A DNA stretch of 64,000 bases, from contig JAQXDG010000187.1 of NCBI GenBank assembly GCA_029251505.1, positions 1-64,000 of the forward strand, in the 5' to 3' direction. The position numbers and the translations under genes were made by a program. The notes beneath the pieces are model-generated. The model was not told the DNA's origin and did no database searches. It saw only the letters and a list, made by a program, of their open reading frames with translations. The DNA is from Glaciecola sp. GTDB lineage: Bacteria; Pseudomonadota; Gammaproteobacteria; Enterobacterales; Alteromonadaceae. This document shows, one piece after another, positions 1-64,000 of the stretch (the stretch's first letter is position 1; every line of letters starts with the position of its first letter).

Positions 1-61
1 TTAGCTAACTGGGCTAAAAACATGTTAAAATTTTTTCATTATAAACTAAGTAAATATATCT

Positions 62-931
62 ATGCCTAATTTTACGACTGAGCCTTCTATGCTTCGAACG
101 GTGCGTTTTTGGTTAATCGCTGTTGTAGTTACAATCATTGCAACCTACTTATTAACCGTCCGGTATGTGGATAGTCAATTAGCACAGCGTAATAACAACA
201 ATATTATCAACGATTGTCATAAAGTGTGGTCAACTCGTGGTTTGGTCACTGATGTGGATAATCGATTAAATGATGCAAACTCGATTGCGTCTATTCAACT
301 CGCTTTTGCCCAAGGTGCTAAGGGTGTCGAAGTGGATGTCTACTTTGATTTGGCGATGGACCGCTTTATTGTCAGTCATGACCGTCCTTATAATTTAAAA
401 AATGGCGCGTTATTAACGCTAGAAACATTATTTAATACCCTCCAGCATCAAGGATATATTTGGTTAGATTTTAAAAAAATGACCCGATTAGATGAAGCTG
501 GCGTGCAGCAAGCTGTTACTCGGTTACAAGCGATTACGGCGGATTCTGATATGGCGCAGCGGATTTATGTGGAGTCTGAACATCCAATTAATTTAGCGTA
601 TTTTCATCGAGCGGGTTTTCAGTCATTATTTGATACTCAGCCGTTACCAAAATCATTTATCGGTACCGAGTTGATTCATAACCTGTATAAAATCATTTTT
701 TTCTTTGGTGAATATTCTGTGATGGGCATTGATTATGGCGAAATAGATGATCCGGTATATAACGATATTTCAGAACGCGTGTTACAAAACGTACCGATGT
801 TTGTTTACCATGTGCCTGATAATCAAGCATTAATTACGAGATTAGCACAACAAGATAATGTTCGAGTGATATTAAATGCGAATGAGACAGTCGCTGGGTT
901 TGGTGTGAGTGCTTGTCGTGAGTTGCAGTAA
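62..931 (+). CDS. Membrane-anchored PLC-like phosphodiesterase family protein
   Basis: One hydrophobic segment (about residues 14-33) should anchor this 289-residue protein in the inner membrane with the rest outside the cytoplasm. The soluble part resembles TIM-barrel phosphodiesterases of the glycerophosphodiesterase/PI-PLC superfamily: GVEVDVYF (88-95), FIVSHD (102-107) and IWLDFKK (133-139) sit where metal and catalytic residues are expected. The usual HRG opening is altered to CHKVWSTRG (52-60), so activity is uncertain. A second ATG 27 bases downstream could be the true start; it would keep the membrane segment. It is transcribed towards fadA and ends in a long stem-loop. The substrate cannot be inferred. 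Fold assignment is fairly likely, enzymatic role is inference. Confidence 0.6.
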   Translation: MPNFTTEPSMLRTVRFWLIAVVVTIIATYLLTVRYVDSQLAQRNNNNIINDCHKVWSTRGLVTDVDNRLNDANSIASIQLAFAQGAKGVEVDVYFDLAMDRFIVSHDRPYNLKNGALLTLETLFNTLQHQGYIWLDFKKMTRLDEAGVQQAVTRLQAITADSDMAQRIYVESEHPINLAYFHRAGFQSLFDTQPLPKSFIGTELIHNLYKIIFFFGEYSVMGIDYGEIDDPVYNDISERVLQNVPMFVYHVPDNQALITRLAQQDNVRVILNANETVAGFGVSACRELQ

Positions 932-960
932 TCAAACTCTGTATAAGGTTTGATTACTGC
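925..960. terminator. Perfect 13-bp stem-loop between convergent genes
   Basis: Arms at 925-937 and 948-960 are perfectly complementary with a 10-base loop, and the left arm contains the stop codon of the upstream gene. There is no T-run on either side, so it may act as a weak bidirectional terminator or as a 3'-end RNA-stabilising structure for the convergent genes. Confidence 0.5.
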
Positions 961-986
961 GCTAGTTGATACATTAAATGAACGTG

Positions 987-2168
<1,182 letters not shown>

Positions 2169-4322
2169 TTATGCGGTAAAATAGGTTTTGCCAGCGGCAG
2201 CCATTTCACGGACACCATCTGAAACTTGATAAATAGGACCTAAATGTGCGTATTTGTCGGCTAATTCGACGAAATTAGCTAAACCCATAGTATCAATATA
2301 ACGGAAAATTCCGCCTCTAAATGGTGGGAAACCAATGCCGTAAAGTAAGGCTATATCAGCCTCTTCAGGACTGCCTATGATCCCTTCTTCTAAACAACGA
2401 ATAGATTCATTAGCCATTGGGATCATTAAACGCGCAATGACCTCTTCAGGTGCGAACGCCTGCGTAGCTGCTGCATGCTCTGCGATCATAGCGATAGCGA
2501 CGGGTGCGGGTGTTTTACTTGGGCGACCGCGTTTGTCTTTACCGTGGTCATAAAAGCCAACGCCGTTTTTTTGCCCTAAACGCTTGGCGTTATACATTAA
2601 TGTGACCGGGTCATTCTCAATTTTGAGCATTCTTTCAGGGATGCCATCAGACATAACACTGGCAGCATGATCCGCGGTATCAATACCGACAACATCGAGT
2701 AAGAAAGCCGGTCCCATCGGCCAGCCGAACTGTTTTTCCATGACTTTATCAACGGCAACAAAGTCAGCGCCATCTAAAATTAATCGGCTAAATCCGGCAA
2801 AGTACGGAAACAATACACGGTTGATAAAAAAGCCAGGGCAATCATTGACGACAATAGGGGTTTTACCCATACGTAATGACATGGCTACAACGGCTGAAAT
2901 GGTTGCTTCATCGGTCTTTTCACCACGGATAATTTCGACTAGCGGCATTCTATGTACTGGGTTGAAGAAATGCATGCCACAAAAACGCTCTGGTTTTTGT
3001 AACGATTTAGCTAAATGATCAATAGAAATGGTAGAAGTGTTAGACGTGATAATCGCGTCGTCGGCAACATGCGTTTCTGTTTCAGCTAATACAATACTTT
3101 TAACTTTTGGATTTTCGACGACCGCTTCAATAACCAAATCTGCATGACTGATAGCACTGTAATCGAGTGTCGGTGTGATGTTGTTTAGGGTCGAGGCCAT
3201 CACTGCTGGCGTTACTTTACCGCGTTGCATGCCCTTCTCTAAGATCCCTGCTGCAGTTGTTAAACCTAAATCCAACGCAGCCGTATTGATATCTTTCATA
3301 ATGGTTGGCACGCCTTTGACAGCACCCTGATACGCAATACCGCCACCCATAATACCAGCACCTAAAACGGCGTTTTGTTTGATATCTTTGGTTGCTTGCT
3401 TAGCCATTTTCTTGCCTTTGACTTTGACCACTTGATCCGCTAAAAAGATCCCGATTTGTGCTTTTGCTGCATCGGTCTTGGCTAGAGTAATAAATCCTTT
3501 ATGTTCTAACTGCATCGCTTCGGCGCGACCTAATCTAGCTGCGGCTTCAACAGTGTTAACCATCATGTGTGGTGCAGGGTAATGTTTGCCAACTTTTGCA
3601 AATACCATGCCTTTGGCCGTATTAAAGCTCATGATCGCTTCATTTGGGCTCAATGTTAAGGGACTTACCTTGGTCTGTTTACGACTTTGCCAATTCAATT
3701 TTCCGGCTATTGCGTCCTGTAGCATTGCTTTAGCTGTTGCGATTAGTTGCTCAGGAGCGACTACTGCATCAATGGCACCATCGGCTAAGGCTTTATCGGC
3801 TTTTTTATTTGCCCCCGTCGTGATCCACTCCAACGCTGTATCTGCGCCGATAATGCGAGGTAAACGGACCGTACCACCAAATCCAGGCATGATCCCTAAT
3901 TTAACTTCGGGTAAACCCACTTGTGCGGTCGTTTCGGCAACTCTAAAATCACAAACTAATGCCATTTCAAATCCACCACCTAAAGCAACGCCGTTAATGG
4001 CGGCGATAGTGGGGATAGATAAATCTTCAAAACGGTCAAACACTTGGGCAGAAGATTGGATCCATTCCAGCATTTCTGCATCAGATGCTGCAAACATGGT
4101 GGTGAATTCGGTAATATCTGCACCAACGATAAACGCGGGTTTGGCAGAGTGTACGACGACACCTTTGATACTGCTATCTGCTGCGATGGCTTGGGTAGCG
4201 GCATCAAACTCTGCGATAGTTTGACGATCAAATTTATTCACTGAACCGGCTGCGTTGTAACAAAACTCCGCGATCCCATCTGTATCGACCGTAACGGTGA
4301 TGTTGGTACCTTCATACATCAT
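2169..4322 (-). CDS. fadB: Fatty acid oxidation complex alpha subunit FadB
   Basis: Bifunctional enoyl-CoA hydratase (N-terminal third) and 3-hydroxyacyl-CoA dehydrogenase (remainder), 717 residues. The crotonase part shows [20 protein letters not shown] followed by [16 protein letters not shown], which carry the two catalytic glutamates. The dehydrogenase part begins at the NAD-binding motif [15 protein letters not shown] (about residue 318) and contains the catalytic-histidine segment [19 protein letters not shown]. First gene of the fadBA operon, with a good ribosome site (GGAG) just before its ATG. A palindromic FadR-like operator lies directly upstream, suggesting repression in the absence of long-chain acyl-CoA. 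Length and motifs match the family. Confidence 0.97.
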
Positions 4323-4331
4323 GATTATCTC

Positions 4332-4348
4332 CTTTGGTTAGACCAAAT
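4332..4348 (-). promoter_or_regulatory. Candidate FadR operator upstream of fadB
   Basis: The core TTTGGT-TAG-ACCAAA (4333-4347) is a perfect inverted repeat. Over 17 bases it agrees at 12 positions with the E. coli fadB FadR operator as I recall it (form TCTGGTnnGACCAGA). A second half-like match, AACTGGTC, lies at 4379-4386. The position just upstream of fadB fits control of beta-oxidation by FadR. No fadR gene is in the window, so this is a motif-based inference. Confidence 0.5.
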
Positions 4349-4509
4349 CTGAATTGTGTAGGGTAAAATTTTTATTGTAACTGGTCTTATATGTAGATCT
4401 ATTGAAAAACAATTTATCAAACAGTGCAAATGAATTCTATGCTTAGAGGTGTATAGGTAATACTTATAATAGGTTAAAAATTAATTTTCATTTTTGTGGG
4501 AAAACTCAC

Positions 4510-6574
<2,065 letters not shown>

Positions 6575-6586
6575 ATGCGGCCTTTT

Positions 6587-7570
6587 CTAGGCGACCCTAT
6601 CTACAGATAAATGCGCCAAGCCAATTAGCGCATCTTTGTACTGGGATTCGGGGATGATACTTAGGGCTGCAATGGCTTTTTGGGCTTCGTCTAGGGCTTT
6701 TTTCTGGGTGTATTCTATAGAGCCAGCTTGATGCATAGCGGTCAAAATTGTGTCTAAATGTGCTAGTCCGTTACCTTCCTTGATCGCACTTTTAATCAAC
6801 TGAGATGCGGCCTCATCGCCGTTCCACATAGCATGAAGTAAAGGTAACGTTGGTTTACCTTCGGCCAAATCATCGCCAACATTTTTTCCCATTTCATCAG
6901 CATCAGCGGTGTAGTCAAGAATATCGTCGACTAATTGAAATGCGGTGCCAAGATGTTTGCCATAATTTTGCATGGCAATCTCGACTGCTTCATCTTGCTT
7001 AGTCAGCACGGCAGCCAACTGTGTGGCGGCTTCGAACAAACGGGCAGTTTTGCTGTAAATAACATCAAAGTAGCTAGCTTCAGTCGTATCTGGATCATTC
7101 ACATTCATGAGCTGCATGACTTCACCTTGAGCAATGCGATTAGTTGCATCAGATAAAATCTGCATGACTTTCATACTGTCTAAATCAACCATCATTTGAA
7201 AAGCACGAGAGTATAAAAAATCACCCACTAATACGCTTGCTTGATTACCAAATAATGCATTGGCAGTCTCACGTCCACGGCGCAATAATGATTCATCGAC
7301 CACATCGTCGTGAAGTAGCGTTGCAGTATGAATAAATTCAATAATCGCAGCTAGATGATGGTGTTGTTGTGTTTGAATATTTAACGCACGAGCAGCCAAA
7401 ACACATAACAACGGACGCAAACGCTTGCCGCCGCTATTGACAATATAAAAGCCAAGCTGCTGAATGAGTGCAACGTCTGACTCAACCTGTGTTTGGATGA
7501 GTTGATTTACATGCTGCATGTCGGGGCTAGCAAGTTGCTTAATATCTTCTATGTTCATGGTTTGGGTCAT
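6587..7570 (-). CDS. ispB: Octaprenyl diphosphate synthase IspB
   Basis: Trans-prenyl transferase that extends farnesyl diphosphate with isopentenyl units to give the ubiquinone/menaquinone side chain. 327 residues (E. coli IspB 323). The first aspartate-rich motif is in LLHDDVVDESLLRRG and the second in FQLVDDILDYTAD; NSGGKRLRPLL is the substrate-binding segment near the N terminus. It is divergent from rplU, the arrangement seen in E. coli and most gammaproteobacteria. The chain length (C40) is inferred from orthology and context. A close alternative among prenyl synthases is unlikely given the position. Confidence 0.94.
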   Translation of the reverse strand: MTQTMNIEDIKQLASPDMQHVNQLIQTQVESDVALIQQLGFYIVNSGGKRLRPLLCVLAARALNIQTQQHHHLAAIIEFIHTATLLHDDVVDESLLRRGRETANALFGNQASVLVGDFLYSRAFQMMVDLDSMKVMQILSDATNRIAQGEVMQLMNVNDPDTTEASYFDVIYSKTARLFEAATQLAAVLTKQDEAVEIAMQNYGKHLGTAFQLVDDILDYTADADEMGKNVGDDLAEGKPTLPLLHAMWNGDEAASQLIKSAIKEGNGLAHLDTILTAMHQAGSIEYTQKKALDEAQKAIAALSIIPESQYKDALIGLAHLSVDRVA

Positions 7571-7770
7571 GGATTCAATGATTGCTGCAATATCAACACG
7601 ATGTGAAAATATGTATTGGATTATTCAAATTATTGCCATAATGTTACAGTAATTACGGATTATTTCAGCTTGTTTGTCCTTTTTTTTAATCAAAAAGTGA
7701 AAATAATTTTCCGAGATGACTGGTTTTACGCGCTGTATACGACAAATTGTAATTAAACTCAAATTACTCC

Positions 7771-7799
7771 TTGAATCGATTTCTTATTTTACGTATACT
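7771..7799 (+). promoter_or_regulatory. Sigma-70 promoter of rplU
   Basis: TTGAAT (7771-7776) and TATACT (7794-7799) with an exact 17-base spacer resemble a strong sigma-70 promoter. Transcription would start near 7806, giving a leader of about 45 bases before rplU. This lies in the 281-base ispB-rplU divergent gap, which holds no other gene I can support. Confidence 0.65.
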
Positions 7800-7851
7800 C
7801 TGCGCCCTAATTTTTAAATAAAGCGTCTATGTACGCAGAGCGGAGTAGAAT

Positions 7852-8166
7852 ATGTACGCGGTTTTCCAAAGTGGTGGTAAACAACACCGTGTGGCTGAAG
7901 GCCAAACCGTTCGTCTAGAGAAGATCGAAGTCGCCCCAGGCGAGTCAGTAGAATTCGATAACATCTTGATGGTGAGCAATGGTGAAGATGTTAAGATCGG
8001 CACGCCTTATGTTGCCGGTGGTAAAGTAACTGCAGAAGTGGTGACACACGGTCGTGGCGAGAAAATTAAAATCGTCAAGTTCAAACGCCGTCAAGGTCAG
8101 AACAAAAAGCAGATGGGTCATCGTCAGTGGTTCACGGAAGTGAAAATCACTGGTATAAACGCATAA
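7852..8166 (+). CDS. rplU: 50S ribosomal protein L21
   Basis: Ribosomal protein that binds 23S rRNA in the large subunit. 104 residues (E. coli 103). Begins [14 protein letters not shown], the family opening, and has the conserved basic segment [17 protein letters not shown] near residue 80. It is followed by rpmA after 15 bases, and obg lies further down, which is the standard bacterial order. A clear promoter lies upstream and a terminator after rpmA. Confidence 0.98.
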
Positions 8167-8181
8167 TAGGAGAACTAACAC

Positions 8182-8439
8182 ATGGCACATAAAAAAGCTG
8201 GTGGTAGTACCAAAAACGGTCGCGATTCAGAAAGTAAACGCTTAGGTGTTAAACGCTATGGCGGCCAAGAAGTTTTAGCTGGTAACATCATCGTACGCCA
8301 ACGTGGTACTAAATTCCACGCAGGCACTAACATGGGTATCGGTAAAGATCACACCTTGTTTGCTCTAACTGACGGTAAAGTCCAGTTTGAAATAAAAGGT
8401 CCAAAGAATCGTAGATTTGTAAGTATCGTTGCTGAGTAA
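8182..8439 (+). CDS. rpmA: 50S ribosomal protein L27
   Basis: 85 residues, same length as E. coli L27. The N terminus [19 protein letters not shown] is the tail that reaches toward the peptidyl transferase centre, and there is no extra N-terminal cleavage sequence of the Firmicute type. A ribosome site (AGGAG) precedes it. Co-transcribed with rplU and ended by a strong terminator at 8461. Confidence 0.98.
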
Positions 8440-8460
8440 GCGATATTTTAAGATTCTCTA

Positions 8461-8488
8461 AAAAACCTCGCTCAATGCGGGGTTTTTT
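8461..8488 (+). terminator. Rho-independent terminator after rpmA
   Basis: AAAAACCTCGC and GCGGGGTTTTTT pair across a 5-base loop (one G-T pair) and end in six T. It separates rplU-rpmA from obg. Confidence 0.88.
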
Positions 8489-8592
8489 GTGATCTAAAGA
8501 ATATTTTTTAAAAATGACGCGTGTTTTACGGATGAACTACGCACATATGCCTTGATAAGTGTATAATTAAGGTTAATTAGCGACAAAATTGA

Positions 8593-9759
<1,167 letters not shown>

Positions 9760-9861
9760 TTAATTAACACTATATTCAATAGTTTATTAATGATTTAGTG
9801 TTTTACAAACTCAGCATAATGCTCTAGCTTACGGTTACTAACAACCTTAAGGAAGTCAATT

Positions 9862-10233
9862 ATGCTGAGTTATATAACACTAGGTGTGTCTGATTTAGAA
9901 AAATCAGAAGCCTTCTACAACGAACTTCTCGCGCCGCTCGGAGCAAAAACCTTAATTAAAATGGACCGCATTATCTTCATTGGTAAATCAATGGATGAAC
10001 CGATGATATCGATTTGTGTGCCATACAATGGTGATGCACCCAATCCTGGTAATGGCAATATGTTTGCGATTGCACCAGGCTCAAAAGTGCTCGTTAATCA
10101 GTTACATGCACAAGCTATTAGCTTAGGTGCAACTTGTGATGGTCCTCCAGGACAACGTATCCCAGATGTGTTCTATGGCGGGTATTTTAAAGATCCAGAT
10201 GGCAATAAAGGCGTGTTTAACCACTTTGGCTAA
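9862..10233 (+). CDS. VOC (glyoxalase/bleomycin resistance) family protein
   Basis: 123-residue single-domain protein of the vicinal oxygen chelate fold. It opens with the beta-alpha-beta signature MLSYITLGVSDLEKSEAFYN and ends with the second-module signature GYFKDPDGNKGVFNHFG. A ribosome site (AAGGAAG) lies upstream of the ATG. Family members bind a metal and act on many small molecules, so no substrate is assigned. It stands alone between obg and a convergent lipoprotein gene. Confidence 0.85.
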   Translation: MLSYITLGVSDLEKSEAFYNELLAPLGAKTLIKMDRIIFIGKSMDEPMISICVPYNGDAPNPGNGNMFAIAPGSKVLVNQLHAQAISLGATCDGPPGQRIPDVFYGGYFKDPDGNKGVFNHFG

Positions 10234-10255
10234 ACATCACCTTGTCCTGTGATAC

Positions 10256-11179
10256 TTAGCTTTGGCAAACCGTTGGGTTTGCTGGAGCTATATCCTTATC
10301 ATCAATATCATTAGTCTCTGCAATGCTAGCATTAGCTGTCGCTTTTGGAATAGCGATAAACCAATTACGTAAGTTTTTCACAATCTGATAATTGCAATCT
10401 TCTGCTGCTAATTTCCCTCTGATCACTGTATTTCGAAAATCCTGTTTAAGAATAAACGACTGTGCTTTAGCATCCGTGAGTTTAAATTTTCCAGTAACGT
10501 CTTGCTTGACAATAGCGATAGCGGTGTTGAACAAATGTCGGTAAGACTCGGTTAATTCATCGGCCGTGATATCTAATAATACGCTGTCATCACTTTCAGG
10601 TAACAGACCATAAATATGCACCATGTTTTGATAACGGAACGGCGATTTTTTGAGGTTAGCTTTCTTATCAGTATTAGGTAACCACGCAACTAATTTTAAG
10701 GACAATCTACTCATCTTTGGATTACTAAAGAAAATAGGCTTGATTCGTAATGTATTGTCACCACTTTGCGCTGCTGCCACCACAATGCTATCGTTGTTGA
10801 CTAAAGTAGATAGAGGCAGTTGGCCAGTTCGATCAAGTAGCAGCTGAATATTTTTATTGGCTTGCTTTTGCTGAGCTGAAAGTTTGTTATCGCGCCCTGA
10901 ATTGACCATTACCGCATGCGCACCAATTTGTACCAACATCCCTGCTAAACCAGCGCTGCCGTCATACATAATGGCAGAACCTGACATGGCATCATCATGA
11001 TTGTAAAGGCCTCGTAACTCCACAAACTCCGCTTCTTCAAATTGGATAGTGATATCGCTCAGTTGCATTTGATGAGTTGGTTTTAATTGGACATGTTGAG
11101 CGTAATCATCACGATACGGGGTACTATTGCACGCCGAAAGTGCACTCATCACGAATAACGTTAGAATGATTTTATACAT
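10256..11179 (-). CDS. Predicted lipoprotein, function unknown
   Basis: 307 residues. The N terminus MYKIILTLFVMSALSAC is a short lipoprotein signal with lipobox LSAC, so the mature protein is predicted to be lipid-anchored at Cys17. The body is mixed polar sequence with no motif I recognise. It contains a segment rich in glycine and methionine (DDAMSGSAIMYDGSAGLAGM, about residues 62-81) and ends in a cysteine-containing tail. It lies 9 bases after another lipoprotein gene on the same strand, so the two are very probably one transcription unit and may act together at the envelope. I assign no function. Confidence 0.75.
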   Translation of the reverse strand: MYKIILTLFVMSALSACNSTPYRDDYAQHVQLKPTHQMQLSDITIQFEEAEFVELRGLYNHDDAMSGSAIMYDGSAGLAGMLVQIGAHAVMVNSGRDNKLSAQQKQANKNIQLLLDRTGQLPLSTLVNNDSIVVAAAQSGDNTLRIKPIFFSNPKMSRLSLKLVAWLPNTDKKANLKKSPFRYQNMVHIYGLLPESDDSVLLDITADELTESYRHLFNTAIAIVKQDVTGKFKLTDAKAQSFILKQDFRNTVIRGKLAAEDCNYQIVKNLRNWFIAIPKATANASIAETNDIDDKDIAPANPTVCQS

Positions 11180-11188
11180 AGTTAAGTT

Positions 11189-11890
11189 TTACAATGACTT
11201 AGTGACTAGTGATTTAACATTTTCGATAGATTGATAATATGCTGTTGTCACACTTGGAAATGCTGTTGGTTCATCCCATTCGCCTTGAGGTTGCACACGA
11301 TCAGCAATGCTTAGGTATTGAATATAGCCGTTGGTGGTTAAATCCACCGTATATAATGTTCCTGCAATATACCCTTGGGGATCGCCATTCGGAACATAGT
11401 TATTAAAGCTACGATATGCGCCATGTTGGTCAAGTGATAACACCACTAACATATCCAAACCGAGTTTATCTTTGAGTACACGAAAATCTTTTTCGGCAAA
11501 TCCATTTTCACCTTTGAATTTTTTCAATTTAGTGATGGGTGTTGTTAAATTAACCTCAATTAACTCAACATTTAGCTCACTGTAACCGGCAATAACAGCA
11601 TCTTTAATTACCAATAATTCATCGACAGAAATAGTGCTTTCAAGGTGAGTGTCTAGTGAACTAGTGAGCGCCGATGCAACGCCATAACATAATAAACATC
11701 CTGCGCCGTAGATATGGGTAGTTGCTTTGTCTTCTGGTGCGATATAGACAAAGCCAATTTTGGTATTGTCAGCTTGAACCACGTTTTTAACCAAAGGGAC
11801 AAAGCCTTGGGGCGTAGAGCCACAGGCGCTGATAAAAAGTGTGGCTAGTACAATGATAAGTAACTTACTGGGTTTTAATAGAGTGTTCAT
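11189..11890 (-). CDS. Predicted lipoprotein, function unknown (first of pair)
   Basis: 233 residues with a lipoprotein signal ending at FISAC (Cys about residue 23). A small hydrophobic glycine/cysteine-rich segment (YGAGCLLCYGVASAL, about residues 61-75) follows. It is compatible with insertion into a membrane or a bacteriocin-like/glycine-zipper stretch, but I cannot decide between these. The rest looks like an alpha/beta domain with no known motif. First gene of a two-gene unit with the lipoprotein encoded 9 bases downstream. No function assigned. Confidence 0.75.
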   Translation of the reverse strand: MNTLLKPSKLLIIVLATLFISACGSTPQGFVPLVKNVVQADNTKIGFVYIAPEDKATTHIYGAGCLLCYGVASALTSSLDTHLESTISVDELLVIKDAVIAGYSELNVELIEVNLTTPITKLKKFKGENGFAEKDFRVLKDKLGLDMLVVLSLDQHGAYRSFNNYVPNGDPQGYIAGTLYTVDLTTNGYIQYLSIADRVQPQGEWDEPTAFPSVTTAYYQSIENVKSLVTKSL

Positions 11891-11970
11891 CGTGTTCCTT
11901 GAATGGGATTGTTATTATTTTGAAGTAAGATTACAAGATTATTGGTATTAAATAAAGTGCTTAGGTGACG

Positions 11971-12276
11971 CTAAATCCAACGTTTGGTTTTTTGGCAATA
12001 AAGATTAAAATCTTTGGGGAACAATGCGTTAAGCGCGCGTTCCTCAGGTATTATTTGAAAATGGGTCATATATACAATAAATGCGCTGCACACTAATGGA
12101 AATAGCATACTTTGTAATGCCATGCCGCTAGCGATAATTAATAATACAAACCCCAAATACATCGGATTGCGACGGGGGGAATTTTTAATTCTAAAAAATG
12201 CATGGTCTATTTCGTTGTTTTTGCTGTAAAATATAGTTAAGCAAAAAATAAAACAAAGTGCAAAAATATGTCTCAT
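11971..12276 (-). pseudogene. Isoprenylcysteine methyltransferase-like protein, probably N-terminally truncated
   Basis: The C-terminal two-thirds carry the signature of the isoprenylcysteine carboxyl methyltransferase / phospholipid methyltransferase-like membrane family: RRNPMYLGF (about residues 35-43), EERALNALFP and a terminal KTKRWI. Members are usually about 150 residues or more with further transmembrane helices and a T.GPYR-like segment before RNPMYLG. Here the 101-residue frame starts within the folA start region on the opposite strand (9-bp overlap), and the missing N-terminal part is not found in another frame. I favour a truncated remnant, perhaps cut when folA came to lie here. 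A short but functional protein cannot be excluded. Confidence 0.5.
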
Positions 12277-12759
12277 TTATCTATGATAGTCGCAATGGCT
12301 CACAACCGCATTATTGGTGCGGATAACGATATGCCATGGCATTTACCCGCGGATCTAAAACATTTTAGACAAACCACAATGGGGAAACCGGTCGTGATGG
12401 GGCGTAAAACCTATGAGTCGATTGGTAAGGCGTTACCTGGTAGGCATAACATTGTCATTACCACTAACTCTGAATATACATTAGACGACGCTTCAGTTGT
12501 GTACAGCGTTGCAGAGGCGTTAGTATTGTGCGCCCAAGAAGAGGAAGTCATGATCATCGGTGGAGGTAGTATTTACGCACTGTTAATCGATCACACTGAT
12601 ACCTTACATTTAACGTTTATTGACAAAGACGTGGCGGGTGATACGCAATTTCCAGATTGGAACGAACATGGCGAATGGCAGGAAGTGAGTCGTGAAGCGC
12701 ACAGCGCAGACGATAAAAACCCGCATGACTATGAATTTGTAACCTTAGTACGCCAGTAG
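12268..12759 (+). CDS. folA: Dihydrofolate reductase FolA
   Basis: NADPH-dependent reduction of dihydrofolate to tetrahydrofolate. 163 residues (E. coli 159). Visible family motifs are MIVAMAHNRIIGADNDMPWH (substrate pocket; the acidic residue of the site is in the segment LPADLKHFRQTT), GKPVVMGRKTYESIG (NADPH binding) and VMIIGGGSIYALL. The gene is chromosomal-type FolA rather than a plasmid DfrA/DfrB. Its start overlaps the 5' end of an opposite-strand methyltransferase-like frame. Confidence 0.96.
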   Translation: MSHLSMIVAMAHNRIIGADNDMPWHLPADLKHFRQTTMGKPVVMGRKTYESIGKALPGRHNIVITTNSEYTLDDASVVYSVAEALVLCAQEEEVMIIGGGSIYALLIDHTDTLHLTFIDKDVAGDTQFPDWNEHGEWQEVSREAHSADDKNPHDYEFVTLVRQ

Positions 12760-12790
12760 GACTGGCTTTATTTCGTGTCGAAAGTACTGA

Positions 12791-13306
12791 TTAGATCGTT
12801 TGGTCTTTTCGGTACAAACTTAAGGTATAAACATATCCATATACCCCACTAAAAAATATCGATGGCAACACTGTCAACCATAGGTTTGGCGTTGCATTGA
12901 CTAAGTTTACTCCGGTCACAATCGTCCCTTGTAATGACATAGGAACCAATGGAGCAAAGAACGCTCCACTAAATCTTTTTTCGTTTAGAAATCCCGCTGA
13001 GCGGTCAAGTATTTGATTAAAACTACGCTTAAATTGTTTGGCATAAGGCGTATTATGATAAGGCATACACAATAACGGTGTGACAAATGCAAATGACACG
13101 CAGCGTTGCCCAAAACGCTGATAACTCCACTCAGTCAGTAATGTAAATCCAAGCGTAATCGCAGCACTGGTGCTTGCCTGCACTAAGGCGATTTGATAAA
13201 GCTGTGAATCAGTAACGGCTTGGGTCATGTTGGCATAGAATGCCCAGCCGCCATAAAAGCAAAACGCGATGAGTGCGGATAATAATAAGCGTAAATAAGC
13301 AGGCAT
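12791..13306 (-). CDS. Integral membrane protein of unknown function
   Basis: 171 residues with about four hydrophobic helices: residues 5-24 (LRLLLSALIAFCFYGGWAFY), 40-58, a segment near 112-130, and 143-160 (LTVLPSIFFSGVYGYVYTL). A longer polar loop between the middle helices carries FNQILDRSAGFLNEKRFSGA. I do not recognise the family. It is convergent with folA and follows the AEC carrier gene on the same strand after a 51-base gap, so co-transcription with that gene is possible. Confidence 0.65.
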   Translation of the reverse strand: MPAYLRLLLSALIAFCFYGGWAFYANMTQAVTDSQLYQIALVQASTSAAITLGFTLLTEWSYQRFGQRCVSFAFVTPLLCMPYHNTPYAKQFKRSFNQILDRSAGFLNEKRFSGAFFAPLVPMSLQGTIVTGVNLVNATPNLWLTVLPSIFFSGVYGYVYTLSLYRKDQTI

Positions 13307-13356
13307 AATGCTGTTCTCTTTAAAGTTGAGTCGGTAGGGTCTAGGTCTATGACCAC

Positions 13357-14319
13357 TTAGGATGACGGTAAATTTGCTGGCGCTATGATCCCATATTGAA
13401 TCAAGATCACCATAGCAAGCATCATTATCGGTATCGCTACCACCGTCGTAGAAACAACAATGTTGGCGGCTAAGACGGGATTAGAGTTGGTTTTTTTGGC
13501 CATAATGTAACTCGCTGCTGCAGTAGGAGAAGCACTCATCAAAAATACAATTCCCATTTGTACACTATCCAGTTCTAAATAATAACCAATAGATAAAATC
13601 ACAGCAGGGTAAAGCATGCATTTACCCACATTCGCAATGATCATGGAACCGATGGCTTTACGCATCGCAAAAAATTGTAACGAGGCCCCTGTACATAATA
13701 ATGCTAGTGGTAGCGTTAATTGTGCGAAATATGCCAAACTAACTTCTGCGATCCTTGGGAGGCTGAGATGAAAATACGAAGCTAATAAAGCCAATACAAT
13801 ACTGATAATGATTGGATTTTTGAGTAATGCCAAGATGTTATCTTTGATGGAATGGTGTTTGTCTGAATAAAAATTTAACAACATCACTGCTAACAAGTTA
13901 TATACCAATGTGGTACAGGCCATGAAAACCGATGCGGTCGCAAAAAATTCAGGGTAGGCATTAGCACTTAATGCTAACCCAACAATGCCGATGTTCGAGC
14001 GATAAGCCCCTTGGATGATGACGCCTCTATCGGTTCTCTCTGGGATCATAAAATGCACTAAACCCATCGCCATGATAACAAACACCAAGGTTCCAACGAC
14101 ACTCGCCATGATCAAATCGGGATTGGCAGCCGTGGCAAAGTCGGCGGTGTAGATGGCGTTAAATAGTAGCGCGGGGAGTGAGACGTTGTAGATGAGTTTA
14201 GAGCCACCTTCGACAAAGGCGTCATTCATTAGCCCAACGCGTTTAAATAACACTCCAGCAATGATTAAACACATAACAGGGGAGACAACAATTAAAGCTG
14301 TCATTAAAGCCGATGACAT
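13357..14319 (-). CDS. AEC (auxin efflux carrier) family transporter
   Basis: About 320 residues forming ten hydrophobic helices in two halves, typical of the bile acid/auxin-efflux fold (BART superfamily). Recognisable segments are IIAGVLFKRVGLMNDAFVEG near the N terminus, SLPALLFNAI, and the discontinuous-helix region SASPTAAASYIMA in the second half. I place the start at 14319 because AAGGA lies nine bases upstream; an in-frame ATG at 14343 lacks a ribosome site. Bacterial relatives include dicarboxylate (malonate) carriers, but many are uncharacterised, so the substrate is unknown. A 13-bp inverted repeat lies in its upstream region. Confidence 0.85.
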   Translation of the reverse strand: MSSALMTALIVVSPVMCLIIAGVLFKRVGLMNDAFVEGGSKLIYNVSLPALLFNAIYTADFATAANPDLIMASVVGTLVFVIMAMGLVHFMIPERTDRGVIIQGAYRSNIGIVGLALSANAYPEFFATASVFMACTTLVYNLLAVMLLNFYSDKHHSIKDNILALLKNPIIISIVLALLASYFHLSLPRIAEVSLAYFAQLTLPLALLCTGASLQFFAMRKAIGSMIIANVGKCMLYPAVILSIGYYLELDSVQMGIVFLMSASPTAAASYIMAKKTNSNPVLAANIVVSTTVVAIPIMMLAMVILIQYGIIAPANLPSS

Positions 14320-14399
14320 GCGCGTCATTCCTTCATTTTGCATAGTTAAGTGGTGCTGATTATACGCTTTATTGGTGTAACGTTCACATAAAATAAACC

Positions 14400-14445
14400 C
14401 CCTAGGATTTTCATGCCCTATTCAGAGGTCTCGAAAATCCTAGGG
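14400..14445. repeat. Perfect 13-bp inverted repeat in the AEC/HD divergent intergenic region
   Basis: CCCTAGGATTTTC (14400-14412) and its exact complement (14433-14445) are separated by 20 bases. The arms lie between two divergently transcribed genes, so this is unlikely to be a terminator for either. It could be a paired operator or an RNA hairpin in the 5' leader of the carrier gene. Confidence 0.7.
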
Positions 14446-14555
14446 AATTTAAACCAAGGTATAAACAGAACTAATTTGTACAAATTAATAACAATGCTTA
14501 GACAGCTTACAGCTTAGTTTGATACATTCGACTGACTGTAATAGGAGCAACAATC

Positions 14556-15116
14556 ATGAGCAAACAAGCACACTTTACCCGGATGCAAGATGGTACTTTA
14601 GAAGAATGGCAAATTATTGCTGCTGCGCACTATGAGCATTTTAAACATACCGCGGATACCTACATTGATTTGCTAAAAAGCCTAGAGCGACATACTTTGG
14701 GTTTTGCTTGTGATCAGTTGCAACATGCCTTGATGGCTGGTACGTTGGCGCGCCGTGCCGGGGCAAGTAATGAACATATTGTTATCGCCTTATGTCATGA
14801 TATTGGCAAATCTATTAATGTGCCTAATCACGGTGCAATTGCCGCTGAAATGATGAAACCCTATATTAGCGAAGATAGTTACCATGTGATTTATAATCAT
14901 CAAGCATTTCAAGGTGAATATTATTATCAATATCTTGGGGCTCCGACTGACCTAAGATTGCAGTGGAAGGATGAAAGTTGGTATCCACTGGCATGCAAAT
15001 TAGTTGATGAGTGGGACGCACCAGCCTTTGATCCTGATTTTGAAGTTGATAGCTTAGAGAGCTTTATTCCGTTAATGCGTGAGGTGTTTCATGATAAACC
15101 CGTGGCGTTAGGTTAA
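14556..15116 (+). CDS. HD-domain protein with PhnZ-like metal ligand pattern
   Basis: 186 residues. The HD signature is present with all expected ligands: histidine in QLQHALMAG, the HD pair in ALCHDIGK, further histidines in VPNHGAIAA and YNHQAFQGEYYY, and a late aspartate in LVDEWDAP. This six-ligand pattern, with a glutamine-rich histidine segment, is closer to the mixed-valence di-iron oxygenases PhnZ/MIOX than to ordinary HD phosphohydrolases. That is inference from motif spacing. A ribosome site (AGGAG) precedes the ATG. No phosphonate gene is nearby; the next gene on the same strand is a SulP transporter about 70 bases on. Confidence 0.7.
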   Translation: MSKQAHFTRMQDGTLEEWQIIAAAHYEHFKHTADTYIDLLKSLERHTLGFACDQLQHALMAGTLARRAGASNEHIVIALCHDIGKSINVPNHGAIAAEMMKPYISEDSYHVIYNHQAFQGEYYYQYLGAPTDLRLQWKDESWYPLACKLVDEWDAPAFDPDFEVDSLESFIPLMREVFHDKPVALG

Positions 15117-15189
15117 CGTATAATTAACGGAAATCTTCGCTGAAATATGCTATCCTGCACCCGAATTTTTTATGGGTGATAGATTAATT

Positions 15190-16764
15190 ATGTTTAAATT
15201 TGATTTTGCTGGTGCATTTTCTAATAACAACGTTAAAAATGACGTGTTATCAGGGATCACTGTGGCGTTGGCACTAGTGCCAGAAGCCGTCGCGTTTGCC
15301 TTTGTGGCAGGCGTTGAACCAATGGTTGGCTTATATGCTGCCTTTATGATGGGATTGATTACCTCTGCAATAGGTGGTCGTCCGGGTATGATTTCTGGCG
15401 CGACTGGTGCGATGGCAGTAGTGATGGTCGCTTTAGTGGCGCAACATGGCTTGCAGTATTTGTTTGCAGCCGTAATAGTGGCAGGAGTGTTGCAAATTTT
15501 AGCTGGCGTCTTCCGCTTAGGTAAATTTATAAGATTAGTGCCTTATCCTGTGATGTTAGGCTTTGTGAACGGCCTAGCGATTGTGATTTTCTTAGCGCAA
15601 TTAGGGCAATTTAAAATCTTCGACGCCAACGGCATACAATCATGGATGACCGGTGAGATGCTCTACATCATGCTGGGACTGACTGCATTGACGATGGCTA
15701 TTATTGTGTTGTTGCCTAAAATAACAACGGCAATCCCTTCCTCATTAGCAGCCATAATTACGGTAACCTTGATTGTCCACGGCCTCGATGTAGAAGCTCG
15801 TACCGTTATCGATTTTGTGCGTGATATGTTACCAGAAGCAGATAAAGCTACAGCGACACTTGCCGGTGAATTACCGAGCTTTGCTATTCCAATGGTTCCT
15901 TTCACCCTCGAAACCTTATATATCGTATTACCAACAGCTATTATTTTGTCCCTAGTTGGCTTGATTGAATCATTGCTGACGTTGACGTTAATTGATGAAA
16001 TGACCAGTACTCGCGGTCGTGGTAACAAAGAATGTATCGGTCAAGGCGTTGCCAACACCGTGAACGGTTTCTTTGGTGGTATGGGTGGTTGTGCGATGAT
16101 CGGCCAATCAATGATAAACATTAATTCCGGTGGTCGTGGTCGTTTATCAGGGATCACGGCAGCGTTAGTCTTACTTGGTTTTATCTTGTTTGCGTCACAA
16201 TTAATTGAAATGATCCCATTAGCAGCGCTAGTTGGTGTGATGTTCATGGTGGTGATTGGTACATTTGAATGGGCGTCGTTTAAGATCATTCGTAGTGTCA
16301 ATAAAGAAGATGCGTTTGTCTTGTTCTTAGTGACATTTGTGACTGTGATTGCTGATTTAGCCATTGCGGTTGTGGTCGGTGTGATTGTATCTGCATTGGT
16401 GTTTGCTTGGAAACATGCAATACACATTTCTGCTAAAACACACACAGATAAAGATAATTGGAAAGTCTATGAGTTAGACGGTCCGTTATTCTTTGGGTCA
16501 GTCTCATATTTTAAAGAAATATTTAATCCTGAAAATGATCCCACCGATGTGGTGATTGATTTTAATGAATCACGGATCTGGGATTCATCAGGTATTGACG
16601 CATTAGATACGTTGGCCGATAAATACGAAGCGGCAGGTAAAAAACTGCATATTCGTCATATTTCTCCAGAGTGCCGGACGCTATTACGTAAAGCATCGCG
16701 TTTTGTTGAAATCAATGTTAACGAAGATCCACGTTACTATGTGGCGAGTGATGAGTTAGGTTAA
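15190..16764 (+). CDS. SulP family anion transporter with STAS domain
   Basis: About 524 residues. The membrane part (about residues 1-400) has the SLC26/SulP signature [20 protein letters not shown] near the N terminus and many hydrophobic helices. The C-terminal STAS domain follows, with [20 protein letters not shown] as the regulatory-loop segment. I prefer the ATG at 15190, which is preceded by GGGTGAT, over one 18 bases upstream. Substrates of the family include sulfate, bicarbonate and dicarboxylates; the sequence does not decide among them. A strong terminator follows. Confidence 0.9.
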
Positions 16765-16811
16765 ACCTATAGAATTGATGGTATAGACAGTATTATTGCT
16801 GTAATTAATAT

Positions 16812-16842
16812 AAGGCTACTCAGCTAATTGAGTAGCCTTTTT
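16812..16842. terminator. Terminator after the SulP gene
   Basis: AAGGCTACTC and GAGTAGCCTT form a perfect 10-bp stem with an 8-base loop and a following T-run on the plus strand. On the minus strand the stem is preceded by A and can also serve the convergent membrane gene. Confidence 0.85.
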
Positions 16843-16861
16843 ACTATGTATATTAAGATTC

Positions 16862-17794
16862 TTACAGCTTGCGCCACTTGCGAACTTCTGAGGCAGTGAT
16901 GACCATGAGTATTATGGCGCCAACTAACCAGCCGTGAGTAAATATTTGCTCAATAATTGGCGTGAGTTTGGTTGCTACTGGATTGTTTACGACGAATAAG
17001 GACGGTAAAGACCAAAGCGTCAACATCACACCAATGTATATCACATACTCTGCGATATATGCCCCCATTGACCATCGAGTCCAATAGGTTTGAGTGAGTC
17101 TGTATATCGCACCAATGAGCGAGCCTGCCATCACAATCGTGAGTGTGATGCGCCATTGCTCCATATTCGGTGCAATACCAAGTATGAGACTGTTATAGGC
17201 TTCCTCGTTGAGCCACAATGGTGTCCAAAGCAATAACAAGCCAAAGACACTGGTAATGACATCAGATATACCATCAGAGGTTGATATGCGCTGCGCATTG
17301 GCTGGCGGGAGCGACTCTGGAGTCCATGACGGATATCGCCACTGTGCCAAATATCCACTTTTACCTAATAAGTAGAACGTTGCAGTGATAATAATCAACA
17401 TGCCACCGATGTTATCCCAAACACTACTTAATACGACGAGCAAAAATGCAATGGCATTTACGCTTTGGGCATTAATTAAATAACTGCCTGCCGTTACAAC
17501 CGCATAAACGAATAATACCAATAGCCCTTTTAACACGATGGTTTTGTATAAGCCCATATCCTCACTCGCCACTAAAGGATATTGTGGCGCATAAGATTGA
17601 GCTATGCGTTGAGGATGGTCTTGTCGTTGCAAGAATGTCGTCAGTGCTTGAGTATCCTTAGGATTGGATGCATCGATCTCAAGAGACTCTAATTCGTCTA
17701 AAAGATTAGCACGCAGTTCGCGCATAATATCTTGTTTTTGTTCAGCGGGTAAATAATGTGCCACTGCTTGAACATAACGCTCTAATAGTTCCAT
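16862..17794 (-). CDS. HAAS-domain membrane protein
   Basis: About 310 residues. The N-terminal cytoplasmic domain, MELLERYVQAVAHYLPAEQK onward to about residue 70, resembles the HAAS signalling domain found in proteins paired with PadR regulators. Five or six hydrophobic segments follow (for example GLLVLFVYAVVTAGSYLI and MLIIITATFYLLG). I choose the start at 17794 because GAGGAA precedes it and it lies just after the padR stop; a longer frame would run into padR. It forms a two-gene unit with padR. The role is unknown, probably envelope or stress related. Confidence 0.75.
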   Translation of the reverse strand: MELLERYVQAVAHYLPAEQKQDIMRELRANLLDELESLEIDASNPKDTQALTTFLQRQDHPQRIAQSYAPQYPLVASEDMGLYKTIVLKGLLVLFVYAVVTAGSYLINAQSVNAIAFLLVVLSSVWDNIGGMLIIITATFYLLGKSGYLAQWRYPSWTPESLPPANAQRISTSDGISDVITSVFGLLLLWTPLWLNEEAYNSLILGIAPNMEQWRITLTIVMAGSLIGAIYRLTQTYWTRWSMGAYIAEYVIYIGVMLTLWSLPSLFVVNNPVATKLTPIIEQIFTHGWLVGAIILMVITASEVRKWRKL

Positions 17795-17799
17795 TTTGC

Positions 17800-18135
17800 T
17801 TATTCCTCTGTTTCTAAAATTTGTACCAAACAACGATTTAAATGTTGCCAATCGGTTGTTAGTTGAGTGAGTGTGTCACTGCCCATTTGTGATAGCTGGT
17901 AATAACGACGATCTCTGCCATCGGTTTTTTGCCATTTACTATCTAACAATCCTTGCTCTGCTAATCGACGGATCAATGGGTATAGCGTTCCTTCATCGAT
18001 ATCGATACCGGCATTATTGATATGTTGCCGCAAAGAATAACCATATTGCGGTGTTTTGCATGCACCTAAAACCGCCAGAACGAGTACGCCTCTGCGCAGT
18101 TCTAAACGAAGTTTATGTTGGCGTTCTTCAGTCAT
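17800..18135 (-). CDS. PadR family transcriptional regulator
   Basis: About 111 residues (start at 18135, MTEERQHKLRLELRRG), the compact length of PadR subfamily 2. The winged-helix segment GYSLRQHINNAGIDIDEGTL followed by YPLIRRLAEQGLL and GRDRRYYQLSQMG is the PadR signature. The downstream HAAS-domain gene begins five bases after its stop, an arrangement repeatedly seen for this regulator type. A 13-base palindrome lies 38 bases upstream of the start, so autoregulation is likely. The inducer is unknown. Confidence 0.9.
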   Translation of the reverse strand: MTEERQHKLRLELRRGVLVLAVLGACKTPQYGYSLRQHINNAGIDIDEGTLYPLIRRLAEQGLLDSKWQKTDGRDRRYYQLSQMGSDTLTQLTTDWQHLNRCLVQILETEE

Positions 18136-18173
18136 GTTGACCCTTAAAGTGAAGCTAAAATTTACTATATGAT

Positions 18174-18186
18174 ACATACTGTATGT
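18174..18186. promoter_or_regulatory. Candidate PadR operator
   Basis: ACATAC-T-GTATGT is a perfect palindrome around a central base, placed where the padR promoter should be. PadR regulators bind AT-rich dyads containing ATGT/ACAT half sites and often repress their own operon. The match is by eye. Confidence 0.5.
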
Positions 18187-18306
18187 CACATAGTGTAATG
18201 CACAATTAGATACTAGGCACTGCACAGTAATATGTCAAATTTAAATTTAGTTTATTCAACATCAAATGGACTGATTAGCAGCTGAATAGCAAAGGAGTGT
18301 CTAAAC

Positions 18307-18408
18307 GTGTGGGCAGTAAGATGCTTTGTTCTCATTACATGCCTAATACTTTCTATAAATGGTGAATTAGCCATTTGTGTTTCCTTTGCTCTGTGGTTTG
18401 TTTACTGA
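18307..18408 (+). CDS. Possible small hydrophobic peptide (33 codons, GTG start)
   Basis: An AAAGGAG ribosome-binding sequence lies nine bases before a GTG, which opens 33 codons of very hydrophobic sequence with VLITCLILSI and CVSFALWFVY before a TGA. It lies in the 670-base gap between padR and the antitoxin gene, where I see no other gene. Small membrane peptides are easily over-called in AT-rich DNA and no homologue is known to me, so this is a weak candidate only. The rest of 18187-18807 holds nothing else I can identify. Confidence 0.2.
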   Translation: MWAVRCFVLITCLILSINGELAICVSFALWFVY

Positions 18409-18807
18409 AAATCTAAAGTAAACCGGATGTTACAAAAGAGACAATTGAACTAAAGGCCAGATAATTCCTGTACTTCAGGATAGATTTGCTTTTGTAGTTA
18501 CAATGAATGCAAAGTATTACGAATTATTTAAATGCTTAGAAACCCTATCTTATTGTTTACTTTGAATAAATAAGATGCCAGAAATTGGGTATACAATACA
18601 CGCATAGTAACCACACAAAAAATAGTAGAAATAATCATCAAAAATAAGGTAAGCTACTGAAATTAAACAAATATGAGGGCGTATTAAAATGACAATATCT
18701 ACTGCTTACAATGCTGTCTTCATAATAAGATGTTATGTACTAAGTTACGGTTGATGTTTTAGCACCATAACGCTATGATGTTAAGATTGATAAATCGGGG
18801 ACACAAA

Positions 18808-19041
18808 ATGAGCAACCTATCAAAACGTTCAACCGTCTATTTTGAGCCAGCAATTCATAACGCACTTAAAATTAGAGCTGCATCCAGTGATTCATCAGTG
18901 TCCGAACTTATAGATGAAGCCGTTCGTCTATTAATGCGAGAAGACCAAGAAGATTTGGCTGCTGTCAGAGATCGAGTAGATGAACCAGAAATAAGTTATG
19001 AATCGCTGCTTAATAGCTTGGAAGCAGATGGGAAACTATAA
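18808..19041 (+). CDS. Ribbon-helix-helix antitoxin
   Basis: About 77 residues. The N terminus, KRSTVYFEPAIHNALKIRAA, is a CopG/RelB-type ribbon-helix-helix DNA-binding domain; the C-terminal half is charged (QEDLAAVRDRVDEPE) and should wrap the toxin. I choose the ATG at 18808 after GGGGA rather than one 33 bases upstream because the fold begins right after it. The toxin start lies inside its 3' end (14-bp overlap), the classic arrangement. It should neutralise the RelE-like toxin and repress the pair. Confidence 0.88.
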   Translation: MSNLSKRSTVYFEPAIHNALKIRAASSDSSVSELIDEAVRLLMREDQEDLAAVRDRVDEPEISYESLLNSLEADGKL

Positions 19042-19291
19042 AGTAACGTTTAAAAAATCAGTTTTAAAAGATTTGAAGTCTGTACCTAAATCAGACGTAA
19101 CTAAGATAATCTCAAAGATTGATAGCCTTGCCGAGGATCCCAGAAGGGCTGGTGCTATTAAGCTAAGCGGCAATGATTTATACCGAATACGTCAAGGCCT
19201 TTATCGCATATTGTACGAGATCAAGGATCAAGAATTGATTGTTCAGGTAATAAAAGTAGGCCACAGATCTGATGTTTATAAGCGTACATAA
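19028..19291 (+). CDS. RelE/ParE family toxin
   Basis: About 87 residues. YKVTFKKSVLKDLKSVPKSD, LAEDPRRAGAIKLSGND and LYRIRQGLYRILYEIKDQEL follow the RelE/ParE fold closely, and the protein ends in the typical VIKVGHRSDVYKR. RelE members cleave mRNA at the ribosome whereas ParE members poison gyrase. The GHRSDVYKR ending is frequent in RelE-type proteins, so mRNA cleavage is more likely, but this is inference. The ATG at 19028 overlaps the antitoxin. Its stop codon coincides with the left end of an attC-like site, as in integron cassettes. Confidence 0.88.
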   Translation: MGNYKVTFKKSVLKDLKSVPKSDVTKIISKIDSLAEDPRRAGAIKLSGNDLYRIRQGLYRILYEIKDQELIVQVIKVGHRSDVYKRT

Positions 19292-19351
19292 CAAAAACTT
19301 GAAGCGAACAAAGATAAAAAGCAATTTTCGCGGCTTAAGTGAGTGTTATAT
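19289..19351 (+). other. attC-like recombination site 1 (short form)
   Basis: The site begins TAACAA, overlapping the toxin stop codon, and ends GTGTTATAT. The inner arms ACTTGAAGCGAA and TTCGCGGCTTAAGT pair with a small bulge, giving the imperfect folded hairpin that integron integrases use. Its length of about 63 bases is at the short end of the attC range. Half-site matches to RYYYAAC and GTTRRRY each carry one mismatch. Confidence 0.6.
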
Positions 19352-19362
19352 GGCATTAAAGT

Positions 19363-19671
19363 ATGGCTGATGAAATTGAGTTTATTGAATGTTGCGAACA
19401 TGGGAAGCAGCAACAAACGTTTGTTTGCCAACACACTGTTGAGAGTCTAAAGGATGGTAAACCTAGAGGCTTTTCGTGGTCAATTGAGCAACCAGAAAAT
19501 CCAAGACCGGATGCATGGTGCTCCAAGTGTGAAGATTTAGTAAATAAAACCGGAGAATGGGAAGGCGAAGCAGAGGAATTTGCAAATGTTAAAATTCTTT
19601 GTGGCGCATGTTATGACAACGCTAAACTACTTAATTTTCCCAATAAAAAACCATGGTGGCAATTCTGGTAG
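19363..19671 (+). CDS. Small cysteine-rich cassette protein, function unknown
   Basis: 102 residues. Four cysteine groups (CCEHG, VCQH, CSKC, CGAC) suggest one or two zinc-binding sites; the sequence ends in the tryptophan-rich tail KKPWWQFW. I do not recognise the family, though such CxxC proteins occur as orphan cassette genes. It begins 12 bases after attC-like site 1 and ends 10 bases before attC-like site 2, so gene plus site forms one promoterless cassette-like unit. Function unknown. Confidence 0.7.
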   Translation: MADEIEFIECCEHGKQQQTFVCQHTVESLKDGKPRGFSWSIEQPENPRPDAWCSKCEDLVNKTGEWEGEAEEFANVKILCGACYDNAKLLNFPNKKPWWQFW

Positions 19672-19681
19672 AACTGCCATA

Positions 19682-19776
19682 TAACAAGTCATTGCAAAGG
19701 ACAAAATTTAATTGGCTGTTTCCGTTCCTCAACATTTTAGCCAACAATTTTATTGCCGCTTAGCAAAACGTTAGCT
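19682..19776 (+). other. attC-like recombination site 2
   Basis: The site starts TAACAAG and ends AACGTTAGC. The arms TTGCAAAGGACAA and TTGCCGCTTAGCAA are complementary apart from small bulges, and an inner stem (AATTGGCT with AGCCAACAATT) extends the hairpin. This layout is that of a chromosomal integron attC of about 95 bases. The right end directly abuts the truncated yefM reading frame. Confidence 0.7.
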
Positions 19777-19979
19777 TTCAATCAAACATTACTCGGAGAG
19801 ACTCCGAAGATGCTGTGGTAATGTCACTCGACTATTATAATAGTTTGATGGAAACCGTCTATTTACTCAAATCACCGGCGAATGCGGCCCATTTGGCAAA
19901 GTCTATCTCCCAATACAAAAATGGTGAATATACACAGCGGAATTTGCTCGATGAATTAAAGATTATTGTCATGGACTGA
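19776..19979 (+). pseudogene. yefM: yefM antitoxin remnant, 5' part missing
   Basis: In one frame the sequence reads ITRRDSEDAVVMSLDYYNSL (from 19788) and then METVYLLKSPANAAHLAK, a clear match to the middle and C-terminal part of YefM (E. coli VLMSLEEYNSLEETAYLL). It ends at a TGA at 19977-19979. The first 30 or so codons, including start and most of the DNA-binding part, are absent; the frame runs back directly into the right end of attC-like site 2. An antitoxin without its N terminus cannot repress, so this copy is presumed inactive. Confidence 0.8.
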
Positions 19980-20214
19980 TCAATATTGAAAAGACTATTT
20001 ATATTGGCAAACGCAAGACAAGAAGACACTTAAGCGAATCAATAAAATTATAATGGATGTCAAACGCTCACCTTTTGATGGGATTGGAAAACCGGAACAT
20101 CTTAAGGAAAATCTAATCGGTTTTTGGTCGCGAAGAATTGATGATACCAATCGTTTAGTATACTCAGTTGAGAGTGAGTCGATAGTCGTTATTTCTTGCC
20201 GTTATCATTATTGA
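19966..20214 (+). pseudogene. yoeB: yoeB toxin remnant with in-frame stop
   Basis: The frame overlapping the yefM end reads SWTDQY, then TGA (19987-19989), then KDYLYWQTQDKKTLKRIN, SPFDGIGKPEHLKENL and finally FWSRRIDDTNRLVYSVESES to CRYHY. This covers nearly all of YoeB, including the catalytic-end histidine and tyrosine. The TGA stands where related toxins carry tryptophan, so a single G-to-A change explains it. No clear ATG start remains. Loss of the toxin is consistent with decay of its antitoxin next door. Confidence 0.85.
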
Positions 20215-20279
20215 CATATGAGCATAAAAGTTAACAAACCAATGAAGCCGGATTTTGTGGTCGAACACGACAAAACCCT

Positions 20280-20684
20280 CTATTGATGTGCCAAAGCCAA
20301 ACGTTCTAACACAGTCATCGCTGCCTGTTTATCAGCCCAATCTACAAAGATATGATCATGGTAATACGCCGCCACGACATTAGCACTGATATCAGCGTCG
20401 CCTAAAGCAGTCGCAAATGCAGCGGTCAAACCCACTGCCTCAAGCGATGAATGCACGGTAAGCGTAATGCACGCAAATGGACCCATACATTCAATGTTGT
20501 TATCGACAAGTTCATCAATGGTCGCAATAACGGTAAAGCCCTCATCCTCAACAAATAGACACTTAGGCACGATAGATAACGCATTAAAGCTGGCTTTATC
20601 CATAGTTGCAAAGCCATACATCTGGTTGTCACAACTGGGCGACATGCTGGCGAGTAATTTGTTGAGGTTAGTTTCACCGCTCAT
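20280..20684 (-). CDS. ACT domain-containing protein
   Basis: 134 residues made of an N-terminal segment (NLNKLLASMSPSCDNQMYGF) and a C-terminal ACT-like regulatory domain (ACITLTVHSSLEAVGLTAAF through NVVAAYYHDHIFVDWADKQ). Such free-standing ACT proteins usually bind amino acids, but no ligand is known for this subgroup. The gene lies 19 bases downstream of dsbA on the same strand, so it may be co-transcribed with it. Confidence 0.8.
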   Translation of the reverse strand: MSGETNLNKLLASMSPSCDNQMYGFATMDKASFNALSIVPKCLFVEDEGFTVIATIDELVDNNIECMGPFACITLTVHSSLEAVGLTAAFATALGDADISANVVAAYYHDHIFVDWADKQAAMTVLERLALAHQ

Positions 20685-20703
20685 ATTGCTATTAACCTTG
20701 TAC

Positions 20704-21336
20704 TTATTTCATTGTTGATAAAAAGACAATCAGATCCACCATATCATCAGGTGTCATGTCACGCGTAAACTGTGCTTGGAATTTGCCATTAACGATGAAA
20801 TTCGGCACACCAGAGACATGACGACGAAATTGGTCAATCGCTTTGTTGTTCTTTTTGAGCATAGAGTTAACTGCAAAGCTCTTGTTCATTTTATCAAACT
20901 GAGTCGCATCAATACCACTATCAACTAATATCGTACGAACGTCAGTTGCGTTAGTGATTCTGCCACGTTGACGATGAATAAAATTAAATATAGCTAAATT
21001 GACTTGCTCTGATTTATCTAATGCACGACCAATCATCATGGCTTTAGTCACATCGTCTTGTAGATCTTGACCAGCAAATCCCATGAAATTGACGTGTACT
21101 TTGTCAAATTTCACACTTGGGTCTAGATTCTTTTTCATTTCAGCCACTAGCGGTTCAAAGTTAAAGCAGTGGGGACACCAAAACGAGAAGAACTCTTTGA
21201 CTTCAGGCTTGGCTGTTGCTTCGTCGCTAATCACTTTGTAATGCTCGTTTTCGACAAAGCGGATTTGCGCAGATGCTTGGGCACTAATGAAAACACTCAA
21301 AACGGCAAATGCGATACTGATGATGGTTTTTTTCAT
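20704..21336 (-). CDS. dsbA: Periplasmic thiol:disulfide oxidoreductase DsbA
   Basis: Introduces disulfide bonds into exported proteins. 210 residues (E. coli precursor 208). A signal peptide of about 23 residues ends near AQASAQ. The active site is FFSFWCPHCFNFEP (CPHC, as in E. coli), and the cis-proline loop is VSGVPNFIVNG. In many gammaproteobacteria it lies directly behind srkA; here the btuB unit separates the two. Secure assignment. Confidence 0.95.
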   Translation of the reverse strand: MKKTIISIAFAVLSVFISAQASAQIRFVENEHYKVISDEATAKPEVKEFFSFWCPHCFNFEPLVAEMKKNLDPSVKFDKVHVNFMGFAGQDLQDDVTKAMMIGRALDKSEQVNLAIFNFIHRQRGRITNATDVRTILVDSGIDATQFDKMNKSFAVNSMLKKNNKAIDQFRRHVSGVPNFIVNGKFQAQFTRDMTPDDMVDLIVFLSTMK

Positions 21337-21482
21337 AATGATAAGACTCTTAGAATTAATAATAAAAACAAAATTATGGGATGATAATACACAAGCTTGA
21401 CTTGGTTTAACACCCCAATTGTAACTCTAGTATACGTCGATTAGCTGAATGGTCGCTTAATTACATTAAACCTAGCCCAGAG

Positions 21483-23447
21483 CTACCATTTGTAAGCCAT
21501 TGAGACGATAGCTTTGCGTTCTAACCCGCGGTATCCGACAATGTCTTGATAAGTATGATTGAGTAAGTTATCGATTTTAGCATTGACAGAAAACTGCTTA
21601 GATACGGCAATATTAACGTTTGCATTAATCATCCAATATGGGCGCATTGCGATAATTTGTGACGCTTGCGGCCATGGCGGAAAAAACTGGTCAAATTTAG
21701 CACCAACGTAACTGGCACTGACATAAGTAGATATCGAATCAGACCAATTGTAACTGGTATTAAACGACGCATTGTGACGCGCTCGGCGTAGTTCTACACT
21801 TTGTGCTTCACCGCTTCCTTGAGTCGCATCCAAATAGCTATATGTTGCATTAAACGCTAAATCCGTTGCGCTCCAAGATACTTCAAATTCAGCACCATCA
21901 CGATCGCTTCGGCCATCGATATTATCAGCCGTAAATCCGCCTGACGCGCTATCAAAGACAAAACCATTGATCTCGTCTTCAAGTTGCGCGCTAAAAATAT
22001 TGAACTGGGTATTAAAACCGCTAGATGTGTAGCGCAGGCCTAATTCAACTGTGGTGACGATTTCAGGTTGGAGTTCTGGGTTACCCACAAATGTGCCGGC
22101 GTAAAAGCCAAAGCGTTCTGTAAACGTTGGATTTTTACTGGCTTGTCCCACACTCGCAAACCAAGTAAGCGCCGCGGACTGCTGCCAATTCGCCCCGACA
22201 CGATAATCGGTCGCTGCTGCAAATTCACTATTGTCGGTATAGCGCACTGAAGCATTAATAAATGCACGATGGGTGATACTGACGACAGCATCAGCAAAGA
22301 CACTGTTACTATCAATTGTTTGAGTCTGATTAGGATCACCAAAATCAATCGGTCCACGTTGTGTAAAATCAATCTCTTCCAGACTTGCCCCGACGTGAAA
22401 TTGTCGGGTCATGGCCTGATTTGAATAATCTAATTTAGCGATAGAGGACAGGCTATGAGTGGTTGCATCGGTAAGAGAAGATAACTGGCCATCACTGGTA
22501 TTCTCGACTACATTGCTATGCGTACTTGCGGTGGTATTGAGTGACCAATTTGCCGCAGTTGGCGTCAATAACCATTGTAGTTTTGCGCTTTGTTGGCGAC
22601 CTTGCGAGCGGTTATCCGCATCAACCGGTAAGCCAGTGGTTACAAAATCAGTTGCATCAAATTCTGTCTCATAATCAACATAATGGAATACGGCATTCAA
22701 GGCATGTTGCTTATTCACTGTATAACCCAGTTTGCTATGGATACTGGTATTGCTGTAGCCATCTTTTTCGTTATTGTTTGGCACTATACTGATATTTTGA
22801 CCATCAGTACTGATATGGCTAACGGTAAACCCATATTGTAATTTATCGGATTGAGCTTGATGTTGGAACTGGGCTTGTTGCGTGTTTTGCTGACCGACAC
22901 TTAATTTTAAGGCACTTTCATTACCATCAGTTTGACTACCGTCTTTGGTGATAATGTTCAATACACCGCCTACCGCACCATCACCCCAGAGGGCACTTTG
23001 TGGCCCACGGTATAACTCAATTCGGGCAATACTTTGTGTTGATAAATGCGCTAAATCGACTAGACCGCCTTGGCCTTGATCATTGACTGCAATCCCGTCA
23101 ATGATCACTAATATATGATTGGTTTCGCTGCCACGTAAGCGCAGTTCGGCAAACTGACCAACACCGCCATTAGTAGAGATATCAACGCCAGCGAATTGAA
23201 CTAATAAATCAGCAACAAATGTCGCTTGGCTTCGAGCAATATCTTGCTCGGTCAGCACGCTAACATTGCCTGCTAATTGCGCAATCGGTAATGCAGAATG
23301 AGAGCCAGATACGGTAATCGTTTCAACGAATGTGTCCAGTGACTCGGGTTTGATTTGTGTATTCGCCAAGACTGGGGCACTGCAAACTAAAGCAGCAAGT
23401 ATTTTAAAAGATAAAATGCGGGATGTGTTCATGTTAGTTTTTTCCAT
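21483..23447 (-). CDS. btuB: TonB-dependent vitamin B12 receptor BtuB
   Basis: Outer-membrane gated channel for cobalamin. 654 residues with a signal peptide ending near APVLA, a TonB-box region (FVETITVSG), a plug with LRLRGSETNHILVIIDGIAV and a beta-barrel ending LERKAIVSMAYKW with the terminal aromatic residue. Barrel sequence alone cannot prove the ligand, but the cobalamin riboswitch directly upstream makes B12 transport very likely. The start could also be five codons later at 23432. It is inserted between srkA and dsbA, which are often adjacent in relatives. Confidence 0.92.
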   Translation of the reverse strand: MEKTNMNTSRILSFKILAALVCSAPVLANTQIKPESLDTFVETITVSGSHSALPIAQLAGNVSVLTEQDIARSQATFVADLLVQFAGVDISTNGGVGQFAELRLRGSETNHILVIIDGIAVNDQGQGGLVDLAHLSTQSIARIELYRGPQSALWGDGAVGGVLNIITKDGSQTDGNESALKLSVGQQNTQQAQFQHQAQSDKLQYGFTVSHISTDGQNISIVPNNNEKDGYSNTSIHSKLGYTVNKQHALNAVFHYVDYETEFDATDFVTTGLPVDADNRSQGRQQSAKLQWLLTPTAANWSLNTTASTHSNVVENTSDGQLSSLTDATTHSLSSIAKLDYSNQAMTRQFHVGASLEEIDFTQRGPIDFGDPNQTQTIDSNSVFADAVVSITHRAFINASVRYTDNSEFAAATDYRVGANWQQSAALTWFASVGQASKNPTFTERFGFYAGTFVGNPELQPEIVTTVELGLRYTSSGFNTQFNIFSAQLEDEINGFVFDSASGGFTADNIDGRSDRDGAEFEVSWSATDLAFNATYSYLDATQGSGEAQSVELRRARHNASFNTSYNWSDSISTYVSASYVGAKFDQFFPPWPQASQIIAMRPYWMINANVNIAVSKQFSVNAKIDNLLNHTYQDIVGYRGLERKAIVSMAYKW

Positions 23448-23504
23448 TGCCTATTCCCACCGAACAGGTTAAATCATCGCGATTACATCAGATATGCAAT
23501 CATC

Positions 23505-23695
23505 GGTACTTAGGCCGGTATCCAGGCTCAATAGGCCGACGTGTTGAACACTCGTCGCTACACACACCGCCTTCCCATTTAAATTAAAACAGTGACGCCC
23601 AAACTCTAAAGATAGAGATTAGGTTGTGAGTGAATTTGACCTATATTACTGTTGCGGGGGCAGCAAAAGATTTGACACTTTTTTCCCGTTTAACT
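23505..23695 (-). ncRNA. Cobalamin riboswitch controlling btuB
   Basis: On the minus strand the conserved elements come in order: CGGGAA and a short P3-type stem, GCTGCCCCCGCAAC (23651-23664), CACTG, GGGAAGGC (about 23568-23576), and the B12 box AGCCTGGATACCGGCC (23513-23528). It ends about 60 bases before the btuB start. In this class the adenosylcobalamin-bound form usually hides the ribosome site through the following sequence (here GGTGGGAATAGG), lowering btuB translation. Boundaries are approximate. Confidence 0.92.
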
Positions 23696-23825
23696 GTTTT
23701 TGTGAGTTTGTAAAAACTCAACAGCACCAAAGCGGGCGGGAGTATAGCCCAGTTGTATTCTCTGGGCTAGTATTGAATGATTAGAGTCGTGGACGATATT
23801 GCTTGAGGAGCCTTTGTAGTGGAGC

Positions 23826-24836
23826 TCAAAGCGTTAAGGATGGCTCTTGCAACGCCGACATTTGTTCTTTCAGTGCGAGTATTTGACCTTCCCAATATTT
23901 ATCATCAGCGAACCACGGAAATGCTTGCGGAAAAGCCGGATCTTGCCAGCGCTCAGATAACCACGCCATGTAATGCACCATGCGCATCGCGCGTAGCGGT
24001 TCAATTAAGCGTGTTTGTTCGGTTGGAAAGGTATGAAACTCATCATAGGCCTCGACTAAGGTATCGAGTTGAATAAATTGTTGGTGACGATCACCTGAGA
24101 GCATCATCCATAAATCTTGTACTGCTGGTCCCATCCGGCAATCATCTAGATCGACAAAACTGGGTCCATCACGCCATAAAATATTTCCAGGGTGACAGTC
24201 ACCATGTAAACGGATCAAGTCTCCTGAAGGCTGATATAACTCAGTTGTCAGCTTGACGACGGGCTCTAAAATGGCAAAAAATGCAGTCTGTAAATGTGCC
24301 GGTACTAATATACTATTGCGTAATTGTGCCATCGGCGTTGCCAGATGCGTCTGCGCATTCAACGGTGCGCGATGGGCGAACGATTTGGTTTGTGCCACGC
24401 GATGCATTCGCCCTATAAAGCGTCCCATCCATTCTAGTTGATCTAAATTATCCACTTCAAATTGTCGTCCGCCAACGGATGGAAATACTGCAAAACGAGT
24501 ATTCGCATAGTGGTGTAACGTTTTTCCATGAATCACACTAGGGGCCACTAACGGAATGTCGTTTGCAGCGAGTTCCAACGCAAAGTCATGTTCTTCTTGG
24601 ATCTGCTCATCACTCCAGCGTCCAGCACGATAAAACTTCACCACATAGCGGTGATAGTCATCGGCAAACTGATAAACTCGGTTTTCATAACTGTTAAGGG
24701 CTAATAAACCCGTAGCTACTTGAATATCAATGCTAGCTAACGCATCAAGGATGACATCTGGATTGAGGTGGGAAAAACTAAAATCCACTGACGTATCAAG
24801 GGTTGATGCGTCAGTGGTTGGAGGTATGACATTCAT
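23826..24836 (-). CDS. srkA: Stress response kinase A (YihE/RdoA family)
   Basis: 336 residues (E. coli SrkA 328). An aminoglycoside-phosphotransferase-like fold with the catalytic and metal segments LIRLHGDCHPGNILWRDGP and SFVDLDDCRMGPAVQDLW. E. coli SrkA counteracts programmed cell death under stress and is co-transcribed with dsbA. Here the two keep the same strand and region but are separated by btuB. The stop of ccoG overlaps its start by one base (24836), implying translational coupling with ccoG. Good family match. Confidence 0.92.
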   Translation of the reverse strand: MNVIPPTTDASTLDTSVDFSFSHLNPDVILDALASIDIQVATGLLALNSYENRVYQFADDYHRYVVKFYRAGRWSDEQIQEEHDFALELAANDIPLVAPSVIHGKTLHHYANTRFAVFPSVGGRQFEVDNLDQLEWMGRFIGRMHRVAQTKSFAHRAPLNAQTHLATPMAQLRNSILVPAHLQTAFFAILEPVVKLTTELYQPSGDLIRLHGDCHPGNILWRDGPSFVDLDDCRMGPAVQDLWMMLSGDRHQQFIQLDTLVEAYDEFHTFPTEQTRLIEPLRAMRMVHYMAWLSERWQDPAFPQAFPWFADDKYWEGQILALKEQMSALQEPSLTL

Positions 24837-26299
24837 TAGCGGTATAAAAACTTACTCGGCTCTTCGACTGACACTACTGTACCATCATTTTGGGTAGTGG
24901 ACACCGAAAAGGTAAAGCTGGTCACTGCATCGTCAATATCATATGCATCCATAGCAATACTAATAGGCAAACTAAACACTTCTCCGCCTGCAACTTCGAC
25001 TTGATGTTCGCCGATAAATACCGCGTCTTTTAGTCCTGATACGCGAATGGTATAGACCTGAGAGACTTGAGATTTATTGAGTACTTTGAGTGTGTATACA
25101 TTCTCAATTAGACCTTCGTTCGTCTCTCTATATAACGAATTACGATCACGGATAATATCCACTTCTAATGGTTTTCGTGTCATAAAATCTAAACCTAATA
25201 GCCCGATCATGACGCACAATACTATGGCGTAACCAATCAATTTAGGGCGGAAAATCTTGGTTGTTCCGCCTTTAAGTTCATGCTCTGAAGTAAAGCTAAT
25301 CAGACCTTTGGCATAACCCATTTTATCCATCACGCCATTACACGCATCGACGCAAGCCCCGCAGTTAATACACTCGTATTGCAAACCATTACGGATATCA
25401 ATACCTGTAGGACAAACTTGCACACACAAGTTACAATCAATACAGTCGCCTAAGCTTTTAGCTTTTAACTGCTCAGGCGTTGTTTTACGCGAACGGGGTC
25501 CTCGACCTTCACCACGGCGTTCATCGTAAGCGACCGTAAAGGTATCTTTATCAAACATAGCGGATTGAAAACGGGCATAAGGACACATATGAATACACAT
25601 GATTTCACGCATCCAACCAGCATTGCCATAGGTACAAACCGTAAAAAAGATGACCCAAAATGCCACCCAAAATCCAGTTTGAAAGGTAAAGAAATCAATA
25701 AATAACCCACCAATTGGCGTAAAATAGCCAACAAAGGTGAGTGCTGTGAGTAATGCGACGCCAACCCATGAAAAATGCTTCAAAGCTTTGCGCCAAAACT
25801 TGTCAAAGTCTAATTTACGTTGGTCCAACTTCATCCGTTTGTTGGCACTGCCTTCGATTTTTTCTTCGAGCCAGGTGTACATATAGGTCCAAGTCGTTTG
25901 TGGACACATAAAACCACACCACACTCGACCAGCAAAAGTAGTGACAAAAAACAACGCAAAGGCAGCGACAATAAAGATATAAGCTAAAACGGTGAGATCC
26001 TGTGGCCACAACGTAATCGCAAATAAGTTAAAACGTTGCTCGGGAATATCGAATAAGATAGCTTGTTGGCCGTTGTACTGTATCCAAGGGATGGCTGCAA
26101 ATAGTCCTAAAAAGATAAAACCAAAGAATCGGCGAATATTTTCCATTGTGCCTTTCACTGCACGAACATAAATTTGCGAGCGAGCAGGATAAACACCCAC
26201 CCCTGCATCATCGGCAGGTTTAATGGTGACTTTTTTGGGAATCGCTTTGCTGGCTTTAGGTTCTGCCGGGATCACCTTAATTGGGATCTGTTCACTCAT
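24836..26299 (-). CDS. ccoG: Cytochrome c oxidase accessory protein CcoG (RdxA/FixG)
   Basis: Membrane iron-sulfur protein that helps supply copper to the cbb3 oxidase. About 488 residues from the start at 26299, which I prefer because the upstream in-frame sequence overlaps an FNR site. Several transmembrane helices precede two 4Fe-4S motifs: CIDCNLCVQVCPTGIDI and CINCGACVDACNGVMDKMGY. WCGFMCPQTTWTYMYTWLEE is another conserved CcoG segment. The C-terminal domain is periplasmic-type and ends FLYR. ccoNOPQ genes are not in this window. An FNR-type site and tandem repeats lie upstream. Confidence 0.95.
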   Translation of the reverse strand: MSEQIPIKVIPAEPKASKAIPKKVTIKPADDAGVGVYPARSQIYVRAVKGTMENIRRFFGFIFLGLFAAIPWIQYNGQQAILFDIPEQRFNLFAITLWPQDLTVLAYIFIVAAFALFFVTTFAGRVWCGFMCPQTTWTYMYTWLEEKIEGSANKRMKLDQRKLDFDKFWRKALKHFSWVGVALLTALTFVGYFTPIGGLFIDFFTFQTGFWVAFWVIFFTVCTYGNAGWMREIMCIHMCPYARFQSAMFDKDTFTVAYDERRGEGRGPRSRKTTPEQLKAKSLGDCIDCNLCVQVCPTGIDIRNGLQYECINCGACVDACNGVMDKMGYAKGLISFTSEHELKGGTTKIFRPKLIGYAIVLCVMIGLLGLDFMTRKPLEVDIIRDRNSLYRETNEGLIENVYTLKVLNKSQVSQVYTIRVSGLKDAVFIGEHQVEVAGGEVFSLPISIAMDAYDIDDAVTSFTFSVSTTQNDGTVVSVEEPSKFLYR

Positions 26300-26360
26300 G
26301 GTTATTGGCCTTTTGGAAATATCTATACGACAAGTATAAAATAGTACACCTATGTTTTTA

Positions 26361-26374
26361 TTGAAGTATATCAA
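26361..26374. promoter_or_regulatory. FNR-type box upstream of ccoG
   Basis: TTGAAGTATATCAA matches the FNR/Anr consensus TTGATnnnnATCAA at nine of ten fixed positions. It lies 62-75 bases upstream of the preferred ccoG start, which fits activation under low oxygen. The assignment is by motif only. Confidence 0.65.
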
Positions 26375-26380
26375 TCTTTG

Positions 26381-26420
26381 GTTGGATTTAGTTTGATTTA
26401 GTTTGATTTAGTTTGATTTG
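26381..26420. repeat. Tandem repeat of a 10-bp unit, four copies
   Basis: GTTTGATTTA is repeated head to tail four times; the first copy differs at one base (GTTGGATTTA) and the last ends in G. It lies between the FNR-type site and the DUF3016 gene. Short direct repeats of this kind can vary by slippage. Confidence 0.9.
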
Positions 26421-26563
26421 AGCGTGAATTAGTGATTTTCTAAAAAAATAGTACTCTCAGACTGAATCATAACTGAATGTGTCATGTTCGAACTAGCTAA
26501 GATATCTATGGCTGTGCTATGTTTAAGTTAGCGACCTTATTTAATTTTGATTTAGGAAATGGG

Positions 26564-27154
26564 ATGAAAATTCAATCTACCGTTGTTAGCTATATTAATC
26601 GTTCTGTTCAGTTGTCTGCCTTGGTTTTAAGCTTAGCAGCCAGCTCAATTGTATTCGGAGTCAGTCATGCCTCGGTTGACGATCATGGCGAGCATGATGC
26701 ATCACAAGTATCAGCATTAACAGTGACGTGGGGTGATTATCAGACGTTTACTGATGTGAAGCCTGCGAATGGTATGCGTAAGGCGTATGCTGAAAGTACA
26801 TTTAAGACGTTAGAAGAATACATGCATAAACTTGCCGCAGACCTACCTCAAAGGCATACTTTGGCAATGACAATCACTAATCTAGATTTGGCTGGACGTG
26901 TATTACCCGGCAGCTTCACTGGTTTAGGGTTACATTCAACCGATATGATCCGGGTTATCAAAACGATTGATATCCCGCGTATTGAATTTACCTATGAATA
27001 TAAAGATGCTAACGGCATCGTGTTAAAGAGCGATACCGTTAATCTTAAAGATATGTCATTTATGACGGGTCACAATCCGTTATTCAGTTCTGATTCTCTC
27101 AAATATGAGAAAAATATGCTGCGTAAATGGTTTAAAGACACATTTGCTAAGTGA
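26564..27154 (+). CDS. DUF3016 family exported protein
   Basis: About 196 residues from the ATG at 26564, preceded by AGGAAA; an upstream ATG at 26519 is less well supported. A signal peptide (VQLSALVLSLAASSIVFG, ending near SHASV) exports it, and the mature part with VTWGDYQTFTDVKPANGMRK, FTGLGLHSTDMIRV and YEKNMLRKWFKDTF matches the DUF3016 family common in Alteromonadales. Function unknown. It stands alone, convergent with the acyl-CoA dehydrogenase gene. Confidence 0.8.
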   Translation: MKIQSTVVSYINRSVQLSALVLSLAASSIVFGVSHASVDDHGEHDASQVSALTVTWGDYQTFTDVKPANGMRKAYAESTFKTLEEYMHKLAADLPQRHTLAMTITNLDLAGRVLPGSFTGLGLHSTDMIRVIKTIDIPRIEFTYEYKDANGIVLKSDTVNLKDMSFMTGHNPLFSSDSLKYEKNMLRKWFKDTFAK

Positions 27155-27165
27155 TTTTGTAGCGA

Positions 27166-28926
27166 TTAACTCCATACAAAATCAGATAACTCAGTTGCAT
27201 TCACGGCATTGGCGCCATGTTCAACAGCTTGCTTATGGAGCTGTGCACGAGGAAGTAGGTTACTGAGGTAAAACTCACCTGTTTTTATTTTGCCTTTGGC
27301 ATAAGCTTGGTTAGCAGTGTTTGGAAGTGTATCGAGCATTGACAACCACAGTATTCCAATAAGGGTATAAGAGACATAATTTAAGTAGTCACACGCCACT
27401 GCAGCGCAATGTTCTGCATTGGCCTCTAACAGAGCTTGTGATAGATTGTGCCATTCGGCTAGTAATGCATGCGCTTGTTGTTGATTGGCAGCCACGGTAA
27501 TGTTGTTGGCAATGTCAGTAAAAACATCATGCGTAGCTTGCATCATGGTGCCATTGGAACGAGTGAGTTTTCGGCCGATTAAATCCGCGGCTTGAATTCC
27601 GTTTGTCCCTTCATATATCTGCGCAATACGCGTATCTCTGACTAGCTGCTCCATACCCCATTCACGAATATAGCCATGTCCACCATAAACTTGAATGCCA
27701 TAATTAGACACCTCCGTCGCCATATCAGTGAAAAAAGCCTTACAAACAGGCGTTAGATACGCAATAACATGATCGGCATGTGCTTGTTCTTCACCATCGG
27801 TATATTTTTCAATATCCATGAACTTGGCATAAAGCATTGATAATGCACGAGAACCTTCGGTTAAAGCACGTTGAGTTAATAACATGCGGCGCACATCTGG
27901 TTGGAAAACGATAGGATCAGCCTTTTGCTCTGGTGCTTGAATCCCTTGAGGAGCGCGAGATTGTAAGCGTTCTACTGCGTACGTAAGTGCACCTTGATAT
28001 GAGGCTTCTGCAATACCAAGGCCTTGCAGTCCTACTTGGAAACGCGCGTCGTTCATCATGGTGAACATACAGGCCAAACCCGCATTTTCTTCACCCACTA
28101 AATAGCCAATGGCATCGTCGTAATTCATGACACAAGTTGGAGACCCTTTGATCCCCATTTTATGTTCAATGCTGCCGACACTTACACTGTTTTTAGCACC
28201 TAATGAGCCATCAGCATTGACCATGAATTTAGGCACTAAAAACAAGCTGATCCCTTTTACGCCTGCAGGCGCATTGGGTAAACGGGCTAAAACTAAATGC
28301 ACAATATTGTCCGTCCAATCTTGATCACCTGCGGTAATAAATATTTTATTGCCGGTAATAGCATAACTGCCGTCATCGTTAGGATCGGCTTTCGTCGATA
28401 ACAAACTTAAATCTGTGCCGGCATGAGGCTCGGTCAGGTTCATGGTGCCTGTCCATTCACCACTAATGACTTTGGCGAGGTATATGTCTTTGAGCGCTTG
28501 GCTTGCATGCTTAGTCAGCGCAAGGACAGTACTTTCTGTCAGCATGGTCGTTAAACGCCAGCTAAGATTAGCTGAATTCAACATTTCATGAACAGGGATC
28601 GCCATTGAATAAGGTAAATCTTGTCCATCATAATTAGGATCACCGAGCATGGCGTTCCAACCATTTGCGATATATGTATGATAGGCAGCAGCGAAGCCAT
28701 TAGGTGTCGCAACGTTGCCATCAACCAAACGGCAGCCTTGTTCGTCACCCGATTGATTGAGCGGTGCAATTTCATATTCAGCAAACTTGGCACCCTGATT
28801 AAGGACTTCTAACGCGAGCTCACTATCCATACCTGCAGCATTGATGCGTTGATAATGCGCATCAATCTGTAACCAGTCATTTAATAAAAATGCAAAATCT
28901 GTCAATGGTGCTTGATACTGTGGCAT
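27166..28926 (-). CDS. Acyl-CoA dehydrogenase (long, DmdC-like family)
   Basis: FAD-dependent oxidation of an acyl-CoA to the trans-2-enoyl-CoA. 586 residues. It has the extra N-terminal helix segment, the catalytic-core motif WTGTMNLTEPHAGTDLSLL, the flavin segment YGGHGYIREWGMEQLVRDTR and the late signature IAQIYEGTNGIQAADLIGRK, followed by the extra C-terminal domain found in long enzymes of this group. Members include fatty-acyl dehydrogenases and DmdC (3-methylmercaptopropionyl-CoA dehydrogenase), so the substrate remains open. No dmdB or dmdD is adjacent. It lies on its own, transcribed towards the DUF3016 gene. Confidence 0.9.
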   Translation of the reverse strand: MPQYQAPLTDFAFLLNDWLQIDAHYQRINAAGMDSELALEVLNQGAKFAEYEIAPLNQSGDEQGCRLVDGNVATPNGFAAAYHTYIANGWNAMLGDPNYDGQDLPYSMAIPVHEMLNSANLSWRLTTMLTESTVLALTKHASQALKDIYLAKVISGEWTGTMNLTEPHAGTDLSLLSTKADPNDDGSYAITGNKIFITAGDQDWTDNIVHLVLARLPNAPAGVKGISLFLVPKFMVNADGSLGAKNSVSVGSIEHKMGIKGSPTCVMNYDDAIGYLVGEENAGLACMFTMMNDARFQVGLQGLGIAEASYQGALTYAVERLQSRAPQGIQAPEQKADPIVFQPDVRRMLLTQRALTEGSRALSMLYAKFMDIEKYTDGEEQAHADHVIAYLTPVCKAFFTDMATEVSNYGIQVYGGHGYIREWGMEQLVRDTRIAQIYEGTNGIQAADLIGRKLTRSNGTMMQATHDVFTDIANNITVAANQQQAHALLAEWHNLSQALLEANAEHCAAVACDYLNYVSYTLIGILWLSMLDTLPNTANQAYAKGKIKTGEFYLSNLLPRAQLHKQAVEHGANAVNATELSDFVWS

Positions 28927-29031
28927 GGTGTATCCTTAAACTCAGTGGTTTGACCAGTTAATCATTACAATAATACTAAATGATTTTGTGCGAAATTCAT
29001 ACTCATTCTAATTGTTGCAGAACTAAAAAAA

Positions 29032-29598
29032 TCAGTGATGTATGGTTTCTGTAGACAAAGGCGTCGAAGCTGGCGTTGCGATAAATGCATCCCGAAAAGG
29101 CACTAAATCATCTTCAAAACGAAAAGATTCTTGTTCTAAATCAAAGAGATCATAGAGAGAAACGTGTACACTCTCAGTCAGCGCAAAGGACGGGCTTGGG
29201 CGAGGGAAGTGATTAATGTCTAGCATATCGTCTGCTAAACAGGCAAATATAATCATCCCGTGTTTAGTCTGGGCGACCGGAAATAACACTTCCACATTTA
29301 ACCCTGTTTCTTCGAAGGTTTCACGATGAGCCGTGCATGCGAGTGATTCATTCGTTTGTGCACCGCCACCTGGGATATCTAACCGTTGGCTAAAGCGATG
29401 GGTAATTAGCAATGTTTTATGTTCAAATCTAATTAAGCAACCTGCGTTTGAGCTATCAGCGGCATAGATATAATTATCCGTGTCTTGATGTTTTGCGCGG
29501 CAATATGGTGTAGGAGGCATGTCAGTAGGAGGCATGTCATTGGTGCAACCAGTTACGTTCATTAACAAAATTAAATATATATAAAACAATCTAAACAT
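29032..29598 (-). CDS. NUDIX hydrolase predicted to be a lipoprotein
   Basis: 188 residues. The N terminus, FYIYLILLMNVTGC, is a lipoprotein-type signal with lipobox VTGC (Cys18), followed by a repeated MPPTD/MPPT linker. Then comes a perfect NUDIX box (G-x5-E-x7-RE-x2-EE-x-G): GGAQTNESLACTAHRETFEE plus TGL. Most NUDIX enzymes are cytoplasmic, so a lipid-anchored one outside the cytoplasm is unusual. The substrate is unknown. It lies between the acyl-CoA dehydrogenase and the RND pair, without evident partners. Confidence 0.8.
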   Translation of the reverse strand: MFRLFYIYLILLMNVTGCTNDMPPTDMPPTPYCRAKHQDTDNYIYAADSSNAGCLIRFEHKTLLITHRFSQRLDIPGGGAQTNESLACTAHRETFEETGLNVEVLFPVAQTKHGMIIFACLADDMLDINHFPRPSPSFALTESVHVSLYDLFDLEQESFRFEDDLVPFRDAFIATPASTPLSTETIHH

Positions 29599-29762
29599 AA
29601 TCTAGCACAGTACAAATATTGGTATTCATTATATAATACGCTCGTTCAGGTTAATGTTGCATATAATTGCACAATAATAAATAAACATATAAAAACATAA
29701 AATACTAATTACAGAATAAAATCATACAGTAGCGACATCGCTATTAGTTTTAAAGGAATGTT

Positions 29763-30821
29763 ATGTCAAAGCGCGTCAGTTTTTCACCTTTATGGGTTGG
29801 TGTTCTAGCCTTAGTGGGTTTCTTAGTCTTTATTAATTGGCCCGTTGAAGAACTTGCTCAACGTCAAGGTAACAGAGCGACACCTGTCGTTACGCAAATC
29901 GTGAGCATTCAACCTTTTGCGGTGACTTTGCAAGCACTGGGGACGGCAAAGGCGAACGAATCAGTCATGATCACGCCACAAGAATCCGATGTCATTACGT
30001 CATTAAACTTTTCTGATGGTCAACAAGTTGAAGCGGGAACTATCTTAGCGCAGCTCAATAGTAATGAGCAAAAAGCACGTCTTAATGAACTCAATATCAA
30101 TCTTGCAGAGGCGGAACGTCAGCTTAAGCGGATCCAAAATTTAGCGTTATCTAATTCGACCTCGACACAATTATTAGATGAACAACAAGCGCGAGTAAAA
30201 GCTTTTATAGCACAACGTGAAGTCGCCCAAGAAAACTTAAATAAAACCTTTATTACTGCACCATTCTCTGGAAGGTTAGGCCTACGTCAAGTCTCGTTGG
30301 GCGCGTATGTCAAGCCGGGTGATGTGCTGACAACCTTAGATGATATTGCGACGATTAAAGTTGATTTTGCGATATCTGAGCGTCATTTACCGAGTGTCAA
30401 TGAAGGGCAAACCGTGTTTGCAGAGTCCATTGCTTATCCGGGGATTCAGTTCGAAGGGACCATTACTAATGTAGACTCACGTATTGATCCCGCGACTCGT
30501 TCATTTAGCATTCGCACTGAGATTGATAATACCGCCGAGCAACTTCGTCCAGGCATGCTATTGACCATTACATTACAAAAACGGGTACTTAACACGTTAG
30601 TTATAGATGAAAAAGCTTTGGTACCAGATCATAAAGACCAGTTTGTTTTTAGAGTGGTTGATGGTAAGGCTGTCAAAACCAAAGTGATTATCGGTGAGCG
30701 TCGACCGGGCATGGTACAAGTTTTAGACGGTGTGGCGATAGACGATGAAATCGTTGTGCAAGGCACTCTGCGGATCCGTGATGGCTCCGAACTGCGTGTT
30801 CTTAATTCTACACAAGGATAG
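29763..30821 (+). CDS. RND efflux periplasmic adaptor (membrane fusion protein)
   Basis: 352 residues. One N-terminal hydrophobic segment (PLWVGVLALVGFLVFINW) anchors it, then the lipoyl-like domain halves (SVMITPQESDVITSLNFSDG and ITAPFSGRLGLRQVSLGAYV), an alpha-helical hairpin between them, and a beta-barrel domain (GTITNVDSRIDPATRSFSIR). The RND pump gene begins five bases after its stop, so they are co-translated. No outer-membrane channel gene is present here, so a shared TolC-type channel is likely. A ribosome site (AAAGGAA) precedes the ATG. Confidence 0.92.
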   Translation: MSKRVSFSPLWVGVLALVGFLVFINWPVEELAQRQGNRATPVVTQIVSIQPFAVTLQALGTAKANESVMITPQESDVITSLNFSDGQQVEAGTILAQLNSNEQKARLNELNINLAEAERQLKRIQNLALSNSTSTQLLDEQQARVKAFIAQREVAQENLNKTFITAPFSGRLGLRQVSLGAYVKPGDVLTTLDDIATIKVDFAISERHLPSVNEGQTVFAESIAYPGIQFEGTITNVDSRIDPATRSFSIRTEIDNTAEQLRPGMLLTITLQKRVLNTLVIDEKALVPDHKDQFVFRVVDGKAVKTKVIIGERRPGMVQVLDGVAIDDEIVVQGTLRIRDGSELRVLNSTQG

Positions 30822-30826
30822 TCAGC

Positions 30827-33800
30827 ATGTTGTTATCAGATTTATCGGTAAAACGCCCTGTTTTTGCGAGTGTAGTCAATTTACTCTTAATTGTGTTTGG
30901 TGTAGTTGCGATCAGCTTATTGTCCTTACGCGAATATCCAGACATTGATCCGCCCATTGTCTCCGTGAGCACCAGTTACCCTGGCGCGTCCGCAGCGATT
31001 ATTGAAACTCGGATCACGCAGTTATTAGAAGATCGGATAAGTGGCATTGAAGGGATCAAAAATATCTCTTCTTCTTCGCGTAACGGTCGGTCCAATATTT
31101 CAATTGAGTTTACACTAGCACGAGATATCGATGCTGCTTCGAATGACGTACGCGAGCGGATAAGCCGTGCACTAAATAACTTACCCGACCAAGCATTTCC
31201 ACCCGAAGTCTCAAAATCAGGCTCTGATGAAGATGTCATCGTATGGTACAACTTACGTTCGACTAATTTATCGGTCATGGAGTTAACGGATTATGCGGAT
31301 CGCTTTATCTCTGACCAATTATCAATTGTTGATGGTGTTGCACGTGTCTTTTTAGGCGGGGGACGCAGTTACGCCATGAAAGTATGGCTTGATAAACAAG
31401 CGATGGCAGCTCGTGGGGTAACGGTCGCTGATATTGAACGCGTTATTCGAACTGAAAACGTAGAATTACCTGCTGGTCGTGTTGAATCAATTTCTCGTGA
31501 TTTTGAAGTACGAGTCGCACGTTCATTTTTGACCCCTGATGATTTTGCTCGATTAACCATTAAATCAAATCTTGATGGCTACCTAGTGCGCTTGTCTGAA
31601 GTGGCTAAGGTCGAGTTAGCCGCTGATGATGATGAGACTGATTTTCGTGGTGATGGGGTCAACATGATTGGTTTAGGGATAGTCAAACAATCAAAAGCCA
31701 ATACACTTGAAGTGGCACGAAATGCTAAGGCTGCGATTGCGCAAATCTCCAAAACGTTACCAGATAACATTTTTATTGTCCCTAGTTATGATTCATCCGT
31801 CTTTATCGAAGAATCCATTAGTGAAGTGTACAACACGTTAGGCATAGCAATGCTAATGGTGATTGTTGTGATTTATATTTTCTTAGGTAATATTCGCGCA
31901 ACAATTATTCCAGCGATTACGGTACCTGTGTCCTTAGTTGCTGCATTTATTGTCATGTATGCGCTCGGCTTTTCGATTAATTTATTGACGTTGTTAGCCT
32001 TAGTTCTGGCTATAGGGTTGGTTGTTGATGATGCCATTGTTGTACTTGAAAATATCTATCGCCGCATAGAAATGGGGGAACCGCCTCTGTTAGCTTCATA
32101 CCGAGGTGCGCGGGAAGTCGGCTTTGCAGTTATTGCTACCACACTAGTGTTAATTTCAGTATTCGTGCCGTTAGTCTTTTTGGAAGGTAATATAGGGCGT
32201 TTGTTTACTGAGTTTGCGTTAGCGATTGCTGCTGCGGTGGCTTTTTCGAGTTTCACCGCATTAACCTTATCGCCGATGTTAAGCTCTTATTTATTAGAAA
32301 AACGTAGTCGCAGTAGTGGCTTTGGTGCTTGGGTCGAAAGCGCCTTCAAAAATGTTGAATCAGCCTATAACGCACGACTACAAAAAACCATCCATCAACC
32401 CATTTTGGTGGTGGTGTTAATTGTAGCAAGTCTAGTGTTGTTATATCAATTAGATGATTTATTACCACGTGAGTTTGTACCCAAAGAAGACCGCGGTAAC
32501 TTCTATGTATTCATGCAATCTCAAGAGGGCGCAAGTTACGAATCCAATAGTGAGAACTTAGAGAAAATTGAAGCGATTCTATTGCCGTACTTAGAAACAG
32601 GTGAAATGAATCGTGTCCTTGTGCGTACCCCTGGCTTCGGAGGTTCGGCTGGTATTGCCATTGTTGGCGCCGCGGATTGGGATAAACGTACACGTTCGAC
32701 ATTTGATTTAATGAATGAAGTGACTGGTAAGTTGCAAGCTATTCCTGACGTACGTGCATTTGCCATTATGCGTTCAGCACTTGGCGGGGGCGGCTTAGGT
32801 CGTCCAGTGCAATTTGTACTGCAAGGTAATACTTACGAAGAACTAGTACTATGGCGTGATACGTTAATTGAAAAAGCGTCCGAAAACCCGAATCTCTTAC
32901 GTCTTGATTCTGATTATAAAGAAACGACACCGCAGTTAACGATCAATATTGATCGAGAGCGTGCCGCAGATTTAGGCGTGAGCATTTCTGATATTGGTGG
33001 TACGTTGGAAACCATGTTGGGTCAACGCCGAGTCTCACGCTATCTCGATCGTGGTCAAGAATATGAAGTCATCTTAAAAGGCGAAAAATCGGATTTTGGT
33101 AGTCCAAATAGTATTGATAATATCTTTGTTCGCTCTAATACCACGAGTCAATTGATCCCATTAGATAACCTTGTAAATGTTGCTGAACAAGCGACATCAT
33201 CCACACTTAACCGTTACAATCGGATGCGTTCCATTACTATCTCGGCAAATTTAGCAGATGGATACACACTGGGTGAAGCCTTAACGTACTTAGAAAATAT
33301 TGTGGCCACAGAATTGCCCGAAGACGTCTCTATAGATTACAAAGGTGAGTCTTTGCTATATCAAGAATCTGGGAGTTCGTTTTTGTTCATTTTTGTGATG
33401 GCATTAGCCGTCACCTATTTGGTATTAGCGGCACAGTTTGAAAGTTGGATACATCCGTTAGTGATTATGTTTACCGTCCCATTAGCATTAGTCGGGGCCT
33501 ATATTGGTTTATATCTGAATGGCATGACTTTGAATATCTATAGTCAAATTGGATTGGTGATGTTGATTGGTCTCGCGGCGAAAAACGGCATATTGATTGT
33601 TGAGTTTACTAATCAGTTACGCGATGCTGGTATGGAGTTCAAGGAGGCACTGTGTACGGCATCAACACAACGTTTACGTCCGATTGTAATGACGGGTTTC
33701 ACAACGGTGTTCAGCGCGTTACCTTTAGTATTAGCGACGGGACCAGGCTCAGAGAGTCGAGCGGTTATCGGAATGGTTATTTTTGCTGGAGTATTATTTT

Positions 33801-33937
33801 CAACGTTCTTAACGTTGTTTGTTATTCCAACGATGTATCATATTCTCGCTAAAAACACGTCATCACCGGAGGCATTGAGTCAAAAAGTGGAAGAATACGA
33901 GCAAGCCATGCCGTATAAAAAAGGCGAAAATATATAA
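30827..33937 (+). CDS. RND family efflux pump, inner-membrane permease
   Basis: Proton-driven drug or solute exporter, 1036 residues, the usual HAE1 length. It begins with the conserved KRPVFASVVNLLLIVFGV membrane segment and has twelve predicted helices. The proton-relay aspartates are in LAIGLVVDDAIVVLENIYRR (helix 4) and the matching lysine region is in MLIGLAAKNGILIVEFTNQL (helix 10). Periplasmic porter loops lie after helices 1 and 7. It closely resembles VexH/MexK-type pumps of marine bacteria, but no substrate is assigned. Terminator follows. Confidence 0.94.
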   Translation: MLLSDLSVKRPVFASVVNLLLIVFGVVAISLLSLREYPDIDPPIVSVSTSYPGASAAIIETRITQLLEDRISGIEGIKNISSSSRNGRSNISIEFTLARDIDAASNDVRERISRALNNLPDQAFPPEVSKSGSDEDVIVWYNLRSTNLSVMELTDYADRFISDQLSIVDGVARVFLGGGRSYAMKVWLDKQAMAARGVTVADIERVIRTENVELPAGRVESISRDFEVRVARSFLTPDDFARLTIKSNLDGYLVRLSEVAKVELAADDDETDFRGDGVNMIGLGIVKQSKANTLEVARNAKAAIAQISKTLPDNIFIVPSYDSSVFIEESISEVYNTLGIAMLMVIVVIYIFLGNIRATIIPAITVPVSLVAAFIVMYALGFSINLLTLLALVLAIGLVVDDAIVVLENIYRRIEMGEPPLLASYRGAREVGFAVIATTLVLISVFVPLVFLEGNIGRLFTEFALAIAAAVAFSSFTALTLSPMLSSYLLEKRSRSSGFGAWVESAFKNVESAYNARLQKTIHQPILVVVLIVASLVLLYQLDDLLPREFVPKEDRGNFYVFMQSQEGASYESNSENLEKIEAILLPYLETGEMNRVLVRTPGFGGSAGIAIVGAADWDKRTRSTFDLMNEVTGKLQAIPDVRAFAIMRSALGGGGLGRPVQFVLQGNTYEELVLWRDTLIEKASENPNLLRLDSDYKETTPQLTINIDRERAADLGVSISDIGGTLETMLGQRRVSRYLDRGQEYEVILKGEKSDFGSPNSIDNIFVRSNTTSQLIPLDNLVNVAEQATSSTLNRYNRMRSITISANLADGYTLGEALTYLENIVATELPEDVSIDYKGESLLYQESGSSFLFIFVMALAVTYLVLAAQFESWIHPLVIMFTVPLALVGAYIGLYLNGMTLNIYSQIGLVMLIGLAAKNGILIVEFTNQLRDAGMEFKEALCTASTQRLRPIVMTGFTTVFSALPLVLATGPGSESRAVIGMVIFAGVLFSTFLTLFVIPTMYHILAKNTSSPEALSQKVEEYEQAMPYKKGENI

Positions 33938-33958
33938 ATCCTAGAACATTCATTACAA

Positions 33959-33992
33959 AAAAAGCCCTGTATCATTTGATCCAGGGCTTTTT
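33959..33992. terminator. Terminator between the RND operon and rpoD
   Basis: AAAGCCCTG and CAGGGCTTT form a 9-bp stem with a T-run after it on the plus strand and A-run before it, so it can work in both directions for the convergent transcripts. Confidence 0.88.
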
Positions 33993-34042
33993 AATATTTA
34001 CTCAACAATATCAGTCATAATTAAGACATTGTTGCGACAAAA

Positions 34043-35869
34043 TTACTCGTCTAAGAAACTTCTAAGCTGTTCTGAGCGGCTTGGATGACGTAACTTACGC
34101 AATGCCTTTGCTTCGATTTGACGAATACGCTCACGGGTAACGTCGAACTGCTTACCGACTTCTTCTAACGTGTGATCGGTATTCATATCGATACCAAAAC
34201 GCATGCGTAATACTTTCGCTTCACGTTGCGTTAATCCCGCTAGGACATCTTGAGTCGCATCTTTTAAACTTCCGCCGGTGGCAGAGTCTAACGGCTGAAT
34301 GATCGTCGTATCTTCGATGAAGTCACCTAAGTGAGAATCTTCATCATCACCAATCGGCGTTTCCATTGAAATCGGTTCTTTCGCGATTTTAAGTACCTTA
34401 CGGATCTTATCTTCAGGCATGATCATGCGTTCTGATAATTCTTCAGGTGTTGGCTCGCGACCCATTTCTTGTAACATTTGACGTGAGATACGGTTAAGCT
34501 TGTTAATGGTTTCAATCATATGCACCGGAATACGGATAGTACGGGCTTGGTCAGCGATAGAACGGGTGATAGCTTGGCGGATCCACCACGTAGCATAAGT
34601 TGAGAACTTATAACCACGACGATAATCAAATTTATCAACGGCTTTCATCAGACCGATGTTACCCTCTTGGATCAAATCCAAGAACTGTAGACCACGGTTA
34701 GTGTATTTTTTCGCGATTGAAATGACCAAACGTAAATTTGCTTCAACCATTTCTTTTTTAGCGCGACGCGCTTTAGCTTCACCAATTGACATGCGTCGGT
34801 TGATATCTTTGATATCAGCTATGCATAGACCGGTTTCTGCTTCAACCGCATTCATTTTACTGACGCTGCGCTCAATATCTTCTTGGAACGTTTCTAATAC
34901 CAACACGTATGGCTTGTTGGATTTTAATATTTTAAAATACCAATCCGTTGAGGTTTCATTGCCCGCAAATGCTTTTATAAAATCTTTCTTAGGCATTTTT
35001 GCTTGGGCTACACAGTGTTTCATAATGAGACGTTCTTGAATGCGAACGCGATCCATCATGCCACGCATGTTTTTAACCATACGATCAAATTGTTTGGGGA
35101 TTAAGCGGAATTCTTTGAATACTTCTGATAACGCAGCAATTTGACGTTTAGCCGTTGCATTTGAACGACCTTTCGCTTCGATTGCATCACGTGTTTTAGC
35201 GTACTGCTTACGCAACGCATCAAATTTTTCTCGTGCTAGTTCAGGATCAGGGCCTGTGTCTTCTTCCTCTTCGTCACCTTCAGAATCATCATCTTCTTCT
35301 TCAAGTTCTTCTTTGGATAAATCAGAGCCGATATGTGTTGCTGTTGGCGCAATGTTATCTTCTTCGTTTGGATCAACGAAGCCGATAATAATATCGCTTA
35401 AACGAATTTCCTCTGCTTCATACAAATCCCATTGATCAAGTAAATACGTGATCGCTTCAGGGTACTCTGCGACAGCGCATTGTACTTGGTTGATTCCATC
35501 TTCGATGCGCTTGGCTATTTCAATTTCGCCTTCGCGAGTCAATAGTTCAACCGTACCCATTTCACGCATGTACATGCGCACAGGGTCAGTCGTTCTACCA
35601 ATTTCGCTTTCGACGGTTGCAAGGGCTTGTGCCGCAGCTTCAGCAACTTCTTCGTCTGTTGTTGTTTCAGCCATTAACAGCTCATCAGCGTCAGGAGCAG
35701 ATTCAAATACTTGAATTCCCATGTCGTTGATCATGCTGATAATATCTTCAATTTGGTCTGAATCAACTATGTCTTGTGGCAGGTGATCGTTGACTTCGGC
35801 GAAGGTTAAGTAACCTTGTTCTTTACCTTTGGCAATCAGGAGCTTAATCTGAGACTGCTTACTTTGCAT
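34043..35869 (-). CDS. rpoD: Primary sigma factor RpoD (sigma-70)
   Basis: Housekeeping sigma factor, 608 residues (E. coli 613). Region 1.1 opens with [20 protein letters not shown], region 1.2 has [20 protein letters not shown], then the non-conserved region with an acidic stretch ([17 protein letters not shown]), and region 2 has [20 protein letters not shown] and [17 protein letters not shown]. Region 4 ends with [20 protein letters not shown]. It is the last gene of the rpsU-yqeY-dnaG-rpoD cluster, separated from dnaG by 239 bases, a gap where I see no gene and which probably holds its promoters. Confidence 0.97.
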
Positions 35870-36108
35870 AAATATTTACACTTCTCATGCGAACCAATGT
35901 AAAACAACTTATCCTAGCGTCCTGTGCCACGGATCATTGACTCGTTGATTTTGGAAACGTAACTCTTCACTGAGACGTTTACGAATAGATAATTATAGCA
36001 GAAAATGTAATAAAGTTACTAGATACAAATTCTACTATAGTGATATTTCTAGCTTTATAACGTTTAAATATCGACCTTTTTTTCAAAATGTCAAATTTGT
36101 AACGAAAA

Positions 36109-37890
36109 CTAATTTTTGGTTAGTAATTTTTTTAGTGTGTGTTTCTCTTCATCGCTTAAACCAACATTTCTTGATTTGGCGATTAAGGCTTCGGTTTGAC
36201 CAGCCAAAAATTGGTCAACTAAACGTTTAAAGGTGCTGACATATACTGTATTAATATCATCATCAGTAATCAGCCATTCTTGAGCTAATAATGTTTGGAG
36301 GTGTTTTGCAAAAGCGTGCTCGCGAAAATTTTCAAAGACACTCGCGGTATTGACTTTTTTCTGTCGGGTACAAAATTGGTGTAGCTCGATTAAAAAATCC
36401 AAGCCAGGTAAACCGGCATCGGCTAACGCTAATGGCTTAACTTTAGGAATAGTATGGGCTAAGTTTGGATGTTCTACCAGTAATCGAATCAACATTCTTA
36501 CTGGAGTTTGTGATAGCTTTTGTGGTGAACCGCTGCCCGGATTAGCCATCTTACGAGGGCCTTTGTTGGCTTTGTTTATATCACGTTCCAGTTGAAAACG
36601 GTCATATTCGCCCAACAGCTTGCTTAATTCGCCCTGTAGGATTTCTTGTTGGATAGTCCCAGCAACTAATGCAATTAACGGCTCTGCCTCAGCGCGCAAT
36701 GCTGCTTTACCTTCTATTGATGCGACATTATGACGTTGTAATAGGTTTTCAAATAAAAATTTAGACAAAGGCATCGCTTTGACGAATTGCTCTTCTAGAG
36801 CTTCTTTGCCAATTTGACGTACCATCGTATCGGGATCTTCACCATCGGGTAAAAACAAAAACTTCATGGCTTTGCCATCTTTTAAAAATGGTAGGGCATT
36901 TTCCATTGTGCGCCATGCTGCACTCCGTCCGGCTTTATCGCCATCGTAACAACACACGATTTCATCCGAATTGCGGAGCATTAATTGCACATGTTCGGGT
37001 GTGGTTGCGGTCCCGAGAGACGCAACGGCATAGTTGATGTCAAATTGACTGAGCGCAACCACATCCATATACCCTTCTACAACCACAATACGGTCGATAT
37101 GACGCTGCATATTCCGAGCGCGGTGCAGGCCATAGAGCTCGCTGCCTTTAAAAAATATGCGTGTTTCAGGGGAGTTGAGATATTTGGGGCCTTGATCGGC
37201 ATCGATGACCCGTCCACCAAATCCAATCACTCGACCGCGCTTATCTCGGATCGGAAACATTAAGCGATCACGGAAAAAATCATAACGCTTACCGTTATCA
37301 TTTTGGGTCATGATTTTTAAATCAATACATTGCTGAATGCGCTCAGGCGAGGTGCCTAATGTATCGGCTAGCGCTTGCCACTCGGGTGGTGCATAGCCGA
37401 TTTCCCATGACTTAACAATTGCGCCGCTAAGCCCACGATCTTTAAGATAGGTAATGACTTTTTCTGAATTAGGGTGACGTTTGAGTTGCTGTTGAAAAAA
37501 CTGTGCGGCTTTTTCCATTAACTCAAAATCATTTTCTAATTGTTGTTTCTTTTGCTGTGAAGCTACTTTATTAAATGGCTGACTGCTTTGCTCTCGTGGT
37601 ACTTCTATTGAATGGTGTCCAGCAAGCTCTTCGATTGCCTCGACAAATTCAAGACGATCAAATTCCATAATAAATGACAATGCATTACCGTGTTCTCCGC
37701 AGCCAAAACAATGATAAAACTGTTTTTCGGCAGATACGGTGAATGAAGGGGATTTTTCATTATGAAAAGGACAGCAGGCTTGATAATTTTTACCTGCTTT
37801 TTTTAATTTGACGCGACTATCCACGATATCTACGATATCGGTACGTGCAATTAAATCATCAATAAAATCTCGAGGGATCCGGCCAGCCAT
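36109..37890 (-). CDS. dnaG: DNA primase DnaG
   Basis: Synthesises RNA primers at the replication fork. 593 residues (E. coli 581). The zinc-binding domain CCPFHNEKSPSFTVS...FYHCFGCG is at the N terminus, the TOPRIM core has VVVEGYMDVVALSQ and the acidic YDGDKAG motif, and a C-terminal DnaB-interacting helical domain follows. It lies 10 bases after yqeY on the same strand. Secure assignment. Confidence 0.97.
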   Translation of the reverse strand: MAGRIPRDFIDDLIARTDIVDIVDSRVKLKKAGKNYQACCPFHNEKSPSFTVSAEKQFYHCFGCGEHGNALSFIMEFDRLEFVEAIEELAGHHSIEVPREQSSQPFNKVASQQKKQQLENDFELMEKAAQFFQQQLKRHPNSEKVITYLKDRGLSGAIVKSWEIGYAPPEWQALADTLGTSPERIQQCIDLKIMTQNDNGKRYDFFRDRLMFPIRDKRGRVIGFGGRVIDADQGPKYLNSPETRIFFKGSELYGLHRARNMQRHIDRIVVVEGYMDVVALSQFDINYAVASLGTATTPEHVQLMLRNSDEIVCCYDGDKAGRSAAWRTMENALPFLKDGKAMKFLFLPDGEDPDTMVRQIGKEALEEQFVKAMPLSKFLFENLLQRHNVASIEGKAALRAEAEPLIALVAGTIQQEILQGELSKLLGEYDRFQLERDINKANKGPRKMANPGSGSPQKLSQTPVRMLIRLLVEHPNLAHTIPKVKPLALADAGLPGLDFLIELHQFCTRQKKVNTASVFENFREHAFAKHLQTLLAQEWLITDDDINTVYVSTFKRLVDQFLAGQTEALIAKSRNVGLSDEEKHTLKKLLTKN

Positions 37891-37900
37891 AATGGCGCGG

Positions 37901-38344
37901 TTAACCTAATTTAGCTTTGATCAATCCGCTGACTTTACCCATATCTGCTCTTCCTTGCAGCTGCGGTTTTAAAACGCCCATGACTTTACCCATATCTTGC
38001 ATACCGGCAGCACCCGTAGCTGTCATTGCTTCATTGATCAAAGTATTGATTTCATCAGATGTTAACGGTTGGGGTAAAAAGCTTTCTAAGACCACGATTT
38101 CAGAATATTCAATATCTGCAAGATCTATACGTTCGGCTGCAGAAAACTGTTGCGCCGCATCTTTACGTTGCTTGACCATTTTAGTGATAATGGCTAATAC
38201 GTCACCATCGGTTAATTCAATGCGTTCGTCAATTTCACGTTGTTTAACTGCAGCAAGTGTCATGCGAATCGTACCCAAGCGTAGTTTATCTTTGGCGCGC
38301 ATGGCATCTTTTTGTGCTTCTCTAAGTGTTTCTAATAGAGTCAT
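37901..38344 (-). CDS. GatB/YqeY family protein
   Basis: 147 residues, the usual YqeY length. Family segments: LRLGTIRMTLAAVKQREIDE, and the C-terminal repeat AAGMQDMGKVMGVLKPQLQG followed by RADMGKVSGLIKAKL, which resembles the tRNA-binding tail of GatB. The molecular role is unproven; it may influence tRNA amidotransferase activity. It sits between rpsU and dnaG, an order common in Alteromonadales and vibrios but absent in E. coli. Confidence 0.92.
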   Translation of the reverse strand: MTLLETLREAQKDAMRAKDKLRLGTIRMTLAAVKQREIDERIELTDGDVLAIITKMVKQRKDAAQQFSAAERIDLADIEYSEIVVLESFLPQPLTSDEINTLINEAMTATGAAGMQDMGKVMGVLKPQLQGRADMGKVSGLIKAKLG

Positions 38345-38421
38345 GTCTGATCCTTTTGGAATAATGTTGACGAGTAATGTAAACAGTGTAACAAGTTGCT
38401 ATAAATGCGACAACACAAACT

Positions 38422-38446
38422 AAAAAGGCAACCTGTTGGCTGCCTT
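38422..38446 (-). terminator. Terminator after rpsU
   Basis: On the minus strand AAGGCAGCC and GGTTGCCTT pair (one G-T pair) and are followed by TTTT. This would let rpsU be made in excess over yqeY-dnaG, as is known for the operon in E. coli. Confidence 0.75.
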
Positions 38447-38488
38447 GATATGCTTTATTCCTGCGAAAGGAATATTTACTAAAACTGC

Positions 38489-38704
38489 TTAGTAAAGTCT
38501 AACGCGACGTGCGTTTTCGCGAGAAAGCTTTTTAAGATGGCGCTTTTTAGCAGCCGCTTTCTTACGCTTACGTTCCCAAGTTGGCTTTTCAAAGAATTCG
38601 CGCTTACGAACTTCTGATAAAACACCTGCTTTTTCACATGAACGTTTGAAGCGACGAAGTGCTACGTCAAACGGTTCGTTCTCTCTAACTTTAACGATAG
38701 GCAT
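38489..38704 (-). CDS. rpsU: 30S ribosomal protein S21
   Basis: 71 residues, identical in length to E. coli S21. Starts [20 protein letters not shown] and ends with the basic [14 protein letters not shown]. Needed for initiation on the 30S subunit. First gene of the macromolecular synthesis cluster and followed by its own terminator. It is divergent from tsaD, as in E. coli. Confidence 0.98.
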
Positions 38705-38967
38705 TAAATATAAACCTCAATAAAAAATAATCTTCAGAGCGAGTTTTAAGTTCGTGGTGATGACAATATTGATACAAGATATTGCGTTTTTACACACCAC
38801 CAGAAAAGTCACACTGGCTAAAAATGGTGCGCAATAGTAAACATTATCGCTAGGCTTGTAAAGGGTAAATTAGAAAATCACGCTATTTTTTTGGTAGTAC
38901 TGGTCTTAATCACTGCAAATGCGTAAAATCATAGACTAATTAGTTATTAATAGAATCATACCACACT

Positions 38968-39984
38968 ATGCGCATTTTAGGTTTTGAAACATCTTGTGAT
39001 GAAACAGGTATCGCGGTTTATGACGATGAACTAGGTTTATTATCGCATCAATTATATTCGCAAGTTAAAATTCACGCCGATTATGGTGGTGTGGTACCTG
39101 AGCTAGCTTCGCGTGACCATGTCCGCAAAATTATCCCTTTGATACAAGCTGCCCTCAAGGACGCCAATACCTGCGCCGATGATCTTGATGGCATTGCCTA
39201 TACGAAAGGGCCGGGTTTAATCGGTGCGTTATTAGTGGGTTCGTCTGTTGCACGCAGTTTGGCGTTTGCATGGGATAAACCGTTAGTAGGTGTACATCAT
39301 ATGGAAGGGCATTTATTAGCGCCCATGCTCGAAGACAATAACATTCCTGAGTTTCCGTTTATTGCTTTATTAGTATCTGGTGGTCATAGCTTAATTGTGG
39401 ACGTTAAAGGTATCGGTGAATACGCGGTCCTGGGTGAATCAATTGACGATGCTGCCGGTGAAGCCTTTGACAAAACCGCTAAGTTATTAGGATTAGATTA
39501 TCCAGGCGGCCCATTATTAGCTAAATTAGCGACGAAAGGCGAAGCAGGGCATTATCAATTCCCTAGGCCAATGACCAATAAACCTGGATTAGATCTGTCA
39601 TTTAGTGGGCTCAAAACCTTTGCTGCAAATACCATTCGTGCAGCTGCAACAGATGAACAAACCCACGCAAACATTGCCTATGCGTTCCAAGAAGCGGTAG
39701 TCGATACCTTACTGATTAAATCTAAGCGGGCATTAAAGCAAACGGGCTATTCCCGTGTTGTCATTGCTGGCGGAGTGAGTGCGAACCAGCACCTACGGCA
39801 GGTATTTGAGCAGCGTATTGGGCCCAATGGTAAAAATGTGTTTTACCCGTCATTAGCGTTTTGTACCGATAATGGTGCGATGATTGCCTATGCAGGAATG
39901 CAGCGTTTGAAAGCTAAACAATTTGATGGGTTTGATGAACAAGTTAAGCCCCGCTGGCCGTTAGATTCGTTGCCGCCCTTGTAG
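38968..39984 (+). CDS. tsaD: tRNA threonylcarbamoyladenosine transferase TsaD
   Basis: Transfers threonylcarbamoyl to A37 of ANN-decoding tRNAs together with TsaB and TsaE. 338 residues (E. coli 337). Starts [20 protein letters not shown]; the metal-binding histidines are in [12 protein letters not shown], and LLVSGGHS and [14 protein letters not shown] are nucleotide-binding segments; [14 protein letters not shown] is near the end. Divergent from rpsU and convergent with plsY across eight bases. Confidence 0.97.
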
Positions 39985-39992
39985 ATAGTGGA

Positions 39993-40571
39993 TTAAACTT
40001 TAGGTTCGCTGCCTTGGAGTAACCGGGCGATATTGGCATGGTGGCGCCAAACTATGAGCGCTGCCAACATACTCACCGCTAATGTATATTCGGGTTTAAA
40101 CCAATAGCAAGTTATCGGAGCAAAGCATACCGTTACCAATGCCGCTAAGGATGAAAAACGGAACAATCGATAAGTGATGAGCCATACAGCTAGTAGCGAT
40201 AAACTAACCGGCAAACCGAGTGGAAATAGACAACCAAATGCCGTAGCGACGCCTTTTCCTCCGGAGAAACCATAAAAAATGGGATACATATGCCCCAGGC
40301 ATACCGCAATGCCTATGATCCCTAACCAGAATGGCTCGATGCCCAAACGGTAAGCACCATACACCATCACGGTTCCTTTGAGTAAATCAAACATAAATAC
40401 GATGATGGCAGGGATGCGTCCGCCTAAGCGAAACATGTTGGTTGCTCCGGGGTTATTAGAGCCAGATGAGCGAGGATCGGGCAATCCAAACAGCCGTGCG
40501 ACTATGATAGCACTAGCACAGGACCCAATTAAATAAGCGCTCAAAATCATTAGAATGATTATTAGTTCCAT
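39993..40571 (-). CDS. plsY: Glycerol-3-phosphate acyltransferase PlsY
   Basis: First acylation of glycerol-3-phosphate in phospholipid synthesis, using acyl-phosphate made by PlsX. 192 residues with several transmembrane helices. Signature segments: SGSNNPGATNMFRLGG, GKGTVMV-like phosphate loop (LLKGTVMVYG), LGHMYPIFYGFSGGKGVATA. Gene order plsY beside folB and tsaD is conserved in gammaproteobacteria. Confidence 0.95.
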   Translation of the reverse strand: MELIIILMILSAYLIGSCASAIIVARLFGLPDPRSSGSNNPGATNMFRLGGRIPAIIVFMFDLLKGTVMVYGAYRLGIEPFWLGIIGIAVCLGHMYPIFYGFSGGKGVATAFGCLFPLGLPVSLSLLAVWLITYRLFRFSSLAALVTVCFAPITCYWFKPEYTLAVSMLAALIVWRHHANIARLLQGSEPKV

Positions 40572-40701
40572 ATGATTTCCATATACTTATCCCCATAATT
40601 CACGCTACAATATGTTCAATTTACTAAATTGCATCGTTTTTTACTAGCGTTTTGCTAGTGATTTACTCGTTAAAAACGCATTACCAGAGATTAGCCCACA
40701 T

Positions 40702-41088
40702 ATGACGTCACCTATTGCTCATTCTGACCGAGTTTTGATCCGCAATTTGCAATTAGATGTGTTGATTGGTGTGTATGATTTTGAACGTTTAGCGCCTCAG
40801 CGCGTGATTTTTGAAGTGGATTTACATACGGATTGTCGCCCTGCTGGCTTAAGTGACAACGTCGTTGATGCGGTTAACTATGCACAAGTGACTGACGTGA
40901 TCACTAAGATCAGTGTGGCCAGCGAATATCAGTTACTAGAAGCCTTAGCTGAGGATGTTGCGACCCAAGTGTTAGCACAATTTAGTACGGTGTCTTGCAT
41001 TGATATAACCATTCATAAACCCGATATTATGCCTAATGATGTCAAGGTGGCGATTGCGATTTCTCGTACTCGTACTGCGCAATCTTAG
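40702..41088 (+). CDS. folB: Dihydroneopterin aldolase FolB
   Basis: Converts dihydroneopterin to 6-hydroxymethyl-dihydropterin in folate synthesis. 128 residues (E. coli 122). Opens DRVLIRNLQLDVLIGVYDFE, has VNYAQVTDVI, LLEALAEDVATQVL and the C-terminal VTIHKP-type segment DITIHKPDIMPNDVKVAI. The catalytic glutamate and lysine (in LLEA and HKP) are present. folK follows after eight bases, so the two folate steps are coupled. Confidence 0.93.
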   Translation: MTSPIAHSDRVLIRNLQLDVLIGVYDFERLAPQRVIFEVDLHTDCRPAGLSDNVVDAVNYAQVTDVITKISVASEYQLLEALAEDVATQVLAQFSTVSCIDITIHKPDIMPNDVKVAIAISRTRTAQS

Positions 41089-41096
41089 GCTCTGAT

Positions 41097-41615
41097 ATGT
41101 CCGCGATTCAGCCTACACCGTCTCACCATATCCTGATTAGTCTGGGATCAAATGTAGATCGCCAGCGATATACTCAAGCGGGCATTACTGCATTATCGAC
41201 GCATTTGAGTGATATTAAATTGTCGAGTACCTATGAGAGTGAAGCGGTTGGGTTTGCTGGCGCACCTTTTTACAATCTGGTGATGAGTGCCTATACCACT
41301 ATGGATATTGCGGAAGTGGGTCGTTTATTTAAAGAAATTGAACATCAAAATGGGCGACTCAAGACCGATAAGAAGTTTGCCCCACGCACCTTAGATATTG
41401 ATTTGTTAACTTATGATGATGTAATTTGTGTGGAGCCGGTAGTATTGCCGCGTCCAGAAATTGAATATCATGCCTTTGTCCTTGAGCCTCTGGCTGAGTT
41501 GGTACCAACGATAGTGCATCCCAATACTAACAAAAACTACGCGCAATTATGGGCAGAGTTTGATCAACCAGAACAAAAATTATGGATAGTCGATTTAACA
41601 TGGAGAGTAAAATAG
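41097..41615 (+). CDS. folK: 6-hydroxymethyl-dihydropterin pyrophosphokinase FolK
   Basis: Pyrophosphorylates the FolB product using ATP. 172 residues. Segments: HHILISLGSNVDRQRYTQAG, PFYNLVMSAYTTM and the HPPK signature FAPRTLDIDLLTYDD with PRPEIEYHAFVLEPLAELVP. Lies between folB and uppP in one operon, one base before the uppP start. Confidence 0.94.
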   Translation: MSAIQPTPSHHILISLGSNVDRQRYTQAGITALSTHLSDIKLSSTYESEAVGFAGAPFYNLVMSAYTTMDIAEVGRLFKEIEHQNGRLKTDKKFAPRTLDIDLLTYDDVICVEPVVLPRPEIEYHAFVLEPLAELVPTIVHPNTNKNYAQLWAEFDQPEQKLWIVDLTWRVK

Positions 41616-41616
41616 T

Positions 41617-42417
41617 ATGACGTTTTTTGAAATAGTGATATTGGCAATAATCCAAGGGATCACCGAGTTTTTACCGATATCATCTTCTGCACATTTAATT
41701 TTACCTGAAGCACTGCTGGGCTGGAATAGTCAAGGCTTAGCCTTCGATGTCGCCGTGCATGTTGGGAGTTTATTGGCGGTCATTATTTATTTTCGCAATG
41801 ATATTATTGCGATGACGGTGGATTGGTTTCAATTTGGTTTTACTAAAAATCAAACTTCAAATAGTCAATTAGCTTGGTTTGTCATATTAGCAACTTTGCC
41901 AGCGATTATGATTGGCTTTGCCTTCAAATCATTTATTGAAGTGTATGCACGATCAGGTACCGTCATTGCTTTTACCACCATTATTTTTGGTTTATTACTC
42001 TGGTATGCCGATGTCAAAGCAACCTCAGCACGCGTGATCCAGCAAATGACGTGGCGTCATAGTTTGTTGATTGGTCTGTCACAAGCCATCGCATTAATTC
42101 CAGGTACATCGCGATCCGGTATCACCATGACAACGGGTTTGTTACTTGGGTATGATCGAGAAAGCAGTGCGCGTTTTTCGTTTTTATTATCAATCCCAGT
42201 TATTTTAGGGGCTGGGTTGTTAGCGACGTTAGATTTAGTGTCAGAACCTGCAGCAGTAGATTGGAGTGCATTAGCATATGGCGCACTGTTTTCGTTTGTG
42301 TCGGCGTATATTTGTATTTCATTGTTTTTGACTTGGATTAACAAAATCGGCATGTTGCCATTTGTGGTCTATCGGTTATTGTTGGGTGCGCTACTAATTT
42401 ACTTTATCTACGCTTAA
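41617..42417 (+). CDS. uppP: Undecaprenyl-diphosphatase UppP (BacA)
   Basis: Recycles undecaprenyl diphosphate to the monophosphate carrier for cell-wall synthesis at the inner membrane. 266 residues (E. coli 273). The two signature motifs are GITEFLPISSSAHLIL and PGTSRSGITMTTGLLLG, holding the catalytic glutamate, histidine and arginine. About eight transmembrane helices. Last of folB-folK-uppP; the HIT-family gene begins 12 bases downstream and may share the transcript. Confidence 0.95.
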   Translation: MTFFEIVILAIIQGITEFLPISSSAHLILPEALLGWNSQGLAFDVAVHVGSLLAVIIYFRNDIIAMTVDWFQFGFTKNQTSNSQLAWFVILATLPAIMIGFAFKSFIEVYARSGTVIAFTTIIFGLLLWYADVKATSARVIQQMTWRHSLLIGLSQAIALIPGTSRSGITMTTGLLLGYDRESSARFSFLLSIPVILGAGLLATLDLVSEPAAVDWSALAYGALFSFVSAYICISLFLTWINKIGMLPFVVYRLLLGALLIYFIYA

Positions 42418-42429
42418 TGGAGAAAACAG

Positions 42430-42798
42430 ATGAGTGACACGATTTTTACCAAAATTATGGATAAATCTATCCCTGCTGATATTTTATATGAAGATGATGA
42501 GGTCTTGGCATTTAAGGATATTAATCCCCAAGCGCCGTTGCATTTTTTGGTGATCCCAAAAAAACCAATCGCAACCATTAATGACATTACTTCTGAGGAT
42601 TATGCTGTTGTCGGCAAGTTATCTGGCGTCGCAGCGCAACTCGTTGGCGAACATGGGATGGCGGAGCAGGGCTTTCGAACGGTGATGAATTGTAATGAAT
42701 ATGGTGGGCAAACGGTATATCACATTCATCTGCATGTGCTAGCTGGTAAACCTTTAGGCTGGCCGCCGTATCAAGATAAGCTAAAGCAATCGATATAG
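42430..42798 (+). CDS. HIT family purine nucleoside phosphoramidase (HinT-like)
   Basis: 122 residues. HIT domain with FTKIMDKSIPADILYEDDEV near the N terminus and the HxHxHxx active site VYHIHLHVLAG at the end, where the middle histidine is the nucleophile. It matches E. coli HinT in length (119). Cleaves adenosine phosphoramidates. The physiological role here is not evident from context. It follows uppP with a GGAG-type site. Confidence 0.93.
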   Translation: MSDTIFTKIMDKSIPADILYEDDEVLAFKDINPQAPLHFLVIPKKPIATINDITSEDYAVVGKLSGVAAQLVGEHGMAEQGFRTVMNCNEYGGQTVYHIHLHVLAGKPLGWPPYQDKLKQSI

Positions 42799-42863
42799 TT
42801 TGATTGCGTTAGCTTAAATATAGCGCTTGAAACATATTAACACTAAGTAGAAAACATCACCGA

Positions 42864-42888
42864 AAAGACGCAGAAGGTTATTCTGCGT
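42864..42888 (-). terminator. Terminator at the end of rdgC
   Basis: On the minus strand ACGCAGAA and TTCTGCGT form a perfect 8-bp stem with a 5-base loop, followed by CTTTTC. The rdgC stop codon lies in the loop. Confidence 0.65.
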
Positions 42889-43774
42889 TGAGCTCTAATA
42901 CTTCAGTTAAGTAATCGGCAAAAGCGACCAATTCCGCAGACATCAAGACAAAATCAGCGTCTAAGCGCGCTGCTTTTTCATCTTTAGGGATATCTTGGTT
43001 TTCTTCTTTTAACGAATCTGAGTATTTAATACGCTTGATGGAGCCATCACTTTCTAGCATACAGGTTAACTGATCGCTAAAATCGACGCCTAATTTTTCT
43101 ACCCACTTACCTGCATCGATATGACGTAATACTTCTTCAGCCTGTAGATCTTGATTTTTGCAGCGAGCAACGGCGGCTTCGTCATCATTGGCTTTGAGTT
43201 CAATATCGGTTAATAACTGAATGTGCTCCGGAGGATTAGCCGTAACCCAATTAGTTAAATAACGTTGAATACCAGAGCGACATAACGGCACGACCGGTAA
43301 CGAACCCAGTGCTTTGCGTAACATAGCCAAAAATGTTTCAGCTTTACCATCGGCAGAGGCATCAACAATAACCAATTTGTGCTCTGGACAAATAAACCCA
43401 TTTGAAAATGAGTTTTTGGTAAATGCTTGCGGTAACAAACGTGCCACTATCTCTTGTTTTAAATCTTGTTGTGCTTTTTTACCAACAGGGCTGCCGGTTT
43501 CTTGTTCAATTTGTGCGACTTTTTCAGCTAATTCAGCATTAATAACCGCAGCGGGTAAAATACGCTCTTGTTTCTTAAGGCTAAACAAATAACGACCATT
43601 TGCATGGTGAAATAATAGCTCAGAGCCCGCCAAAGGAGGAGTAAATCCCATTGTTGCCAGTTCTTGAGAGCCACACGGGCGAAATATGACACTGGATAGA
43701 CAATCTTGTAAATTGTCTTCGTTAAACGTTAACGGTTGGGTTAATTGGTATAACTTTGCATTTTTAAACCACAT
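42878..43774 (-). CDS. rdgC: Recombination-associated protein RdgC
   Basis: DNA-binding ring protein that restrains RecA, associated with the nucleoid. About 298 residues from the ATG at 43774 (MWFKNAKLYQLTQPLTFNED), as in E. coli RdgC (303). The frame runs on upstream without a stop, but this adds a hydrophobic stretch foreign to the family and overlaps the phoB promoter region. An ATG at 43783 next to GGAG is an alternative. ATMGFTPPLAGSELLFHHAN and VNAELAEKVAQIEQETG-type segments are recognisable. Divergent from phoB. Confidence 0.92.
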   Translation of the reverse strand: MWFKNAKLYQLTQPLTFNEDNLQDCLSSVIFRPCGSQELATMGFTPPLAGSELLFHHANGRYLFSLKKQERILPAAVINAELAEKVAQIEQETGSPVGKKAQQDLKQEIVARLLPQAFTKNSFSNGFICPEHKLVIVDASADGKAETFLAMLRKALGSLPVVPLCRSGIQRYLTNWVTANPPEHIQLLTDIELKANDDEAAVARCKNQDLQAEEVLRHIDAGKWVEKLGVDFSDQLTCMLESDGSIKRIKYSDSLKEENQDIPKDEKAARLDADFVLMSAELVAFADYLTEVLELNAE

Positions 43775-43872
43775 GGTGAACATGACTCCAGTCAGGAAAT
43801 GGAAAAAGGGCGCGCAGAGTAACAATATTTGATAGGGTTGACAATTATGAAAAAAAGCAATAATACGAATAA

Positions 43873-43901
43873 ATATGACAACGTTAATAAAAATGTCATA
43901 T
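43873..43901. promoter_or_regulatory. Candidate PhoB site / inverted repeat before phoB
   Basis: ATATGACA (43873-43880) and TGTCATAT (43894-43901) are exact inverted repeats. ATGTCAT also pairs with CGTTAAT 11 bases earlier, the spacing of PhoB half sites. phoB is autoregulated in E. coli. The match is modest. Confidence 0.4.
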
Positions 43902-43960
43902 AAACAGTGAATAATCGAGTGCCATAAGTAAGTCATAATTTTTATTTAGGAAAAAATTAT

Positions 43961-44647
43961 ATGTCTCGTACTATTATGTTAGTTGAAGATGAAGCGCCAA
44001 TTAGGGAAATGTTAAAGATTGTTTTAGAGCAAGCGGGCTTTTCGGTCAACGAAGCGGAAGATTTTGATATTGCACTAGAGAAGATGGTCGAACCGTATCC
44101 TGATTTGGTCTTATTAGATTGGATGCTACCTGGTGGCAGTGGTGTGCAACTTGCGCGTAAACTAAAAGAACATGAATTTACTCGTGACATTCCCATTATT
44201 ATGCTTACCGCGCGTGGCGAAGAAGAAGATAAAGTCAGAGGCCTAGAAGCCGGAGCTGATGATTATATTACCAAGCCATTTTCGCCAAAAGAACTAGTGG
44301 CACGCATCAAAGCGGTCATGCGCCGAGTGACGCCAACGGCGAGTGATGAACTCATAAACTTTTCCGGCTTGGTCTTAGATCCTGTCGCGCATCGTGTTTC
44401 GGCAAATGACGACCGAGTAGACATGGGACCGACAGAGTTTAAGTTGCTGCATTTTTTCATGACTCATGCGGAACGAGTCTATTCGCGTGAACAGCTATTG
44501 GATAATGTTTGGGGTACCAATGTCTACGTCGAAGATCGGACTGTGGATGTGCATATTCGACGTTTACGCAAAGCGATTTCAGTGCATGGACATGATTCAA
44601 TGATTCAAACGGTTCGCGGTGCTGGCTATCGTTTCTCAATTAAATAA
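43961..44647 (+). CDS. phoB: Phosphate regulon response regulator PhoB
   Basis: OmpR-type regulator activated in phosphate starvation. 228 residues (E. coli 229). The receiver domain has the phosphorylated aspartate in [13 protein letters not shown] and the conserved lysine in [15 protein letters not shown]. The winged-helix domain begins near residue 130 and ends [15 protein letters not shown]...[10 protein letters not shown]. phoR follows after 18 bases. The identity as PhoB rather than another family member is supported by phoR and a PstS-type gene behind it. Confidence 0.95.
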
Positions 44648-44665
44648 CATAGGTTTACCCACGTA

Positions 44666-45991
44666 ATGTATTATCCGTTTTCATGGTCTAAAAACATTGT
44701 TCAACTCACGATATTTGTCCTGTTGGTCATTGTCTTGGGTGGTATGTTTGATGATCTTGTATTAGCTGTAGCGCTAGCAACCATTGCTATTTTAGGGTTT
44801 AATTTTTATCAATTATATAAACTCAATCAATGGGTATGGCACAGCAAAAAACTCTCCCCGCCTAAAGTCTACGGAGCATGGGAATACATATACGAAGGTA
44901 TCTATCAGCTACAACGCCGTCAACGGGGTAAACGTAAAGAGCTCAGCGAATTGGTGAAACGGTTTCGTAAAGGTGCAGAGGCGTTACCCGATGCGGTGAT
45001 TATTTTGGATAATGATGCGACGATTATCTGGTGTAACCGTTTAGCACGTCTGGAGTTAGGGATAAAATGGCCTGATGATTTAGGCATGCGTATTGATAAT
45101 TTACTGCGCCATCCTGAGTTTGTAGAATATTTCCAAACCGCGGATTATACTTATCCGATAGAAGTGCCTTCCCCTGCTAATCCAAGAAAAACTAATGAAT
45201 ATCGGATCATGCCCTATGGCGATGATAACCTGTTGTTGATCTCGCGAGATGTGACTCGTGTGTCTCAATTAGAGGATATGCGTCGTGATTTTGTGGCGAA
45301 TGTGTCGCATGAAATGCGCACGCCATTAACCGTTATTAATGGCTATTTAGAGATGTTACCCATGACCTCTTTGGATGATGATCCGTTAGCGCACAAAGCC
45401 ATCTATGAGATGAGTACCCAGACTAAGCGCATGCAAAATCTAATTGAAGATTTGTTAGTGTTGTCACGCATTGAATCAAGCTCTGAGCGAATTTATGAGC
45501 ATATCGTCAACATGCCAAGTATGTTTGCGCAAATAGCGATGGAAGCCAGACAATTAAATACGGATAAACAGCATCAGATTGAGTTTCATATCGACCCTGA
45601 ATTACACGTTTATGGTGTTGAGGGGGAGTTGCGTTCAGCGTGTTCTAATCTTATTTTTAATGCGGTGCACTATACACCTGATGGCGGTAAAATAGATGTG
45701 TATTGGTCTAAAAATGGCCATGATGCCGTGTTTAAAGTCGTAGATAATGGTGATGGTATTGATGATAAGCATCTGTTGCGTTTAACGGAACGTTTTTATC
45801 GCGTGGACAAGGCGCGTTCTCGCAAAACGGGTGGCTCCGGCTTAGGCTTATCTATCGTTAAACATGTATTAAATCACCATAACTCATTATTAGAAATACG
45901 AAGTATTGTTGGACAAGGCAGTGAGTTTTCGTTTAGGTTAGGCTATGAATTAATTCCTACAGAGACGTCTAAAACGGACTATGCTAAGTAA
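44666..45991 (+). CDS. phoR: Phosphate regulon sensor kinase PhoR
   Basis: Inner-membrane histidine kinase for PhoB. 441 residues (E. coli 431). Two transmembrane helices lie within the first 60 residues with almost no periplasmic loop, followed by a basic linker and a PAS domain (ALPDAVIILDNDATIIWCNR), HisKA with NVSHEMRTPLTVINGYLEM (phosphorylated His), and an ATPase domain with SNLIFNAVHYTPDGG and GGSGLGLSIVKHVL. Short periplasmic part and PAS are typical for PhoR. Its end overlaps the next gene by 11 bases. Confidence 0.95.
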   Translation: MYYPFSWSKNIVQLTIFVLLVIVLGGMFDDLVLAVALATIAILGFNFYQLYKLNQWVWHSKKLSPPKVYGAWEYIYEGIYQLQRRQRGKRKELSELVKRFRKGAEALPDAVIILDNDATIIWCNRLARLELGIKWPDDLGMRIDNLLRHPEFVEYFQTADYTYPIEVPSPANPRKTNEYRIMPYGDDNLLLISRDVTRVSQLEDMRRDFVANVSHEMRTPLTVINGYLEMLPMTSLDDDPLAHKAIYEMSTQTKRMQNLIEDLLVLSRIESSSERIYEHIVNMPSMFAQIAMEARQLNTDKQHQIEFHIDPELHVYGVEGELRSACSNLIFNAVHYTPDGGKIDVYWSKNGHDAVFKVVDNGDGIDDKHLLRLTERFYRVDKARSRKTGGSGLGLSIVKHVLNHHNSLLEIRSIVGQGSEFSFRLGYELIPTETSKTDYAK

Positions 45992-47039
45992 ACGATTACC
46001 TCATTTTTTGAACGTTGTGCTCATCGTAATTGCTAGTACAGCATTACCTTCTTGGTCCGAGGAATTTCCAAAAGAAGCGCCTCAAAAAAACGCACCTAAG
46101 ACAGATCTGCTTGAACCTATAGTCCTGCCAGCAAAGGGTATTGTTGGTAATATGACTTCCATTGGCTCCGATACATTATCCAGTTTAATGACTGTATGGT
46201 CAGCCGAATTTAATCGTATTTACCCTCAAGCCAAAATCCAAATTCAAACAACTGGCTCATCTGCTGCTCCCATTGCCATCACTGCCGGCACAGCTTCAGT
46301 AGGACCCATGTCACGCCCATTAAAGCCCTCAGAGCGACAATCCTTTATTAATAAATATGGTTATGAGCCATTGATGATTACCGTGGCGATTGATGCGATT
46401 GGCGTATTTGTAAAGGACACGAATCCATTGACGTCGATAACCCTACCGCAATTAGATGGCTTGTATAGTGCGACTCGCTATTGTGCGCCACGTCGGGCTA
46501 TCGATAATTGGGCGGAGTTATTAACTCATGAAGAATATCGCCAAGCTGAATTTTCCAATATGCCGACATTTCCGGTGAGGCTATATGGTCGAAATTCGGC
46601 ATCAGGTACGTATATTTTCTTCAAACAACATGCATTATGTAATGGCGACTACCAAGCGCAAGTGCAGCAATTACCCAGTTCGTCATCGATCATCCAAACT
46701 GTTGCCAATGGTCGCGGTGCGATGGGTTATGCCTCAGTCGGCTATCAGTCCTCGGGTGTAAAAACCTTAGCAATAGCGAGCTCTGCTGCAGAGCCTGCCT
46801 ATCAGGTTAATGCGTACAATGTGCAGACGGGACTTTATCCTTTAGCACGTAGTTTATTTTTAATGATTAACCAACAGCCAGGAAAACCGTTTTCTCCGGT
46901 GTTAGCTGAATTTCTTAAATTTGTTTTATCTGATGACGGCCAATTCATTGTTGTTCAAGAAGGATATTTTCCAATTGCAGAATCTCAGCAACAATCTCAA
47001 TTAAAAACCTTGTTTAACGCAGCGCACCCCACTCAATAA
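45981..47039 (+). CDS. PstS-family phosphate-binding periplasmic protein
   Basis: 352 residues with a signal peptide (LNVVLIVIASTALPSWS). The mature part has SIGSDTLSSLMTVWSAEFNR, TTGSSAAPIAITAGTASVGP and GRNSASGTYIFF, the phosphate-binding segments of the PstS superfamily. Its start lies inside the end of phoR, so the three genes phoB-phoR-pstS-like are translationally linked. No pstCAB transporter genes follow here, so it may supply phosphate to a transporter encoded elsewhere or act in sensing. Exact specificity is inferred. Confidence 0.85.
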   Translation: MLSKRLPHFLNVVLIVIASTALPSWSEEFPKEAPQKNAPKTDLLEPIVLPAKGIVGNMTSIGSDTLSSLMTVWSAEFNRIYPQAKIQIQTTGSSAAPIAITAGTASVGPMSRPLKPSERQSFINKYGYEPLMITVAIDAIGVFVKDTNPLTSITLPQLDGLYSATRYCAPRRAIDNWAELLTHEEYRQAEFSNMPTFPVRLYGRNSASGTYIFFKQHALCNGDYQAQVQQLPSSSSIIQTVANGRGAMGYASVGYQSSGVKTLAIASSAAEPAYQVNAYNVQTGLYPLARSLFLMINQQPGKPFSPVLAEFLKFVLSDDGQFIVVQEGYFPIAESQQQSQLKTLFNAAHPTQ

Positions 47040-47087
47040 AAAGTCATCCCTATCTCCGTACTATGAATGTTTTATGACAATTTCTAT

Positions 47088-47109
47088 ATGTAACATTTTT
47101 GTCATTATT
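47088..47109 (+). promoter_or_regulatory. Candidate PhoB box before the lipoprotein gene
   Basis: ATGTAAC (47088) and TTGTCAT (47099) are spaced 11 bases apart, as PhoB half sites (CTGTCAT) are. The first matches weakly (4 of 7), the second well (6 of 7). About 60 bases upstream of the lipoprotein start. Confidence 0.4.
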
Positions 47110-47166
47110 AGTGAGTAATCTTTGCTTAACTTTTATATCAAAACTTAAATTTCATAGGAAATACAC

Positions 47167-48744
47167 ATGCGTTTAAATGATTTATTTAAAGTCACAGCGA
47201 TTGCTGGTGCGCTTACTCTTGCTGCTTGTGGCGGTGATATCAATATTACTCCAACAGTGAATGACAACAGCGTTGATAATAGCCAGTCTAACTCAAATAA
47301 TGTCACTGAAACTGCTGCTCCAGTCGTTGCAGACGTTGCCTGTGCATCTTATACCGATGCACGCGGACTAAACGAAGGAACGAAAACGGGTGAAGATTGC
47401 GTATACAGTACCTCGTTTGCTAGTGCGACAGTTGAAATCGAATCAAACATTACTTTACGTGCGTTACCTAATGACGGCATCCATGTATTTGAAGGTGCAT
47501 TACAAATTGGTAAGGATGTTACCACTGATGGCACGGCTGTCGTTGTTCCAACAACCAATCCGACACTCACCGTCGAACCAGGTACAACGGTGACCTTTAC
47601 TTCGGGTGAGGCAATTGTGCGTATCGCTCGTGGTGCTAAAATCCAAGCGGTTGGTACTGCTGCTGCACCGATTACCTTTACGTCAGCCAAAGCATATGAC
47701 CGTTATGACTTAGCTAACGAAGGGGCTAAATATGCTGATTGGGGTGGCATTATTATCAACGGCCAAGCCATAACTGACCAGTGTGATGACGCTGCTCGTG
47801 CCGCCAATACTTGTAATATTCAATCTGAAGGTATCGCGTCTAACTTCGGCGGTAGCGATAACACTGACAGTTCTGGTGCAATCAAATTCACTAAAATTTG
47901 GTACGCAGGTTCTGGTCCTAGAACCGGTGGCTCAGGTGATGATCTTAACTCGCTGACATTAAATGCAGTCGGTAACGGTACGGCGATTGACTACATCCAC
48001 ATTCACCAAGGTTATGATGATGGTATCGAAATCTTCGGTGGCGACGTTTGGTTCTCTCACGTTGTTGTGACTGACACACAAGATGATTCATTTGATTTTG
48101 ATGCCGGTTGGCAAGGTGGTGCACAATTCTTATTCGTACAACATGGTACTGCCGATGGCGCAAACATGGGGAACGGTGGTTTTGAGCAAGATGGTAAAAA
48201 ATCAGGTGGTTCAGCTGTCACCGCAGCAGATATTGCTAACGTAACAATCAAAGCGACAGGTCTTCCTTCTGTTCGTGATGAAGATGATTCGGTTCCAATG
48301 AAGTTTGATGATGAATACACGGCTGAGTTTTATAACGTTGTTATTACTAAAGCTGCCGCGGACAATGCATGCTTAAACTTCTCTTCTGATGGTCAGAAAA
48401 AAGCAGATTTGATCGCCTTAAACAACTCCGTTATTGCCTGTGACACATTGTCTAATCCAGTGACATTTGGTGATACCGCCCCTGCTGCACTGCAAGGCAC
48501 TGCAGTCGCGGATTGGTTGGCAGCAACATCTGAAGTCGTCGCTGATGAAACGGTTGGACTGCTAGCGGCTAACGGTATCAATACAGATATGACGAATATC
48601 ACAGTGACGCCTGAGACTGATTTAGCCAGTAAAGATGGACGTTTCGTTGACGCTGACTACATCGGTGCGGTAGCCGCGGATGATACCTCTTCTGCATGGT
48701 ATAACTGGGTTGTCGCAGCTGTTGCAGCGGCCAACGCAGACTAA
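47167..48744 (+). CDS. Large lipoprotein paired with TonB-dependent receptor
   Basis: 525 residues. Signal with lipobox LAAC (Cys about residue 19: ALTLAACGG), then a low-complexity linker rich in Asn and Ser. The body reads like a beta-helix or beta-rich domain: TLTVEPGTTVTFTSGEAIVR, ADWGGIIINGQAI, YIHIHQGYDDGIEIFGGDVW, and FSHVVVTDTQDDSFDFD. Few-cysteine distribution suggests disulfides (CDDAARAANTC). It resembles surface lipoproteins of marine bacteria found beside TonB receptors. It precedes the receptor gene with a terminator between, so it is probably made in excess. A role in capturing the ligand is inference. Confidence 0.75.
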   Translation: MRLNDLFKVTAIAGALTLAACGGDINITPTVNDNSVDNSQSNSNNVTETAAPVVADVACASYTDARGLNEGTKTGEDCVYSTSFASATVEIESNITLRALPNDGIHVFEGALQIGKDVTTDGTAVVVPTTNPTLTVEPGTTVTFTSGEAIVRIARGAKIQAVGTAAAPITFTSAKAYDRYDLANEGAKYADWGGIIINGQAITDQCDDAARAANTCNIQSEGIASNFGGSDNTDSSGAIKFTKIWYAGSGPRTGGSGDDLNSLTLNAVGNGTAIDYIHIHQGYDDGIEIFGGDVWFSHVVVTDTQDDSFDFDAGWQGGAQFLFVQHGTADGANMGNGGFEQDGKKSGGSAVTAADIANVTIKATGLPSVRDEDDSVPMKFDDEYTAEFYNVVITKAAADNACLNFSSDGQKKADLIALNNSVIACDTLSNPVTFGDTAPAALQGTAVADWLAATSEVVADETVGLLAANGINTDMTNITVTPETDLASKDGRFVDADYIGAVAADDTSSAWYNWVVAAVAAANAD

Positions 48745-48777
48745 TTAAGCCTCTTCGCTTAATTAAGTCATTAAATT

Positions 48778-48815
48778 GGGCGCAGTCTAATTCAAATATT
48801 AGTCGCGCCCTTTTT
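48778..48815 (+). terminator. Terminator between lipoprotein and TonB receptor genes
   Basis: GGGCGCAGTCTAAT and ATTAGTCGCGCCC form a long, nearly perfect stem followed by TTTTT. It lies 20 bases before the receptor start, so it likely lowers, rather than abolishes, receptor expression from the upstream promoter. Confidence 0.85.
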
Positions 48816-48835
48816 GTTAATTCTTAGGAAAGATT

Positions 48836-51514
48836 ATGAAAACACACCACAATCTCCACAAATTATCCCTAGCAGTATGTGTTGCGATCCTAGGTACCTC
48901 CTCGTTGGCTATGGCTCAACAAGATGAAGATGCAGTGATTGAAGAAGTGGTTGCCACCGGTTCACGTCTTCAAGGTAGTGCGACAGCGGTGATTGAAGAA
49001 CGTAAAAATCAAGCATTTGTTGCTGATATATTAGGTGCTGAACAGATTTCACGAACCGGTGATAGTGATGCGGCCTCTGCACTTCGCCGTGTAACAGGAT
49101 TGACCTTAGTTGATGGTAAGTTTATTTATGTCCGTGGTTTAGGGCAGCGCTATTCATCAGCTCGGTTAAATGGTGCAAATGTACCTAGCCCTGATTTAAG
49201 TCGAAACGTCGTACCATTAGATATTTTCCCTGCATCCATCATCGAAAGTATGGCGGTACAAAAAGCTTACTCACCGAATATGCCGGCCGCATTTGGTGGC
49301 GGAAATATCGATATTCGTACTACTTCAGTTCCTAATGGCTTTACTTCAGGTTTAGAAGTGTCTGGTGGGATCAATACCGCTACTTCGGATGTGTTTGATT
49401 ACAATCGTGATGAATCGGCATTATCAACCACCATGCAAGATGCAATTGGCAACTATAGAGGGATTTTCTCATTAGCCAATATTGCACGTTTGAATGGATT
49501 CTCCGGTGAGACCGCTGGCACAGACGCCATTTCCCTTAATAATGGATTATTAGCTTCATTGCCGCGTGATTATGCCATTACTGAAAAATCAGCTAAGCCG
49601 AATTATGGCGTTAAATTTCATATTGGTAATGCGTTTGATGAAGATGTGTTTGGGGGTAAATTTGGCGTATTATTGTCAGTCAATTATGACAACAAATCTA
49701 GCTCAACGGATAAATCCACCGCGGTAATCGCACAAGATCCACAAGCTAACTGTGTCACGGATATTATGGCGGCAGAAGATGTGGCCTTATCGTGTTACAA
49801 CACGTTCAAGGATGTGACAACCACAACGTTAAATGAGCGCTTAAATAGCTATGTCAATGTCGGCTATAAATTAGATGCGCATTCGCTGTCTTATACCAAT
49901 ATTCAATTAGCAGATAATGAAGATACGATTGATGTGTCAGTGCAACAATCACCAGCAGGCTCAAGTATTTTCTCTATCTTAGGCAATGGACTCGCTAATC
50001 GTTTTCACGAGTTCAGATATGAGAAACGTGAGCTGAGTATTAATCAATTTATAGGTCAACATACGTTCAAAGAACTGGATAACTTGGGGCTAGATTGGCA
50101 ATACACTCGTTCACAAGCGAAGACGGATATTCCTGGTTCGGCCAAGTTTGGTTTCTTAGATCGCTACACGAATGCAACCCGAACCGAATCTAATATTACG
50201 GGTGATGATAACCGCGTGATATATGAGTTTACTAATATGGATGATCGTCTCGACTCATATGGCGGAAATGTGTCTTATATGATGTTTATTGCTGATTCTG
50301 AAATTGAATTTAAAGCGGGTTATGATTTTACCGACCGAGCTCGGTATTACACCACTTCAGGTTTTAGTGTCTCGAATGACTCAGGCAGTGCCATTACCAT
50401 CAATGATTCTGGTAGTCACTTTTTAGCTGATTCGGGTTATCTGATGGGAGATTTTATTACTAACAACGATGTGTTAGTTGATTTTAATGAACCACTTGCA
50501 CCCAATGCAGATGATTATTTGGCGGCTCAGCAAATTGATGCTGGCTACGGTATGGTCGATGTCATTATTGGTGGCGAGTACCGCATTTCAGGTGGGTTGC
50601 GTTGGGAAAATTTCCAACAGGTCGCAATAGGCACATCCAGTATTATTTTTACACAAGATGATTTGAATGTATTTTATGACCCTGCCAAGGTGCAAGAGTC
50701 GACCATCAATGAAGATGATGTTTATGGCTCACTGGCTTTTACCTATATTGGTGGCTCTGAATATCAAGTTCGAGCTAGTTATGGTGAGACGATTGTGCGT
50801 CCTGATTTACGTGAGGTTGTGCCGGTATTTTACTTTGATCCACTGACTGATATTCGTACTAACGGTAATTCAAACTTAACTTCTAGTAATATCAAAAACT
50901 ACGATCTGCGTTATGAGTATTATGGTGATGTGGGTAATAATGTATCGGTCGGGTTATTTTATAAAGATATCAAAGCACCGATTGAAACCGTGTTACAAGC
51001 GGGTGATGAAGATTACGCAGCTTACTTTATCAACTCTGATGATGCGACCTTGATTGGTGTTGAGACTGAGTGGTTATATGGGCTAGATGATGTGGTCAAA
51101 GGGGTATTTACCTCTGGTAATATCACTCTCAGCGAATCAGAAGTCAGTATAGATCCTGCTCGTGCGGGTAACTTAACCAACACAACGCGTCCACTTACGG
51201 GACACTCTAAGTATGTGGTTAACTTGCAGTTGAATTATGATTCAGATAATGGCGAACACAGTGCGTCATTGGTGTATAACGTGTTTGGAGAGCGAATTAC
51301 TGCTGCAGGGATTGAAGGTCGTGGTGATGCGCTTGAACAACCGTTCCATTCTTTGGATGTTGTGTATAGCTACTATCCTGATTTTAATTCTCAAATCAAA
51401 GTGAAAGTGCAAAACTTATTGGGACAAGATCAAGAAGTGACACAATCGGATATCGCAGTGCGAACTCGCGAAGTCGGAACGGGTATTAGTGTGGCTTACA
51501 AGTACGAATTCTAA
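48836..51514 (+). CDS. TonB-dependent outer-membrane receptor
   Basis: 892 residues. Signal peptide ends near SSLAMAQQ. A TonB-box-like region EEVVATGSR is followed by the plug domain (LRRVTGLTLVDGKFIYVRGL and GGGNIDIRTTSVPNG) and a long beta-barrel ending in ISVAYKYEF with the terminal phenylalanine. It belongs to a long receptor subfamily, not the BtuB/FepA size class. Position downstream of phoBR-pstS and the lipoprotein, and in front of a dedicated TonB motor, suggests it imports a phosphorus-containing ligand. The ligand is not proven by sequence. Confidence 0.85.
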   Translation: MKTHHNLHKLSLAVCVAILGTSSLAMAQQDEDAVIEEVVATGSRLQGSATAVIEERKNQAFVADILGAEQISRTGDSDAASALRRVTGLTLVDGKFIYVRGLGQRYSSARLNGANVPSPDLSRNVVPLDIFPASIIESMAVQKAYSPNMPAAFGGGNIDIRTTSVPNGFTSGLEVSGGINTATSDVFDYNRDESALSTTMQDAIGNYRGIFSLANIARLNGFSGETAGTDAISLNNGLLASLPRDYAITEKSAKPNYGVKFHIGNAFDEDVFGGKFGVLLSVNYDNKSSSTDKSTAVIAQDPQANCVTDIMAAEDVALSCYNTFKDVTTTTLNERLNSYVNVGYKLDAHSLSYTNIQLADNEDTIDVSVQQSPAGSSIFSILGNGLANRFHEFRYEKRELSINQFIGQHTFKELDNLGLDWQYTRSQAKTDIPGSAKFGFLDRYTNATRTESNITGDDNRVIYEFTNMDDRLDSYGGNVSYMMFIADSEIEFKAGYDFTDRARYYTTSGFSVSNDSGSAITINDSGSHFLADSGYLMGDFITNNDVLVDFNEPLAPNADDYLAAQQIDAGYGMVDVIIGGEYRISGGLRWENFQQVAIGTSSIIFTQDDLNVFYDPAKVQESTINEDDVYGSLAFTYIGGSEYQVRASYGETIVRPDLREVVPVFYFDPLTDIRTNGNSNLTSSNIKNYDLRYEYYGDVGNNVSVGLFYKDIKAPIETVLQAGDEDYAAYFINSDDATLIGVETEWLYGLDDVVKGVFTSGNITLSESEVSIDPARAGNLTNTTRPLTGHSKYVVNLQLNYDSDNGEHSASLVYNVFGERITAAGIEGRGDALEQPFHSLDVVYSYYPDFNSQIKVKVQNLLGQDQEVTQSDIAVRTREVGTGISVAYKYEF

Positions 51515-51540
51515 CAGTCCTTAACCCTAACGATTGATAT

Positions 51541-51568
51541 TAAAAAGAGGCTTCGGCCTCTTTTTTTG
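51541..51568 (+). terminator. Terminator after the TonB receptor
   Basis: AAAAAGAGGC-TTCG-GCCTCTTTTTTT is a classic rho-independent terminator with a UUCG tetraloop. Confidence 0.93.
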
Positions 51569-51608
51569 TGAATTCTACGCTATATGACACTTTTGTGAAG
51601 TCTGCGCT

Positions 51609-51641
51609 TTGTCACCGATTGGTAATATAACTGTCATATAC
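51609..51641 (+). promoter_or_regulatory. PhoB box before the TonB motor operon
   Basis: TTGTCAC (51609), TGGTAAT (51620) and CTGTCAT (51631) are direct repeats at exact 11-base spacing, matching the PhoB half site (CTGTCAT) at 5, 4 and 7 of 7 positions. About 75 bases upstream of the DUF3450 gene, the usual distance for PhoB activation. Confidence 0.7.
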
Positions 51642-51711
51642 ATTCTTTATTATTTGCTCAGTAAAAAAAGCTGCCTATAAAGGCAAATTTCACAATAATA
51701 GGTCTTCATAT

Positions 51712-52479
51712 ATGAAACGCGTAAGCTCTCTCATACTGATCTTATTGAGCGCACTGGTGGTCACTACCAATAGTTACGCTCAAGAAGATAACACGGTAAA
51801 ACAAGTGGTCGATAATGCTGCTTTGATAAATCAATCTGCAGCTAATTCACAACTCAAAATTAATCAAATTGCGGATCAAATTGATAGCAAATTACAACAA
51901 TTCAAAGCCTTAAATAAAGAAATTGAAGGCTTGAATGTCTATAACGCGCAATTGCAAAAACAAATTAATTTCCAGAATCAAGAAATGGCAGATTTAAATG
52001 CCGCGATTGATGAAGTGAGTGTCATTGAACGTCAAATTACGCCGCTAATGATGAATATGATTGATGGATTAGCGCAGTTTGTCACCTTAGATGTGCCTTT
52101 CCTTCCCGAAGAACGCAACCAACGAGTGACGGATCTACGCGCCATGATGGATCGCGCTGATGTCGCTCCTTCTGAAAAGTTTCGCCGAGTAATGGAAGCC
52201 TTCCAAGTAGAAATGGATTACGGACGTACCTTAGAAGCCTACCAAGGATTACATATGATTGATGGTCAAGAACGTGATGTGGATTTTTTACGTTTAGGTC
52301 GGACTGCGTTGATTTTTCAAACGCGTGACGCGGCTCGTCAAGGCGTGTGGAATAAACAAACTCGTCAATGGGAAGCATTGGATTCAAGCTACCGCACCCA
52401 GATTACCAAAGGGTTACGAATGGCTAAAAAGCAACTTGCGCCAGACTTATTAATGCTACCTGTAGCGATTACCGACTAA
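51712..52479 (+). CDS. DUF3450 family exported protein
   Basis: 255 residues with a signal peptide ending near TNSYAQ. A long heptad-like coiled coil covers about residues 40-110 (for example LQKQINFQNQEMADLNAAID); after that MMNMIDGLAQFVTLDVPFLP and RTALIFQTRDAARQGVWNKQ mark the DUF3450 family. It is the first gene of the TonB motor cluster and always found with TtpC-type ExbB proteins in marine gammaproteobacteria, so a structural or regulatory part in the motor is likely. Function not established. Confidence 0.85.
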   Translation: MKRVSSLILILLSALVVTTNSYAQEDNTVKQVVDNAALINQSAANSQLKINQIADQIDSKLQQFKALNKEIEGLNVYNAQLQKQINFQNQEMADLNAAIDEVSVIERQITPLMMNMIDGLAQFVTLDVPFLPEERNQRVTDLRAMMDRADVAPSEKFRRVMEAFQVEMDYGRTLEAYQGLHMIDGQERDVDFLRLGRTALIFQTRDAARQGVWNKQTRQWEALDSSYRTQITKGLRMAKKQLAPDLLMLPVAITD

Positions 52480-52483
52480 GAGC

Positions 52484-53854
52484 ATGACAATGAAAAAATT
52501 ATTTACTCCTATCATTGCCCTCATATGTGCCACTCTGTTTAGTGTTGGTGTACATGCAGCAAACGAGCGCGCGTTAGATTTAGATGCGCTATTAAAGCAA
52601 CTTGAACAAGGTCAGTTTGCGCAAAAGCAAGAAAATGCGCAACGCGAAAAAGAGTTTGTCGCACAACGAACACAACAAGATAACGTATTACGAGATACCA
52701 CGACACAACGTGATAATGCATTAGATTTGTCAGAAAAATTAGAAACACAATTTGAAGAAAATGAATTCAAATTAGCGGATTTGAACGAGGCGTTAACCAA
52801 TCGTTTAGGTTCATTAAAAGAATTGTTTGGTGTGTTACAGCAAGTATCGGGTGATACCAAAAACAAATTTTATAACTCGGTGGTATCGGCACAAATTCCA
52901 GGTCGTTCAGAATTTTTAGATAGCATGGCTCAAGATATGGGCAAATCCTCTAAGCTTGCTTCAATCACTGAAATTGAACGGGTGTGGTTTGAAATCCAAC
53001 GCGAAATGACCGAAGCGGGTAAAGTAACTAAGTTTACGACATCAGTAGTCGAAGCCAGTGGTAGTAAAGTCGATAAAGAAGTGGTTCGAGTCGGCCCATT
53101 TGCACTGATTGCTGATGGTAAATACTTAGAATACAACGGTGTAACCGGTACGGTATCAGAATTAATTCGTCAACCGGCGGCACGCTTTGGTTCTTCGGTC
53201 TCAGATTTACAAAACTCCGATGGAGAATTAGTACAATTTGGAATTGACCCTACAGGCGGTTCTATTCTGGGTTTATTAGTACAAGCTCCAAATCTAAAAG
53301 AACGCATAGAACAAGGTGGTTTGGTGGGTTATATCATCTTAATTGTCGGCGCGATTGGTTTGTTATTAGCACTTGAGCGTTTAGTGTCATTATTCATTAT
53401 TAAAACAAAAGTCGACAAGCAACTTAAATCTGACACATTCAGTGATAGCAATCCTTTGGGTCGTATTATGAAAGTCAAAGAAACTTACCCAACAGCGGAT
53501 ACTGAAGCACTGGAATTACATCTTACTGAAGCTATTTTAGGTGAAGTGCCCAAACTCGGCCGTAACTTAACGATTATCAAGATTATCTCGGTAGTGGCGC
53601 CATTGATGGGTCTATTAGGGACCGTCACCGGGATGATCAATACGTTCCAAGCTATAACGCTTTTTGGTACTGGTGATCCTAAACTGATGGCCGGTGGTAT
53701 TTCGACAGCATTAGTAACGACAGTACTCGGTTTAGTGGTCGCGATACCCATGACATTATTGTACGCGATGCTTAATACCCGTAGTAAAAACATCGTATTT
53801 ATCCTGCAAGAACAAGCTGCAGGTGTGATTGCAGAGCGTTCAGAACGAGGCTAA
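52484..53854 (+). CDS. TtpC-like MotA/TolQ/ExbB proton channel protein
   Basis: 456 residues. Signal peptide (ending VHAAN), then a periplasmic coiled-coil region to about residue 260, then three transmembrane helices with the ExbB signature SVVAPLMGLLGTVTGMINTF and GGISTALVTTVLGLVVAIPM. This large form corresponds to TtpC, which vibrios need in their TonB2 systems, placed in addition to a normal ExbB. The gene lies four bases after the DUF3450 gene. An ATG six bases into the frame is an equally possible start. Confidence 0.9.
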   Translation: MTMKKLFTPIIALICATLFSVGVHAANERALDLDALLKQLEQGQFAQKQENAQREKEFVAQRTQQDNVLRDTTTQRDNALDLSEKLETQFEENEFKLADLNEALTNRLGSLKELFGVLQQVSGDTKNKFYNSVVSAQIPGRSEFLDSMAQDMGKSSKLASITEIERVWFEIQREMTEAGKVTKFTTSVVEASGSKVDKEVVRVGPFALIADGKYLEYNGVTGTVSELIRQPAARFGSSVSDLQNSDGELVQFGIDPTGGSILGLLVQAPNLKERIEQGGLVGYIILIVGAIGLLLALERLVSLFIIKTKVDKQLKSDTFSDSNPLGRIMKVKETYPTADTEALELHLTEAILGEVPKLGRNLTIIKIISVVAPLMGLLGTVTGMINTFQAITLFGTGDPKLMAGGISTALVTTVLGLVVAIPMTLLYAMLNTRSKNIVFILQEQAAGVIAERSERG

Positions 53855-53857
53855 ATC

Positions 53858-54406
53858 ATGATTGAGTTTTTTGAAGCCATTCGCGACTTTACAGAAACGG
53901 GTGGCCAAGTACTTTTGGTCATCGGCTTCTTGATCTTCGTGATGTGGATGCTCATTCTAGAACGTGTGTTATATGTGTTTGTGTCACACAAAGACAACAA
54001 ACGCAGCGTCTTAGAAGGGTGGCATGCTCGTGATGATAAATCATCATGGAACGCGGAACAAATCCGTCAAAAAGCCATTTCACGTTTAATTTTGAGTCTC
54101 AATGGCAGTATTCCGGTTATCCAGGCCTTGGTAGCCTTGTGTCCATTATTAGGATTGATGGGAACGGTGACTGGGATGATTGAGGTTTTTGATGTGATGG
54201 CTATATCGGGTTCAGGCAATGCGCGTTCAATGGCCGCTGGCGTGTCGAAAGCAACGATACCCACCATGGCTGGAATGGTCGGCGCATTATCTGGGGTCTT
54301 TGCTTCAACGTGGTTAACCCGAATGGTGAAAACTGAACGCATGCACTTAGAAGATGCAATCCAAATTGAACGTCCTACCACACAGGCTGAATCAGCTGCG
54401 CAGTGA
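53858..54406 (+). CDS. exbB: ExbB-type proton channel subunit
   Basis: 182 residues. Three transmembrane helices with LVALCPLLGLMGTVTGMIEV and AGVSKATIPTMAGMVGALSG, the ExbB/TolQ signature. Compact and without signal peptide, it is the true ExbB of the complex; the TtpC-like protein encoded four bases upstream is the larger paralogue. Works with ExbD and TonB to drive the outer-membrane receptor by the proton gradient. Confidence 0.92.
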   Translation: MIEFFEAIRDFTETGGQVLLVIGFLIFVMWMLILERVLYVFVSHKDNKRSVLEGWHARDDKSSWNAEQIRQKAISRLILSLNGSIPVIQALVALCPLLGLMGTVTGMIEVFDVMAISGSGNARSMAAGVSKATIPTMAGMVGALSGVFASTWLTRMVKTERMHLEDAIQIERPTTQAESAAQ

Positions 54407-54425
54407 TGATTAAAAAGGTAAGAAT

Positions 54426-54833
54426 ATGAAACAACATTTTCAAAATTTAATGGATGATGAAGAAGCGACAATCGATATGACGCCAATGCTTGATGTGGTA
54501 TTTATCATGCTCATCTTCTTTATCGTAACCGCTTCATTTGTCAAAGAAGCAGGTATCGATGTAAACCGGCCGGATGCAGCTACGGCAGTCAAAAAAGACC
54601 GCGCGAATATTTTAATCGCGATTAGCGATACCGGTGAAATTTGGATCAACAAGCGTCGAATTGATGCGCGTGCAGTGCAAGCCAATATTGAGCGTCTGCA
54701 TGCTGAAAATCCACAAGGGACGGTGGTGATCCAAGCTGATAAAAAAGCGACCACTGAGGTCTTGATTAAAGTCATGGATGCATCTCGCTCAGCGGGTGTA
54801 TACGACGTTTCAATCGCCGCGCAAGAGCCATAA
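54426..54833 (+). CDS. exbD: ExbD-type energy transducer subunit
   Basis: 135 residues. One transmembrane helix near the N terminus contains the essential aspartate in IDMTPMLDVVFIMLIFFIVT, followed by a periplasmic domain with IMIKVMDASRSAGVYDVSI-like ending. Lies 19 bases after exbB and is followed four bases later by tonB, all on one transcript. Confidence 0.92.
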   Translation: MKQHFQNLMDDEEATIDMTPMLDVVFIMLIFFIVTASFVKEAGIDVNRPDAATAVKKDRANILIAISDTGEIWINKRRIDARAVQANIERLHAENPQGTVVIQADKKATTEVLIKVMDASRSAGVYDVSIAAQEP

Positions 54834-54837
54834 ACTG

Positions 54838-55449
54838 ATGATTTCACGTTTTCTAATTGCTATTTTGGTTTCTGCATTCATTACATTAGGATTATTTTTT
54901 GTAATGCAGTCATTAATCAAAAGTGGTGGCAGTGCATTAACCGAACCGCCCAGAGGCAGTGTGATGGATTTTGTTCGTGTCAAAAAAGAAGAGTCGGTTG
55001 AGAAAAAAGATCGTAAGCCGAAAAAGCCGCCTCAACCTGAAGCGCCCCCTCCAGAAATGACGTCTCCGCAAATGGACTCGCCGTCACCTGATGCCGATGC
55101 AACAGGTATGGATTTTTCCGCGGATGTGGCTACTGATATATCGTTAGATGGTGGACTATCACTAGACTCTGGTGATGGTGAGTACTTACCTATTGTAAAG
55201 GTGGCACCGGTCTATCCACGGCGAGCATTACAGCGCGGTATCGAAGGGTTTGTCATCGTTGAGTTTACCGTCAGTAAACTAGGCGCGGTAACTAATCCAG
55301 TGGTAATTGAAGCGCAACCTGCGGATATATTTGATCAAGCGGCGTTAGATGCAGCGAAGAAATTTAAATATAAACCACGTGTTATTAACGGTGAGCCCAC
55401 TGCGGTTGCCGGTGTACAAAACCGTATTACCTTCAAGATCGATGGTTAA
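54838..55449 (+). CDS. tonB: TonB energy transducer
   Basis: About 203 residues from the ATG at 54838. An N-terminal anchor helix (FLIAILVSAFITLGLFFVMQ), a proline/lysine-rich spacer (KKPPQPEAPPPE), and the C-terminal TonB fold with VYPRRALQRGIEGFVIVEFT and AALDAAKKFKYKPRVINGEP. The spacer is short, as in TonB2-class proteins of vibrios. It spans the periplasm to touch the receptor's TonB box. Confidence 0.93.
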   Translation: MISRFLIAILVSAFITLGLFFVMQSLIKSGGSALTEPPRGSVMDFVRVKKEESVEKKDRKPKKPPQPEAPPPEMTSPQMDSPSPDADATGMDFSADVATDISLDGGLSLDSGDGEYLPIVKVAPVYPRRALQRGIEGFVIVEFTVSKLGAVTNPVVIEAQPADIFDQAALDAAKKFKYKPRVINGEPTAVAGVQNRITFKIDG

Positions 55450-55470
55450 AGGCATTTTTAAGGAAACCTA

Positions 55471-56814
55471 ATGAAACAGTCTATTACACAATCCTTGTTA
55501 GCTTGTTGTTCAGTCATGTTACTAGTTAGTAGCATCTCGTTAGGTTCGGGGATGATGTTTGCAGCGCAAGCACAAACACCCACTAAAGCGAGTGACAAAG
55601 CGACCCGCAAAGTGCCCACTTTGCGCGGTAAAGTTTACGAGCAATTATCCCGAGCACAGAGTTTTGCCGATAACAATCAAACCACCGAAGCTTTTGCGGC
55701 ATTAAAAGAAGTAGAAGACAAAATCTCGTCAATGAACAGCTATGAAATTGCTATGCTATATAATTTTTATGGGTTTATCTATTACAACCTTGAGCAAACT
55801 GATAATGCTTTAGCCGCATTTAAAAACGTTATTGAGCAAGAGGGGATCCCTGAATCATTTGAGCAAAGTACCTTGTTTACGCTTGCCCAGTTGTCAATGA
55901 TGCAAGGTCAATACAAGGATTCGATTGATTATTTAAATCGTTGGGAATCGCTTAACGTAGGAAAAGTTCCAGCCAAAAATTTATTCATCAAAGCTCAAGC
56001 TTATTATCAAGACAAACAATATGAACAAGCGGGTGAGTTTGTGAGTCAAGCCGTTGCCAGTAAGGAAGGCGATGGCATGATCCCGGATGAAGGCTGGCTG
56101 ATCTTGCAACGAGCTATTTTTTATGAACTCAAGCAAGTTGAAAAAGTAAAAGATGTCCTAATCAAAATGGTCAAATTATTTAATGAGCCTAAGTACTGGA
56201 TCCAACTGGCTGGTATTTATGGTGAATTAGGCTTAGAAAATCATCAATTGGCGGTCATGGAAGCTGCTAAACAACAAGGTTACCTCACCAAAGCAGCGGA
56301 TATCTTTAACATGGCGCAGCTTTATTACTATCACAAAGCACCTTATAAATGTGCTGATATAATGCAGCAAGGCATGGCTGAAGGTGTGTTAGAGGAAAAT
56401 ATTCGGAACTTGAAATTTCTAGGTCAATGCTATCAATTAGCGAAAGAAAATGACAAGGCGGTGCCGGTGATGCGCGCAGCCGCAGCGTTATCCAGTGATG
56501 GTGAATTGCATGCCACATTGGCGCAATTATTGTTGAATATTGAAGATTATGATAGTGCCATTGATAACGCTGATTTAGCACTTGCTAAAGGTTCATTACG
56601 TAATCAAGGTACTGTGCATTTAGTATTAGGTATGGCCTACTACAACAAACGTGAGTTTGTAAAAGCCATGGATCAATTAGCTGTTGCTGAACAATTCACC
56701 GCTTCACGTAAGATGGCTGAACAATGGCAAAAATTTGTTGAGACAGAAAAACGTAGTTATGATCGTATTCAATCAGATTTAGCCAACGAAAAGCTTGTAG
56801 CTAAGAGCGAGTAG
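55471..56814 (+). CDS. TPR-repeat protein of the TonB motor cluster
   Basis: 447 residues. Signal peptide, then repeated helical pairs typical of tetratricopeptide repeats (for example YNFYGFIYYNLEQTDNALAA, AKNLFIKAQAYYQDKQYEQAG and GMAYYNKREFVKAMDQLAVA). Encoded 21 bases after tonB and always last in this type of cluster. Probably a periplasmic scaffold for the motor; no enzymatic motif. The precise role is unknown. Confidence 0.85.
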   Translation: MKQSITQSLLACCSVMLLVSSISLGSGMMFAAQAQTPTKASDKATRKVPTLRGKVYEQLSRAQSFADNNQTTEAFAALKEVEDKISSMNSYEIAMLYNFYGFIYYNLEQTDNALAAFKNVIEQEGIPESFEQSTLFTLAQLSMMQGQYKDSIDYLNRWESLNVGKVPAKNLFIKAQAYYQDKQYEQAGEFVSQAVASKEGDGMIPDEGWLILQRAIFYELKQVEKVKDVLIKMVKLFNEPKYWIQLAGIYGELGLENHQLAVMEAAKQQGYLTKAADIFNMAQLYYYHKAPYKCADIMQQGMAEGVLEENIRNLKFLGQCYQLAKENDKAVPVMRAAAALSSDGELHATLAQLLLNIEDYDSAIDNADLALAKGSLRNQGTVHLVLGMAYYNKREFVKAMDQLAVAEQFTASRKMAEQWQKFVETEKRSYDRIQSDLANEKLVAKSE

Positions 56815-56936
56815 TTCGCGTCATCCCGTTGGGGTCCATTTTAAACGTGGACATATATTTGGTCTACCAAACCAATGAAATGTTCACTTTGTAGTGTTCT
56901 ATGCTAATCTTTATTTTTTTAAATAAGGATATGCTT

Positions 56937-59261
56937 ATGTCTGACAATAGTAAACCATATAAGAGCCAATGGCCTCTCCGATATGTCATGGACTCTGAGT
57001 TAATTAACCATAAGTTACTCGGGGTGTTGTTAATATTAGCCATTTCAGGATGTAGCCCAGCAACCTCGACAGACATCAATCCGCATACCGATAATGCGCC
57101 TGCTAGTTCAGTATCTTCCTCATCAACGAGTATTGCCAAACATAGTGACCCTGATATGACCTATCCAACACATCTTGCCAAGCGTTTTCCTCGTCTACCT
57201 GATATTGCGGCTACTGCCCCTGTCGCTGGGCGAATTGAACATAGCGAAGTGCATCATGGTCTGACGTTAACTGACCCATATCATTGGCTCAAAGATCAAG
57301 GTTATCCTGAAGTGAATGATGAGCCTGTACTCGATTATCTCAATGCAGAAAATGATTATTATCAAACATTTTTAACGTCACATAAACCGCTGGTGGAGAC
57401 TCTTTTTGCTGAATACAAAGGTCGTGTCGATCCGACTGATGTATCGGTACCATTTACTAAACATGGGTATGAGTATCGCTATGAATACCTAGCTGGGGCT
57501 GACTATCGGACTTTAATCCGCAAAAATCTAGCTAATGGTGGCGAACAGGTTTACCTAGACCAACCGGCACTGGCAAAAGGACAGGATTATTTTGTGCTGG
57601 GTGATTATGATATTAGTCCTGACAATAATCGTATGGCATATTCTTTGGATACCAAAGGTGATGAGCGGTATACGATTTATTTTAAAGATTTACGGACGGG
57701 TAAAATCAGTGATGTCAAATTTGACAACACCTCAGGTGATGTCTTGTTTGTTAATAATGGTCAAGGGATAGTTTATGGACAGTTGTATACTGACCGTTGG
57801 GCGACTAAATCAATTAATTATTATGATATTGCGACGCAGCAAATTAGCGTATTAAAAACGGAAGCGAACGATGAGTTTTCTTTGGGTTTCAGCAGCACTT
57901 CCGATGAGCAATTTTTATTAATCTATTCAGGCACCAATGATGTCACTGAAATCTCAGCGGTGAACCGAGTGGATGTGACTAAGCCATTGCTTTCTTTGGT
58001 GACTCGCGACAAAGGGTTTAATGCCCAGGTCGATCATGCACATGATCAATTTTATATATTAACCAATGATACGCATGTTAATTCGCGTTTAGCGGCGGTG
58101 TCTTCTGCGCAGCCCGATTATGCCAAGTGGCAGACGTTGCTCGAAGGGAGTGACACGCAATATTTAAAGTCGCTACAAACGTTTAATTTTGGAGTCGTAC
58201 TGCATCTGAGCCGCAATGCATTAGAGGCGATAGCAGTACTGCCTTATGATGAGCAACCGATGTATGATGTAGACTTTGCCGAGACCGTATACGATGTGTC
58301 TCTTGGCACCAATCCTGAGTTTGCCACGGCGACGCTAAGAGTTAATTACGAATCAATGATCACGCCTATGCAAGTGATTGATATTGATGTTGCAACACAA
58401 ACGCAAACTATCCGCAAACAACAAGCTATCCCATCTGGATATACGCCAAGTGATTATGTCACCGAACGGATCATGGCACCTGCTCGTGATGGTGCACAGG
58501 TCCCCATATCGATTGTATATCACAAATCATTTAAGCCAGACGGTACAGCGCCTCTCTTACTTTATGCTTATGGGGCGTATGGAGTCAGTATGTCACCAAA
58601 TTTCTCAACGACTCGTTTGAGTCTGCTCGATCGAGGCTTTGCTTTTGCGATTGCCCACACACGCGGTGGCGATGAAATGGGATATCAGTGGTATCTCGAT
58701 GGGAAAATGGAAAAACGCCAAAATGCGTTTAATGATTTTATTGATGTCGCCCAGTATTTAGTAGATAAGCAATATACTCATGCCGGCAATATTTCCATTA
58801 TGGGGGCCTCCGCGGGTGGAAAAATGATGGGCGCTGCGATCACGATAGCACCAAATATGTGGCGTTCGGTGATCTTAGATGTGCCATTCGTCGACGTGCT
58901 AAATACGATGCTTGATGCCAGTTTACCCTTAACCCCACCGGAGTGGAGTGAGTGGGGGAATCCAATTACGGATAAAGACGCCTTTGAGACGATTTTATCC
59001 TACTCACCATATGACCAAATACAAGTACGTGAGTATCCGCCGATGATGGTGACCGGAGGGTTAAACGATCCACGCGTAACCTATTGGGAGCCAGCTAAAT
59101 GGACGGCTAAAATGCGCCATCGTAAAACGGATAATAACTTATTAGTCATGCGTATGAATATGAGCGCAGGCCATTTTGCTAATTCTGGACGTTATGGTCA
59201 ACTGTTAGATTTGGCTGAAGAATATGCGTTTATTCTGGTTGCACATGGCATAAACCAATAA
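56937..59261 (+). CDS. S9 family prolyl oligopeptidase, predicted lipoprotein
   Basis: About 774 residues. Start at 56937, preceded by AAGGA; a further start at 56988 would give a more classical lipoprotein signal. The signal segment ends at the lipobox LAISGC. The mature part has an oligopeptidase B/prolyl oligopeptidase layout: an N-terminal beta-propeller and a C-terminal hydrolase domain with the nucleophile in SIMGASAGGKMMG, the aspartate in GGLNDPRVTYWEPAKW, and the histidine in SAGHFANSGRYGQ. All three catalytic residues are present. Cleaves short peptides; a lipid-anchored form would work outside the cytoplasm. Confidence 0.88.
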   Translation: MSDNSKPYKSQWPLRYVMDSELINHKLLGVLLILAISGCSPATSTDINPHTDNAPASSVSSSSTSIAKHSDPDMTYPTHLAKRFPRLPDIAATAPVAGRIEHSEVHHGLTLTDPYHWLKDQGYPEVNDEPVLDYLNAENDYYQTFLTSHKPLVETLFAEYKGRVDPTDVSVPFTKHGYEYRYEYLAGADYRTLIRKNLANGGEQVYLDQPALAKGQDYFVLGDYDISPDNNRMAYSLDTKGDERYTIYFKDLRTGKISDVKFDNTSGDVLFVNNGQGIVYGQLYTDRWATKSINYYDIATQQISVLKTEANDEFSLGFSSTSDEQFLLIYSGTNDVTEISAVNRVDVTKPLLSLVTRDKGFNAQVDHAHDQFYILTNDTHVNSRLAAVSSAQPDYAKWQTLLEGSDTQYLKSLQTFNFGVVLHLSRNALEAIAVLPYDEQPMYDVDFAETVYDVSLGTNPEFATATLRVNYESMITPMQVIDIDVATQTQTIRKQQAIPSGYTPSDYVTERIMAPARDGAQVPISIVYHKSFKPDGTAPLLLYAYGAYGVSMSPNFSTTRLSLLDRGFAFAIAHTRGGDEMGYQWYLDGKMEKRQNAFNDFIDVAQYLVDKQYTHAGNISIMGASAGGKMMGAAITIAPNMWRSVILDVPFVDVLNTMLDASLPLTPPEWSEWGNPITDKDAFETILSYSPYDQIQVREYPPMMVTGGLNDPRVTYWEPAKWTAKMRHRKTDNNLLVMRMNMSAGHFANSGRYGQLLDLAEEYAFILVAHGINQ

Positions 59262-59314
59262 GATGGTCTATGAGCTCAAATAGCGACAAATTTACTATCT
59301 AGTAACCGACTCAA

Positions 59315-59357
59315 CCTGCCGATACAGTATACCGAATATGGGTACTGTAAAGGCAGG
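59315..59357. terminator. Long inverted repeat between peptidase and CpxP-like genes
   Basis: CCTGCC...ACAGTATACC and GGGTACTGT...GGCAGG pair across a small loop with one three-base internal bulge on each side. Lies between convergent genes, so a bidirectional terminator is likely, although there is no long T-run. Confidence 0.55.
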
Positions 59358-59365
59358 GGGCATTC

Positions 59366-60184
59366 TCACTTGGGAGCGGCTTCTCTACCTTTTTTACCCT
59401 TTTCTTTTCTGTCTTTTTTGTCCATGCGCTGCTTCATTTTACGCCATTTCTTTTGTTGTTTAGCGTTGAATACTTGCTGAATATCGAATTTGGTTTTGGC
59501 GCGTAATACACCAATTTCAATTGCTGTTGGTGCGAACTCCTCTTGCAATGTTTGCCACGCTTGAGTATCAAACTCTGCCGCTTGAATGAGTGAACGCTCC
59601 GCCATCTTTTGTGTCATCATAGTATTGTGATAGGTTTGCATTGCGGTGGTTGCATCATTATGGATTGTCGTTAACTGTGCTAATTGAGCTTCTGTTGCAT
59701 CGACTTTATTGGCCATGCGTAACAATTGTTTAAGACGTTTTTGTTCGCGCTTGAGTGGATCGCGAACTGCATATCTTGCTGCTTGATTGGTGTTAAATTT
59801 TGCTTGTTGCTCCGCAGTTAATACCGCGAATACAGCCTGTCTGTTTTGTGCGTTAGCGAGCTGATGAGCTTGTCTATTAATGATTCTACTTTCTACCAAA
59901 CTGCGCGCTGTCGTTCCATCCCACGTCCCTGATTGCTTACTTTGACGCATTAATTCTAGTGCTTCATCACGCTCGCCACGAAACATAGAACGGCCTTCTT
60001 TGGCTTGTTCACGAATTGCCTGCATGGCTTCTTTTTGGCTGTCCGACAAATTGAGTTCTTGCATTGCAGAACGTTCATGGTCGCGCTGGTGATCGCGTTG
60101 TTGAGATTGTGCTAATACACTTTGCGTGCCTAAACAAAACAGCAATGTAGTCGCAACGGTAACTATTTTTTTCATATTTATCAT
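59366..60184 (-). CDS. Periplasmic protein with two CpxP/Spy-like (LTxxQ) domains
   Basis: 272 residues. Signal peptide ends at SVLAQ. The first domain holds LNLSDSQKEAMQAIREQAKE and VLTAEQQAKFNTNQ; the second, after about residue 140, holds a similar pair (ATEAQLAQLTTIHNDATT and VFNAKQQKKWRKMKQRMDKK). Single Spy/CpxP proteins have about 160 residues, so this appears to be a tandem fusion. The C terminus is strongly basic (KKDRKEKGKKGRE). It is divergent from cpxRA, and a CpxR-type site lies between them, so a role as periplasmic adaptor or chaperone for the Cpx system is likely. Confidence 0.8.
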   Translation of the reverse strand: MINMKKIVTVATTLLFCLGTQSVLAQSQQRDHQRDHERSAMQELNLSDSQKEAMQAIREQAKEGRSMFRGERDEALELMRQSKQSGTWDGTTARSLVESRIINRQAHQLANAQNRQAVFAVLTAEQQAKFNTNQAARYAVRDPLKREQKRLKQLLRMANKVDATEAQLAQLTTIHNDATTAMQTYHNTMMTQKMAERSLIQAAEFDTQAWQTLQEEFAPTAIEIGVLRAKTKFDIQQVFNAKQQKKWRKMKQRMDKKDRKEKGKKGREAAPK

Positions 60185-60262
60185 GGTAGTGTCCTTTAGG
60201 TGATTAACAATTTATGACCCTTTAATCTTAGCAATAGGTTTGCAAAGAAACGCCAATGCAAT

Positions 60263-60278
60263 GTAAAGCTTGTGTAAA
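60263..60278. promoter_or_regulatory. CpxR-type site between cpxP-like gene and cpxR
   Basis: GTAAA (60263) and GTAAA (60274) are directly repeated with 6 bases between, close to the CpxR consensus GTAAA-N4-8-GTAAA. Located in the divergent promoter region. Confidence 0.7.
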
Positions 60279-60372
60279 GATAGCTAAATTGATGTGCGCC
60301 ACGACGAAAAAACAATATAATTCAGTTAATTATATAGCACAATGTGACTATGACTTTTGAGCAAGGTGTTTT

Positions 60373-61089
60373 ATGCATAAATTACTAATCATTGACGATG
60401 ATGTCGCATTAACGGAAATGCTACAAGAATACTTAGCCCAGCACTCACTTGACGTGACGGTGTGTAATCACCCTATTACAGCAATAGAAACGCTGCGAGA
60501 GCAAGCCTTTGATGTGTTGTTACTGGATGTCATGATGCCCGAAATTGATGGGTTTGAAACCTTACGCCGGATCCGCCAGTTTTCAGGTATACCCGTTATT
60601 ATGTTAACGGCTAAAGGCGATGATTTTGATCGTATTTTGGGATTAGAGTTAGGTGCCGATGATTATTTACCTAAACCGTTTAATCACCGTGAATTGGTTG
60701 CGCGGATCAAAGCGCTAACACGACGTTGGGTCGATAAAAGTTTAGTCAGTGACAGCTATGAAGTATCGAATTCCTCGGTACCATTAATGCTAAATGGGAT
60801 TACCTTAGATGTGACTCAGCATAGCGTGTTGGTGGCGCAGCAGCCGGTTGAGCTAACGGGCACAGAATTACATTTGCTCCATCAGTTAATGTTACAACCG
60901 GGTAAAGTCGTGACCAAAGAAGCCTTAAGTCAAGCAGTTTTGGGGCGTCGCTTAAGCGCTTTTGACCGCAGCTTAGATATGCATGTGAGCAATATACGCA
61001 AAAAACTTGCTCAGCATGAGCTCACCGATATCATCAAAACAATACGCGGAACCGGTTATATTTTCACTCTCAAGGATCACGCTAAGTGA
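60373..61089 (+). CDS. cpxR: Envelope stress response regulator CpxR
   Basis: OmpR-family regulator, 238 residues (E. coli 232). Receiver domain with DDD near the N terminus and the phosphorylated aspartate in VLLLDVMMPEIDG; conserved lysine in YLPKPFNHRELVARI. Winged-helix domain ends SLDMHVSNIRKKLAQ...IKTIRGTGYIF. The CpxP-like gene upstream and cpxA downstream (4-base overlap) support this name over other OmpR paralogues. Activates periplasmic stress genes. Confidence 0.9.
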   Translation: MHKLLIIDDDVALTEMLQEYLAQHSLDVTVCNHPITAIETLREQAFDVLLLDVMMPEIDGFETLRRIRQFSGIPVIMLTAKGDDFDRILGLELGADDYLPKPFNHRELVARIKALTRRWVDKSLVSDSYEVSNSSVPLMLNGITLDVTQHSVLVAQQPVELTGTELHLLHQLMLQPGKVVTKEALSQAVLGRRLSAFDRSLDMHVSNIRKKLAQHELTDIIKTIRGTGYIFTLKDHAK

Positions 61090-62468
61090 ATTTACGTCAG
61101 TTAAACCCCAGCAATAGTTTGTTTGGTCGGATTTTTATTTGGTTTTGGTTGGCGACGCTAGTCATGCTTGGCAGTGGCGTTTTACTTGCACGGTTGTTAG
61201 TGTCGAATGTTTCTTTGGATGAAGTCGATGAGATCAAGCTGCAACGTGCAATGGCATATGCTGAGAGAATTGAACACCGCCTCGAGCAAGGTAAGACTAT
61301 TCAACAAGCGGTGAATCGTCAGCAACCAGGACGCGCGCTTGTTGTGGCATATCCTCAAGGAGAAAACCAGCCAATATTGAGTTTTCCGCAACCGTTGTTA
61401 CGCGATTGGCATGCGTTTAAGTCTTTATTAGATGAACCCAAAGCGTGGAATATCCGTTTGCATAACAGCTATTTTATTGGTCCGATTATGATTTCGGGCA
61501 ATGGACAATCTTACCAAGTTTTTATTGGTCGTTTACTCCCAAGAGAGCAAGTTAAAGAGGACTTTAATGTAGGTATTATTGTGCTTATCGTTGCTGTGAT
61601 TTTAAGTGCTTTATTTTGTGCAGCCTTGGTGATGAGTTTGTCCAAACCAATTGGCTCACTACGCCAAGCGACCAAAGAAATTGCCGCTGGCGATTTAGCT
61701 ACACGTATTACTGGATTGAGCCATCGTAAGGATGAAATTGGACAATTAGCCCAAGATTTTAATCAAATGGCGACTCGGGTTCAATCTTTAGTGAATAGTC
61801 AGCAACAATTACTGGCTAACGTGTCACATGAGCTTCGTTCACCATTAACACGTTTACAATTAGCGGTTGCGTTATTGGATGGGGCTGCTGATGAACAAAC
61901 AAAAATACAAAACACACAACGTATAGATAAAGAAATAAAAGCGATCGATAGCTTGATAGGGCAGTTATTAACACTCGCTAAAGTAGACACACAAGAAGTG
62001 GTAACAGTTGATGAGTATTCCTTAGTAACATTGCTGCATCCACTATTGGAAGACGCGATATTTGAAGCCTCGAGCATGGACAAAACCCTCCATGTCAGTT
62101 TATTACCAGATGTTGTTATCGGAGCTCAGCACGAGTTGTTCAATAGTGCGGTGGATAATATTTTGCGAAATGCGCTGCGTTTTGCGGATCACTCCGTGAC
62201 AATTGACGTACAAATGGCATTACATAAAGAGCAACAAGGTGTCAATATTCGTATTTGTGATGACGGAGCGGGAGTAGATGAACAAGCGTTACGACAATTG
62301 TTTGAGCCCTTCTATCGCGCGCACAATCAAGTCGCAACGTATAATGGCGCTGGCTTAGGGTTGGCTATCGCTGCCGCAGCGATCAAACATCATGGTGGGC
62401 ATATTCGTGCGGAGCACGCGATATCTTCAGGCTTATGCATCATAATTTGGTTACCGATATTACACTAA
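61086..62468 (+). CDS. cpxA: Envelope stress sensor kinase CpxA
   Basis: Inner-membrane histidine kinase, 460 residues (E. coli 457). Starts with GTG inside the cpxR stop codon. Two transmembrane helices (about residues 13-34 and 160-182) flank a periplasmic domain; a HAMP domain (ATKEIAAGDLATRITGLSHR) and HisKA with ANVSHELRSPLTRLQLAVAL follow; the ATPase domain has NILRNALRFADHS and GAGLGLAIAAAAIKHHGGHI. A 9-bp stem terminator follows. Confidence 0.92.
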   Translation: MNLRQLNPSNSLFGRIFIWFWLATLVMLGSGVLLARLLVSNVSLDEVDEIKLQRAMAYAERIEHRLEQGKTIQQAVNRQQPGRALVVAYPQGENQPILSFPQPLLRDWHAFKSLLDEPKAWNIRLHNSYFIGPIMISGNGQSYQVFIGRLLPREQVKEDFNVGIIVLIVAVILSALFCAALVMSLSKPIGSLRQATKEIAAGDLATRITGLSHRKDEIGQLAQDFNQMATRVQSLVNSQQQLLANVSHELRSPLTRLQLAVALLDGAADEQTKIQNTQRIDKEIKAIDSLIGQLLTLAKVDTQEVVTVDEYSLVTLLHPLLEDAIFEASSMDKTLHVSLLPDVVIGAQHELFNSAVDNILRNALRFADHSVTIDVQMALHKEQQGVNIRICDDGAGVDEQALRQLFEPFYRAHNQVATYNGAGLGLAIAAAAIKHHGGHIRAEHAISSGLCIIIWLPILH

Positions 62469-62584
62469 TATTCAATTGCTTACCCTTCATCCCAGTAATA
62501 ACGGCATTATAAATTGTCGTTTTGTGTCAATCTCTAATATAGTTATTTAATCGTTTATGTAAGGACTTGCATTACGAATAATGC

Positions 62585-62610
62585 AAAGGGTGATATGAGA
62601 CTCACCCTTT
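62585..62610. terminator. Stem-loop after cpxA
   Basis: AAAGGGTGA and TCACCCTTT form a perfect 9-bp stem with an 8-base loop between convergent genes. Only a short T-run follows, so the strength is uncertain. The rest of 62469-62659 holds nothing I can support. Confidence 0.6.
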
Positions 62611-62659
62611 CGCTTAATCGAATGTGGGTGTTTTTGTATTCAAAAAAAAAATCTGCAAT

Positions 62660-63924
62660 TCAATTAAGACTCCTATGAATACTATAAACTGATAGAAATA
62701 TTAGGGCAAAACACACTATGAATTCACCGATTAGCGTTTTATTATATGCTGAGAACAGCATTCCATGGCTAGATGAACCTAAAATATCCGGCTCTTGAAA
62801 TGCACTGGTTAAACTATCGTTATTGATATAAAAACAATACATCAGCACTGATAATAATGACGATGAAGTGCCAAAACTGGATAATATACTTAAGTCTTCG
62901 ACGCCATAATCTCTTCCAGAGACTTGTTCTTTTGCCTGATTTTTTAACGTCACCAGTTCGGCACAACGTTTAATTAACGCCAGACTCAAAAACACAAACA
63001 TAGAAAAGGATAATAACCAAAAAGAAATAGCGATACTCATTATCGCCGCTCCGGCAAAATTCGAATGGTATAGAGTGAGGCCAATATAATCACGTCCATG
63101 GCAAAATAGTGCTTTAGTTTTAGAGAATAACTTAACGTTAAGGCCAGATATACCAACAATACCATGCTAAATTCAACGGATATACTCAATGCTAATGCGG
63201 CAGAGATGAACAGCAAGACTACTGCGGTCAACACCCCATCAATGATACTAAGATCACCACTGGCAATGGGTCGATATTTTTTTCGTTGATGTCCGCGGTC
63301 CTCATCCAAATCCACTAAATCATTCAGTACATATGTCGCAGACGCAAGCAAACTAAACGCAAAAAATCCCACTACGCATGCCAAGACTAAACTCATATTT
63401 GTGTAAGCATTACCGACGAATAACGGAACCAATATCAATAAGTTTTTAACCCATTGATATACAAGCAGTTCTTTTAGTAATAATAAAATGGTGGATTGCT
63501 CTTGCTGATCGAGCATCTTGGTAAACGTTTTACGTTTCGCCGCTCGAGTAGGTGCGACTAGATAACTCTCGGTAGCATGTTCAAACAGCACATAATCCTC
63601 AATACTATTGCCCATGTAACTAAATTCTGGGGTCATCGCTTGAATCTTATGTAGTTTGTGCCGGCCTTTTAAGTTTTCGCTCGCATTAGAGGCGATATAA
63701 TCATCAAAAATAGGGTAAGCACTTACAAATGCCTTGGCAATTCGTTCGTTCGAGGCGGTAGCTAAAATAATACGGCGTCCGTCCGCTTTTTGTTGGGCTA
63801 AAAATTGATAGGTATCTGGGTTTATTGCGGAAAATAAGCTTTCAAGCAGCATGTCCGATTTAATAAAAGTACCATCTAAATCTACGTATAACGGCGTTTA
63901 TTGCCCTGATATTGAAATGCCCAT
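62660..63924 (-). pseudogene. HAD-UbiA fusion prenyltransferase, broken by a stop and a frameshift
   Basis: Ribosome site AAGGA and ATG at 63924 open the frame MGISISGQ, which meets TAA at codon 9 (63898-63900). Past it come the HAD-phosphatase opening TPLYVDLDGTFIKSDMLLES and a UbiA prenyltransferase domain with VYQWVKNLLILVPLFVG and the NDxxDxxxD motif NDLVDLDED followed by KKYRPIASGDL. At about 63054 a lost base ends the frame (TIRILPERR, stop at 63040); the other frame resumes AGAAIMSIAISFWLLSFSMF and LALIKRCAEL, the next family segment. The end after about 62760 does not match the usual final helices, so the 3' part is altered or missing too. Intact homologues are thought to transfer polyprenyl groups to a sugar phosphate. 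Confidence 0.85.
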
Positions 63925-64000
63925 AGCATTCCTTGCTATCGAATTATGACTATTACTGTAAAACATGCATTGTACTAATGAAAATTTTTGGTTGTTTTTT

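Follow-up and report, generated by a model that had tools for sequence, protein, structure and literature searches.

The window analyzed here is a 64,000-nt stretch of Glaciecola sp. DNA (GCA_029251505.1, contig JAQXDG010000187.1, positions 1-64,000, forward strand); coordinates refer to its plus strand unless marked otherwise. The list of its open reading frames places the gene for a 525-residue lipoprotein (47167..48744) next to that for an 892-residue TonB-dependent receptor (TBDT; 48836..51514) on the same strand, a pairing reported in the first-pass annotation and borne out by a lipobox in the former product and a Pfam Plug domain in the latter. The pair is flanked upstream by phoB-phoR-pstS and downstream by a DUF3450/TtpC-ExbB-ExbD-TonB-TPR cluster, and gsp genes are absent beside it. 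The phosphate response regulator PhoB (43961..44647) scores 366.8 bits against TIGR02154 (cut-off 296.2), and the phosphate sensor kinase PhoR (44666..45991) exceeds the cut-offs of both PRK11006 and TIGR02966. The PstS-like phosphate-binding protein (45981..47039) exceeds the Pfam cut-off for PBP_like_2 and reaches 186.2 bits against TIGR02136, the PstS family, under its cut-off of 206.6. Beyond a terminator-like hairpin and T-tract 3' of the receptor gene (51542..51567, from a fold of 51500-51580) lie genes for a DUF3450 protein (51712..52479; PF11932, 305.9 bits), a TtpC-like MotA/TolQ/ExbB protein whose N-terminal part is long (52484..53854; PF01618, 103.9 bits), an ExbB-like protein (53858..54406; PF01618, 75.2 bits), ExbD (54426..54833; PF02472, 109 bits), TonB (54778..55449; PF03544 TonB_C, 73.5 bits; start uncertain, the longest frame overlapping exbD) and a tetratricopeptide-repeat protein that ends the cluster (55471..56814; several TPR models). 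All six are consecutive and above Pfam cut-offs, forming an energizing cluster of the TonB2/TtpC type. The phosphate-starvation context (phoBR, pstS and Pho-box-like sites) and the downstream TonB cluster are additions to the earlier annotation.

Family membership and pairing with a receptor

Homologues of the lipoprotein occur in 46 of 295 genomes of the order and in 51 of 398 genomes of the phylum (Pseudomonadota), the window's own genome being in both sets. A receptor is adjacent in all 20 order loci (hand-picked from the 46 matching genomes), in 66 of 80 named loci (65 from the locus survey plus L117, added by a later search; the 80 include L051, which is either the genome of the window or almost identical to it) and in 31 of 33 phylum-sample loci, which come from 33 class- or phylum-level genomes with a match, G364 (a contig-end match) being omitted and G390 contributing two. 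Some relatives (L080, L115, L127, L132 and L163) have no receptor homologue within the fetched stretch. Such adjacency is far above chance, since the window's genome has just 18 Plug domains in 2.6 Mb, and the co-occurrence analysis that had been named as a check finds the lipoprotein seldom without an adjacent receptor. The wider neighborhood varies: of the 20 order loci, 7 have phoB/phoR and 12 a TtpC homologue within the fetched stretch, and of the 80 named loci, 8 and 22, respectively. A homologue of a type II secretion gene lies within the fetched stretch of 17 of the 80 named loci and of 16 of the 33 from the phylum sample. The arrangement of the window recurs in the culturable relatives Salinimonas profundi (L060) and Alteromonas abrolhosensis (L067). 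The window lipoprotein has one beta-helix module (core 47557-48684); module counts derive from domain hits, so that L116 (543 aa, two hits) represents one split module, and the module tree was built from 100 of the 192 modules.

Its homologues and their gene order assign the lipoprotein to the ElpS family, a widespread family that was first described from Caulobacter (CC0170/CC0171), and the receptor is CC0171-like by position. The link is drawn through the Caulobacteraceae homologues L117 and L130, of which L117 has the same gene order, and through the published Shewanella homologues of ElpS (PMC2996285), here L101 and L109. The gene order in Caulobacter crescentus is cc0170-cc0171-gsp (PMC2996285), and alphaproteobacterial relatives keep it: Kordiimonas L078 reads lipoprotein-receptor-gspC-D-E-F by Pfam, and Brevundimonas L117 reads lipoprotein-receptor-gene-gspD-E-F by tblastn, with GspC matched only in the search of open reading frames. 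The Flavobacterium johnsoniae proteins FI-FIII, all induced by low phosphate, are reportedly related to ElpS, with 31-36% identity over 50-54% (PMC8115612). The first-pass annotation had raised the possibility of an unrelated kind of surface capture lipoprotein; if this is understood as an unknown kind, it must be given up, as the ElpS and Flavobacterium FI-FIII family has been in print since 2010 (PMC2996285, PMC8115612). For the Alteromonadales, no description of the arrangement was found in the open-licence literature among the matches listed, and passages of PMC2536512 do not mention it; PMC12872454 was discarded as a source on ElpS, the matching string there being a journal DOI.

Pho-box-like sites and the intercistronic terminator

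Scanning with a Pho-box consensus uncovered two sites 5' of the lipoprotein gene, at 47063-47080 (minus strand, 11/14 consensus positions) and 47088-47105 (plus strand, 10/14), and one 5' of the DUF3450 gene at 51620..51637 (plus strand, 11/14), with TATTAT 10 bases downstream. The whole 64 kb holds five sites scoring at least 11/14, including that at 47063-47080, and the best score in the gap 5' of the lipoprotein was matched by 1 of 300 random sequences. Among relatives, sites of at least 11/14 precede 48 of 89 lipoprotein genes, 2 of 90 receptor genes, 18 of 26 DUF3450 genes and 52 of 915 other open reading frames, an enrichment of lipoprotein over other frames with a Fisher p of 1e-29. The corresponding counts in the phylum sample are 12 of 20, 1 of 25 (receptor) and 34 of 227 (other frames), the lipoprotein count covering the 20 of 33 loci where the frame picker recovered this gene, which it missed in the other 13. 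A combined Pho-box and -10 pattern is weak evidence, because ten random sequences gave 2-8 such sites against 9 in the window; of these, only the sites at 51620 and 43882 precede genes of interest.

Between the two genes, a hairpin at 48778-48810 (GGGCGC...GCGCCC) is followed by TTTTT (48811-48815) and ends 20 bases upstream of the receptor ATG, as the first-pass annotation had noticed. This intrinsic terminator folds at -15.9 kcal/mol, a value that none of 300 random sequences attained; these were drawn from the first-order (dinucleotide) Markov statistics of the gap and are not exact permutations of it. A simple consensus scan missed it because the stem is interrupted. A known RNA family was rejected for this position, as the two sub-threshold Rfam matches both lie elsewhere. 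A second, A+T-rich hairpin (48739-48769) spans the lipoprotein stop codon.

We surveyed the gaps of relatives by folding, calling a terminator at -12 kcal/mol or stronger and excluding gaps shorter than 30 bases (62 of 71 pairs kept; 96 of 109 in a later count); L051 was left out of these counts and of those for Pho-box-like sites. Among order and named relatives, a terminator lies in 35 of the 62 gaps between lipoprotein and receptor genes, compared with 59 of 271 gaps between other co-directional genes. This recurrence fits the control of expression ratio, like that of SusC/SusD, which had been read into the hairpin, but the phylum sample has no excess (7 of 24 pair gaps against 8 of 32 other gaps, p 0.77). 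In this lineage, the terminator may set the ratio of lipoprotein to receptor. It is quite possible, if short of probable, that the hairpin has no part in stoichiometry and either stabilizes the lipoprotein mRNA at its 3' end or closes one transcription unit, with the receptor on a weak promoter of its own. Some pairs have no terminator at all (e.g. L034, L046 and L050), consistent with this reading, as is the absence of an excess across the phylum, and RT-PCR in Caulobacter, given as "data not shown", reportedly found cc0171 constitutive while elpS was induced (PMC2996285), which argues against simple read-through in that organism. Against a separate promoter stand the scarcity of Pho-box-like sites 5' of receptor genes and the short spacing in the window, where only 20 bases separate the T-tract from the receptor start and a receptor promoter would have to extend into the hairpin or even the lipoprotein gene.

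Predicted folds and the conserved acidic cluster

The lipoprotein N-terminus, MRLNDLFKVTAIAGALTLAAC followed by GGD, carries a lipobox (LAAC at residues 18-21) with Cys21. The protein matches no Pfam family at E up to 1 and no NCBIfam model. Its confident AlphaFold model (pLDDT 90.6) has almost entirely strand secondary structure, and structure alignments made in a second look identify a right-handed parallel beta-helix resembling pectate and alginate lyases, epimerases and polygalacturonases (Z about 18-21). The fold class is assigned from the model and these alignments, as the Foldseek matches of the model to the PDB are all weaker than E 0.001 (best 4e-3). A profile of 21 lipoprotein modules found no PDB relative at E up to 1, and a search with the single sequence gave four matches only, at E 0.31 or worse. 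SusD itself has a mainly helical, TPR-type fold. The first-pass annotation had judged the lipoprotein beta-rich instead of helical like SusD and had proposed structure prediction as a check; the nearly all-strand model upholds that judgment, and membership of the SusD family was rejected on the all-beta model, the lack of a SusD domain by sequence and the lack of any SusD_RagB match in the genome.

The receptor scores above the cut-off for the Pfam Plug domain, and its AlphaFold model (pLDDT 85.5) best matches BtuB (2guf; Z 35.8, rmsd 2.5, 527 aligned) in the second-look alignments; searching the PDB with its sequence gave nothing at E up to 0.1. SusC proteins typically carry an N-terminal carboxypeptidase-regulatory-like domain, PF13715. 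Among 50 receptors scanned, the window's included, none matches this domain at E up to 0.001, and all 50 have Plug.

In an alignment of 101 lipoprotein stretches, which drew on 100 of the 112 collected, six acidic residues (D264, D265, E268, D286, D290 and E320, mature-protein numbering) are identical throughout. The cluster is probably a cation site. Three of its members, D264, D286 and D290, are spaced like the Ca2+ ligands Asp209, Asp233 and Asp237 of the polysaccharide lyase Pel9A (1ru4), likewise a right-handed parallel beta-helix (Z 19.5, rmsd 3.4, 288 aligned, 12% identity), a comparison of spacing and not a residue-level superposition. Together with the general likeness to lyases and polygalacturonases, this suggests that the lipoprotein could be a cation-dependent beta-helix lyase or hydrolase that cuts phosphorylated polysaccharide at the surface, the receptor importing the pieces. 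The Flavobacterium relatives were modelled as polygalacturonase-like (PMC8115612), and most members of the alignment have basic residues that keep an enzymatic role of the family as an alternative, 82 of 101 stretches having Arg at position 361 and 81 having Lys or Arg at 277. The window lipoprotein, however, has Asp and Ser at these positions, so that its site differs. The base of Pel9A is Lys273, whereas lysine reaches 70% at no position of the alignment, and R135 alone among basic residues is near-invariant (99 of 101 stretches; H260 is found in 87). With the profile search also returning no PDB relative, we regard an enzyme as unlikely.

A proposed phosphorus-scavenging system and its relation to known systems

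Our favored explanation, held with modest confidence, is that lipoprotein and receptor form an outer-membrane system of the ElpS type that scavenges phosphorus under PhoB control, combining capture with TonB-powered import through a receptor expressed by read-through. Under phosphate starvation, PhoB would activate a promoter 5' of the lipoprotein gene and a second one 5' of the DUF3450/TtpC-ExbB-ExbD-TonB cluster; the window's own Pho-box-like sites, at only 10-11/14, count against this. Most transcripts would end at the terminator 3' of the lipoprotein gene and a read-through fraction would continue into the receptor gene, so that the lipoprotein would be made in excess of the receptor. ElpS is induced by low phosphate, palmitoylated and bound to the outer membrane, where proteinase K reaches it in whole cells (PMC2996285), and by analogy the window lipoprotein would be anchored in the outer membrane and face outward. 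There, its beta-helix with the acidic cluster would bind a phosphorus-containing polymer or oligomer, e.g. an organophosphate, and hand it over, in complex, to the receptor, which would import it with energy from the neighboring TonB cluster.

In the published view, ElpS assists or activates secreted phosphatases; the receptor would then be no more than linked to it, e.g. sensing or serving some unrelated nutrient. This agrees with the raised alkaline phosphatase activity in the supernatant upon elpS overexpression, purified ElpS being inactive (PMC2996285), and with the type II secretion homologues near many relatives, but elpS deletion left phosphatase activity unchanged (PMC2996285) and receptor adjacency persists across deep branches, making it quite improbable here. 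Both ElpS and FI are strongly produced under low phosphate in two published studies, FI making up 18.7% of the low-phosphate exoproteome with its TBDT neighbor induced (PMC2996285, PMC8115612). With the anatomy of the locus, what was a "hypothetical lipoprotein" can be proposed, in testable form, as the capture subunit, unlike SusD, of a TonB importer under PhoB control, which suggests a possible route of organic phosphorus uptake for marine and soil bacteria. Somewhat doubtfully, we would extend the phosphorus-scavenging explanation to a dedicated PhoB-controlled importer of phosphorylated polymers, distinct from SusCD and phosphate porins, in which a cation-dependent beta-helix capture lipoprotein works with a receptor and its own TonB motor, the ratio being set by a terminator in gammaproteobacterial lineages and the capture power growing with the number of modules (one, two or three) that tandem duplication provides.

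The plan of a surface lipoprotein with a TonB-dependent transporter is shared with SusCD and PusCD, from which the window pair differs in the predicted beta-helix, the lack of a SusD domain and the lack of PF13715 in the receptors. BtuB-BtuG of Bacteroides likewise has a non-SusD surface lipoprotein serving a TBDT, and BtuB is among the best structure matches of the receptor. BtuG is a beta-propeller with vitamin B12 as its ligand, and no kinship between the lipoproteins is claimed. Among the closest systems is ElpS/CC0171 of C. crescentus, likewise a lipoprotein followed by a TonB-dependent receptor in a phosphate-starvation context; the window pair neighbors phoBR-pstS and a TonB cluster, the Caulobacter pair type II secretion genes, and in the window a terminator divides the two genes. 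The Flavobacterium lipoproteins come from the Bacteroidota, have FecR-like and sigma-factor genes in the FI cluster and include an orphan, FIII. Those paired with a TBDT in F. johnsoniae, Fjoh_3856 with Fjoh_3857 and Fjoh_0546 with Fjoh_0545 (phoBR alongside), were likened to ElpS by the published report, and the window pair resembles FI and FII in its TBDT neighbor and FII in its place beside phoBR (PMC8115612).

The lipoprotein–receptor pair and its intercistronic terminator

The anatomy of the pair in the window is real and well-supported. The lipoprotein gene (47167-48744; 525 aa), whose product bears a lipobox (Cys21; next residues Gly, Gly, and Asp), precedes a TonB-dependent receptor (TBDT) gene (48836-51514; 892 aa), and the gap between them holds a terminator hairpin at 48778-48810 with a T-tract to 48815, confirming all three elements as described in the first-pass annotation. 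When 300 random sequences were drawn from the first-order statistics of the gap, none matched the terminator's energy. A second, A+T-rich hairpin (48739-48769) spans the lipoprotein stop codon just 5' of the terminator. The pair is preceded by phoB, phoR, and a PstS-like gene and followed by genes for DUF3450, a TtpC-like protein, ExbB, ExbD, TonB, and a TPR protein; this neighborhood, unmentioned in the earlier annotation, is of a phosphate-starvation and outer-membrane-import type. A contig of Glaciecola sp. UBA983 codes for the lipoprotein module at 99% identity. Another TBDT gene occupies 21483-23447 on the minus strand (Plug at 22962-23282), and the window's own genome has 18 Plug matches and no match to SusD_RagB.

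Terminators were called across relatives by folding (-12 kcal/mol or stronger, in gaps of at least 30 bases). Of 62 lipoprotein-receptor gaps, 35 contained one, compared with 59 of the 271 remaining co-directional gaps of these loci (Fisher 2.2e-7, which, like the other p-values here, overstates independence because loci share descent) and with 12 of 310 random sequences. Counting again from different start sites gave 11/20 for loci of the order, 29/52 for named loci, and 7/24 for a sample of the phylum Pseudomonadota (total 47/96; random sequences 14/480). Within the phylum sample, other co-directional gaps carried terminators at 8/32 (Fisher p 0.77), and there is therefore no excess in the pair gap there. 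The terminator is thus a real feature of the window that many closer relatives share, but it is no family-wide rule.

Pairing and module architecture among relatives

The co-occurrence analysis proposed in the first-pass annotation bears out the pairing. A receptor homolog adjacent to the lipoprotein gene on the same strand was found in 20/20 order loci (picked among the 46 genomes with a match), in 65 of the 80 named loci (61 of them downstream, including L051, the window's own genome or a near copy, and four upstream; 66 with Brevundimonas L117 after inspection), and in 31 of 33 phylum-sample loci (29 downstream, two upstream). Among the remaining 14 named loci, six lie at or near a contig end, five hold a receptor homolog elsewhere in the stretch, and three have none. 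The fetched stretches of L080, L115, L127, L132, and L163 contain no receptor homolog; the genome of L132 also holds L131, which has one. The lipoprotein's upstream neighbor in Methylophaga L115 is a DctM transporter subunit. Plug was present in every one of the 50 receptors scanned, PF13715 in none. A gene of 265-280 aa can stand directly 5' of the lipoprotein, after phoR or pstS, as at L038:8324-9133, whose product matches 2OG-Fe(II) oxygenase; genes like it in length occupy this place in L035, L046, L067, L076, and L114, and the window is without it.

By hit count, the lipoproteins contain one, two, or three tandem modules in 3, 14, and 3 of the 20 order loci; among the 72 named loci whose ORF was recognized, the corresponding numbers are 36, 30, and 6, with L116, one of the 30, being a split single module. 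Triple-module lipoproteins have ~1360 aa and double-module forms about 880-980 aa (examples among both being L041, L046, L049, L065, L067, and L114). In a module tree with a midpoint root only and some unsure long branches, the window groups with single-module forms in a clade of 12 rows (support 100/99), separate from the tandem forms. Both modules of one protein cluster together in L078, L125, and L086, which suggests repeated duplication or conversion within some lineages. The single-module lipoprotein of Salinimonas (L060:9659-11104) nests with the second module of two-module L038 and so looks like a secondary loss.

A predicted beta-helix fold with an invariant acidic cluster

Pfam and NCBIfam searches of the window lipoprotein returned no match; with E capped at 0.1, Pfam Beta_helix matched 15 of the 101 aligned family stretches. 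The structure prediction called for earlier yielded, for the lipoprotein, an AlphaFold model (101 sequences; mean pLDDT 90.6, pTM 0.90) that aligns with parallel beta-helix proteins. With Foldseek alone, nothing reached E 0.001; second-look structural alignments, among the 50 matches listed, gave Z of about 18-21 at 6-12% identity to phage tailspikes, NosD, alginate epimerases, polygalacturonases, and pectate lyases.

D264, D265, E268, D286, D290, and E320 (mature numbering) are invariant across all 101 stretches, and N241, D264/D265, and D286/D287 stand 22-23 residues apart, approximately one helix turn. The spacing of D264-D286-D290 resembles that of Asp209, Asp233, and Asp237, the residues reported to bind Ca2+ in pectate lyase Pel9A, an enzyme that uses Lys273 as base (PMC10992409), the likeness being one of spacing. 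No column of the 101-stretch alignment has lysine at 70% or more, and R135 is the sole near-invariant basic residue (99/101). Relatives have Arg at 361 (82/101) and Lys/Arg at 277 (81/101); the window lipoprotein has Asp and Ser there, beside the otherwise invariant acidic cluster, and site chemistry in the single-module clade may, judging from these residues, differ from that of other relatives. We infer that the window lipoprotein would be a binder assisted by a cation, not a lyase; an enzymatic role may apply to the family at large.

Proposed phosphate control and the ElpS family

Pho-box-like sites were scanned with a consensus of 14 scored positions (at least 11 required) over 250 bases 5' of each gene, whose start was taken from the longest ORF. 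They precede 48 of 89 lipoprotein genes, 18/26 DUF3450, 11/20 phoB, 2/10 pstS, 2/90 receptor, 1/36 TtpC, 2/24 phoR, and 0/10 rdgC genes, and 52 of 915 other ORFs. The phylum sample gave 12/20 for the lipoprotein (the ORF picker lost it in the other 13 loci), 1/25 for the receptor, and 34/227 for other ORFs (lipoprotein versus other, Fisher 1.9e-5). Five sites in the 64 kb window score at least 11, two of them in the upstream gaps of the lipoprotein and DUF3450 genes. A lower-scoring site (43882-43899; 10/14), with AATAAT 10 bases downstream, lies before phoB inside the opposite-strand rdgC reading frame.

The simplest reading is that PhoB would drive the lipoprotein gene, with transcripts partly terminating in the intercistronic gap and read-through supplying the receptor, which has no Pho box of its own, such that lipoprotein would exceed receptor. 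The pair would then capture and import an organophosphate, powered by the neighboring TonB cluster; ligand, cation, and complex are putative. Counting against this reading, Caulobacter cc0171 is reported as constitutive, with data not shown in that paper (PMC2996285).

The ElpS/TBDT family is already known. In the Caulobacter account, the lipoprotein CC0170 (ElpS) and its receptor CC0171 are encoded directly upstream of type II secretion genes; ElpS is made under phosphate starvation, palmitoylated, outer-membrane-bound, and reached by proteinase K on whole cells, and its overproduction raises phosphatase activity, ElpS itself being reported as no phosphatase (PMC2996285). The ElpS-related lipoprotein FI of Flavobacterium johnsoniae is described as the top low-phosphate exoprotein by abundance (18.7%); a second lipoprotein, FII, adjoins phoBR, and both have TBDT neighbors (PMC8115612). 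The PhoB regulon listed in a 2024 Caulobacter study includes TonB-dependent receptors (PMC11208175). Gsp genes lie 3' of the pair in Alphaproteobacteria (L078, L069, L073, L087, L093, L117, and others), SAR86 contig L089, and Candidatus Sulfopaludibacter L105; a Gsp homolog occurs within the fetched stretch of 17/80 named and 16/33 phylum-sample loci. The Caulobacter order CC0170-CC0171-gsp is kept in alphaproteobacterial L078 (lipoprotein-receptor-GspC-D-E-F by Pfam) and L117 (GspD, E, and F by tblastn, the gene in the GspC place being matched in the ORF search only). Classed by homology and gene order, and linked to CC0170 via relatives rather than by direct alignment, the window pair is of this ElpS/TBDT kind, set in a distinct gene neighborhood.
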